Origin: Deltaproteobacteria bacterium
Lineage (GTDB): Bacteria > Desulfobacterota > Desulfarculia > Adiutricales > Adiutricaceae
Direction of reading: 5' to 3'
Assembly: GCA_031264185.1 (NCBI GenBank)
Contig: JAISEL010000040.1
Span: forward strand, 1 to 46,369
Length of the DNA stretch: 46,369 bases
Of this stretch, positions 1-46,369 are shown in pieces. Position 1 is the stretch's first letter, and every line of letters starts with the position of its first letter. Under the pieces are notes generated by a model. The model made no database searches. It saw only the letters and a list, made by a program, of their open reading frames with translations, and had not been told where the DNA came from. Position numbers and translations under genes: made by a program.

Positions 1-1257
1 TTAAATCCTGATGAGTATTTAAACAATATTATAAAAAATAAAATGCAGAGTCTGCCGCAAGCTCATTCTCAGGATGAGCTGAATTCAAATGTACATGGAA
101 TTATTAAACAATTGCAAAATGATCATTCAAAAGTTAAAAAAATTTTTGACCATGATAAAATTAAATACGCGAAAGTCGAGGCGAAACCAAAGAATAAATT
201 GATTCTCATAATTATCCGCCGGGGTAATAATTTACCAAAACTTCTCTTTTTCAGAACTTAATAATTTGGTTGACCTGACGCTTACGCGCTGTTACGCTAA
301 TATTTGCGGCATTACCGAGGAAGAGCTGGTTTTTTATTCTCAGGACTATTTCCCCCGCAGTTTAAAAGATTTACTGCGAATGAAATTCAGCAATTTACCT
401 CCGGATTCCACTGAAACTGATTTATTGAATAAAATCCGACACTTTTATGGCGGTTACTCCTGGGACGGCGAGACCATGGTCTATAAATGAACTTTTTCAG
501 GAAAAAACATTTCATTGTTTTTGGTATGAATCAGGTTCTCCCGCTTTTTTGATCAATTTAATAAAAGCAAACAAAGTAAACTTCGATTTCTTTGACAAAA
601 ACAATACTATTTCAGACCTTTCAAATGCTGTTGATATCGGACATTTTACTCCTAAAGCTTTAGCATTCAAAACTGAATATCTAACTATTGATAAAGTTGA
701 CCGCACTAAAAGCACCCCTAGCTATTCGTTGAAAACACCCAATTTCGAAGTTGAATATTCCGTTATGGTTTATTTATTGCATTATAATTGCAATAATATA
801 ACTGATATAGACAAATTTACCGCGCTTTTAGAAGAAAAAGGCAAATATCATTCTGCAAATTGTCATTGAGAAAGATCACCTAAATGCCGCCAATGCCTTT
901 ACTGGTTTTTTGGCTAACATTGCCTGCTCTCTTCATCTCTCTTGTGAAGCTTATCATATAACATTATTTTGTTTTTTTACAAGACAAAATATTATAAAAC
1001 AAGAATCTGTCAGCGGCGGCATTCTGGATTGCGCTTTTGAGGCTCCAAATTGGGAAACATTTGTTTTTGAGATGAAATATGCCCGCTCTACCAAAAAAAT
1101 GGAGGATACACCGTCAACTAAGGACAATAACGGAAACTCTGCCAGGAGCTTTAAAAAAGTTAAATTAAGCCACCCAGAGATCAGCCGGGCTTTAGATAAG
1201 GCCGTTGATGCGGCCATGAAGCAGATTGAAGAAAATCAATATCCGGCCAAATATTGA
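1..1257 (+). pseudogene. Broken AAA-ATPase-like / PD-(D/E)XK family protein (PF09820 + PF08011 type)
   Basis: The gene is open at the left edge and can be followed through four changes of frame. Frame 1 (1 to about 207) ends at KNKLILI, which matches the strand before the Walker B-type IDEYD motif of this family. A MITE end (206-230) follows, and the IDEYD motif and the stretch up to the GVTKF motif are missing, probably some 70 codons. Frame 3 resumes with FTKTSLF at 231. After a T run near 246-251, frame 2 gives FSELNNLVDLTLT and FYGGYSWDGETMVY (to about 488). Frame 3 gives LFQEKTFHCFWYESGSPAFL (to about 855). Frame 1 gives IVIEKDHLNAAN and the nuclease-like end, with VFEMKY as the E-x-K motif and MKQIEENQYPAKY. 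These proteins are often expanded in gut and symbiont bacteria; their function is not settled. One deletion plus three frameshifts make it non-functional. Confidence 0.85.
206..230 (+). repeat. Solitary MITE terminal repeat at a deletion junction
   Basis: The 25 bases closely match the right terminal repeat of the MITE at 1371-1465; bases 210-232 are the exact reverse complement of 1369-1391. The core is CCGCCGGGGTAATAA. Recognisable ATPase-like coding sequence stops at its left side and restarts at base 231, so it marks where an element inserted and then left with adjacent gene sequence. Confidence 0.7.
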
Positions 1258-1370
1258 TTGGCAGCCAGGCCGTAAAGTGTATAAAGTGGCCAGAACAGTT
1301 TGCGTGCGAAAGCGCGTCAGATTTGCTTTTGAAAAATATAAACTTCCAGCTTGCTAATATATTTATCTAA

Positions 1371-1465
1371 TTATTACCCCGGCGGATAATTTTGATACAA
1401 ACAAGTCACCATAAGGTAAAATCAATAAAGAAGTAGATTATCATAATAATCCGCCGAGGTAATAA
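1371..1465. mobile_element. Small non-autonomous element (MITE family 1), ~95 bp
   Basis: Two terminal inverted repeats of about 27 bases (1371-1397 and 1439-1465) match at about 24 positions. They begin TTATTACCCCGGCGGAT on the left and TTATTACCTCGGCGGAT on the right (read inward). The central 40 bases have no coding capacity. No clear target duplication is visible. The same terminal repeat occurs alone at 206-230, so the element has moved or recombined at least twice here. The transposase family that would mobilise it cannot be told. Confidence 0.65.
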
Positions 1466-1882
1466 CTGCTGCTTCTCCTTGCTGATATATCAAAAAAACA
1501 ATATTTCAGTCTTCTTAGCATACTTATATAACTCTCAAATTTCAGGCCAGCCAACCGGGCTGACATTCATAGACCTTTTGACCTGGATTTTAAGCTTCGT
1601 CTGCCAGACTAAGTAATCTGAACGGATCGCCACCGGTTGGCCTGGTCATAGTCCGGAGTTAAAAAAAAATCAAAAAAACCGACCCCAAGTTGTATGCGTG
1701 GTTTAGTAAATATCGCAATTATTACATATTTTGACTGTTCATAAAATGTAGTGCAATTCAGCTTTGTCCTGCCGTAATAAAGGAATCAGCTCAGTCAGTT
1801 TACTTCATATGAGCTTTTTTTACTCCCTAAAAATATTTTCCAACTGTCCTGCTTGATTTTTACGTAGGCCAAAAAGTATCTG

Positions 1883-1914
1883 AAAAATAAAGCCCGAATA
1901 TATATTACCCGGGC
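1883..1914 (-). terminator. Probable intrinsic terminator of the exported-protein gene
   Basis: On the minus strand, GCCCG (1914-1910) pairs with CGGGC (1896-1892) around an A/T palindrome and is followed by a U-rich tract (1891-1883). It lies about 80 bases past the stop of the gene at 1996-3036. Confidence 0.5.
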
Positions 1915-1995
1915 CACTTGCAAATTCAACCGTTTCATTAACCGCTCCCCAAATGAACCCTATTTAACCGGCCGCCAAGCACCTGAGGCGGCCAG

Positions 1996-3036
1996 CTAGC
2001 GGTCCAAGTAGGCGGTATCAGGATCGGCGGAAACAAGCTTCTCAGCAGATGAAGCCGGAACGGCCAATCCTCCGGCCTCCGGCGGAACAAGAGCAGATCC
2101 CGGATTAACCAAAAACGAAGGGGGCAGGTTCTGGATTATGACCGGGATATCGGCCTCTAAAACCGGGGTCCCGACCCAGTTGTCGGTCTTGCCGCGGTTA
2201 TTGTAGAGTTTCATGGAATAGCGGCCGTCAGTCACCGAAATGACGTCTACGTTGGTACTGACAAATTGGCGAAATAATCCAAATGTCAGTCTCTCCAGCT
2301 CAAAACCGTTTAGATTAGGATTGGCTCTGGCTTCTAAAGCCACTCCTTGGTCGACTGATTTAAATATGGCCTGAATACTGGGATCGTATTGAGCAGTCCT
2401 TAAATCCCTGGCTCTGCGGTATTCCCAAAATAAGCCTACGGTTAGATTTTGGGAGGCTGATTCCCATAACGTTCCGTCTTGGCGGCTGAATACAAGCCGG
2501 GAATTGTTCAGGTAATTAAAATTGAAGGAAAGATAAGGCCGGTGCCAGTTAAGGTACCATGGTCCACGGCCCCACCATTGATTCGGCCGGTGATAGGGCC
2601 TGTAGCCTGGCCTATGATCCGGCCTGGGGCCGGGCCGGGAGTTCTGATCTGGGTGGGGTCTGAAGTTAAGCGGCCTTTGGCCTGAAGAAGGAGGAGCAAG
2701 CCTTTCGACCGGCCGTCTTTGCCTAAAGACTTCCGTCTGAGGCCTGGGCGTCTGACTGGGTTGAGCCTGGACACTGGGCGGTTGAACAACCATCGCACCC
2801 GGAGGCGGTGTCTGGGGATTGGTGGGGCGGTCTCGGCTGACATCAGGTCTTTGGCCGCGCTGTACTCTTTCGCCCTGAGATCTCTGGCTGCGCTGGGTGC
2901 GGCTATTGGGGTCTCTGAACTGACTGTTTCGGTCCCTGTTCTGGGCCTCCAAGGTGTCCGACCAAAAACCGGAAAAGACTAAAGCCAAGACCAAAGCCAA
3001 AAAGGCTGATAGGCATATTTTTTTCCACCCACTCAT
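1996..3036 (-). CDS. Exported Arg/Pro/Gln-rich protein of unknown function
   Basis: 346 residues. The N-terminus is a signal peptide (hydrophobic core about residues 8-24, ending near SDTLEAQ). Residues about 33-160 are low complexity, rich in Arg, Pro, Gln, Asn and Ser, with several RPxHRPxxRP-like runs that also include His and Tyr. A more normal globular region follows from about 165, containing LWESASQNLTVGLFWEYRR and an end rich in hydrophobic and Pro residues. The ATG at 3036 is preceded by AAGGAG at good spacing. I do not recognise a family. The basic, Pro-rich linker in an exported protein suggests an envelope location with contacts to acidic polymers, but that is inference. It stands alone, with its own terminator. 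Confidence 0.75.
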   Translation of the reverse strand: MSGWKKICLSAFLALVLALVFSGFWSDTLEAQNRDRNSQFRDPNSRTQRSQRSQGERVQRGQRPDVSRDRPTNPQTPPPGAMVVQPPSVQAQPSQTPRPQTEVFRQRRPVERLAPPSSGQRPLNFRPHPDQNSRPGPRPDHRPGYRPYHRPNQWWGRGPWYLNWHRPYLSFNFNYLNNSRLVFSRQDGTLWESASQNLTVGLFWEYRRARDLRTAQYDPSIQAIFKSVDQGVALEARANPNLNGFELERLTFGLFRQFVSTNVDVISVTDGRYSMKLYNNRGKTDNWVGTPVLEADIPVIIQNLPPSFLVNPGSALVPPEAGGLAVPASSAEKLVSADPDTAYLDR

Positions 3037-3282
3037 AACAGCTCCTTGAAACCCGTGTCAACAAAACCTTAACTTCTAAAATTAAGGCCATCGGGTGTAT
3101 CATTACTAAAGTCAGAGCAAGTTTCAGGCCAACCTGAAATTATATTGAAAAGCCTGTCTCCACCGCAGGAAAGTTTGGGGGCACTTTTGGCTCCCGGAAT
3201 TACTGTGTAATAATTATACTAAATCTTTTGGGAATCTGAGGATTTATAGGCCAAAATTTAGAATACAAGGACATCTTAGCCC

Positions 3283-3741
3283 ATGGACATTGTCAAAACC
3301 TATCCATTGGCCCAAAGACTGCCGGAACTAAAAGAAGAACTTCTGGAACTCTGGGCCGAATCAGTCGAACAAACCCATCATTTTTTGGAACATGAAGACA
3401 TCCAGACTCTGAAACCTGCGGTTCTGGCCGCTTTAGGTGAAATTCCGGTCTTAGCAGCAGCCTTTGACAAGGAAGAGCAAATTAACGGCTTTATCGGGGT
3501 CCAGAACCGTAAAGTAGAAATGCTCTTCCTGCGCCCTCGGGCTATCGGCTTGGGCCTGGGGCGCCTTCTGTTAACATGGGCGGTCCAAACGACCGAAGCT
3601 TATCTGGTTGATGTTAATGAACAAAATCATTCGGCTTTAGCTTTTTACCTGAAAATGGGCTTTGAAATTTTTAGCCGTTCGGAAGCGGACAGCCAAAATA
3701 ACCCTTTCCCCCTGCTGCACTTGAAACTGATCGGCTCCTAA
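3283..3741 (+). CDS. GNAT-family N-acetyltransferase (YjaB-like)
   Basis: 152 residues, the usual size for a single GNAT domain. The acetyl-CoA binding segment reads LRPRAIGLGLGRLLLTWA (about residues 86-103), a variant of the R/Q-x-x-G-x-G/A motif. It is followed by VDVNEQNHSALAFYLKMGFE, the typical beta-alpha-beta end with the conserved N-x-x-A-x-x-F-Y and GF. The N-terminus (WAESVEQTHHFL) resembles the YjaB group. It should move an acetyl group from acetyl-CoA to an amine; the acceptor is unknown. The ATG at 3283 has AAGG upstream. It is monocistronic, separated by about 420 AT-rich bases from lpxC. Confidence 0.85.
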   Translation: MDIVKTYPLAQRLPELKEELLELWAESVEQTHHFLEHEDIQTLKPAVLAALGEIPVLAAAFDKEEQINGFIGVQNRKVEMLFLRPRAIGLGLGRLLLTWAVQTTEAYLVDVNEQNHSALAFYLKMGFEIFSRSEADSQNNPFPLLHLKLIGS

Positions 3742-4163
3742 CAAACTCAGACTTTTACAGCCCAAACAAAAAGTCAAAAAAATTCCGCCACCGCAATTTA
3801 TTTTAGAAATTTTTAAATTAAAGTTACTCTTTTACAAATATTTAGTGATAAAAATAGCCATATTTAGATATATTATATAGGACTAAAATTTTAAAAATAT
3901 AGATTCCCAGATTCCCAAAATCCAGCCCACAAATAAAATTGTCGCCTTCAGTCCTCACAGTGCGTGGTGATTTGACAACGCCATTTTTAAGAGTTTTATT
4001 AAATTAGGCTAATTAGGTAAAAAAATTTACATTACTGTTCTGATAGCCATGTAATTTAAAGCTAATAGAGGGTGGCCTGATTATTGCTAAGAAAATAATT
4101 GAGCCGAAAAGTCAAAAAAGCGGTTCATTTTTTGGTTAGCCTTAAGACCAGTTGAGGAATTGA
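3742..4163. other. AT-rich gap upstream of lpxC
   Basis: Strongly AT-rich, especially 3780-3900. No coding region is recognisable. It probably carries the lpxC promoter, but I cannot choose one with good -35 and -10 hexamers. Confidence 0.5.
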
Positions 4164-5123
4164 ATGCACTTCCACCAAAAGACCATAAAACACAGCCTCC
4201 AAATCAGAGGCCAAGGACTCCACACCGGTCGGATGATTGATGTGGTCTTAAGCCCCAGGCCTATTAATACCGGAATCTGGTTTGAAAGGACCGACCTGAA
4301 TCATTCCGTGCCTATTCTGGCCTCAGCGGAAAACGTCTCCGATACGAGTCTGGCCACCACTATCGGCCACGGCGCTCAGAGCCTTAGTACTCTGGAACAT
4401 CTACTGGCGGCCCTGGGCGGTCTGGGCATATCTAATCTCAAGGTCGACATCAACGGACCCGAAGCTCCGATTTTGGACGGTTCGGCCGAACCATGGGTCA
4501 AACTTTTAATGAGCGCCGGCTTTCAGACATTAAATGCGGCCCGGCCTTACTTACAGGTCATAAAACCTTTGAAGCTGACCGACGGAGACAAGTTTATTGC
4601 CGCAGAACCGGCCAATAGTTTTTCCGTTGATTTTACCATAGATTTCCCTGGTTTCCTGAAAACCCAGAACCTTACTTTTAAGTTTTCCAAAGCCTCGTTT
4701 GTCAGTGAAATAAGCCCGGCCCGGACTTTCTGCTTACTAAAAGACGTGGAAACCATGAAGCTAAACGGCAAAGCTTTAGGCGGAGGTCTGGACAACTCCG
4801 TAGTCGTCGGCGATGACGGGATTTTAAACCCAGAAGGACTGCGCTTTCCCGATGAGTGCGTACGCCATAAGATCCTTGATTTCATAGGTGATATGTCTTT
4901 AGCTCAGGCCCCTATTATGGGCAAATTCACGGCTTACAAGACCGGCCATACCCTTAATCAAAAATTCCTGTCTTCCTTATTAAACGGAGCCCATTATCTG
5001 GAAAGAGTCAAACCTCAGATCATTACCTCCATAGTCCCCAGAAATTATGAGCTGCCGAGACCTTCTTTAAGCCCGCTCTGTATTAACTCTGAAAACGAAG
5101 TTTTAAATCCGGCCTTTGGCTGA
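4164..5123 (+). CDS. lpxC: UDP-3-O-acyl-N-acetylglucosamine deacetylase
   Basis: 319 residues, close to the 300-310 usual for LpxC. It removes the acetyl group from UDP-3-O-acyl-GlcNAc, the committed step of lipid A synthesis, in the cytoplasm with Zn2+. The zinc ligands are visible: His79 in STLEHLLAA, and His235 and Asp239 in CVRHKILDFIGD. Glu78 is the expected general base and His262 in YKTGHTLNQK the catalytic histidine. The start motif HSLQIRGQGLHTG and the NGPEAPILDGSA motif of domain I are intact. The ATG at 4164 has GAGGA 5 bases upstream. A perfect terminator follows. It stands apart from other lipid A or cell-division genes, unlike the ftsZ-lpxC arrangement of enterics. Confidence 0.97.
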   Translation: MHFHQKTIKHSLQIRGQGLHTGRMIDVVLSPRPINTGIWFERTDLNHSVPILASAENVSDTSLATTIGHGAQSLSTLEHLLAALGGLGISNLKVDINGPEAPILDGSAEPWVKLLMSAGFQTLNAARPYLQVIKPLKLTDGDKFIAAEPANSFSVDFTIDFPGFLKTQNLTFKFSKASFVSEISPARTFCLLKDVETMKLNGKALGGGLDNSVVVGDDGILNPEGLRFPDECVRHKILDFIGDMSLAQAPIMGKFTAYKTGHTLNQKFLSSLLNGAHYLERVKPQIITSIVPRNYELPRPSLSPLCINSENEVLNPAFG

Positions 5124-5152
5124 TTAATACAGTTTTTTTCGGATATTTATGC

Positions 5153-5178
5153 AAAGGGCTCTGCAGAGCCCTTTTTTA
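5153..5178 (+). terminator. Intrinsic terminator of lpxC
   Basis: A perfect 22-base palindrome (5153-5174, core GGGCTCTGCAGAGCCC) runs into six T residues. It begins 30 bases after the lpxC stop. Confidence 0.92.
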
Positions 5179-5288
5179 TCTTCTAAAGACATACGGCCGG
5201 AAATTCAGCCTTCCCCGGCCGGCAGCTAACCTCCAAAATCTTATATCATCATTTACTGCCGCCAGATCCATGATCCACGATAAGGGGC

Positions 5289-5317
5289 TTGACAAAAAGC
5301 CGGGCTTTGGCCATAAT
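5289..5317 (+). promoter_or_regulatory. Candidate sigma70-type promoter
   Basis: TTGACA (5289-5294), a 17-base spacer and CATAAT (5312-5317). The next gene on this strand is the EF-G paralogue about 500 bases on, so a transcript from here would have a long AT-rich leader with the hairpin at 5782-5808 near its end. Confidence 0.4.
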
Positions 5318-5826
5318 CTCAAGGCTTAAAGGAAAAATTCCGGCTCAAAAAATCAAGCGCAACCAAGACTGCCGGACCTTTTAGTTATAAATTATACATT
5401 AATTTTGATAATAAAATTTTTTTATAAGTCAATTAAAATAAATTTGAATTTATTATTTAATAATAAACTCAAAAAGAGTAAACATATTTTAGACAAGCCT
5501 ATTTTAATTGATCTGACAGAGCCTTAATTTAATTATTTAAATTATATTACGATATTTAGACTCTGGATTTATTTATGGATTCACTGCATTTTCAGCCTGG
5601 ATTATTTCTTGTTTTGTTGGAAAAAACTTTAGCTTAAATGACCTCATTTTGAGCTGAATTCTTTGTCTTAGTTAATTTTTCTCCCAGGCTGCGGCCGGAG
5701 TCAACAAGCCATAAGGATGGATCCGAATTTTTTCGGCCTGTTCTGAGGACAACCTAAAATAATAAGGAGACTGCGTTTTCGCCTGGGCCAATTTGCCCCG
5801 GGTTTTTTGCGCAATTGAAAAATCGG
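5318..5826. other. Long AT-rich leader region before the EF-G paralogue
   Basis: 5390-5560 is extremely AT-rich. No gene is seen. The last 70 bases become GC-rich and hold a Shine-Dalgarno-like AGGAG (5764-5768) without a usable start behind it, and the hairpin at 5782-5808. Confidence 0.45.
5782..5808 (+). terminator. Terminator-like hairpin just before the EF-G paralogue start (possible attenuator)
   Basis: CCTGGGC (5782-5788) pairs with GCCCCGG (5795-5801) except for one mismatch. The loop is CAATTT, and GTTTTTT follows (5802-5808). The distance to the ATG at 5827 is only 18 bases. No upstream gene lies close on this strand, so it may attenuate its own downstream gene. Confidence 0.5.
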
Positions 5827-7908
5827 ATGAAAGACGTTGCAAAACAGAGAACCATCGCTCTTATTTCGCATGGCGGTTCCGGCAAAACCACCATGGCCGA
5901 AGCCTTTTTGTACTTTACCAAGGTGACGAGCCGATTCGGCTCAGTAACCGACGGCACCAGCGTTCTGGATTTCGAACCCGAAGAAATCAAGCGCAAAAGC
6001 AGCCTCAACACTTCTTTTCACTCCTTCACCTGGAAGAAAAACCAGATTACCTTCGCCGACACCCCGGGGGGTGAAAATTTCTTGAACGATACCCGCACAG
6101 CCATGCAGGGTGTGGACGGAGCGGTGGTTCTGGTAGACGCCGTGGATATGGTCAAAGTCTCTACGGAAAAAGGCTGGGCTTTCTCCGACACATTCGGCCT
6201 GCCCCGCCTTTTAGTCATTAACAAAATGGACCGGGAGCGGGCTGATTTCTTCAAGACTTTAGAGAACATCCAGGAGATCTTCACCCACCCCAAAGCTGTT
6301 CCGGTGGTCTTGCCTGTTGGGGCCGAGAACTCCTTTTCAGGGGTGGTCGATCTTTTAAGGCAAAAAGCTTTTACTTACGATCAGACCGGCAAAGCCACGG
6401 AGACTGACATTCCGGCCGATATGGCCGAGAACGTCGCCAAATGGCGGGATAAACTCATTGAAGACATTGCCGAAACCGACGATGTTCTTCTGGAAAAGTT
6501 TTTAGACGGCCACGACTTATCCGGGGAAGAGCTGGACAATGCTTTAAGGAACGCTGTGTTAAGCGGCCAGATTGCCCCGGTCACTGCGGCCTCCGGCCTT
6601 AAGCTTATCGGTCTGGATGTCATATTGGATATGATTATCGGTCTTCTGCCCTCACCTCTGGAAAGAAAACCGGCTCTTGGTGCGGCCTCGACTGATTCGG
6701 CTGAGGAGATCGCAAAGATACCCGAACCTTCGGCGCCTTTCAGCGGTCTGGTCATTAAGACGACCGTGGACCCCTTTGCAGGCCAATTAACCATATTCCG
6801 GATCATTTCCGGGACCCTGACCCCTGACGGCGGCTTTCTAAACGTCTCCAGGGGCCAGAAAGAGCGATTCGGCCAGCTTTTGGCTCTGGAAGGCAAAGCC
6901 CAGAAAGCGGTGGAAGAAGCCGGTCCCGGCGACATCGTTGCAGTTTCCAAACTGAAAAACACTCTGACCGGCGACAGCATAGCCGATGAGGCCAGCCCCG
7001 TCGTCTTTAAGGCCGTGCCGCCCATGGAACCGGTGGTCTCATTTGCGGTGGAAGCCAAAAACAAGGGTGATGAGGAAAAAGTTTTCGCAGCTATCAACAA
7101 AATGACAGTGGAAGACGTTACTCTACGCCTGACCCGCAATAACCAGACCAAAGAAATGATCCTCTCCGGCATGGGCCAGGTTCACTTGGACGCCATGCTG
7201 GAGAAAATTAAGCGCAAATACGGCGTCGAAGTGGTCCTGAAAGCCCCTAAAGTGGCCTTCAAAGAAACCATCAAAGGTAAAGCCAAAGTTCAGGGCAAGT
7301 ATAAAAAACAGACCGGCGGTAAAGGCCAGTACGGCGATGCAGTCATCGAACTGGAACCCCTGCCCAGGGGTGAAGGCTTCATTTTTGAAGATAAGATTGT
7401 CGGCGGCGTTATTCCCCGTCAGTACATCCCGGCTGTGGAAAAAGGCATTGTGGAGGCTATGGTCGGCGGTGTAGTCAGCGGCAATCCGGTGGTGGACTGT
7501 AAAGTGGCCCTGGTTTTCGGCAGCTATCACGATGTGGACTCTTCGGAAATGGCCTTTAAGATCGCCGGCTCCATGGCTTTCAAAAAAGCCTTCCTGGAGT
7601 GCACCCCGACCATTTTAGAGCCCATCATGCTCTTAACCGTCACTGTGCCCGACGAATTCATGGGTGACGTTATGGGCGACATATCCAGTCGGCGGGGCAA
7701 ACTCCTAGGCACGGAAAGCCACGGTAAAAGACAGGTCATTAATGCCCATGTGCCCCAGATGGAGCTTTTATCTTATTCGCCTTCCCTGACATCCATGACA
7801 GGCGGACGCGGTTCATTTTCCCTGGAGTTTGCGCACTATGACGAAGCTCCGGCCCAAATCCGGGACAAGGTCATAAGCGAGTATAAGCCTCAGGAAGAAA
7901 AGGAATAG
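5827..7908 (+). CDS. fusA2: Elongation factor G paralogue (EF-G-like, FusA2 group)
   Basis: 693 residues from the ATG at 5827 (a TTG at 5815 would add four); neither start has a good ribosome-binding site. Five-domain translational GTPase. Numbering from 5815: P-loop SHGGSGKT at 18-25, G3 DTPGG at 82-86, G4 NKMD at 136-139. Domain II starts near FSGLVIKTTVDPFAGQL, and domain IV has GGKGQYGDAVIELEPL and GVIPRQYIPAVEKGI. Two departures from housekeeping EF-G stand out: switch I lacks the usual R-G-I-T sequence (here KRKSSLNTSF), and the catalytic DTPGH histidine is Gly. This fits the EF-G-like paralogues described in several phyla, where GTPase behaviour and roles differ (for example recycling or regulation). 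It should act on the ribosome; the exact role is unknown. It stands alone with its own terminator. Confidence 0.92.
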   Translation: MKDVAKQRTIALISHGGSGKTTMAEAFLYFTKVTSRFGSVTDGTSVLDFEPEEIKRKSSLNTSFHSFTWKKNQITFADTPGGENFLNDTRTAMQGVDGAVVLVDAVDMVKVSTEKGWAFSDTFGLPRLLVINKMDRERADFFKTLENIQEIFTHPKAVPVVLPVGAENSFSGVVDLLRQKAFTYDQTGKATETDIPADMAENVAKWRDKLIEDIAETDDVLLEKFLDGHDLSGEELDNALRNAVLSGQIAPVTAASGLKLIGLDVILDMIIGLLPSPLERKPALGAASTDSAEEIAKIPEPSAPFSGLVIKTTVDPFAGQLTIFRIISGTLTPDGGFLNVSRGQKERFGQLLALEGKAQKAVEEAGPGDIVAVSKLKNTLTGDSIADEASPVVFKAVPPMEPVVSFAVEAKNKGDEEKVFAAINKMTVEDVTLRLTRNNQTKEMILSGMGQVHLDAMLEKIKRKYGVEVVLKAPKVAFKETIKGKAKVQGKYKKQTGGKGQYGDAVIELEPLPRGEGFIFEDKIVGGVIPRQYIPAVEKGIVEAMVGGVVSGNPVVDCKVALVFGSYHDVDSSEMAFKIAGSMAFKKAFLECTPTILEPIMLLTVTVPDEFMGDVMGDISSRRGKLLGTESHGKRQVINAHVPQMELLSYSPSLTSMTGGRGSFSLEFAHYDEAPAQIRDKVISEYKPQEEKE

Positions 7909-7938
7909 CTTTAAGCGGCCAAATCTTTTTCAATACCC

Positions 7939-7973
7939 GCGCCGGGTCCGTAATTGGGCCCGGCGCTTTTTTT
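7939..7973 (+). terminator. Intrinsic terminator of the EF-G paralogue
   Basis: GCGCCGGGTCC (7939-7949) pairs with GGGCCCGGCGC (7956-7966), including one G-U pair, around a 6-base loop. Seven T residues follow. Confidence 0.93.
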
Positions 7974-8025
7974 GGCCCGTATAGTTTTTTTTCAGCCCTG
8001 TAAAAAATTTTTAGATCAGAACTAT

Positions 8026-8060
8026 TTGACATACTCCCGCAGCTGAAGACCGTGGGATTC
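8026..8060 (+). mobile_element. Probable IS200/IS605-type element end, remnant
   Basis: TTGACATACTCCCGCAGC followed by an A/G-rich loop and GACCGTGGGATTC resembles the imperfect terminal hairpins of IS200/IS605-group elements (CCCGC...GTGGG). No tnpA or tnpB reading frame survives next to it. From here to 8295 I see no other gene. Confidence 0.45.
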
Positions 8061-8295
8061 AGGGATCAGCGAAGAGCGCCGACAGAGGCTGATCTTATGA
8101 CTTCTCTCCGAGAGCCGATGTCCCGACTCTGAGGATTTTCAAAGTTTTAACATGATCATGCCTCTGAATAAAGAAGATGGGCAAAAAGGCATCCGGCCTC
8201 TCATCCAACAGCCTAAGCCTGGGGTCTCCCGGCGTTTTCTTCATAACCAATACGGGTCGGGTGGATTATTAATAAACAAAAAGACAGAGGGATTT

Positions 8296-9123
8296 TTACT
8301 CAGCCACGTCAACCAAAATATTTTTCGGATCAGCCTTGGCGCCGAGAACCGGCGCTAACGTCGCCAGGTACGCCTCTTCAAAAAATTTGGCTTTAGTTAA
8401 AGTGACTATCTCGTCGTTCAGCCAGTTCAACAACTCGGTCTGGCCTTTTTTGACAGCCGGGGCAATATTTTGCCGACTGTCCGGCAATTCCTGGCTGACG
8501 GCAAAATCGCTGTTCCCGGCCGCCCAGACCAACAGGTTGATATAGTCGTGAGCCAGGGCGGCTCCTTGACCGTCCTTTAAAGCCTGGAAAGAGTCGTTAT
8601 TATGTTCGAACTTAAGGAGCGTTATGTCCGGATGATTAAAGGAAAAGTAAAAATCAGCCGTGGTACCTGAAGTGACGATGAGCGTTTTGCCGTTCAGATC
8701 CTCAAGCTTAGCAACCGCAGCCGAGCTGGGCGAAACCAGGGCCAGAGCCGCTTTAAGGTAGGGTTTGGCGAAATCGACTTTTTCGGCCCGTTCAGGAGTG
8801 ACCGTAAAGCCGGATATAACCACATCGGCTTTATCAGTGTCCAGAACCTCAGCCCTGGTTTCCGCCTCTACCAGAACAAATTCCAGCTTGCCCTGAGAAC
8901 CCAGAAGATCCTCGGCCAGTTTTTTGGCCAAATGGATTTCAAAGCCCTGGGGCTCGCCTTTTTCGTCAAGAGAACTAAAAGGTGGCACATCGCCGGAGAC
9001 AGCTATCCGGAGCAGGCTGCGGGCCTTTAAAGCCTTGAGTTCGCCGGCCCCGTAAAGAAGACTGCCGGAGAAAGCCATTACAGCCAGAATCAGAGCCAAA
9101 AAAATCAACCGTATCTGTTTCAT
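8296..9123 (-). CDS. Amino-acid-type ABC transporter substrate-binding protein (SBP_bac_3 family)
   Basis: 275 residues with a signal peptide (about residues 1-25, ending LLYGAG). The body follows the family 3 binding-protein pattern: LLRIAVSGDVPPFSSLDEKGEPQGFEIHLAKKLAE at the start of lobe 1, ADVVISGFTVTPERAEKVDFAKPY before the hinge, and LNGKTLIVTSGTTADFYF opening lobe 2. It should bind a polar amino acid or similar ligand in the periplasm. The ATG at 9123 has AAGGAG upstream. No permease or ATPase gene of this transporter type is adjacent, so it must work with a transporter encoded elsewhere or be an orphan. Confidence 0.9.
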   Translation of the reverse strand: MKQIRLIFLALILAVMAFSGSLLYGAGELKALKARSLLRIAVSGDVPPFSSLDEKGEPQGFEIHLAKKLAEDLLGSQGKLEFVLVEAETRAEVLDTDKADVVISGFTVTPERAEKVDFAKPYLKAALALVSPSSAAVAKLEDLNGKTLIVTSGTTADFYFSFNHPDITLLKFEHNNDSFQALKDGQGAALAHDYINLLVWAAGNSDFAVSQELPDSRQNIAPAVKKGQTELLNWLNDEIVTLTKAKFFEEAYLATLAPVLGAKADPKNILVDVAE

Positions 9124-9399
9124 CTGAACTCCTTAAAACTTAGAAACTTGCATTAGCCGGTATTTTTTGAGAAAAAGCCATCTGAACAACTCTGAACAGC
9201 TAAAACTGCAGCTAACATATTTTAACCGGGCCGATTTACGGACAGGACAGGTGAGAATCAAACTGGCTGCTTTCGTCAAACCAAATACTAAAAAACTCCA
9301 TGGAAATTCCCACAAACCAACTCCAAAACTCCATCTGATCCGAACGCAACTTATTCTGACCACAGGCCGACTGTCAATATTCAGCCCATTGAGGCATTC
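9124..9399. other. Gap with no gene seen
   Basis: Short open frames on both strands here have no family resemblance, no ribosome-binding site and overlap each other; I do not call them. Confidence 0.4.
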
Positions 9400-10010
9400 G
9401 CTGAAGCCATGACGGTGAAAAAGCTGAACCGGCTCGCAGACTGATAACCGCTGGCATCGTCTTTGAGGAGCCCTTATGAGAGAGACTCATGCTTTAGCGC
9501 CGGTCATCGGCGACCCTACAGGCAACTGTCCGGCACCGAAACAAGTTCTGGCCGACAGCGCTTAAAGAAACGAAAATATAACGCCCGCAGCCAAAAAAGG
9601 AATCGAATGGTCTCTGACTTCTGGTCAATAAAATGAAGGTAAGATAAGACTGGCCTCATTTACGTACAACAAACATAACCCGTAACAGCCTGTCCAAAAG
9701 CCCAGGTACGTAAGCGTAAGCAAAGACTGGCCGCGAGCTTCCGGTTTTGAACCAGCCGTCTTTTAAAATTGCTGGGGATGCAAAAATGTCCGAGTAATCA
9801 GCAATTTGGTGAATATGTCCGTTTAAACTACAACCTCAACAAGCTGACACTCTCCGGACACAGAGTATCTGAGCAAACAGAAAGTTTCACAAAAATAAAA
9901 TCAGAGCGTTCTGGCATTGAGGCAACTGACAATTTTCTGACTGAGCATCCCATCTTAAAAAAAGCGGTACAGGGGATTTGGTCTTATTGCTCTTTCAGTC
10001 ACTTTTAAAG
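9400..10010 (+). pseudogene. Probable remnant of a DDE transposase (IS1182/IS4-like)
   Basis: Pieces in different frames read in the order expected of a DDE transposase. NCPAPKQVLADSA (about 9520-9564) resembles the 'VLADSGY' segment around the second catalytic Asp. ENITPAAKKGIEWSLTSGQ (9572-9631) resembles the 'EENLAALEEKGIEAYIATGRQ' segment that follows it. EYVRLNYNLNKLTLSG (about 9808-9855) resembles the C-terminal 'LVCLAYNLKRL'. The pieces are separated by frameshifts and stops, and no terminal repeats are visible. The assignment rests on remembered motif patterns, so it is moderate at best. Confidence 0.45.
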
Positions 10011-10794
10011 TATTATGTCAAATATCAAGTGGCCAATGCACTACATAGCAGATAAAAACATTATAATTACGCTTATAAAAAAGTCTAAAGCCAAAATTAA
10101 ACGATAAATGCCGACAAAAATCCCACACATAACTTTTAAAGCTTAGAAAGCTGAGGCCCGGCGATTATCTGGCGGCCCGGCAGGCAACTATTAACCTTAA
10201 AACTTATCAAGCTAAAAACTACTTCAGGCCTAAAACGTTTGTCAAGTTTTTTAGCCTCCGGTCCTCCGGTCTGAACCTGAACCTGAGACTGCGAATCGGC
10301 TTTTCGGCTGTTTTTAGGCATCTCTGTAGTGAAAGAAGGTTTAAAGATAAATTAACTGCAGGTGCTGATAAATAACTAGCGCTACTTTATAATGCGGCCA
10401 TTTGAAACCCCAAAAACCAAAAGCATTTGAGGCACGGTTTGTAATTCCAGGCTCAATCAGACGTTTTATCTAAGATCTATGTTTAAGGCCGTAACCGCTG
10501 ATTTCACTGGTTAAAGCTAAAAAAAAATTTTTTTTAGCCCAAATTAATTCAATTCGCCCGGGAAAAAAATTTGACAATTCCATTTGTCTTTCGTAATATC
10601 TTTAAACTTAGCCCATGTCCGTATTTTCAGCACGGTTTGGAATGATGTCATATTTTGAGGCTTGATGGCAGGACTTGAGATGTACTTGTCTGTCAATCCG
10701 AGCTTTTAACAGTCAACTTCAGGTTCATTATCCGGAATTTTCCGGCAGCCAGCCTGCTCTTTTTGAGTAGCATTCGCGAAAGGAACGATGTTCT
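10011..10794. other. Gap leading to the promoter of the small exported protein
   Basis: No convincing gene. A 61-codon minus-strand frame at 10136-10321 lacks a ribosome-binding site and resemblance to anything I know. An A/T-rich patch near 10518-10570 precedes the promoter. Confidence 0.4.
10571..10599 (+). promoter_or_regulatory. Strong sigma70-type promoter
   Basis: TTGACA (10571-10576), exactly 17 bases, TAATAT (10594-10599), preceded by an A-rich stretch that may act as an UP element. The only gene downstream on this strand is the exported protein at 10795, giving a leader of about 190 bases. Confidence 0.65.
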
Positions 10795-11181
10795 ATGTGT
10801 AAAAGAATAATCATGGTTTTGTTTGCCGGCGCTGCAGTGTTTGCTTTGGCTTCGGCCAGTCTTTTTGCCCAGGTCCCCGGCGTTAAAGATGTCACTCTGA
10901 CTGAGAAGGATGTCAAGACCTTTATTGAGTTCGCCAACTCCACTCCCGAGGCTCAGGCCAAACTTATGAGCGATAGCGGCCTCGATCCGGTCAATTGGGC
11001 TTCAGCGTTAGGCAAAATCTCGCTAGTGGTCGGCTTGCGGGCCATGGGCCAAAGCGCTGATATGGAAAAGAACATGCTGGCTCAGAACCCCACGTTCAAA
11101 TATTCTGACGCAGAACTGGCTCTGATTAATGCCAACGAAGCCGAACTGGTGGCCAGTTACAAAAAAATGACGGGTCAGTAG
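10795..11181 (+). CDS. Small exported helical protein, unknown function
   Basis: 128 residues. The signal peptide (residues 1-26) ends SLFAQ, giving a mature protein of about 100 residues with no Cys. The mature part looks wholly helical with alternating charged and hydrophobic residues (LTEKDVKTFIEFANSTPEAQ, then SDAELALINANEAELVASYK at the end). The start ATG has AAGGA 10 bases upstream. With its own near-consensus promoter and a perfect terminator it is a self-contained, probably well-expressed unit. No family is recognised; a periplasmic or secreted role is inferred from the signal peptide only. Confidence 0.8.
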   Translation: MCKRIIMVLFAGAAVFALASASLFAQVPGVKDVTLTEKDVKTFIEFANSTPEAQAKLMSDSGLDPVNWASALGKISLVVGLRAMGQSADMEKNMLAQNPTFKYSDAELALINANEAELVASYKKMTGQ

Positions 11182-11205
11182 AACTGAGGCCTTTCTGTTT
11201 CGTCC

Positions 11206-11233
11206 AAGGCCGCATCTCTATGCGGCCTTTTTT
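11206..11233 (+). terminator. Intrinsic terminator of the small exported protein gene
   Basis: AAGGCCGCAT (11206-11215) and ATGCGGCCTT (11220-11229) pair perfectly around a 4-base loop and run into six T residues. Confidence 0.93.
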
Positions 11234-11299
11234 AGAGCTTTATTTCGGCTTAATCGGCCTTTAAAGCTGCCCTGTTTGATTAGTCTTTTGCCGGTAACG

Positions 11300-11331
11300 C
11301 CTTAAATCAAGGGCGTCCTTGACGTTTAAGG
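11300..11331 (+). promoter_or_regulatory. Hairpin that covers a Shine-Dalgarno sequence
   Basis: CCTTAAATCAAGG (11300-11312) pairs with CCTTGA-CG-TTTAAGG (11317-11331, two-base bulge) around GCGT. The 3' arm includes the first part of AAGGAGG (11328-11334), a full Shine-Dalgarno sequence, so the fold would hide it. Confidence 0.4.
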
Positions 11332-11654
11332 AGGAAAAAACGAGTCCGTGGAGAACCAATCCTGAAGCCTTTAACTGGTGCCAGGCCATGACTGAAAAAA
11401 TCAGCCGAACAGCGTCTGAAAACCTGGGAAGGCCTATCGAAGTCTCGTCTGGCGCAGCCGAATTCACATTCACGGGCGCCTTCCGGGAGGATTTTACTCT
11501 GGCTGACTTGGGTTTGGACGACCTGAAGCCTCTTAAGGCAGCCGAAGAGGCGGAAATTGAGGTCTCCGGTATTTCCTTCCTCTGGGTGGCGTCATTAATA
11601 TTTAGCCGATGGCTTTATTACTCCCTCCGTTTTTTTAGGCAAAAAATCTTTTGA
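11319..11654 (+). CDS. Hypothetical protein, start uncertain, possibly decayed
   Basis: The frame reads well from about 11349: EAFNWCQAMTEKISRTASENLGRPIEV, then FREDFTLADLGLDDLKPLKAAEEAE, with codon use like the neighbours. The last 30 residues (LWVASLIFSRWLYYSLRFFRQKIF) look like out-of-frame or eroded sequence. No ATG or GTG start lies behind the good AAGGAGG at 11328-11334; the only in-frame start is TTG at 11319, which lies before it. The protein may be the head of a longer gene that lost its tail and its start codon. No family is recognised. Confidence 0.35.
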   Translation: MTFKEEKTSPWRTNPEAFNWCQAMTEKISRTASENLGRPIEVSSGAAEFTFTGAFREDFTLADLGLDDLKPLKAAEEAEIEVSGISFLWVASLIFSRWLYYSLRFFRQKIF

Positions 11655-11720
11655 AAAGCGGATGGGCTTTTAATACCATCCCCCAGACTTAGAACTTCAA
11701 AGAGTTTCATACCGCCCACC

Positions 11721-12713
11721 TCAGCCTGTCCTTATCACGCCCATAATACAGACCGCCAGAATCAAAAAAGCCACCAGAACCCTTAAAGCCTGCCAGCCTA
11801 AAAAGTGAGGGTGTCCGGGAGAAAGTTTAGTGGAATCAGTGGCTAACTGAGCTGTCACAGTTCCGCTGATCAATAAAAAAGCCCCAAAAACCATAATTTC
11901 AGTCATCGGCTCCCGGAGAAAAACAACCCCGCAGACGGCGGCGATGATTGACTGGGACTGCATAACCAGGGCGGCCGAAGTCGGGGTAGTGTGCCTTTGG
12001 GCCAGAGCCTGGCAGATATAAGCTCCGCTGACCGAAAAAATACCCCAAACCGCCAAAGGCCAGATCCCCTTAAACTGCTCCAGAGTGGGGAAAGAACCGG
12101 TCATTTCGGCCACTAAAAACCCTAAAAGACAGCCAAAGAAGGTCTGGCTGAAAATAAAAAGCCAGGAGCTGACCCGAACCGTAAAATAGCCCAGAACAAA
12201 GACATGGATGGCAAAGAAAAGATCGGCCACCAAAACCAGAGCGTCGCCCCGATTAAAGCCTTGAACTGACCATGGATCGCTGACAAAATAAAGGCCAGCT
12301 AAACTGACGGCCAGACCCAGCCAGACTGCTCTGGCCGGGATTACCCCCAAAACAAAACCAAAAAGAGGCACCATGGTCACATACAGGCTGTTCATAAAGC
12401 CGGCCTTAGCCGAGGTGGTCATGGTCAGGCCGTAATATTGGAGCCCATTGCCTATTGTCAATAAGCAGCCCGCCAGAAGACCGCCCCACAGCCAGGAAAA
12501 CTTATTAATCCTGGTAAAATATCCGGCCGGGGCTATTCGGCGGCCCAGTCTCATGGCCAACGGCAGGAAAGCCAAAGTACCGAAAAGATATCTTAATGCT
12601 GTGTATCCGAAAGGGTCTATATAATTGAGGGCATACCGGTTCAGGGGAAAGGAGATCCCCCATATGAAAGAGGCGGTCAGTAGCAGCAAAACTGCCTTTA
12701 TTTTATTTGACAT
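11721..12713 (-). CDS. EamA/DMT-superfamily transporter
   Basis: 330 residues from the ATG at 12713 (a TTG 24 bases upstream is possible but less likely). It shows two EamA repeats of about five helices each: the first opens with LLLLTASFIWGISFPLNRYALNY cut by the typical W-G pair, and the second holds GIFSVSGAYICQALAQRHTTPTSAALVM with the usual A-x-x-x-x-x-T-x-P-x-x-A-A motif and FLREPMTEIMVFGAFLLISG. Such proteins export or exchange metabolites such as amino acids or nucleotide precursors across the inner membrane; the substrate cannot be told. The C-terminal extension ends in one more hydrophobic segment. No operon partner. Confidence 0.88.
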   Translation of the reverse strand: MSNKIKAVLLLLTASFIWGISFPLNRYALNYIDPFGYTALRYLFGTLAFLPLAMRLGRRIAPAGYFTRINKFSWLWGGLLAGCLLTIGNGLQYYGLTMTTSAKAGFMNSLYVTMVPLFGFVLGVIPARAVWLGLAVSLAGLYFVSDPWSVQGFNRGDALVLVADLFFAIHVFVLGYFTVRVSSWLFIFSQTFFGCLLGFLVAEMTGSFPTLEQFKGIWPLAVWGIFSVSGAYICQALAQRHTTPTSAALVMQSQSIIAAVCGVVFLREPMTEIMVFGAFLLISGTVTAQLATDSTKLSPGHPHFLGWQALRVLVAFLILAVCIMGVIRTG

Positions 12714-13971
12714 ATGTTTATATCTACAAAGAATCAATATACAAAATAATACATAAAATTATCTAAATTAACAACCCTACTGCTATTTTAGTATACCCCA
12801 CGCTCAGGAAACCGTCAATCCGTCAATAAAACAGCCCCAAAGCGGTAAACCGGATTATCTCCGGTAACCGGTAAATGAACATATTCCTTTCCGACGATCA
12901 GGCTCTTATCGGCCTGAAACCGGCAATTGATTATCTGCTGGGAAAAGCCTGTAATTTACGATAACACAGATGAAATTAACAATATTTAGTCCATTTTTAT
13001 TGTCAACCCTCCTAAACAGTCCAGTCTGCCTACATTGCCTATGGTCGTTTTTTGACTTCGTTTTTGGTCTGGTGGTCAGACAATGAACTCACATTAAACA
13101 GATTATCTTCAGAAAAAAATTAGCTGGCGGAAAAAATAAAGTCCGCTCCAGCCCGAAGGCCGACTCTTTGCTGGCGATTGACTACTCTATTTTATTATTT
13201 TTAATAAAATGACCCAAAATTATGAAAATAGAGGCTCAAATAGCCGCTGGAAATTATGGTTCAAAAGGCACTCTTGGCTTTTGTTAATGGATCACCAACC
13301 TGGCAACAGAGTTTTTTGGCTGACACGACCGCCTCGATCCGGGCTGCCAAGCAGGTCTGGACAATCTGCCTTTATTCGTATATTATAAAATTGTTATTTT
13401 AAAGAATTTTTTCTGTTTGAATGATTTTAATGATAAAAATAATTGTTATGCATCAAGAATAACTACTACGAAAAATAATAATAAATATTTTTTGATTTAT
13501 GAAGATTTATTATTGAAAAAATTATATAGTCAATATCATCACTTTCACTTGCCATATATATATTTTGGCTATATTAAGCTTAATAATATATATAGATGCT
13601 TTTTATATAAAAGAATTTAAAGAAAATAATTTTTTTGGTTCTTATTTGATTGATTAAGTTGGCAGTTACGTATTTACAGAATATAATAATCTTTTTACTA
13701 CACAAAGTATTCCTTTAAACAGTAAAAATTTAAATAGTAATTGCTTTATATTTTTTAAATATAATTCTGCATTACTATCAACTTTTCCGAACTGGGAAGA
13801 TATTGAATTATAATTAAAATAAATAATATATTTTATTAACTATTATATAAATAATATTTTATTAGTTAATTTAAATAAAAAAAATGCCGAATCGCGGGAT
13901 TTTGATTTACCGTTCAGCCGGTTTTTCCTGCCAAAGGCCAAATTTTTTTAATTTTCAGAATAGGCTTTATA
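12714..13971. other. 1.26 kb gene-free region, right half extremely AT-rich
   Basis: 12780-13370 has balanced composition but no coding resemblance; a short ACCGG...CCGGT hairpin lies near 12850-12866. 13370-13900 is extremely AT-rich. A 67-codon open frame there (13417-13620, Asn/Tyr/Lys-rich) is what random AT-rich DNA gives, and I do not call it. Confidence 0.5.
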
Positions 13972-14853
13972 TTACAGAAACTCCAGTGTCCCTCCGGCAG
14001 AAGTGACGGTTAGCTGACCCGGACTGCCCACCGGCCAGGGCCTATTTTCCAAGCCGTGACCAAAATAAGGCCCCCAGGCCACCGGACCCGGACAGACTTC
14101 AGCCAGTTCCCTAAGAATGGGTTTCAGCTGCTTATCCAGAATTTTCCGGCCAAAATCCCCGAAGATCAAACCGACCAGCTTTTCCAAAACCCCGCTTAAT
14201 CTTAAAGAAGTTAACAGTCGATCCAGACGGTAGAGATTTTCGCCGGTGTCTTCCAATAAAAGAATTGTTCCGGTCGGATCCGGCCAGTACGGGGTAGCCA
14301 GTAAGGAGACAATTACCGACAGATTGCCGCCTATAAGTTTCCCCCGGCCATGGCCGTTTTTTAAGCAGCCCTTTTTAACAAACTTCCAGGGCTTGAGGTC
14401 TCCGGCCAAAATCTCGGCCAGTCTCTGGCGGTGGCCTGGCAGGTCCATATTTATGAGCATGGGGGCGTGCCAGCCACCTGTCCCGGTGGCGGCCAGCCTG
14501 GCCAGGTGGAGAGCCGTAATATCTGAATAGCCGATGATGGGTTTGGGGGGATAAAAAACCCAGAGCTTTTCCAGCTTCTGCAGTAAGCGCATACAGCCGT
14601 AACCGCCGCGGATAGCCAGAAGTCCGTGGATCTCGGGATCAGCCATGAGGATACTGAGGCAGTTCTGACGTTCCTGGTCAGTTCCGGCCAGGTAACCTTT
14701 AGGACGGCAGAGGATAAATGGTCTTTTAAATTTAAAGCCTGTCTCTTCGGCCATTTTGGCAAAACTGTTGATGGCTGTCGGTTCGTAAGGACTGGCCGGG
14801 GCAAAGAGACCTAAAGTGCTGCCCTGTTTCAAAAACCATCCGCTTTCTTCCAT
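13972..14853 (-). CDS. ldcA: LD-carboxypeptidase (peptidase family S66)
   Basis: 293 residues, the usual length. Family S66 serine peptidases cut the L,D bond before the terminal D-Ala of murein tetrapeptides during peptidoglycan recycling, in the cytoplasm. All three catalytic segments are present: the nucleophile Ser in IIGYSDITALHLA (after the typical IRGGYGCMRLL), Glu in LLLEDTGENLYRLDR, and His in PYFGHGLENRPWPVG. The start SGWFLKQGSTLGLFAPASP matches the N-terminal strand of the family. Convergent features: the next gene upstream on the same strand, atpC, has its own terminator, so this gene is probably transcribed separately. Confidence 0.93.
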   Translation of the reverse strand: MEESGWFLKQGSTLGLFAPASPYEPTAINSFAKMAEETGFKFKRPFILCRPKGYLAGTDQERQNCLSILMADPEIHGLLAIRGGYGCMRLLQKLEKLWVFYPPKPIIGYSDITALHLARLAATGTGGWHAPMLINMDLPGHRQRLAEILAGDLKPWKFVKKGCLKNGHGRGKLIGGNLSVIVSLLATPYWPDPTGTILLLEDTGENLYRLDRLLTSLRLSGVLEKLVGLIFGDFGRKILDKQLKPILRELAEVCPGPVAWGPYFGHGLENRPWPVGSPGQLTVTSAGGTLEFL

Positions 14854-14913
14854 AGTCCGCTCTTTTGGATTTCAAAGCCGCGTAAAATTCCTATGACTTA
14901 AAATTAACGCAAT

Positions 14914-14944
14914 TAAAAACCCCTCTGAAAAGATCAGAGGGGTT
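14914..14944 (-). terminator. Intrinsic terminator of the atp operon
   Basis: On the minus strand AACCCCTCTGA (14944-14934) pairs perfectly with TCAGAGGGGTT (14928-14918) around five bases and continues into a U run (complement of 14919-14915). It begins 6 bases after the atpC stop. Confidence 0.92.
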
Positions 14945-14949
14945 AAACA

Positions 14950-15456
14950 TCAGTGCTTATGGGGATACTTGTTCCTGTTCCTGGCAGCCTTTATTCGGGC
15001 CATCTCCCTAATGACTTTAGCTTCCTCGGCCACTATGTCGATCTTATCACGCTGAATACGGGCTTCTTCTTCCGGGGTCAGCTTGACGGTTTTGTCGCCT
15101 TCCTGGAGACGGGCTCTTTTTCGTCCTTCGGCCAGACGCTCTTGGTGCTTGATTAAATTCTTCTCCGCCCTTTCGGCGTCCAAATCATGAAGTTTTTCAG
15201 CCGCATCGGCTAAGATGGTCACCTCTTCCGGCAGAACCTCCACAAACCCGCCGGACACAAAGAAAGTATCAACCACGTTTTCGGCATCCTTATACGTGAC
15301 CGGGCCGGGCTTTAAATCAGTCAAAAATGGTATATGCCCGGGCAGGGCCGTAAAATAACCCTCCGAGCCGAAAGCCCCCACAGACAAAACCGGCAGATCC
15401 TTAAAAAAACACTTATCCGGGGTGACCACGGTCAGCTTAAATAATTTAGCGCACAT
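14950..15456 (-). CDS. atpC: F1 ATP synthase epsilon subunit
   Basis: 168 residues. The N-terminal beta-sandwich is typical: FKLTVVTPDKCFFKDLPVLSVGAFGSEGYFTALPGHIPFLTDLKPGPV, then FVSGGFVEVLPEEVTILADAAE. The C-terminal helical part is about 30 residues longer than in most bacteria (130-140 in total) and highly charged. It belongs to the central stalk and modulates rotation and ATP hydrolysis. It is the last gene of the operon, 30 bases after atpD. The ATG at 15456 has AAGG upstream. Confidence 0.95.
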   Translation of the reverse strand: MCAKLFKLTVVTPDKCFFKDLPVLSVGAFGSEGYFTALPGHIPFLTDLKPGPVTYKDAENVVDTFFVSGGFVEVLPEEVTILADAAEKLHDLDAERAEKNLIKHQERLAEGRKRARLQEGDKTVKLTPEEEARIQRDKIDIVAEEAKVIREMARIKAARNRNKYPHKH

Positions 15457-15486
15457 AAGGCCTTCCTTTATAGACTCTAAGGCCGT

Positions 15487-17840
<2,354 letters not shown>

Positions 17841-17933
17841 TAAATTCCCCTTTAACGGGCGCTTTGGGTTTTATCCCTAAAAAAAATAAAGCTAAGAATA
17901 AAAGACCGAAAAAGGAAAAAGCTGCCAGCCGGC

Positions 17934-19448
17934 TCACTGGGGCGGCTGGTAGATGGTGGCGAACTCATCTAAAGCCGCTTTGATCCTGGTGTCTAAATCA
18001 TCGGAAATGTCTTTTTGGGTCTTGAGCTCGTCCAGAATTGTCTGGTAGCGGGATTCCAGAAACTCAAAAAGTTTGGCCTCATAATCCTGAACCGCCTGGA
18101 CAGGATAGCGGTCTAAGTAGCCCCGGGTGCCGGCAAAGAGACTTAAGACTTCCTTTTCGGCCGACATGGGCTGAAACTGCGCCTGTTTAAGTAACTCCAC
18201 CATGCGCTGGCCTCGGTTAATCTGGTTTAAAGTGGCTTTATCCAGATCCGAACCGAACTGGGCAAAGGACTCCAGTTCCCGGAACTGAGCCAGATCAAGA
18301 CGCAGAGTACCGGCCACTTTCTTCATGGCCTTAGTCTGGGCCGCCCCGCCTACCCGGCTGACCGAAATTCCCACGTTAATTGCCGGACGAACCCCGGAGA
18401 AGAAAAGGTTTGGCTCCAAAAAAACCTGGCCGTCGGTAATGGAAATAACATTGGTGGGAATAAAGGCCGAAACGTCACCGGCCTGGGTCTCAATGACCGG
18501 CAGAGCGGTCAGGGAACCGGCCCCCAAATCGTCGTTAAGCTTGGCCGCCCTCTCCAGTAACCGGGAGTGGTTGTAGAAAATATCTCCGGGATAAGCTTCC
18601 CGGCCCGGCGGACGGCGAAGCAGCAGGGACACTTCCCGGTACGCCACAGCCTGTTTGGAGAGATCGTCGTAAATAATCAGAGCATGACGGCCCCGGTCGC
18701 GGTAATACTCACCCATGGAGGCCCCGGCGTAGGGAGCTATATACTGAAGAGGAGCCGGATCGGAGGCGTTAGCGGCCACGATGACGGTGTAGTCCAAAGC
18801 CCCGTGTTTTTCCAGATTATCGACCACCTGAGCCACAGTCGATTTCTTCTGGCCGATGGCCACGTAGATACAGATTACATCCTGGCCTTTTTGGTTAATG
18901 ATGGCATCCACGCAGATGGCGGTTTTGCCGATCTGGCGGTCACCGATAATCAGTTCCCGCTGACCCCGGCCGATGGGAGTCATGGCATCAATGGCCTTAA
19001 TGCCGGTATACATCGGCTCATGAACGCCTTTGCGGCTGATGATACCCGGCGCCACCACCTCAATTCTGGAAAAATCCGTGGCCTCTATGGGGCCTTTGCC
19101 GTCTAAAGGCTGGCCGACCGAGTCCACGACCCTGCCCAGAAGAGCGTCGCCCACCGGCACCTGGGCAATACGGCCTGTTCTTTTAACCACATCACCTTCT
19201 TTAATGTGAGCCACATCACCCAGAACGGCCACACCCACATGGTCAGTTTCCAGGTTTAAGACCATGCCTAAAATGCCGCCAGGGAACTCCAAAAGCTCCA
19301 TGGCCATGGCCTTTTCCACCCCGTAAACCAGGGCCACGCCGTCACCAACCGAAAGGACTGTCCCGGTCTCAGCCAGTTCAATCTGCTGACCGAAGTCCTT
19401 GATTTGTGATTTTATGATTTCACTGATTTCTTCCGCTCTGATGGCCAT
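17934..19448 (-). CDS. atpA: F1 ATP synthase alpha subunit
   Basis: 504 residues, normal length. Non-catalytic nucleotide-binding subunit of the F1 hexamer. Walker A reads GDRQIGKTA (usually GDRQTGKT), followed by the [17 protein letters not shown] segment with Walker B and the signature [24 protein letters not shown]. The N-terminus ([16 protein letters not shown]) is canonical. There are about 93 bases between it and atpG and again to atpH, looser spacing than usual for this operon. Confidence 0.97.
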
Positions 19449-19541
19449 TGCCTTCTACTCCTTAAAAGTCCCCTAACACTTTTATTAATACCCGCCAAAT
19501 AATTTCGCGGTCTTATTGCGTCACTGCCCAAAAACCCGATT

Positions 19542-20081
19542 TCAGGCTGTGCCTAAAAGGCGGCTCATCCTGGCCAGTTTGGTTTTCAAACTGCCGTCCA
19601 CCACCAGATCGCCTAACTTAGCCACCACCCCGCCGATCAGGCCGGGATCTTCTTTGACCGACAGTTCTACAGACTGGCCGATAAAGGTGCTTAACGCTGA
19701 CTTTAAAGCCGCCAGCTGGCTTTCGTCTACGGTTGAGGCCGCTGTCAGAGTGCCCCGGATTAAACCCTCTTTCCGGTCTACCAGACCCTGATAAGCCGCA
19801 GCCACAGAACCCAGAAGATTAAAGCGGCCTTTTTCGTGCAAAAGGCGCAGAAAATTCTGGACCATGGGGGCCAGTTTAGCTGCGGCTATAACGGCGTCCA
19901 CAGCCCTGTTCCTCAGTTCCTTAGGGTATGCCAGGGAAGATAAAACATCCCCTGCTGGTCCGGAATCTTCCAAACTTTCCCAAAAGTCTTTAAGTTCCTC
20001 ACCGTAGCCCTTATAAAAACCGTCTTCTAAGCCAATCGAAAAAAGAGCCTGGGCATATCTTTTGGCCAAAACATCCTGCAT
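19542..20081 (-). CDS. atpH: F1 ATP synthase delta subunit
   Basis: 179 residues. The N-terminal helical domain begins VLAKRYAQALFSIGLEDG and contains LRLLHEKGRFNLLGSVAAAYQ. The C-terminal part, with VKEDPGLIGGVVAKLGDLVVDGSLKTKLARM, is the family signature. It links the b-type stator stalk to the top of F1. It lies 20 bases after atpF. Confidence 0.95.
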   Translation of the reverse strand: MQDVLAKRYAQALFSIGLEDGFYKGYGEELKDFWESLEDSGPAGDVLSSLAYPKELRNRAVDAVIAAAKLAPMVQNFLRLLHEKGRFNLLGSVAAAYQGLVDRKEGLIRGTLTAASTVDESQLAALKSALSTFIGQSVELSVKEDPGLIGGVVAKLGDLVVDGSLKTKLARMSRLLGTA

Positions 20082-20101
20082 TAGTCTTTAGCCCCTTATG
20101 C

Positions 20102-20680
20102 TTACTGCCGGGAAGGCAGGCGGATAACCTGTTCCATAAACTCATGAACGAGCCGAGACTGATCGTCCGGGCGAATATTTTTCTTAACCAGCTCTTCAGC
20201 TAAAGAACCGGCTAAAGCTCCGGTCTCGGCGGCCAAATTCCGACGGGCCATAACCAGTTCCTGAGCCATAGCCGCCTCGGTCTTCTGGATAATCTGTTCA
20301 GCCGTCTTCTGGGCCTCGGCTATGATCCGGTCTCTTTCCCGGCTGCCGTCCCGCTCATACTGGGCCAGAATGGACTCTTTTTCTGAGGTAAGTTCCGATA
20401 ACTGCCGCCTTAAGACCGCATTCTGTTCTTCCAGGTTTTTCGCCTGAGTCTCCAGATATTCCAAATTCCGGGCAATGCCATCCCGCCGGTTACGGAAAAA
20501 CTCGGCCACCGGCTTACGGAGCAGAAAGAATAAAATCCCGAAAAAGACCGCAAAATTTAAGACCCTGTATAAAAAGTCCCGCCACTGCTCCGGCCTGTAT
20601 CCTTCGCCCTCAGCCAGAGCTGGACCAGCGGAAAGACCTATGATTGTTATTGTCAGAAGAAAGACCGGAAATTTTTTCAA
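20102..20680 (-). CDS. atpF: F0 ATP synthase b subunit with signal-peptide-like N-terminus
   Basis: 192 residues. An N-terminal segment that looks like a cleavable signal peptide (KFPVFLLTITIIGLSAGPALA) precedes the membrane helix (VLNFAVFFGILFFLLRKPVAEFF), and the rest is a long charged coiled coil. This double-hydrophobic start is known for b subunits of several sulphate- and metal-reducing deltaproteobacteria. The start is TTG (20680) with only a weak ribosome-binding site. A better AAGGAGG at about 20734 lies further upstream within a GGAGG/CCTCC hairpin and has no in-frame start. The 0.5 kb upstream of it is a non-coding insertion inside the operon. Confidence 0.92.
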   Translation of the reverse strand: MKKFPVFLLTITIIGLSAGPALAEGEGYRPEQWRDFLYRVLNFAVFFGILFFLLRKPVAEFFRNRRDGIARNLEYLETQAKNLEEQNAVLRRQLSELTSEKESILAQYERDGSRERDRIIAEAQKTAEQIIQKTEAAMAQELVMARRNLAAETGALAGSLAEELVKKNIRPDDQSRLVHEFMEQVIRLPSRQ

Positions 20681-21207
20681 CCGCTCTTCGGCGCAGAAAC
20701 CCCGGCCGAAAGGCCGAGGAGGAAACGCCGCCTCCTTAAGTTTATTTTAAATTAAACCTCAGTATCCGTATCCGTCCGCTCTCTGAATCAGGCAGCAGTA
20801 ATACGAATCCTATAATTCATACCCTAAATATGGGCTGAACTACTGGCCCCAATGGACCTCATTTCCTGGAATGTTTTGCGTCAGCGCAAAGTCACGGCCC
20901 GGCTTAAACCACCATTTGCCAGCCGGCGACCGAAACTTCAAGCTGCCGGAGCTTCAGAAGCACTCAGCCGCAGTTCTAAACCTGCGGAAAACGTAGCAGA
21001 CAGGTTACCGCTGCCTCTGGTCAATCAAGGTCTCTTGCCTGCCCCTGCTTTAGCTGGGGTGATTGAACAGTCTTTCCAAAGCCGGTGAATATTAAGGCCG
21101 AATCGAGCCCCGCCTATTGTAAAATAAAGCAAAAAACCCGAAAAGGGCCAAAAGGCCAAGTGACTAAAAAACTTCCAACAGAAAGTCAGTCTTTTACTAC
21201 AAAGAAA
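20681..21207 (-). other. Non-coding insertion within the atp operon, with an IS200/IS605-like hairpin
   Basis: The two b-type genes are normally adjacent, but here 527 bases separate them. At 21042-21060 CCCCTGC-TTTA-GCTGGGG forms a hairpin with one T-T mismatch, followed by TGATTGA, which resembles IS200/IS605-group ends. A weak hairpin followed by a U run on the minus strand (about 21150-21131) could stop part of the transcript. Near atpF there is a CGGCC-GAAA-GGCCG tetraloop hairpin (about 20703-20716). A 78-codon plus-strand frame (20852-21088) is probably a relic or chance. Confidence 0.4.
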
Positions 21208-21639
21208 CTATAGTTGTCTACCCAGAAGCTGACCGGCCATATCTGAGGCCAGTTTCCGGGCTTCCTGCTCTAAAATCTGCCGGGCTTCAGCCGTTTCCTG
21301 CCTCAGTGTCTGGCGGGCTCCCTCCAGGCGCCGACCTGATTCTTCCTGAGCATTGGCTAAAATAACCCGCTCTCTCTCCTGACCAGCCTCCTTAAGGCTG
21401 TTCATGGTCTGGACGCCTTCCATCAGAATCTCCGAACGGCGGCGAGCTTTTTCGGCTTCTCCGTCTTCCAACTGCTTTTTGGCTACATCTGACAGGTGGC
21501 GGAAACTTTCAAATAAAGATTCCCTCTCCTGAAGAATCTTGCGCAGGGGCTTGTAGAGAAACAAATTCAAAACGAACATCAAAACAAGAAAATTAAGGAT
21601 CTGGACAAATAAGGAGATGTCAAGGGCCACACTGACCAT
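21208..21639 (-). CDS. atpF': F0 ATP synthase b'-type subunit
   Basis: 143 residues. One N-terminal membrane helix (LFVQILNFLVLMFVLNLFLYKPLRK) and a long charged coiled coil (KKQLEDGEAEKARRRSEILMEG and on to the end), typical of the b/b' stator subunits; shorter than atpF and without the extra signal-like segment. It is the first gene of the operon, preceded by a near-consensus promoter. The second stator gene follows only after a 527-base gap. Confidence 0.92.
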   Translation of the reverse strand: MVSVALDISLFVQILNFLVLMFVLNLFLYKPLRKILQERESLFESFRHLSDVAKKQLEDGEAEKARRRSEILMEGVQTMNSLKEAGQERERVILANAQEESGRRLEGARQTLRQETAEARQILEQEARKLASDMAGQLLGRQL

Positions 21640-22234
21640 AACTCACAACCTCTGAAAAACACTCTGACCTAAAAGCTGAAACTTCCCGACCAGAAAAAAC
21701 CAAAAAAAATTTGCTCCCATTGGCCCTTTGGGCCTTTAATCTCATGACTTAATTGACAGAATTATATCTGTTTGTTTGAGGGAGGTCAAGGGAATTTGAG
21801 CGGCTGACCGATTGCTTATTATATATTTATATATTTATAGTTTATAAATGCCTATATTAACTACTTATTACTATATAAATAATTTAGATATTAGAAAATT
21901 TTTCTTGAAATATCTTTAGAAAAATAATCGGCCCTAATCCAAACCGGTCGACCACCCCCTTACCCGGACTGACGCGTTAATAAGACTTGTTAAATTCTCT
22001 GAAATCAGTATAATGAATTTTATTAAATGCGATGAACTAAAAACAGACCTCTCTAGTTTATATATTTTCTGACTAACAATATAATTTTTTATCTAATTAT
22101 CCCAAAAAGCGGCTCCGGCTAAGGTTACGAACCATATGACTCTGAAGCTCAGGCTTTTTTTCAGTCTCCTTTTTTGCTAAAATCTATTAAAATCGCAGTC
22201 CGGAAGCTCTTTAAGGCTATAAGCACCGAATACT
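21640..22234. other. Divergent intergenic region between the atp operon and folK
   Basis: It contains the atp promoter (21761-21789), a GGCCC...GGGCC palindrome in the atp leader (21722-21733), and an extremely AT-rich centre (21820-22090). No gene is seen. Confidence 0.5.
21761..21789 (-). promoter_or_regulatory. Promoter of the atp operon
   Basis: On the minus strand TTGACC (21789-21784), a 17-base spacer and TATAAT (21766-21761). It faces atpF' with a leader of about 115 bases. Confidence 0.7.
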
Positions 22235-22732
22235 ATGAAGAATATGGCAGCCGTGGCCTTTGGGGCCAATTTGGAAGATCCACCGGAGCAACTCAGAAAA
22301 GCCAGGGAATTTCTGGCCTCAATTCCGGGTTTTGAGCAGACTAAGGCTTCCGGCATCTATCTGACCGAACCGGTCGGCGGACCTTCTGGCCAAAACTGGT
22401 ACCATAATCAAGCGGTTTTATATCAGACGACTCTGGGACCTTTAGATCTTCTGGCTTTTTTGATGGATGTGGAAAAAAGGCTGGGCAGGATCCGGGAAGT
22501 GCGCTGGGGACCGCGAGTAATAGATCTTGATCTCTTGTTCCTGGACCAGGAAATTATGGAAGTTCCTGAACTGAGCCTGCCCCATCCACGGCTTGCGGAG
22601 AGGGCCTTTGTTCTGGAACCGTTAAATGAAATCGCCCCTAACTGGGTCCACCCTGTTACTAAACTGACGGTTTCTCAAATGCTGGCTAAACTGCTCCCCG
22701 GGCCGTCCATAAGACGCTTAACCGTACAGTAA
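22235..22732 (+). CDS. folK: 2-amino-4-hydroxy-6-hydroxymethyldihydropteridine diphosphokinase
   Basis: 165 residues, usual size. It transfers pyrophosphate from ATP to the pterin in folate synthesis. The hallmark RWGPRVIDLDLLFL (metal-binding Asp pair) and SLPHPRLAERAFVLEPLNEIAP are intact, as is the N-terminal AFGANLEDPPEQL (the usual GSN reads GAN). The ATG at 22244 is an alternative start three codons in. It heads a tight operon with the next four genes. Confidence 0.95.
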   Translation: MKNMAAVAFGANLEDPPEQLRKAREFLASIPGFEQTKASGIYLTEPVGGPSGQNWYHNQAVLYQTTLGPLDLLAFLMDVEKRLGRIREVRWGPRVIDLDLLFLDQEIMEVPELSLPHPRLAERAFVLEPLNEIAPNWVHPVTKLTVSQMLAKLLPGPSIRRLTVQ

Positions 22733-22765
22733 ATCACCCTAGGGTCAGATTTTCTTGGATTATCT

Positions 22766-23020
22766 ATGGCCATAATTCTACGAATCATTTTATTTTTTGT
22801 TCTTTTTTATCTTATAATTTGGGTCGGCCGGGATCTGTTCCGGCCAAAAGTCCAGCCGCATAACTCTGATGATACCAGGGAACTGGTCCGGGATGCCCTG
22901 TCCGGAGTCTATTTCGCCAAAGACAAGGCCTTCACTCTGACCACCGATGGCCAGACCCTATATTTTCTTTCCCAGGCTAACAGGGATACCTGGCTGGCAA
23001 AAAGGTCTCAGCTTCAATGA
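22766..23020 (+). CDS. Small membrane-anchored protein with a cysteine-less YHS/TRASH-like region
   Basis: 84 residues: one N-terminal membrane helix (AIILRIILFFVLFYLIIWVG), a short linker and a compact C-terminal part LVRDALSGVYFAKDKAF...LYFLSQANRDTWLAK. This follows the pattern of small proteins with a metal-binding 'D-x-x-C-G-x-Y-x-x-x-x-x-A...Y-F-C-S-x-x-C' region (PP0621-type), but every cysteine position is occupied by another residue, so metal binding is unlikely. It lies 33 bases after folK and overlaps the next gene by four bases (ATGA). Function unknown. Confidence 0.75.
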   Translation: MAIILRIILFFVLFYLIIWVGRDLFRPKVQPHNSDDTRELVRDALSGVYFAKDKAFTLTTDGQTLYFLSQANRDTWLAKRSQLQ

Positions 23021-24105
23021 TATCCAGGATAATTCCGGCTGTTTTAGCCCCTGGGCTGTTTCTGGGTCTTATTTTAATCCTGGGCGGAGATATAAGAGCC
23101 CAGCTATTAGATTTTTCCCCCTCGGAACAGGTTGATTTGACCAATAGAGATGACAGCCCGTCCCCCAGTCCGGGTCCGAAAAATGGACCCGCTAAAGGGC
23201 CGGATAACCGATCAACGGGAACCGCCGAACCTCTGCCTTACTGGATCACTAACCGCCTGGCTAAAACCGCGCCTGGCCCGCCTGAGATAATAAGCCCTGA
23301 GCAGCCTTACTGGCAGCCGGATAATCCCCCAGTTCCGAATTCCGACGCCTCTGGCAATGAGGAAACCAGGACAGCCTCTTTTTTCGCTCCCCCTCCGCCG
23401 CCCCCTCCCAAACCGTCGGCTCCTCCAAAAGCGCCTAAGGTTCAAGAAGTCAAAGCCGGCCGCAGTACAGTACCCGGAGTTCTAATCAAGGAGTTTTCCT
23501 TTTATAAGTTCACTGACGAAAAAGGCGTGACTTACATGACCGACGCTCCGGTCGATCCCCGGTACCGTCTCTTTACGGTTCAGATAACCATATCCAGAGG
23601 GTCTGCCCCTTACCGGCGTTTAAATGTTGATAAATTAAAGCCTTTTATTTTAAAGGCTGCCAAAACATATAAAGTTAATCCGATTCTGATTACGGCAATC
23701 ATTAAAGCCGAATCGGCCTTTGATCCCAAAGCCGTATCCTGGGCCGGAGCCCGGGGGTTGATGCAGCTCATGCCCAAAACAGCCGCATTAGTGGGCATTA
23801 AAGACAGTTTTGACCCAGAGCAGAACATCATGGGCGGCACAAAATATATCCGGATGATGCTGGACCGTTTCAAAGGCAATCTGACTCTGGCTGTGGCTGC
23901 CTATAATTCCGGACCCGAACGGGTAGCTAAGAACATGGCGATCCCCAATATTTCGGAAACGAGAAACTACGTTCGAACTGTTCTGAAAAACCAGGAACTT
24001 TTCCAGACTGTATTTACCGCCGAAGAGCTTCTGTCCATTCAGTCTCCTGCCCCTATTAAGGCCCTGACCCCAATTTCTCTGACCACTGACGGACTAAAAA
24101 AGTGA
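23017..24105 (+). CDS. Exported lytic transglycosylase (SLT domain)
   Basis: 362 residues. Signal peptide (residues 1-28, ending GGDIRA), then a long Pro-rich, disordered linker (about 40-150, including seven consecutive prolines), a short strand-rich segment with FYKFTDEKGVTYMTDAP that resembles the DUF4124 module, and the SLT domain from about 205. The catalytic Glu is in ILITAIIKAESAFDPKAVS, followed by the conserved GARGLMQLMPKTA and LAVAAYNSGPERV. It cleaves the glycan strand of peptidoglycan with formation of the 1,6-anhydro end. The ATG overlaps the stop of the previous gene, and its own stop overlaps the pgsA start. Confidence 0.93.
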   Translation: MISRIIPAVLAPGLFLGLILILGGDIRAQLLDFSPSEQVDLTNRDDSPSPSPGPKNGPAKGPDNRSTGTAEPLPYWITNRLAKTAPGPPEIISPEQPYWQPDNPPVPNSDASGNEETRTASFFAPPPPPPPKPSAPPKAPKVQEVKAGRSTVPGVLIKEFSFYKFTDEKGVTYMTDAPVDPRYRLFTVQITISRGSAPYRRLNVDKLKPFILKAAKTYKVNPILITAIIKAESAFDPKAVSWAGARGLMQLMPKTAALVGIKDSFDPEQNIMGGTKYIRMMLDRFKGNLTLAVAAYNSGPERVAKNMAIPNISETRNYVRTVLKNQELFQTVFTAEELLSIQSPAPIKALTPISLTTDGLKK

Positions 24106-24713
24106 AACTCTGCTTAAGAAACATCATAACCTGGCCGGCTCTGCCCAATGTCATTACCCTGACCCGGCTTCTGGCTATTCCGATCATAACTGTCGCATTA
24201 AGTGTATGCGGCCATGATCCGAGCCAGTACCTTAATGCCTTTGTGGCTCTTGTCTATCTGGTGGCGGCTTTAAGCGATCTTTTAGACGGTCATCTGGCCA
24301 GGGCTTACGGCCATGAAAGTAATCTCGGCCGTTTTTTAGATCCTTTGGCTGATAAGCTTTTGGTGTCCTCAGCTTTAATTATGCTCATCCCTTTAAACCG
24401 TCTTCCCGCCTGGGTAGCTTTTCTTATTGTCGCCCGGGAAATAGCCGTAACCGGTCTAAGGGCCATTGCGGTGGAAAAAAATCTGGTTATAGCCGCTTCG
24501 GCCCAGGGCAAACAGAAAACCCTGGCCCAGAATATCGCCCTCTTTTGCCTTCTGTGGAGCGGGGAACTCATCTGGACCGACACTATGACCGTCGGGACGG
24601 TCATGCTCTATGTGGCTCTGGCCATTACCTACTGGTCAGGTTTTTTGTATTTCCGGGACTTTTTCCGGGCTGCCAAAGCAGAGGGCAGCAGTCCGGCCGG
24701 AATCGGAACCTGA
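24102..24713 (+). CDS. pgsA: CDP-diacylglycerol--glycerol-3-phosphate 3-phosphatidyltransferase
   Basis: 203 residues, normal length. The CDP-alcohol phosphatidyltransferase signature D-x2-D-G-x2-A-R-x8-G-x3-D-x3-D is seen in DLLDGHLARAYGHESNLGRFLDPLADK. NVITLTRLLAIPIITVAL is the typical first helix. It makes phosphatidylglycerol phosphate in the inner membrane. Translation probably starts at GTG 24102, overlapping the stop of the upstream gene (GTGA), which suggests translational coupling. Confidence 0.94.
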   Translation: MKLCLRNIITWPALPNVITLTRLLAIPIITVALSVCGHDPSQYLNAFVALVYLVAALSDLLDGHLARAYGHESNLGRFLDPLADKLLVSSALIMLIPLNRLPAWVAFLIVAREIAVTGLRAIAVEKNLVIAASAQGKQKTLAQNIALFCLLWSGELIWTDTMTVGTVMLYVALAITYWSGFLYFRDFFRAAKAEGSSPAGIGT

Positions 24714-24731
24714 AAAATTTTTGGAGCAGTG

Positions 24732-25952
24732 ATGGCCAAAATCAGCAAAATCTATATATTAGCCCTGACCGTTATGTTTTCAGGTCTTCTGGTTTTCTCA
24801 GCTTTCTTAGGAGCGGATGAGCAAACATCCGGATCCAGGGTCCGGGATCTGGTCGGTTTCGACCGCCTTTCCGATCAGGTCAGCACTCTGACCGGCCAGG
24901 CCATCTCCCCGGCTCTGGTCATGTTCGGGACTGGTGTTTACCACCGAATTACCAAGAATGAAGATGACTACAGTCCCTGGTTTGCCTCGCCGATTTTTTT
25001 GACCGTAGTCGGCATAATATTAGCAATATTTTTGGTCAAAGATTTTGTGCCATCCTCGGCTGTCCAAAAACCCCTAGCCGCAGTTGAGGAATCAATGATG
25101 GCTCTCTGGGGTCTTCTGGGTTTAATAGCTTCTGTCCCCTTTCTGTGGAATAAAGTCGGTCCGGCTCTGGAAAGTCTGGGCAGTCTAATTTTCCCGTTGG
25201 TCGCCTCAACTGCTCTGGCCGCAGATATCCCTGATTTAGCGGCCAATACTGAGGGCGGTATTTTGGCCACAACAGCCGGAGCTTTAATTTACATTGTTGT
25301 CTGGTGTGTATCCAATACGATTAATATATTATGTCTGCTGGCTCCGGCTCTGGCGGCTCCGCTGCTCAAAGGTTTCCGGCTCGTTCTTTTGGGAGGCCTG
25401 CTGGGCTTAAACGCTATTCATCCGGTCTTAGGCCTCATCGGGGCCGTAATTATTATCATCTTTAGCCTAATTGTTTTCCGCTGGTCATTTAAGCTGACCG
25501 TCTGGGGCCTTTTGTTTTCTTTTGATCTGATATTCCGGCGCTGGAGGCGTAAACCGGTTCAGGGGCTCATCCCGGCTTTTGCAGGACCTCTGGCTAAAAA
25601 AAATCTGAAGATCCCCAAAAGAAGCGCAGGCTATCTCCTGTATGAAAACGGGACTTTACTCTTCCGTTACCGGCCCTTTTTAATATTCAAAAAGCAGGTC
25701 CAAGTACCTGGGCCTTATTTTCTGGGTGAAGGTCTTTTGTGGCCTGTTCTGGCTGTATATTCTGAAAAAGAAAAATCTAAAGCCGTCTTTGCTTTCCGGC
25801 TGGCCCATAAAACCCATGAACGTTTTTTATGTGAAACTTTAGGGGCCGAAAAAGTCATTGACCACGGCTTTCGCCATAAATACGTCCGGGCCAGGGACTG
25901 GATTAAAGGTCTTTTCCGAGGTCAGGAAAGTCCCCTGGACCAAATAAATTAA
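24732..25952 (+). CDS. Polytopic inner-membrane protein, unknown function
   Basis: 406 residues from the ATG at 24732, which has GGAG five bases upstream (GTG 24729 is too close to it). A first hydrophobic segment looks like a signal anchor. A short soluble part follows (about 35-80), then about six membrane segments between residues 85 and 275, and a basic soluble C-terminal domain of about 125 residues (from KRSAGYLLYENGTLLF, with GLLWPVLAVYSEKEKSKAVFAF). No family is recognised. It is the last gene of the folK-pgsA operon; envelope and phospholipid neighbours hint at an envelope role, which is inference. Confidence 0.75.
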   Translation: MAKISKIYILALTVMFSGLLVFSAFLGADEQTSGSRVRDLVGFDRLSDQVSTLTGQAISPALVMFGTGVYHRITKNEDDYSPWFASPIFLTVVGIILAIFLVKDFVPSSAVQKPLAAVEESMMALWGLLGLIASVPFLWNKVGPALESLGSLIFPLVASTALAADIPDLAANTEGGILATTAGALIYIVVWCVSNTINILCLLAPALAAPLLKGFRLVLLGGLLGLNAIHPVLGLIGAVIIIIFSLIVFRWSFKLTVWGLLFSFDLIFRRWRRKPVQGLIPAFAGPLAKKNLKIPKRSAGYLLYENGTLLFRYRPFLIFKKQVQVPGPYFLGEGLLWPVLAVYSEKEKSKAVFAFRLAHKTHERFLCETLGAEKVIDHGFRHKYVRARDWIKGLFRGQESPLDQIN

Positions 25953-26123
25953 AACTAATTGCTCCTGGATAAAACCCTGACTTTAAGGCCAATCGGTTGC
26001 CTGTGGCTTCAAAAAATCACTAAGGCCATATAATTCTTAGTTGTAATATTTTTACCTTCCTTCTTTCGAGGAGCTTATCAAGTCAATTTAATGTTGGGAT
26101 TTTGAAAAGCAGCAGCGAACATG
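25953..26123. other. Short gap before the first family 2 MITE
   Basis: Nothing recognised; no terminator with a clear U run is visible after the preceding gene. Confidence 0.4.
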
Positions 26124-26232
26124 GACGGCCTCGCAAAAACCCATTTTGCAGAAAATTATATTTATAACTAATTGATATCATTATATTTTTTAAACTCGAC
26201 TCATGAAAACAGGTGGTATTTGCGAAGCCATC
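26124..26232 (+). mobile_element. MITE family 2, copy 1 (109 bp)
   Basis: Starts GACGGCCTCGCAAAAACC and ends with the inverted counterpart GGTGGTATTTGCGAAGCCATC in shortened form, a terminal repeat of about 18 bases. The centre contains TATAACTAATTGATATCATT, shared exactly with copy 2. No coding capacity. Confidence 0.8.
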
Positions 26233-26865
26233 AGCATAGACTAAAAATCTAAATTAGACATAAATATAATTTTAAACTGTAAATATTAATATTAAATATA
26301 TTTAATCATAAAATAGATACTAAAAAGCGATAAATACAAATAAAAAATTTATTATTTTATTTATTATTGCTCTATTAATATTTTTTATGCCTATAGAAAT
26401 AATACTACTTCTAAAGATGATTATGATAAATATTATTATGATTTAAAATTTTTTCATATAAATTATATTAGTTAAAATATATATTTAATAAAGACTGATA
26501 TAATAGTATTAATCTAATTAATTTTAATAATATTATACAAATATTGCTACATTATAATATTATTGATTATAACATAATAAATAATATTTGTAAAGCCAAT
26601 AAACTACTATTTAAACGTTTTTATTATTTGTATTAAAAATTTCAACTATGTAGTTATATACATTATAAACCATATATTTATAATGATTTAATTTTTTATT
26701 GCTCTCAAGATTAAATAGATTTAATTAAATCAAATAATATATCAAGTTTTAAATAAATTAAAATAGATAATATTAACTAAAAAATATATATTTAACGATT
26801 AAATAGCACTTAAATTGTTGAATTAACATAGATTTAACTCCAATACAGGATAAAGACCATCGGCT
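26233..26865. other. Extremely AT-rich block bounded by inverted MITE copies
   Basis: About 630 bases of almost pure A/T with stops in all frames. No gene, no transfer RNA and no clear origin-type repeats seen. It is flanked by MITE family 2 copies in opposite orientation. Confidence 0.55.
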
Positions 26866-26976
26866 GATGCCTTCGCAAAAACTCCCTGTTTTCAGAAGTT
26901 GAGCTAGAAAATGTAATGATATCAATTAGTTATAAATCTAATTTTCTAAAAATGGGCTTTTTGCGACGAGGCCGTC
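26866..26976 (-). mobile_element. MITE family 2, copy 2 (111 bp), inverted
   Basis: Its reverse complement aligns over its whole length with copy 1: GACGGCCTCG at one end, the identical 20-base core TATAACTAATTGATATCATT, then GCTCAACTTCTGAAAACAGG and TTTTTGCGAAGGCATC at the other. Confidence 0.8.
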
Positions 26977-28180
26977 AAGCCTAGGAACTCCAGCTAAAAC
27001 AGCTCTTTTAAGGGCTTTTATCTTATTTTAGGCCGTAAGCAGCAATTGGATGGTTATGGTCCGGCCCAAGACCGCATCTGTGTTACGGCCAACCTGTTTT
27101 TTCCTGCCGGAGAAGAAATAAAGACTGTCGTAGGCACCATAAAAAATCTTGTAATCTTGTTGTGTTCTTCCCCAGCCTTGTGTATACCTTCTGTTGGTCC
27201 CAATTTGACATTGGTAATTCGGGCGCTTCACCACCGCAAACGCGAATGATAATTGGGTGGCGGCTTGTCCGCCCCTCTTTCTTTTCAAAAGCCAGATGGA
27301 CAAGAAGCTTAACTTTTTCTCAGTTGAGACATAAACTTCATAGCGCATTTAAGGAAATTTTGCGGACGTGTGCCAATGGTCGACTATTCTGCACTCGGCA
27401 CCCATGATAAGTTCCTGTGCGGCATTGTTCTGTCTGTGAGCTGGCGCGATTACTTTGCGCCCATCTCGTCTTTCAAAACCCCGCAGCGCACCAACATCAA
27501 AGACAGCTGGGGAAGACCGATCAGTAGCATACGCTTTTCGTTTATGATTCCCGTACCTCAAGGAGTGCTGTCCGTCAAACGCATTGCCAATGAGCCGAAC
27601 AAACCATACAGAACTTTGCTCAATATGGAACTGCGGTATTGCCGCAGACAAAAGGACTCTATTTGCAGCAAAGCGAATTTTGCATACCATGCGGCAACCG
27701 TCAAAAAAGACGAGTTGATAGTCAGAAACTGCTGCGATTTCAAAGCGCTTGAAAGCGCCAGTGCCGAGTACGCAGAACAACGGCTCACGTAACAAACAGG
27801 CGGCGAGCAGGGGACTCTGACTGCCAACCGGATGTAAGCGCAAGCCTACACCATCGCGAGAACCGCACCACACCACAAGGAGCGATTGGGAGTCCTACTC
27901 AAAATCGAAATAATCCAAACTAATCTGGTTGATGGCAAGCTCTCACCTGCCACTTCCGCACCGCTTTTACCGACTTTCGGACTCCCCCGCCTGAAACTGC
28001 TGACATAAAGTAACGTTAAACTTTAAAGAGTTTATCGGGATAATAAATTGTATTCATAATTGGACGTGCTAATATAAAATCAATTTTTTACTCTATAATT
28101 AATTTTAATTATATTTTAATAGTGCCTATTAATGTAAATAACGATAATGCTCTCATCCGTTATGCGTCAAATCACTTTTT
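26977..28180. other. 1.2 kb segment between MITEs, coding origin unclear
   Basis: 27030-28000 is clearly richer in GC than its AT-rich surroundings and has overlapping open frames on both strands: 27349-27876 minus (175 codons), 27028-27348 minus (106) and 27370-27792 plus (140). None has a convincing ribosome-binding site or a family I recognise, and the two long opposite frames cannot both be real. It may be a decayed gene or mobile element. 28020-28180 is again AT-rich. Confidence 0.3.
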
Positions 28181-28199
28181 ATTATCCCGACTATTTTCT

Positions 28200-28620
28200 T
28201 ATAATACTTTTACCAGAAGGACTCTAAAAAAAATCAAAATAACACCGCCTGACGTACCATTCGGCATCAGACGACGGTTCGCTAAACACACACAGACCTT
28301 CAGGTCCGGCTTAACAACTACTCGAAAAGCTTAAGCGGGATAAACACCTATTCGGTTCCCCAATCAGTAATCATTAGTCATCGACATGGAGAGAATTCGG
28401 CTATGAGCCCCGTCCGCCAGTACCCCTTCGGGTTAGCCCACAACCACGCTGCTGCCAGTGTATTCCAGGTTTTAGCCGATTCATTTTTCTGGTCTTCACT
28501 CTCTTCAACTGCTTCCAGATGCATTTCCGGATTTTCGCCCGGACTCTACCGTCCAGTTTCTTGAGCCTGGTATCTACTTTTATAAAGTCAGCCCAGGCGG
28601 ACGGTCTCCTTCAATCGACA
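28200..28620 (-). pseudogene. Remnant of a group II intron: maturase C-terminus and 3' intron end
   Basis: On the minus strand 28574-28480 reads KVDTRLKKLDGRVRAKIRKC then IWKQLKRVKTRKMNRLKPGI, the maturase (GIIM) domain of group II intron reverse transcriptases. A frameshift leads to AWLWANPKGYWRT, and another to SMTNDY, both standard parts of the same domain. Immediately downstream (about 28300-28245) GAACCGTCGTCTG...CAGGCGGTG and the reading ANRRLMPNGTSGGV match the hairpin region typical of the 3' end of such introns. The reverse transcriptase domain and the 5' half of the intron are absent; the break is near the MITE at 28667-28766. Confidence 0.75.
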
Positions 28621-28666
28621 ACATTTAGATTTGACTTAGGGTCAAAAACAGAATACTTATAATTTT

Positions 28667-28766
28667 GACGTCCTCGCAAAAAGTCCTTTTTTAGAAAAAT
28701 GCATTTATAACTATATTACCTTTTTTTAATTCGACGTCCAGAAAAAGGGTTTTTTGCGAGGGCATC
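28667..28766 (+). mobile_element. MITE family 2, copy 3 (100 bp) with target duplication
   Basis: GACGTCCTCGCAAAAAGTCC at the left and, read inward from the right, GATGCCCTCGCAAAAAACCC. A shortened form of the central core (ATTTATAACTATATTACC) is present. It is flanked by AATTTT on both sides (28661-28666 and 28767-28772), a likely 6-base target-site duplication that fixes the element boundaries. Confidence 0.82.
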
Positions 28767-29222
28767 AATTTTTGCCGCTCCCATTAATTTTGTCGGACAG
28801 AGTCAGTAAGATTTAAATTTTTGAGGTCTTAATTCAGCTTTATAATTATTTAAATTTAAATTTTTATATAACACAACAATTTTAGTAATGAAAATAAATT
28901 TTTGACATGCAAATAAGTCTAAAGATCCTTGAACAATATTTTCCGTCAAAAATATCCAGAGGACTTGATTGGTCAAATTTTTAGGTTATCTTTGGACATA
29001 TAGCCTGTCTGTTTTGGGATAAATACGCTGCCGATAAAGCTGGGAAAAAAGGAGTAAGTCTGAAACATCCCTGGTAGATTAGAATTGCTGTTATTTTCAT
29101 ATTTTTAAATTTTTAAGGCAGTCTTGCTTTTTGGTCTAATAATGTTAAACTCTTCTGTTGATTTTTTTCAGCCGGTAAGATCTGGGCTTCAGCCCTGGTC
29201 GGCCAAATCGTCAGGAATTCTC
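28767..29222. other. AT-rich gap before cobI
   Basis: No gene is seen. No cobalamin riboswitch is recognisable upstream of cobI. 29124-29222 is open in frame with cobI but lacks the family's resemblance, so I place the start at 29223. Confidence 0.45.
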
Positions 29223-29936
29223 ATGTCCAAAATCGGTACTTTTTATGGCTTAGGGGTCGGCCCAGGAGACCCGGATCTTATCACAGTCAAAGCAGTCAAG
29301 ATTTTAAACCAGGTCGATCTGGTCTTTACGGCCTCTTCTTCAACCAATGAATATTCCTTGGCCCGCCAAATCGGGGTCAGGTACTTAAAGTCCGGAGTCG
29401 AGCTTCAGAACCTACCTTTTCCCATGACCGAAGACGAATCCCTTCTTAAAGCCGCCTGGAGGAAAAACGCCGAAGTTATCAAAAACGTTCTGCTGACCGG
29501 CCGGTCGGCAGCCTTTTTGACTTTAGGCGACTGTCTGACCTACAGCACCTACGCTTACCTACTGCCGGTCCTGTCAGAAATAGTCCCCCAAGCGCCTGTC
29601 ATAAGTATCCCTGGTATCACCTCTTACCAGCAGGCGGCGGCCCGCCTAAACCGTCCTCTGGTAATGACAAAGGAATCTTTGTCCATTGTCTCCGGCGGCG
29701 GTGATCCGGCAAAATTCGAGACCCTTTTGGACCATAGCGACAATGTGGTTATAATGAAAATGTACCGAGGACGGGATGAGATTATCGATCTGCTGAAAAA
29801 GAAAAATCTGGCTGCCAAAACAGCCCTCTGTTCCCAGCTGGATCTGGCCGGTGAAACAGTTATTGACGGCCTGAACCGGGAACTGACCGATAAACCCGCT
29901 TATTTTTCGTTAATGCTCGTCACCAAAAGAAATTAG
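29223..29936 (+). CDS. cobI: Precorrin-2/cobalt-factor II C20-methyltransferase
   Basis: 237 residues from the ATG at 29223, the usual length for CobI/CbiL; AGGA precedes it. It transfers a methyl group from S-adenosylmethionine to C20 of the corrin ring precursor. Seen: GTFYGLGVGPGDPDLITVKAVKIL (the first family loop), then LTLGDCLTYSTYAYL (second loop, usually GDP, here GDC) and ISIPGITSYQQAAARL. In an anaerobe the cobalt-factor (CbiL) version is more likely, but I cannot decide from sequence. No other corrin gene is in the window. It faces the decayed ATPase gene convergently. Confidence 0.92.
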   Translation: MSKIGTFYGLGVGPGDPDLITVKAVKILNQVDLVFTASSSTNEYSLARQIGVRYLKSGVELQNLPFPMTEDESLLKAAWRKNAEVIKNVLLTGRSAAFLTLGDCLTYSTYAYLLPVLSEIVPQAPVISIPGITSYQQAAARLNRPLVMTKESLSIVSGGGDPAKFETLLDHSDNVVIMKMYRGRDEIIDLLKKKNLAAKTALCSQLDLAGETVIDGLNRELTDKPAYFSLMLVTKRN

Positions 29937-29942
29937 ACCCAG

Positions 29943-30620
29943 GCAGCAGGCTATTCGAGCTTAAACTTGCGGTTGTCAAAACACGGTGACTACGGCGACT
30001 GCCTTTCTCCCGCCATGTTCAAACTCGACCAGTTTAACCTCGGTGCCGTATATATTGGTCAGATTTTCATCGGGTAAAACTGTCTCGGCCGGTCCGGACT
30101 TAGTCAACAAGAGGACTTCATCGGCCACCGCCAAAGCCTGCTGGCGAATGTGAGCGGTGAATATGACCGTCAGTCCTTCCCGGCGGCGTAAATCCAGAGT
30201 CTGATTCATAGCCAGAACTGGGTGCCCAGATCAAGAGCCGGGGCCGGTTCGTCAAAGATCAAGATTTTAGTTTCCTAGACCAGAGCCCGTGCAAAAAGAC
30301 CATTTACCTTTAGCCGCCGGACAGTTCCGAGTATGGTTTGATTGATTGACTATACTCAACCTGTCAAGAGCCTTCAGGGCCAATTTTTCGTCCTGTTTGG
30401 AAGGCTGGGAGAAAAGAACAATGTTTCTGGTCCGACCCATTAAACATATCCATGGCCCGAAAACTAAAGGCGGCCTGGGAATCTGAGGCACAAAGGCGTC
30501 ACCTTCGATTGTTTTGAACTAATAGGTCTGAGGCTGGAGAACTCCCAGCAGGAGATTAGAAATGGTTGTCTAACCCAAGCTGTTTAAATCCAGAAGAGCC
30601 AGAACCTGACCTTGGTTGTT
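29943..30620 (-). pseudogene. Decayed FecE-type ABC transporter ATPase, paralogue of 39332-40111
   Basis: Aligns along its length with the intact ATPase. Walker A has become LALLDLNSLG-stop-TT (intact: LALLGPNGCGKTT), near 30600-30555. VPQIPRPPLVFGPWICLMGR...NIVLFSQPSKQDEKLALKALDRL (about 30490-30345) matches VPQLFQVAFDYSALDMVLMGR and on. The Walker B region reads ILIFDEPAPALDL with an in-frame stop just before it. The last 77 codons (30209-29976) are open: LTVIFTAHIRQQALAVADEVLLL. Several stops and frameshifts make it inactive. Confidence 0.85.
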
Positions 30621-30639
30621 TCAGAAGATCCAACTTTCC

Positions 30640-31710
30640 GGCAACAGGCGCGATCTTAAGCCTATGAAAGAGAAATCGTCCATACTCATTATTCGCTCTG
30701 ACCCTAAGCTATGGTTTTTCAGAAATAAAACAGTAAAAGAGTGTGCCCAAAAAACCGGACAGGAACCCTACAGCAATCTCCCTCCACACCACCGATCTTG
30801 TCAAATTATTCAGCAGCCCCAGCGTGAACAGCCCCCCAGTAAAACCGAAAACCGACATCAGACGGAGGTTGGCAGGTCAGACCAACATTCCTGGCAATGA
30901 GGAATGATCATTCCCACCCAGCCACCGCAGGCGGATAGCTTCCTTAACCGCCACCATGACGGAGACAGTCAGAATCAATAGCAAATTGAGTACAAGACGT
31001 TCAGCCCAAGAGACTGAGCGTCCTGTTCGCTCAGAGGCAGAAGATTCAGCCGCCTGCCCAAAAGCATCTGGGCCGAGCTGTCGATAGTTGTCAGTGCGAT
31101 CAGAAGCCTACAGCCTCTGGATTACACTTATTAAGTTAGCCCATAATCCAGAGGAAAATATGGTCTGTGCGGTGGTTGTCAGCCAGAGAAAAGCCCCAGG
31201 CAAACTCCGGACACACAAAAGACGCAAACGAAGATTACAGAAAGAATTAAACCTATACTTTTCAACGCTTCCGGCCAGCTTCGCCAGTAAGAGAGTTCAC
31301 CTCAAAAAGCCAAAACAAAACGACAGCTCAGGTCCAAAAAACATGATGGCAAGAACTCACTCCAAAGCCGCCAGGAGGAAGCACCTACCAAACCTGGTCT
31401 AATCAGGGGACTGTGCATCAGGCCATCAAGATCGGACTCGCTTAAACCGAGGCCATATCCACAACAGAAGCCGGAAGAACCAATGGCAAACGGAACATTT
31501 GAATCTCGGCCAGTTACGTAAACTGCCAGGATGTTTCTTAAAATCAAACCCAGGCAGAAGAATAATTATGGTGATGTCCCCGGCCCGACAAAAGCTCATT
31601 GGACAGGACTGATGAACAATGAACTTGCCACGATCCCTGCTGGGGCCGGTGTAAGCAATACTGACATGAACCACTGATGACGGCGGCTGAATCCCATGAA
31701 AGACGGAAAA
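30640..31710 (-). pseudogene. Decayed, apparently chimeric FecCD-type permease
   Basis: One permease length of broken sequence. The upstream half (about 31620-31380) reads PMSFCRAGDITI and SESDLDGLMHSPLIRPGLVGASS, closest to the intact permease at 41189-42304 (PMSFWRAGEITV, GMSGAALQGMMRNPLVGPDLVGVSS). The downstream half (about 31070-30780) reads RRLNLLPLSEQDAQSLGLNV and shares nucleotide patches (TTGTCAAATT, GACATCAGACGGAGG) with the other permease at 40114-41196. Many frameshifts and stops. It probably arose by deletion between two tandem permease genes, then decayed. Confidence 0.78.
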
Positions 31711-31793
31711 TTGTTCTGGAATAAAGTCTTCAGGTACACAGCGGACAGGGCCGGTTTTTGAAAAACTTGGACCTCTGATATGGCTTCTTTTCC

Positions 31794-32891
31794 CTATCCA
31801 CTCAGACGCTCAAAGCGGGAGTAGCCGCTGGACCCGCTGTTAAGATCCAACTGCAGAAGGAAATCCAGGTAAAAATCATTGAGGTAAAATTGGTAGCTGT
31901 TCAGATAATGAGACCGCAAAATATGGCGGAGTCTGGGCTGCAGCAGATCAGGGTAAACTAGCTCGGCCAGCCAGCGGTAAGCTCCGGGGATATTGTCCAG
32001 ATCATAAGTGTAGCCGTTTAAATCAGTGATATTTGTATAGACCCGTCGGCGCCTTACCGCTTCAAGTCCTTGCCAGCGTGGATCGTTTAAAAAAACTTCG
32101 GCCGTGCCAACTCTTAAAATAATCAAATCGGGATTCATGGACAAAATACGCTCAACGTCACTTTCCCTGCCGGTTGCAACCAATCCGGAAGAGATATCAA
32201 TGAGGCCTAGTCTTGAATCGGCCATTCCAGAACCCCAAAGACGGGTCCAATCGCCGTCAGGACATACCATAGACAGAGCCCGAGGCCGTCTCTTCGCAGG
32301 AGGCAAGACTCCTGTCAGCTCAATTTCCACCCCGGACTCCACCCAGGACATCTCCCTTTTGAAAAGCTCAATAATTATTTCCCCCTGCCCGGACTGATCA
32401 GCTATATCGTTCAGAACCCTGGTCATAGAGAACATGGGATCATCCGCACCCAAGGATCTACCGACGGGCATGAGGGACGGAGCGGCCAGACCGAAGCGTC
32501 TGACCTCCGAGTGAGCCAGATAGACGTAGCCTCGGTCATTAGCCAAAATTGATTCCAGATCATTGGGAAAAGCCCCTGGATTAAGGCCAGGGTAAATATA
32601 GTAGATAAAACCTAGTCTTTCGGTCGGCCAACTGCGGCTTGAACCGACTTTGGCCAAAGCTTCAGGTCTGTGAGTTTTTTGGAGTACGTCAAAAAGATAC
32701 CAGCCTGGGATGAAACCTTGGAAAGGCTGAGGAATGAACACCTTTTCACCCATCGCATCGGTAATAATTCTGAATTGAACAGGTTTCGGAAAAACCGGTG
32801 CAGGCCGGAAAAGGGTCAGAGCCAGAAAACCAACAGCCGCAAAAGGGCACAGCCAAATAAATTCTCTAAAAAATCGGTAAAAAAGAAACAT
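31794..32891 (-). CDS. Membrane-anchored periplasmic binding protein, B type (type III SBP fold)
   Basis: 365 residues. One N-terminal membrane helix (FIWLCPFAAVGFLALTLF) without a signal peptidase site, so the protein is probably anchored facing the periplasm. The C-lobe carries the class III (FepB/BtuF-like) pattern: LVATGRESDVERILSMNPDLIILRVG, then DPRWQGLEAVRRRRVYTNI and a C-terminal WLAELVYPDLLQPRLRHILRSHY region. The N-lobe is divergent and contains LESILANDRGYVYL. It would pass a chelate to FecCD-type permeases. It lies 11 bases after its A-type partner, with AGGA before the ATG. It is the intact counterpart of the broken gene at 42326-43433. Confidence 0.85.
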   Translation of the reverse strand: MFLFYRFFREFIWLCPFAAVGFLALTLFRPAPVFPKPVQFRIITDAMGEKVFIPQPFQGFIPGWYLFDVLQKTHRPEALAKVGSSRSWPTERLGFIYYIYPGLNPGAFPNDLESILANDRGYVYLAHSEVRRFGLAAPSLMPVGRSLGADDPMFSMTRVLNDIADQSGQGEIIIELFKREMSWVESGVEIELTGVLPPAKRRPRALSMVCPDGDWTRLWGSGMADSRLGLIDISSGLVATGRESDVERILSMNPDLIILRVGTAEVFLNDPRWQGLEAVRRRRVYTNITDLNGYTYDLDNIPGAYRWLAELVYPDLLQPRLRHILRSHYLNSYQFYLNDFYLDFLLQLDLNSGSSGYSRFERLSG

Positions 32892-32902
32892 TATGTCCTG
32901 TT

Positions 32903-34021
32903 TTACTTAATATAATACAAATTTCGGTCAAAACGATCGTAATTGACCGAAAAACGATTTTCATCAAGCCTCAAGAGCCAATCCAGTTCTTCATCTTTAA
33001 AGCGATAGCCATAGTTATTTTCATAGTGCTCACGAATAAGGGTCCGTAATTTTGGTTCAAGACGGTCTGGATAGGCCAACTCGGCCAGCCAGCGAAACCA
33101 CAAAGGTACTGTGTCCAAATCAAAGGTATAATGGTGAAGCCTCCCTATACTTCCGTAGACTTTTTTTTCCTGAACAGCCCTAAGCCCGCGCCAGCGCGGG
33201 TCCTGCATAAAACGCAGGGCGTCGCCCACGTATAAAATGATCATGTCTGGATCCATGGCCAAAATTCTTTCCGCCTCCGAGCCTCTACCAAGGGCCATAA
33301 GGCCGTCGGCTGCGTTCCTGAAACCCAGTCGTTGGTCCAAGTCGTGACCACCCCAAAGACGTGTCCAATCATCGTGGGAATAAACCAAAGTCACAACACG
33401 GGGTCGTTGAACCTCAGTTTCCAGTCGGAGTTCTCCAAGAAGATTGGATATATTCAGATGATAGCCGGACATAAAGGTCCGGCCTTGATCCGGTTTATTG
33501 ATAAGTCTGTTGAGACAAAGGGTCTGTCTGGAAATATAATCGTCCGGGTCGGGCACCGTAATCCGAGGACTGCAGGTCACGGCATATAGTCCAAAACGCT
33601 TCAAGTCCAGGTCAAAATATACATAGCCCCGATCATGGGCCAAAACAGATTCCAGGTCGGTTGGAAAATCCCACATTTTGGGGTCACGGACCAACAACGG
33701 GTAAAACCAGAAGATTAATTCACCATCACCGTATCTGGGCCGATTTTTCGGACCGCCAATCTTAGCCAGCATATCGGAAGCATGAGTTTTTTGCAAAAAA
33801 TCTAATCCGCCGACCACTCCCAGGAAAGGCTCCGGTACGGGGGTCTCATTCTCTTCGACGTCCAAAATTATACGAATTTGCCTTGGATCAGGCTGGGGAA
33901 ACTCGGGAGCGGACCTTAGAAGGACCATGGAGAGAAAGACCATGGCGGTAAAAGGCAAGAGCCAGAAAAACTCTCCAGCCACCTTCTTCCGGAATAGAAT
34001 TATGATTGAAACATTATTCAT
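32903..34021 (-). CDS. Membrane-anchored periplasmic binding protein, A type (type III SBP fold)
   Basis: 372 residues, same plan as the B type: one N-terminal anchor (FFWLLPFTAMVFLSMVLL), then APEFPQPDP. The class III C-lobe has LMALGRGSEAERILAMDPDMIILYVG and DPRWRGLRAVQEKKVYGSI, and the C-terminus WLAELAYPDRLEPKL...EHYENNYGYRFKDEELDWLLRL closely follows the 'YGY-x-L-x-DEEL-x-x-L' ending of iron-chelate-type binding proteins. Near-identical in plan to the protein at 43430-44548. It is separated from exbD by about 300 bases with no clear terminator. Confidence 0.87.
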   Translation of the reverse strand: MNNVSIIILFRKKVAGEFFWLLPFTAMVFLSMVLLRSAPEFPQPDPRQIRIILDVEENETPVPEPFLGVVGGLDFLQKTHASDMLAKIGGPKNRPRYGDGELIFWFYPLLVRDPKMWDFPTDLESVLAHDRGYVYFDLDLKRFGLYAVTCSPRITVPDPDDYISRQTLCLNRLINKPDQGRTFMSGYHLNISNLLGELRLETEVQRPRVVTLVYSHDDWTRLWGGHDLDQRLGFRNAADGLMALGRGSEAERILAMDPDMIILYVGDALRFMQDPRWRGLRAVQEKKVYGSIGRLHHYTFDLDTVPLWFRWLAELAYPDRLEPKLRTLIREHYENNYGYRFKDEELDWLLRLDENRFSVNYDRFDRNLYYIK

Positions 34022-34328
34022 AGCGTTCTATAATTGACTTTGATTTTGGGAACATTACCGGCCTAAAGTTGACTCTGTCAAACATTATTCTGTTTGACAG
34101 GAAGCTCAGATGAGAACGAAACAATGGTTTAGGATGAAAGTTCACCGGTTGGAGAATATATTTACTTCCGCCAAACCTATCAACGAACGTAAAAAAGAGA
34201 AAAAGCCTTTTAATTTTTAAAGACTTTATCTGTCATTGTTTTACTAAAAAAAGGCCAGTTATTGGCGAACGGATCCAACTAACATTCAGACTCAGAAGTC
34301 ACCGGTTCGGCGGCGGATTAACTTGACT
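34022..34328. other. Gap between exbD and the second A-B pair
   Basis: I see no gene and no strong terminator or promoter. A U-rich patch on the minus strand lies around 34250-34190. Transcription may continue from exbD. Confidence 0.4.
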
Positions 34329-34772
34329 TCACTGATCGGCTGTCCCGGAAGTCGACTGCGGTTTAACGTCCGTAACCAATGTAACTCTGGCAAATCCGGC
34401 TTTGCCCAGTTCAGCCATTAAATCCATCATTTCACCGTATTTGACCTCAATATCGACTCGTACATGAGCTTCGCCGCTGGTGGAAGCTTTAGCCAAAGTC
34501 TGAAAGTAATAATGGCGATTACGTTCGGTAATATCCTCTTTATCAACATAGATTCGGTGATGTGCATCCAAAGTAACTATGACGGGGCTTTCTGGTTTTG
34601 ACATATTCTCACCGCTACTTTTCGGCAGGTTGACTTGAACCCCACCCAGCATCAAAGGTGCAGTCACCATAAAAATGATAAGTAATACCAGCATTATATC
34701 AATAAAGGGTGTGACGTTGATATCCGACATAGGTAACAAATCATCAGCTCCCAAAAGAAGATCATTATCCAT
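34329..34772 (-). CDS. exbD: Biopolymer transport protein ExbD/TolR
   Basis: 147 residues. Single membrane helix near the N-terminus with the proton-path Asp: MSDINVTPFIDIMLVLLIIFMVTAPLM (Asp in FIDIMLVLL). The periplasmic domain ends ELGKAGFARVTLVTDVKPQ. Together with ExbB it forms the proton-driven motor for TonB. It overlaps the end of exbB by 8 bases, so the two are translationally coupled. Confidence 0.95.
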   Translation of the reverse strand: MDNDLLLGADDLLPMSDINVTPFIDIMLVLLIIFMVTAPLMLGGVQVNLPKSSGENMSKPESPVIVTLDAHHRIYVDKEDITERNRHYYFQTLAKASTSGEAHVRVDIEVKYGEMMDLMAELGKAGFARVTLVTDVKPQSTSGTADQ

Positions 34773-35913
34773 GCTGATTCGCCTCTTTTTCTATGTCTTC
34801 TAGATTACCATAGTGAAGCCGAGCCAAGTGGTTGCCAACCAAACTCAGAGCAGTCACGCCCTCCAAAGTTATCTCTTTAATGGAACTGGTGATTTTATTG
34901 TAACCGATAACCGCCGGTATGGCCGCAACTAATCCCATGGCTGTAGCAAACAAAGCCTCGGCAATACCGGGCGCTACGACAGCTAAAGTAGTTTCGCCTG
35001 ATGCGGCAATTCCAATAAAGCTGTGCATAATACCCCAAACCGTTCCGAATAATCCAACAAATGGGCTGACCGATCCGATGGTTGCCAAAATCAATGACCG
35101 ACGGCCCAGGCGGCGCATTATGGTAGACAAAACAGTCTTCATGGCTTTTTCCACGCGTTCCCGGAAATCAGCCCGGCACTCTCTGCCCACCGAGTCGGTA
35201 CTTTCAACCATTCCGCTCTTGACTATTGAACGGGTCATCGGAGGAATGTCTTCCAGATTAATTTCACTTTGCAGATCAATGGCCGCCTGTTTAAAGCGGT
35301 TCATTGACCTAAAAGCCCGGTTCAAAATGAACAATTTTTCTAAGATTACCATCCAGGTGGCCATTGAAGCCAATAATAGAATTATCATTACTCCCTGAAC
35401 TATAGGATCGGCACCCAAAAACATGTCCTTAATCGACATTTCACTAATAGGTGGAGAAGATATTCCAACAGCAGAAGTCAAAGTCTGAACGCCTTCAGCC
35501 GACAGGCTCTGAGGTGTTTGAACCAGGCCGGACTTGTCGGCCAGACTGCCCATGGGCTGAACAATATCTGTTTTCATTGGCGAGGCCTGAGTCCCTCCCG
35601 AGTCTGTTAAAGTATCTGGAGGTAACTTGGGATCTTCCGAGGTGATGTTATTAAGAGCGGCTGGCCCGTCAGCTGAGGTCTGGCTGGCAGGTAAAGACAG
35701 ATTACCTCCGGATAAAATCGCAACCTCAGAATCTGTTATGGGTGCATCAAAGTTATCAGAGTCACCGGATTCAGCGCTTAAAGGTACTGCCGTCATCAGT
35801 GAAGATGAAGTCTCGTCTGGCGCGGATGGTTCAGGAGCAGGATTCGAACCAGTTAAAGATTGTTGCGTTAAATTAGAAGACTGCTGGTATTGGGCAATCA
35901 TAATCACACTCAT
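34765..35913 (-). CDS. exbB: ExbB/MotA/TolQ-family proton channel with long N-terminal extension
   Basis: 382 residues from the ATG at 35913, which follows GGAGGATATA at ideal spacing (the frame stays open 32 codons further up). The C-terminal 210 residues are a standard ExbB: GVMIILLLASMATWMVILEKLF, then LILATIGSVSPFVGLFGTVWGIMHSF and TTLAVVAPGIAEALFATAMGLVAAIPAVIGYNK. The first about 165 residues are a Ser/Pro/Thr/Asp-rich low-complexity region, mostly without hydrophobic segments, which is unusual. It would lie on the periplasmic side if topology is normal. Partner of ExbD and TonB in the same operon. Confidence 0.93.
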   Translation of the reverse strand: MSVIMIAQYQQSSNLTQQSLTGSNPAPEPSAPDETSSSLMTAVPLSAESGDSDNFDAPITDSEVAILSGGNLSLPASQTSADGPAALNNITSEDPKLPPDTLTDSGGTQASPMKTDIVQPMGSLADKSGLVQTPQSLSAEGVQTLTSAVGISSPPISEMSIKDMFLGADPIVQGVMIILLLASMATWMVILEKLFILNRAFRSMNRFKQAAIDLQSEINLEDIPPMTRSIVKSGMVESTDSVGRECRADFRERVEKAMKTVLSTIMRRLGRRSLILATIGSVSPFVGLFGTVWGIMHSFIGIAASGETTLAVVAPGIAEALFATAMGLVAAIPAVIGYNKITSSIKEITLEGVTALSLVGNHLARLHYGNLEDIEKEANQHG

Positions 35914-36010
35914 TATATCCTCCAAAGCCACTGAAAAGAAGGCATAACAGAAATATTTCAAGTAAACCGGGCAGACATAAAATTCGGAATATTTGAAAAG
36001 CATGAACAAC

Positions 36011-36829
36011 TCATTTTAAAGAAAAGACGACCGGGACGGTCATGTTAAGGTTATTACGGTTCAATTCTGGCGGAATAGCCGGTACGGGGGAAACTCGCTT
36101 CAATAGAGCCAGTGCTTCATTGTCTAAAGCTGAGTATCCAGAACTTTGAACCAGCCGTGAAGAAATCACTTGACCTTGTCTGTCCACAGTAAAATTGACC
36201 TTCACCTGACCTACCATCCCTTGGGATTTGGCCTCTGGTGGATATTTTTTGTATAAGCTCAGTTTTCGCTGAATTTGGGACATATAGGCATTCAATAAAT
36301 TTGGATTCCCGCGACCCTGACCTCCTCCTGTTCCGCCTCGGCCTGATTCATCATTACCTCCGGCGGTTTGGGAATCACCAAAAGCTTCCACTGATCCTGA
36401 CCTAAAGGCTTGGGCTTGTTGGGTGTCTTTGGATTTTTCCTTGGTTTTATTCTCATTGACCGGAATATTTTTCGGTTTAGGGGCCGCCTTTGGCGAGGTG
36501 CTTTCTATAACCGCTGAAGTTTCATCAGTTTCTGGCTCCGGTTCTGTCTCTGGCCTGGACAAAACTTCAGCCTGAGCAGGCAAAAAAGTCTCCTCCATAA
36601 TCACGTCATTGTCACTGGCCCCGCCGATACCGCCTTTGGGGTCATAATAGGCAAAATCGGCTCTGATCGTGGGTAACGAACTAAAAGACTCATCAACGTC
36701 ATTAGTCATAACCATCACAGATATTACGGCTAAATGAATTATGATTGTAGCAATAAATGCAACACTCAGAATTATTTTTTCAAAGATTTCTGGATGCGGA
36801 TATAAAATGGCTTGCGCTAATGACGACAT
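36011..36829 (-). CDS. tonB: Energy transducer TonB
   Basis: 272 residues. N-terminal membrane helix (KIILSVAFIATIIIHLAVISVMV) including the His expected in TonB anchors. An acidic then Pro/Lys-rich spacer follows (PETEPEPETDETS, PKAAPKPKNIPVNENKTKEK), then a Gly-rich stretch and the C-terminal TonB domain: LYKKYPPEAKSQGMVGQVKVNFTVDRQGQV, VQSSGYSALDNEALALLKRVSPVPAIPPEL. It carries energy from ExbBD to the outer-membrane receptor encoded just upstream. The ribosome-binding site is weak. Confidence 0.94.
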   Translation of the reverse strand: MSSLAQAILYPHPEIFEKIILSVAFIATIIIHLAVISVMVMTNDVDESFSSLPTIRADFAYYDPKGGIGGASDNDVIMEETFLPAQAEVLSRPETEPEPETDETSAVIESTSPKAAPKPKNIPVNENKTKEKSKDTQQAQAFRSGSVEAFGDSQTAGGNDESGRGGTGGGQGRGNPNLLNAYMSQIQRKLSLYKKYPPEAKSQGMVGQVKVNFTVDRQGQVISSRLVQSSGYSALDNEALALLKRVSPVPAIPPELNRNNLNMTVPVVFSLK

Positions 36830-36865
36830 GTAACACCATTATATATTAGAATGATCAGTTATTAG

Positions 36866-36893
36866 CCGCCGGAACTTTAACAAGTCCCGGCGG
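36866..36893. repeat. Intergenic stem-loop between receptor and tonB genes
   Basis: CCGCCGGAACTT (36866-36877) pairs with AAGTCCCGGCGG (36882-36893) with one A-C mismatch and a 4-base loop. No U run follows on the minus strand, so it is more likely an RNA-processing or stability element than a terminator. It would set different levels for receptor and TonB. Confidence 0.55.
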
Positions 36894-36899
36894 AAATTA

Positions 36900-39266
36900 T
36901 TAAAACTCAAATGAAGTAAAAAACGTGTAGTTAATAGGCGCACCAATTCTCCCGCCAGTGCCGGTATAGTATCGTTTATCAGTCACATTCTGAACATAAA
37001 AATTGAATGTGGTTTTCACGCCTTTGAGTTCAGTTTCATATCTGGCTCCAGCATCATAAACTGTATGCCCACCCATAACCCAGTCGTCTTCAGGCTCAAG
37101 TGAGGCGTGCTGTTCTCCGGTGTAATAGGCGCCGCCGGTGAGAAACAGACCATCCACCCATGGGAATTGATATTCAAAATATAATTTACCTATGTATTTT
37201 GGCACGCCGGAAGGAGTCATGCCCTCATGCTGTTTGCTCTCAGGGGCAGCATCTCTTATTTTGGCGTCAATCCAGGTCCAACCGCCCACCAGGGTCAATC
37301 GGTCTGTCAGTTTACCTGAAAAGGTCATATCAATGCCCTGATGAATTTGGCGTCCATCCGTCAACCAAGTAATAGTCCTAGCGTCAAAGTCATTAAAGTC
37401 GAAGGAATTAACCTTGTTCAAATAGTAGTAGGCGACTGTAACCAGAAAACTGTCGTTGAAAGTCCACTTGACGCCCCCCTCGTATGAGTAGCTTTCGGTT
37501 GGGGCCGGCTGATATCTGGCATTCGAATACGGCCAAATTTGCCAGCCTGCTCCGGGAACACTTACCCACCCTTCAATGGGAACTTCGTCTAACAGCTGCG
37601 TCAACTGCTGAATGTAGGTGGCGTAAAGAGTGACGCTTTTTGTCGGTTTATATTGGAGCGAATAAGTCGGAGTCCACTTTGCCTGATAATTGCTCTCTGA
37701 GTCAATTTCATCTATATAAATTGGCATGGTCTCCGTACCACTGGGATGGGTTGGGTTCAGCACTTGAATTGACTTATATCTGCGCCAGAAAACTTTGGTA
37801 TAATTAAAGCCAATAAAAGCAGTCCAATGATCTCCCAGATCCATTTTATCTCCGATGACTATATCGCGTGTATATCCTTCACCGCTCTTTGTGAAAATTT
37901 TGTGCGTTCGCCTCAGAAGCTCGTTAATTTCAGCAGTTGGCCTAGGAATTCTGATCTGACCAACAGGGATATAGTTGGCGTAAGAGAGGTCGTCCGGCAG
38001 GTAGAACTGTTGATTTTCTGCAGGCGCCGCATATGTCTTGTTCCAATCAATGCTGTAGCCCAGAACTATTTTGTGCTTCATCCATGACTTGTCAAAGATC
38101 AGATCAGTATAGATATTGAGCCCTTCGAGATATCTCAAGCCCATATTCCCTGCCCGAATGGCAAAAGACCGATAAGCAGGATCGTAGTCAGGGTTTAAGT
38201 ACATATTCATGTCATCCGCAGCCCCGCGAATATGAGTTGGATTAAATTTATGCCATTTATAAGAAGCACGTAAGGCAATGAAATCAAAAGGATTCCATTT
38301 TAAATTGACGCCGTAGGTGGTGGTGTCAGTTTGCCGATAGGTCCAGTCCTGACCATAAGCTATATGGCTGTTCGGAGGACTGATATAATAGTTCTTGCTA
38401 AGCCCAACGCCGCCTGTATCACCATTTGCCCGGTCTGAATTAAAGGTGGCATCGAATTGCAGGAGAAGAGTATCTGTTATATGCCAGTCAAATGCTCCGC
38501 TGATGCCCTTATATCTTGCTCTTAGGCCATCAATGGCCGTTTCGCCGTCTGAATACTGAAAATTTATCCTATAGCCGAATTTGCCGCCCAAAATAGGTCC
38601 GCCAAAGTCGCCGGTTACGTAATATTGCTGACCGCCATAGTTGCCGATAGTTATCCTATTCAAAAAATAATCTGTCGGGCGTTTGGTAACGAAATTAACT
38701 GTTCCCCCGATTTCATCGCTCACTCCGCTAAAAAAACTGTCAAAACCGGATATCATTTCGACTCTGTCATAATTATACAGAGAGGCAATACTGTAATCGG
38801 AAGATTTGAAACCGTCAACTGTGTAGTTGGTAATGAAGCCTCTGGAGTACATTCTCTGAACTCCCGAATCATGCCGGCCGCCTCCGGCACCACCGGTGTC
38901 ATACACACCTGGCAGCACTTTAATGAGCCTTTCAATTGAATCATTGGCTGTGTTTTCCATCATTTCCGATGATACAGTCATCATAGTGTAGGGTGTGTCC
39001 TGAGCCCGTATGTCACCCCACGGACCAAGAGATTCAACTGTGTCCATCATATAGCCGACCTCGGCGTTGCCTTTCATTTCCTTGGCATCTTGGACCTGAA
39101 CTGGGTTGAGTTCAACAGTCTCATCATCACTGTACTGTCTGTCCTGATCGCTGTCTTCTTGAGCCAAAATCGGTGTCTTCGCTGCCAATGTCAGGGTAAA
39201 GATAAACGCCAAAGCCGCCGAAATTATCAGCAGCCAAGATTTGTTTTTTAAAATCGCTGTCATCAT
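36900..39266 (-). CDS. TonB-dependent outer-membrane receptor (siderophore-receptor-like)
   Basis: 788 residues. Signal peptide to about residue 36 (ending PILAQ). A candidate TonB box is in ETVELNPVQVQDA (about 48-60). The plug domain contains TPYTMMTVSSEMMENTANDSIERLIKVLPGVY and RVEMISGFDSFFSGVSDEIGGTVNFVTKRPT, and the beta-barrel ends on TFFTSFEF with the terminal Phe. The pattern resembles FhuA/FoxA-type siderophore receptors more than BtuB, but ligand specificity cannot be read. An ATG one codon later is possible. It lies 65 bases after the ATPase gene and 70 before tonB. Confidence 0.94.
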   Translation of the reverse strand: MMTAILKNKSWLLIISAALAFIFTLTLAAKTPILAQEDSDQDRQYSDDETVELNPVQVQDAKEMKGNAEVGYMMDTVESLGPWGDIRAQDTPYTMMTVSSEMMENTANDSIERLIKVLPGVYDTGGAGGGRHDSGVQRMYSRGFITNYTVDGFKSSDYSIASLYNYDRVEMISGFDSFFSGVSDEIGGTVNFVTKRPTDYFLNRITIGNYGGQQYYVTGDFGGPILGGKFGYRINFQYSDGETAIDGLRARYKGISGAFDWHITDTLLLQFDATFNSDRANGDTGGVGLSKNYYISPPNSHIAYGQDWTYRQTDTTTYGVNLKWNPFDFIALRASYKWHKFNPTHIRGAADDMNMYLNPDYDPAYRSFAIRAGNMGLRYLEGLNIYTDLIFDKSWMKHKIVLGYSIDWNKTYAAPAENQQFYLPDDLSYANYIPVGQIRIPRPTAEINELLRRTHKIFTKSGEGYTRDIVIGDKMDLGDHWTAFIGFNYTKVFWRRYKSIQVLNPTHPSGTETMPIYIDEIDSESNYQAKWTPTYSLQYKPTKSVTLYATYIQQLTQLLDEVPIEGWVSVPGAGWQIWPYSNARYQPAPTESYSYEGGVKWTFNDSFLVTVAYYYLNKVNSFDFNDFDARTITWLTDGRQIHQGIDMTFSGKLTDRLTLVGGWTWIDAKIRDAAPESKQHEGMTPSGVPKYIGKLYFEYQFPWVDGLFLTGGAYYTGEQHASLEPEDDWVMGGHTVYDAGARYETELKGVKTTFNFYVQNVTDKRYYTGTGGRIGAPINYTFFTSFEF

Positions 39267-39331
39267 TGCGCCTCAAGAAAGTAGAGTTTATGGCCAACGT
39301 CGTATTCGTTCAGCCAACCTTGAAACATTGT

Positions 39332-40111
39332 TTAAGCCATACGATGGTCCTCTTTAGGCCGGAAGACTGGCACCAAAGTTTCGATGGCCTGCTCTTCGAA
39401 TTCAAAAGACACCTTCTTAAGCGGCAGGTTGTAGAGCCTAAAAAGGTTACTTTCTATCAACACCTCATCCACCTGCCCGGCAGCGTAATCACTTCCCCCA
39501 AGCATCAAAAGAGCTTGATCCGCTACGGCGTAGGCGTGATGAGGGTGATGGGTAGAAAAGATTACTGTCAGATTTTCCCGACGGGCCAGCCGATCGATCC
39601 ATTCCAGGATGGCGTTTTGATTTTTCAGGTCCAAGGCGGATGTCGGTTCGTCCAGTATCAGAATGTCAGCCTCTGCCACCAGAGCACGGGCAAAAATCAC
39701 CAATTGCCGCTGACCCCCTGACATTTCATGGAAAGGCCTATTGGCCAGAGACGCCAAACCAACTCTCTCCAAAGCTTTTAGAGCCATCTCTTCATCAGCG
39801 GATGTCGGCTGAGAAAACAGTCCCACTTTTTTCGCTCTTCCCATCAGGACCATGTCCAGGGCAGAGTAATCGAAAGCCACCTGAAACAGCTGAGGCACGA
39901 AGGCGACATGTCCATTGACGCTCACCGATCCTTCGGTCTGGGCAAGTGCCCCCAGCAAAATTTTTAACAAAGTCGTCTTACCGCATCCGTTGGGACCAAG
40001 GAGAGCCAGAATCTGACCTCGGCTGACCTGACTTTGGTAGTTACGGAAAATCCATTTATCCGGCAGATAGGAATGACCTAAGCCGCTGAAGGAAAAATCG
40101 CCTGTTTTCAT
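39332..40111 (-). CDS. FecE/BtuD-type ABC transporter ATPase
   Basis: 259 residues from the ATG at 40111 (MKTGDFSFSGLGHSYLPDKW), which has GGAG upstream and starts 3 bases after the permease stop. The frame is open 48 codons further up inside the permease gene, but that is not needed. Walker A LLGPNGCGKTT, signature MSGGQRQLV, Walker B DILILDEPTSALD, then the H-loop histidine in VIFSTHHPHHA. It drives the two FecCD permeases. It is the only intact copy; the paralogue at 29943-30620 is dead. Confidence 0.95.
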   Translation of the reverse strand: MKTGDFSFSGLGHSYLPDKWIFRNYQSQVSRGQILALLGPNGCGKTTLLKILLGALAQTEGSVSVNGHVAFVPQLFQVAFDYSALDMVLMGRAKKVGLFSQPTSADEEMALKALERVGLASLANRPFHEMSGGQRQLVIFARALVAEADILILDEPTSALDLKNQNAILEWIDRLARRENLTVIFSTHHPHHAYAVADQALLMLGGSDYAAGQVDEVLIESNLFRLYNLPLKKVSFEFEEQAIETLVPVFRPKEDHRMA

Positions 40112-40113
40112 TA

Positions 40114-41196
40114 TTAACTCCAACCTCTGCTTCTGCATTTCCAGAAAAGAAAACAGATAAAAGGAGTGCCCAGGAAACCCGACAGCACCCCTACCGGAAT
40201 CTCGCTCCATATAACTGTCCTGGTCAAATTGTCCAGGCCCAGCACCAACAGACACCCTAATAGGGCTGAAACCGGCATTAGACGGCGGTGGTCAGGTCCT
40301 ACCAGCATCCGGGCGCAATGTGGAATGATTAGTCCGACCCAGCCCACTACACCGCTCACGGCCACCTGGACGGCCACCATGATTGAGACGACCAGGATCA
40401 AAATCCAGCGCAACGTTCCCACGTCCAACCCCAGGGATTTCGCATCCAAATCGCCAAGAGACAGCAGGTTTAGACGCCAGCGCAAGGCCATAAGTAAAAT
40501 CCCACCAGCGGTGGTAGTCAATATAATGGTCCAGGCCTTGGTTGGATCTGCTCCCCGAAAAGTACCCAAAAGCCAATAGACTAAATTGGGTCCAGCGTAT
40601 CCACCTCCGATGTGCAGGATCAGACCCACACAGGCCATAAAAAATGCTCCAACAAAAAAACCGGCTAAAATCAGCGGCAGTCCATCGGACTTTCCACCTA
40701 CGATCCTGGCCAGAAACAAAGTGCAGAGCATGGCCCCCACTCCGCCAATGGAAGCAAGAGTGACTATGCCCAAAGTGGGAAGTGCCAGCTTATAGGCCAG
40801 AGCTCCACCGAAAGCGGCTCCTGAGGATACCCCAATCAAGTCCGGTCCCACCAGAGGATTACGATACATACCCTGAAGGGCAGTACCGCTCATACCCAAG
40901 GTAATGCCGGCAAAAACGGCAACCATGATGCGGGGAGGTCGGATCAGAGTCACCACAGTGATCTCGCGCAAATCCCAGGCTGGGGAATCGACCCAGGAGA
41001 ACGGCAATATGATATCCAGCAAAATGTCCAGCGGCCGCCTCAGCGGCATGGGATAAGCTCCGACAAACATAGAGCCCATAACAGCCACAACGACAACCAA
41101 AGCCAGGAGCCATGGCCAAGCCCAGCTGCGCTGATCCAAAAAACGTTGGGTTCTATGGAATAAGGGGACAATATTTTTAAAATAAGCCTCAATCAT
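40114..41196 (-). CDS. FecCD-family ABC transporter permease (second)
   Basis: 360 residues. About ten membrane helices with family signatures: LIRPPRIMVAVFAGITLGMSGTALQGMYRNPLVGPDLIGVSSGAAFG, then LRWRLNLLSLGDLDAKSLG and the coupling region VGWVGLIIPHCARMLVGPDHRRLMPVSALLG. An N-terminal cytoplasmic tail of about 25 residues precedes the first helix. It overlaps the upstream permease by 8 bases. Two different FecCD proteins in tandem suggest a heterodimeric channel, as in FecCD or FepDG. Confidence 0.95.
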   Translation of the reverse strand: MIEAYFKNIVPLFHRTQRFLDQRSWAWPWLLALVVVVAVMGSMFVGAYPMPLRRPLDILLDIILPFSWVDSPAWDLREITVVTLIRPPRIMVAVFAGITLGMSGTALQGMYRNPLVGPDLIGVSSGAAFGGALAYKLALPTLGIVTLASIGGVGAMLCTLFLARIVGGKSDGLPLILAGFFVGAFFMACVGLILHIGGGYAGPNLVYWLLGTFRGADPTKAWTIILTTTAGGILLMALRWRLNLLSLGDLDAKSLGLDVGTLRWILILVVSIMVAVQVAVSGVVGWVGLIIPHCARMLVGPDHRRLMPVSALLGCLLVLGLDNLTRTVIWSEIPVGVLSGFLGTPFICFLFWKCRSRGWS

Positions 41197-42304
41197 TGAT
41201 CCAGCCTTTGGTCTTCTTCTTCCAAAATAAAAAACAGATGAACGGAGTGCCGATAAGAGTAGTCAGCGTACCAGTGCCTACATCTGTCCGAAGAACAACT
41301 CGGGTGAAATCATCTATAAGCAGCACGAACATACCGCCCAACAATGCAGAAGCCGGTAACAGTTTCCGGTGGTCAGGGCCAACCAGCATCCTGGCGCAGT
41401 GAGGAACGACCAACCCCACCCAGCCGATGAGACCGCTGACTGAAACCTGAGCGGCGACAATCAGGGAAACCACGGCAATGATGGTAAGCCGCAAAAGGCG
41501 TACGTTGATCCCCAAAGATAAAGCGTCAGCATTACCGAGAGACAAAAGATTTATCCGCCAGCGCAGTAACATAAGGATCGATCCGCCAACCAAGGTCGGA
41601 ACAGTCAACAGCCAGACGGTCTGCGGGGTGGCCTCATTGAGGTAACCCATAACCAAGTGGCCGATTCTGGACATCTGGTGATCATCAGCCAAAAAAAGAC
41701 CAAAACATACCCCTGAAATACAAAAAGCGCCCACGAAGATGCCTGAGAGAATCAGTCCAATGCCTTCAAAGCTACGGGCCAGATGAGCCAAGCCATAGGT
41801 ACCGCCCAAAGCCAACAACCCCCCGAGAAAAGCCAAGGCCACCGTCGCCGACTCAGACCAATAAAACATGATGGCGAAAACTCCACCCAAAGCCGCTCCT
41901 GATGAAACTCCCACCAGATCCGGTCCCACCAGGGGGTTACGCATCATGCCCTGAAGAGCGGCTCCACTCATCCCCAAAGCCATACCAACTAACGTGGCCA
42001 AAAGAACCCTTGGCAATCGGATCATCTGAATAACTGCCAATTCCATAAGCGACCAAGACGACTCTGAGGGTAATGCCCAAGGTAACCCCAGGTTTACGGT
42101 TATCTCACCGGCTCTCCAAAAGCTCATGGGGTAGGCACCGATGAGAAGCGAACCGACCACCGTCCCGGCCAAGGAAATGGCCAGTAAAAGAGGCATTGCC
42201 CACTCATGGCGTCTGAAAAAATCCCGGGCTGTAGCCAATCTCTTTTTCACAAATGCCAGCAGACTGGTCACCGGCGAGGATTGGTTTTTAGTAAGTTCGA
42301 TCAT
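41189..42304 (-). CDS. FecCD-family ABC transporter permease (first)
   Basis: 371 residues, same architecture as its neighbour and clearly its paralogue: MIRLPRVLLATLVGMALGMSGAALQGMMRNPLVGPDLVGVSSGAALG, LLRWRINLLSLGNADALSLG and IGWVGLVVPHCARMLVGPDHRKLLPASALLG. The N-terminal tail (residues 1-35) is hydrophilic. It follows the broken B-type binding protein gene by about 20 bases and is transcribed with the rest of the cassette. Confidence 0.95.
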   Translation of the reverse strand: MIELTKNQSSPVTSLLAFVKKRLATARDFFRRHEWAMPLLLAISLAGTVVGSLLIGAYPMSFWRAGEITVNLGLPWALPSESSWSLMELAVIQMIRLPRVLLATLVGMALGMSGAALQGMMRNPLVGPDLVGVSSGAALGGVFAIMFYWSESATVALAFLGGLLALGGTYGLAHLARSFEGIGLILSGIFVGAFCISGVCFGLFLADDHQMSRIGHLVMGYLNEATPQTVWLLTVPTLVGGSILMLLRWRINLLSLGNADALSLGINVRLLRLTIIAVVSLIVAAQVSVSGLIGWVGLVVPHCARMLVGPDHRKLLPASALLGGMFVLLIDDFTRVVLRTDVGTGTLTTLIGTPFICFLFWKKKTKGWIND

Positions 42305-42325
42305 CTAATGCTTCTCGTTGTTTAT

Positions 42326-43433
42326 TTAGCTCTCCCTGGCAAATCGGAAGAAGCCGTTGGATTGGCGATTAATATCCAATCTCAATAGGATATCTATCTC
42401 AAAATCATTTAGGTGGAATTTATAACTGTTCTGACAATTGGTCCTTAATATCCTCCTAAGCCTCGGCTGCAAAATATCCGGACAAATTAGTTCGGCCAGC
42501 CAGCGATAGACAGATGGTTGAGTGTCAATATCTAAAACGTTGCTGTCAAGCCAGATGATATTGCTATACACTCTACGGAGTGTAACTGCCTCCAGACTTT
42601 GCCAGCGAGGATCATTTAAGAAACCATCGGGGGTACCAACTCTTAATATGATGAAATTGGGATTCATGGCTAAAATTCGTTCGGCGTCGCTTTCCCGCAC
42701 CAGGGCCATCCATTCCATATAGCAGAGATATCATTCAGCCCCATCCTGACACCGCTCATACCCGTACCCACCCACAGCCGGGTCCACTCGCCGTCTGGGC
42801 AGACCACTGATAAGGCCCGAAGTCGATGCTCCTCAACAGGCAGGACTCCGATCAGCTCAATATCGACACCGGCCTCAACCAAAAACATTTCTTGTTTATA
42901 CGCATTGATTAAGAATTCACACAGCAGGCTTTGATCAACGATCAATGATCAACAATACTGTTCAGGATCTCTGTCATGATGAACACAGTGTCCGGTTTCA
43001 AAGAGAAGACCGCAGGAGATGCCAAGCCGAAACGATCCAAATCAGAGCGGCACCAATATAGATATATCCTCAGGTCTTTAGCTAAAATCGTTTCTATGTC
43101 GTAAGAAAAGCTCTCCAGAAACAGACTTGGATAAATCCAGTTAATCAAACTTTCACTTCTGGCTGAAAAATCCTTACGAACAGCAAAATTAACCAAAGCC
43201 CCTGGGCGATGGATCTTTTGAAGAACGCCATATAATAAATATGGGCCAGGTATGATACCCTGAAAAGGTTGAGGTACGGCAACCTCATTCCCATTTGCAT
43301 CAATAATGATTTTGACATCCGGTGGCCTGGGAAACACCTGAGCAGGACTATACAGAGCAATGGATATCAAACCTATGGCCGCAAATGGCAATATCCAGAA
43401 ACAGTCACTGATAAGTAAACGAATTGAGATCAT
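42326..43433 (-). pseudogene. Frameshifted B-type binding protein, paralogue of 31794-32891
   Basis: Three overlapping open pieces together cover the whole B-type protein. Piece 1 (43433-42942) has the anchor FWILPFAAIGLISIALYSPAQVF and runs to ILNSIVDH. Piece 2 (42945-42670) has VDQSLLCEFLINAYKQEM and LSVVCPDGEWTRLW. Piece 3 (42718-42326) has LVRESDAERILAMNPNFIILRVG and DPRWQSLEAV to the end. The first break sits in GATCAACGATCAATGATCAA (about 42953-42936 region), a short tandem repeat that may have slipped. The second is near 42715. Everything else is well kept, so loss is recent, or the breaks are sequencing errors. Confidence 0.85.
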
Positions 43434-44548
43434 TGTTTCTGGTTTTCAACAGGCTTAGGATTTATTCGGACAAAACGAGAGTATCCTTCTGAAGATAAAT
43501 TTTCGTCCATACGCAAAAACCAATCTATTTCGTCATCTTTCAGTCTGTATCCGTAGTTTTTTTCATAATGATCTCTCGCCAGTTCACGCAGAATTGGCTT
43601 AAGCCTCTCTGGATATGCCAGTTCAGCTTTCCAGCGCAGAATCAACGGAACCGAGTCAGAATCAAAACCATAAGGATTAAATCTATATATCATTCCATAA
43701 ACCTTTTTCTCTCTCACCGCTTTCAGGCCTAGCCAGCGAGGATCTCTCATAAATCTGGGAGCATCGCCAACAGCCAAAAAAATTAAGTCTGGATTCATAG
43801 CCAGAAACCGTTCAGCCTCTGATCCCCGTCCCATAGCCGTCAGATCCTCGGCGGCATCTAGAAAACCCAGCTCCAAGTCGTCACCACTCCATCCCCATAA
43901 GTTGGACCAATCATCGGGACGGCTGACCAAATTCAGTACCTTTGGCCGTTTAAAAATTGTCTCCAGTTGTAGCTCATCGGTTACGTTCCTCTTCCTCCTT
44001 TGATAGTCAGTGATGAATTCTTGACCGATTTCAGGCTGATCGACAATGTCATTAAGACAGCGAATCATTCCTGAAATGACATCATCCTGAGTGGTTATTT
44101 CAGGCATAAAAGCTACAACATTCAGGCCAAATCGACTAAAACGGCCGTCAAAATGAACGTAACCTCTGTCATTAGCCAAGACAGACTCCAGGTCGTCTGG
44201 GAAATCCCACCGACTTTCGTCTTCTACCAGTAACGGATAAAACCAATAAATAAGTGCGACAATGTATTTTGGCCGATCGTTCGGTCCAGCAATCTTGACC
44301 AAGGACTCAGGGGCATGAGTTTTTTGTAAAAAATCGTAAGCCCAATACTTTCCACTGGCCACTCCAGAGAAAGGCACCGGAATCGCCCTAATAATCCCGT
44401 TAGAATCCTTAATAAACCGATTATGCTGAGGGTCTGGATTCGGAAACTCAGGCTCGGACCGCAACAAAGCGAAAGACAGCAAAGCCACGTAAGTAAATGG
44501 CAGCATCCAAATTAGCTCATTTATGCTGTTAATTTTGAATAGGTTCAT
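43430..44548 (-). CDS. Membrane-anchored periplasmic binding protein, A type (type III SBP fold)
   Basis: 372 residues, paralogue of 32903-34021 with the same length and layout. Anchor helix LIWMLPFTYVALLSFALL, then EPEFPNPDP; class III C-lobe with LTAMGRGSEAERFLAMNPDLIFLAVG and DPRWLGLKAVREKKVYGMI; C-terminus AELAYPERLKPIL...DHYEKNYGYRLKDDEIDWFLRM. Its stop overlaps the ATG of the next gene (ATGA), so A and B proteins are translationally coupled and probably work together. First intact gene of the uptake operon. Confidence 0.87.
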   Translation of the reverse strand: MNLFKINSINELIWMLPFTYVALLSFALLRSEPEFPNPDPQHNRFIKDSNGIIRAIPVPFSGVASGKYWAYDFLQKTHAPESLVKIAGPNDRPKYIVALIYWFYPLLVEDESRWDFPDDLESVLANDRGYVHFDGRFSRFGLNVVAFMPEITTQDDVISGMIRCLNDIVDQPEIGQEFITDYQRRKRNVTDELQLETIFKRPKVLNLVSRPDDWSNLWGWSGDDLELGFLDAAEDLTAMGRGSEAERFLAMNPDLIFLAVGDAPRFMRDPRWLGLKAVREKKVYGMIYRFNPYGFDSDSVPLILRWKAELAYPERLKPILRELARDHYEKNYGYRLKDDEIDWFLRMDENLSSEGYSRFVRINPKPVENQKQ

Positions 44549-44579
44549 TAGTAAATCCTATTAATTACTCTATGTTTTT

Positions 44580-44795
44580 TTAGCGCAATAGCATAAATAT
44601 TGGTGGTGCCTTATACAGAGAGATGACCAGAAACCAAAACGGCAAAGAAGCAATATCAATACAAAATCTATCGTTACGATAAATACTAATATAATTTCGT
44701 TCATATTGATCAGCCTTCATTTGTCTACCCATATTTTTAACCAGCTCAGGACAAAGAATAAAAAAATATCTTGTTGATAGCCGAATTGTATTCAC
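44580..44795 (-). pseudogene. Possible remnant of a third B-type N-terminus
   Basis: The end of this 71-codon frame, LPFWFLVISLYKAPPIF, resembles the B-type anchor LPFAAIGLISIALYSPAQVF. It lies where a B gene would be expected, directly after the A-type fragment at 44800-45260. The rest of the frame has no resemblance. Weak evidence. Confidence 0.3.
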
Positions 44796-44799
44796 TATC

Positions 44800-45260
44800 T
44801 CTGGTGTCCCACATCAATAGGTTGTTTTCGTTCAAAGCGAGAATATCCTGCTGAACACAGATGTTGCTCAATGCGCAAAAACCAATCCGATTCACCGTCT
44901 TTCAGTCTGTATCCGTAGTTTTTTCATAGTGTTCACTCGCAAATTTTCGTAATATTGGCCGAAACCTCTCCGGATAGACAAGTTCAGCCTTCATGCGCAC
45001 CATCAGAGGCACCATGTCCAAGTCAAAATAATAACAACCGAGTCTATAAACCTTTATTGTCAACAATCGAACTTAATCTTGAGCTTCTTATTCTTTGTTC
45101 ATAAATCAATAATTTGCATTATCAGGCAATTGTAGAGCGCAAAAATCCTATTCCATCATCAGTCAGTTTTTGTCAAACAAACCTCATCTGATTTCAGCTT
45201 CTGACTAGTGATGAATCCACCGGCATTGTCGATTTAAAATTATTGATGTTATCTGTTTCG
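44800..45260 (-). pseudogene. Fragment of a third A-type binding protein
   Basis: The minus strand from about 45062 reads VYRLGCYYFDLDMVPLMVRM then KAELVYPERFRPILRKFASEHYEK and, after a one-base shift, NYGYRLKDGESDWFLRIEQHLCSAGYSRFERKQ, matching the last 90 residues of the intact A-type proteins. Upstream (45240-45170) a weaker match to the GQEFITDY region survives. The anchor, N-lobe and the start of the C-lobe are missing. Confidence 0.8.
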
Positions 45261-45265
45261 TTTTA

Positions 45266-45620
<355 letters not shown>

Positions 45621-46020
45621 TGCACTATTCCATAAATATTCAGAAATTTAATCTGAACAAACATAACGCCACTTTTGAGTTGCCTTAAAAGACTACAAAC
45701 CCAAAAGTCTTCTCAACCCTAATGGATAATTATTGATTTTACAGAAATGAAAACTAATGTCAAGAGAAAAAATAGGTCCGTGACAAGATTTAACTGTCCT
45801 AAAAGTTCTAATTCGTCTATTTATATCATTATTCATCTGTCCTAATAGTTTTTTAATTTTTTTATATTGCAGCACTTTATAATATAAATTATCATCTTAT
45901 TTATTGCTATTATTTGATATTCACCAATTTTAGTTATAATTGATTTATACAATTACAGATAACGATACTGTACAACATCTATCACAACAAATCTCCTGTT
46001 CGGATTTAACTGAACCAATC
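45621..46020. other. AT-rich gap
   Basis: No gene supported. A 60-codon minus frame (45693-45875, basic and Ile/Lys-rich) has no ribosome-binding site or resemblance. 45840-45960 is very AT-rich. Confidence 0.4.
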
Positions 46021-46029
46021 CGTCAATTT

Positions 46030-46369
46030 CTTAATTAAAAATTCTGTCTGGCCCCAATTTGACAAAACTTCTCCCCGCCCAGTTCAGGACCCTGACGTCA
46101 GCTCCGGTCGCTTTGAATTTTTCCATCCAGGTGCCCCTCTTCACTCCAATAAATGACTTCAGCATTTAAATCTGAGAATATTGGCGGGTTTATCGATTCA
46201 CCACATTCAATCAGAAAAGCTTTTTGGATGACTTCATAGTCAGCTGCCTACTAGTACCCTGTAACCTCTAATTTGATGGATAAAGACGCTTAAGCTTGAC
46301 CCGTGCATCAGATGCAGTAAATTGCCATTTTATGTTGGAAGTCCGATTGTTCCTGTCTTTCTGCCAGGC
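46030..46369 (-). pseudogene. IS630-type transposase fragments
   Basis: At the right edge the minus strand reads RNNRTSNIKWQFTASDARVKLKRLYPSN and a stop (46369 to about 46278), the 'W-x-F-T-x-x-D-A-R-x-K-L-K-R-L-Y-P' ending of IS630-group transposases. Further on (about 46235-46035), in different frames, NAEVIYWSEE and MEKFKATGADVRVLNWAG resemble the 'IYWGDE' catalytic segment and the 'KATG-x-R-x-x-x-N' region of the same family. The order and frame breaks suggest pieces of more than one copy or a rearranged copy. The gene continues beyond the window. Confidence 0.5.

Follow-up and report, generated by a model that had tools for sequence, protein, structure and literature searches.

Binding proteins of iron importers

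The class III binding proteins, of which BtuF, FhuD, FeuA, CeuE and YiuA are examples (PF01497), have a two-lobed fold with both docking glutamates, and their systems combine FecCD permeases with an ABC ATPase and, in the operon, a TonB receptor. In Gram-positive bacteria it is normal for binding proteins to be anchored. PiaA and other Gram-positive anchored proteins, as described in PMC3741162, are held at the membrane, have the class III fold and dock by Glu-Arg pairs, each being the single binding protein of its system in a cell without an outer membrane. The same source has Glu74 and Glu202 of BtuF pairing with Arg56 of BtuC and regards such pairs as indispensable for docking; for BhuUV-T, according to PMC5136619, E94 and E231 pair with R84, with a single binding protein sitting on the permease dimer. 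FpvDE of Pseudomonas aeruginosa is described as an importer having two binding proteins, FpvC and FpvF, both periplasmic and the former of metal-binding type (PMC6954188), and GlnPQ of Lactococcus lactis as one importer fed by two membrane-tethered binding domains that differ in specificity (PMC8025302).

The proteins considered here, A and B, are encoded in tandem in a Gram-negative bacterium of the Desulfobacterota. The window, by which we mean the whole 46,369-nucleotide stretch of DNA that was analyzed, is contig C4 of its draft genome (4.4 Mb in 166 contigs). A and B have in common with other class III proteins the two-lobed fold, the docking glutamates and the gene company just described, and with FpvC/FpvF-FpvDE the number of two binding proteins per ferric-siderophore importer. 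They differ from the class III examples in having an uncleaved-looking helix with a W-x-x-P motif where those have a signal peptide or lipid, in the S-x-G-Y-x-R-F at the end of the C-terminal tail in most members of their clade, and in their occurrence as tandem copies. In contrast to FpvC/FpvF, with one protein of metal-binding type and one of siderophore type, the paralogues A and B (44% identity) are both of one type, apparently anchored and accompanied by FecC and FecD; unlike the domains of GlnPQ, which are covalently attached to a permease for amino acids, they are separate proteins. The first-pass annotation of this DNA knew of no described system of such a form. FpvC/FpvF, of different make-up, is a described one as far as the account in PMC6954188 goes; term searches of open-licence papers turned up no Gram-negative TonB-linked operon with tandem class III proteins anchored by a helix. 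A and B modify a known kind of iron-uptake system and do not amount to a new one; they suggest that Gram-negative bacteria can tether class III binding proteins and, apparently on more than one occasion, have multiplied them in tandem for one siderophore importer.

The operon and its gene copies

Minus-strand transcription passes A2, a broken B2, FecC, FecD, the ATPase, a TonB-dependent receptor, TonB, ExbB, ExbD, A1 and B1, in that order (Table 1). Siderophore receptor, FecCD permeases, ATPase and TonB-ExbB-ExbD are all present, the gene set of ferric-siderophore uptake, and by this content the operon is a TonB-dependent ferric-siderophore uptake operon whose transported ligand is a prediction; the receptor is barely over the cut-off of TIGR01783, the model for TonB-dependent siderophore receptors, with 223.8 bits against 223.5. 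The importer genes are not immediately adjacent to A1-B1, 307 bases separating exbD from A1, and the window importer is assumed to be the partner of this pair standing apart from it.

Table 1. Features of the operon in the window (positions in the window; all on the minus strand)
Feature	Position	Strand	Basis or remark
A1, class III binding protein, probably inner-membrane-tethered, 372 aa	32903..34021	-	ORF, Pfam, model, alignment
A1 parts: helix 3-35; two-lobed domain from about 47; predicted docking Glu124 and Glu251	32903..34021	-	
B1, A1 paralogue (44%), diverged copy, 365 aa	31794..32891	-	ORF, alignment, model
B1 parts: helix 2-27; predicted docking Glu113 and Glu247; 6-residue insertion, 4-residue deletion	31794..32891	-	
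A2, second A-type binding protein, 372 aa	43430..44548	-	open; faster-diverged (dN 0.34 to C46 A)
B2 pseudogene, B-type	42326..43433	-	two frameshifts; ORFs of 163, 91 and 130 aa
Third A-type gene, relic of C-lobe	44819..45060 (about)	-	two frames
FecC-type permease	41189..42304	-	docking arginines retained
FecD-type permease	40114..41196	-	docking arginines retained
Importer ABC ATPase	39332..40255	-	true start probably near 40111, from relatives
TonB-dependent siderophore receptor	36900..39266	-	TIGR01783
TonB	36011..36829	-	
ExbB-type protein, long N-terminal region	34765..36009	-	named from reading sequence alone
ExbD-type protein	34329..34772	-	named from reading sequence alone

The gap of 11 bases between A1 and B1 and the ATGA overlap of the end of A2 with the start of B2 are as given in the first-pass annotation, but its two cassettes of A then B are not borne out, as B2 is broken. 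It aligns with B1 as three pieces in three frames, with two frameshifts, and the window contains an intact A-B pair, an A whose B is dead and an A relic, the last of which the annotation had missed. That the B2 frameshifts are mere sequencing error was considered and rejected: two lesions and a long branch (0.72 against 0.14 for B1) argue for real decay, though either lesion singly may still be an assembly error. A pseudogene beside the open A2, together with the A relic, shows that genes for these binding proteins were repeatedly gained and lost at this locus.

Upstream of A1 or A2 there is no Fur-type box with at least 14 of 19 matching positions; one match of 14/19, at 35899, lies within the exbB ORF and the remaining matches, of 14 or 15, are outside the operon. 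Sigma-70-like sites are at chance level (25 observed, 23.6 expected). A long CT dinucleotide run, read in the sequence at about 45510-45545, lies upstream of the operon, and at 15487-19448 of the window there are two neighbouring ATP synthase alpha/beta-type genes, one with a V/A-type C-terminal domain.

Fold

AlphaFold2, supplied with 12-row alignments of the window proteins and proteins of related loci, gave models with pLDDT 83.5 (A1) and 81.5 (B1) and pTM 0.79 for each. Both have a long N-terminal helix followed by a two-lobed domain, in which a long helix connects the two alpha/beta lobes as in class III, so that the structure prediction which the annotation had proposed for A and B individually brought out the binding-protein fold in both lobes. 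When VIA-align was applied to the Foldseek matches, 4ovk came top for A1 (Z 24.9, rmsd 3.0, 294 residues, 48-364) and for B1 (Z 24.2, rmsd 3.6, 295 residues, 39-360), followed in either list by 3psa, 4hn9, YiuA (6b2y) and 2etv with Z of 18.5-19.5. A profile search against solved structures concurs, with 4ovk at E 7.9e-28 and 24 sequences at E up to 0.01.

The PF01497 scores of A1 (20.4 bits) and B1 (23.4 bits) are under the gathering cut-off of 27.5, with the match confined to the C-lobe; A2, at 27.9, is above it, 5/5 more distant clade members scanned also pass, and an NCBIfam search returned no family for A1 or B1. The recognizable class III C-lobe of the first-pass annotation is borne out by these weak matches, while its odd N-lobe was an impression from sequence: because the models and the structure-profile search match solved class III proteins, the N-lobe of A1 and B1 is, on this modeling, ordinary in shape and only its sequence is distant from the Pfam model. 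A different N-lobe fold was rejected, as the models align to class III proteins across both lobes. In the alignment DLESxLAxDRGYVY is the clade's counterpart of BtuF NLERIVALKPDLVI. Judged by their models, A and B are both complete binding proteins of class III (type II importers).

Probable membrane anchor

The N-terminal helix contains W-x-x-P in 21/21 clade members and in 0/6 rows outside the clade. The hydrophobic helix reported for A and B in the first reading is there, and A1, A2 and B1 have no match to the lipobox motif, the only two matches being LTGC in an outgroup row (C34) and VSSC in L112, where it sits upstream of the helix in a long doubtful N-terminal extension. Columns 17-36 of A1 have a mean majority fraction of 0.57 against 0.46-0.55 for blocks of the domain, i.e. 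they are equally conserved, and retention of the W, the P and the following R and P would be unexpected in a cleaved signal peptide. Motif and conservation thus speak against a cleavable signal peptide or lipobox, and A and B probably remain membrane-anchored, perhaps permanently, via the uncleaved helix.

What would link helix and domain is a short proline-rich stretch, in the A1 model about 13 residues between residue 35 and the first strand, which starts at 49. With a linker of that length the tethered domain should reach its own importer and not the outer membrane, which goes against the relay across the periplasm that had been suggested.

Tandem and single copies

C46, another contig of the same genome, has an operon headed by an intact A'-B' with ATGA overlap, followed by FecC, FecD, ATPase, receptor, ExbB, ExbD and TonB. 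Operons on C10 and C18, also of this genome, have a single such protein ahead of FecC, FecD, ATPase, receptor and TonB, and this single-protein arrangement, with ExbB-ExbD added, recurs in G014 of the same family. The nearest relatives have one binding protein with the same two permeases. A scan of a genome-contig collection gave 10 confirmed loci among 70 pattern matches, and from it and whole-genome searches 15 operons of the W-x-x-P clade were read. Tandem copies occur in 4/15 (the window, C46 and the Acidobacteriota loci L110, with two, and L077, with three), every one with two permeases. The other 11 have single copies, accompanied by two permeases in six (C10, C18, G014/L073, L072, L074 and L134), by one in four (L075, L076 of Sulfurospirillum diekertiae, L112 and L113) and by none read adjacent in L078/L117.

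The family is patchily distributed. At E up to 1e-25 it is found in 1/395 genomes of the window phylum, the window's own, and at E up to 1e-30 in 2/37 of its bacterial family; at the latter threshold the counts are 1/396 in the phylum and 1/120 in the family of the Acidobacteriota genome, and 3/55, 1/44, 5/248 and 1/26 in the families of L072, L076, L078 and L075, respectively. These genome sets overlap, and weaker matches in the L072- and L078-family searches are outside the clade or were not read further. The A-B pair was found in no other genome among the 395 of the phylum, the 37 of the family and the further families searched, at variance with its proposed conservation in Desulfobacterota; same-genus genomes are 64 to 94% complete, and so the absence of the pair there is only likely. 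A plasmid search with A1 gave only two partial matches, of 31% (Methylocystis).

Origin of the pair

Identity is 56% for A1/A2, 44% for A1/B1 and 42% for A2/B1, the first two far above chance, and the possibility that A and B are unrelated proteins was rejected, since they are sisters in the tree. The 27-row tree, whose tool marks B2, L118 and G014 for odd letter composition, has an A clade (A2,(A1,C46 A)) with support 99/97 and a B clade (B2,(B1,C46 B)) with 100/100; the two are joined at 97/93, the stem of B is 0.68 long, and they adjoin the single proteins of C10, C18 and G014 (93/95). Because the A and B subtrees mirror each other, there was one A/B duplication and the pair was later copied as a unit; the mirrored subtrees and the intact A'-B' of C46 uphold the earlier treatment of A-B as a unit. 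The two copies of L110 are sisters (100/100) and the three of L077 are in a poorly supported region, all away from A/B, a placement by which tandem multiplication occurred at least twice. In the permease tree FecC and FecD are separate groups (91/61 and 99/100, respectively), and as each includes C10, C18 and G014 the FecC/FecD split predates that of A and B.

Between A1/C46 A and B1/C46 B 85 sites are fixed differently, at which A2 has the A-state in 47 and the B-state in 11, and B2 the B-state in 41 and the A-state in 8. At those sites where C10, C18 and G014 agree, 16 match A and 8 match B. Nei-Gojobori estimates between the window and C46 are dN 0.158 and dS 0.73 for A1, 0.132 and 0.69 for B1, 0.144 and 1.47 for FecC, and 0.167 and 1.20 for FecD, while A2 and C46 A differ by dN 0.342 with dS saturated. 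Both the A and the B lineage are under purifying selection (dN/dS about 0.2). A1-B1 may be a later copy, akin to the C46 pair, that came to lie after exbD while the A2-B2 pair nearer the promoter is decaying, with dS values this large serving as a rough guide.

Docking and the probable sharing of an importer

BtuF E72 and BtuC R59 and R295 are taken by us to be docking positions of BtuF-BtuC, the reference sequences being those of the E. coli K-12 record. At the positions aligned with BtuF E72 and E202, one per lobe, 27/27 rows have Glu, counting the remains of B2. Arg stands at the counterparts of BtuC R56, R59 and R295 in 19/19 permeases, a count that omits the incomplete second permease of L072 and the permeases of L074, L114, L118, L119, L122 and L134. 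Since each of A and B carries the full docking set, each should span FecC and FecD unaided, and this predicted ability to dock alone argues against a heterodimer matched to the two permeases. The reading that we prefer, and hold to be rather probable, is that A and B, each tethered, serve as alternative binding proteins of a single ferric-siderophore importer, with B the diverged copy.

The first-pass annotation had put forward a heterodimer in which two binding proteins match two different permeases. Two permeases in 4/4 tandem operons are what such a matched pair would predict and as such tell against a shared importer, as does the separation of A1-B1 from its presumed importer. Yet 6/11 single-protein operons also have two, the divergence of FecC and FecD is older than that of A and B, the triplet L077 has just two permeases, and a lone class III protein already reaches across both. 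L122 (G018:C17, 2953-5103), from the bacterial family of the window genome, has class III proteins in tandem whose starts look like ordinary signal peptides and which come after a single FecCD permease and an ATPase, so that tandem copies require neither anchor nor two permeases; a tie between tandem number and permease number was rejected on this ground and on that of the single-protein operons. A permease-matched heterodimer is very improbable. Cooperation, as a heterodimer or by hand-over, with one protein binding the ferric siderophore and the other aiding release or transfer, would fit the copying of A-B as a unit and the strong divergence of B (its long stem and the 85 fixed differences), and has a working precedent in FpvC/FpvF as described in PMC6954188. 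It is nonetheless unlikely, with A and B both retaining all docking residues and the full two-lobed fold, with one protein in the sister operons of C10, C18 and G014, with A2 persisting next to a dead B2 though B1 could substitute, and with no reductase or FpvJ-like gene noticed in the operon.

Redundancy, with both proteins retained for dosage so that there is more tethered binding protein per importer, would be in keeping with the recent tandem copies in the Acidobacteriota genome (the L110 sisters) and the repeated appearance and loss of copies seen in the window (B2 and the A3 relic). We think it rather unlikely, given purifying selection on both lineages and the 85 fixed differences, some of them in loops expected near the cleft (e.g. 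216, 264 and 293-297, as placed by inference). A bolder proposal extends to several unrelated Gram-negative lineages: tethered tandem copies (pair, pair and triplet) on heterodimeric FecC/FecD would form a membrane-surface array in which a tethered A hands siderophore to a tethered B. This we consider quite unlikely; if true, such hand-over would be a two-step capture followed by delivery or iron release, which is not described for class III proteins.

If A and B are instead alternatives on a shared importer, the receptor would carry the ferric siderophore into the periplasm, where anchored A or B at the outer face of the inner membrane would capture it beside the importer. Either protein would then dock across the FecC/FecD pair by one glutamate per lobe, A and B doing so singly and in turn on what appears to be one shared importer, and ATP would drive transport. 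Two docking-competent tethered proteins serving one importer would resemble GlnPQ with its pair of tethered domains. The two would have arisen by duplication of one anchored protein when FecC and FecD were already distinct, A remaining conservative and B diverging, most likely with a widening of the ligand range; that A and B have different ligands is suggested by their divergence. Tandem tethered copies would be a simple route to such widening, and A/B a natural test of two tethered proteins competing or cooperating on one type II importer.

Other class III genes

More distant class III genes of the window genome (C34, C75, C135 and C49) are near a TonB receptor and one FecCD permease. Another class III tandem pair, for which no transporter gene was recognized adjacent, is at L068 (7176-8249 and 8351-9514; G000:C148). 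Radical SAM-like genes, picked out by eye from a CxxxCxxC-like motif, occur close to genes for class III binding proteins and TonB receptors of the same genome at L065 (8795-9820), L067 (4224-5240) and L063 (4408-5418).
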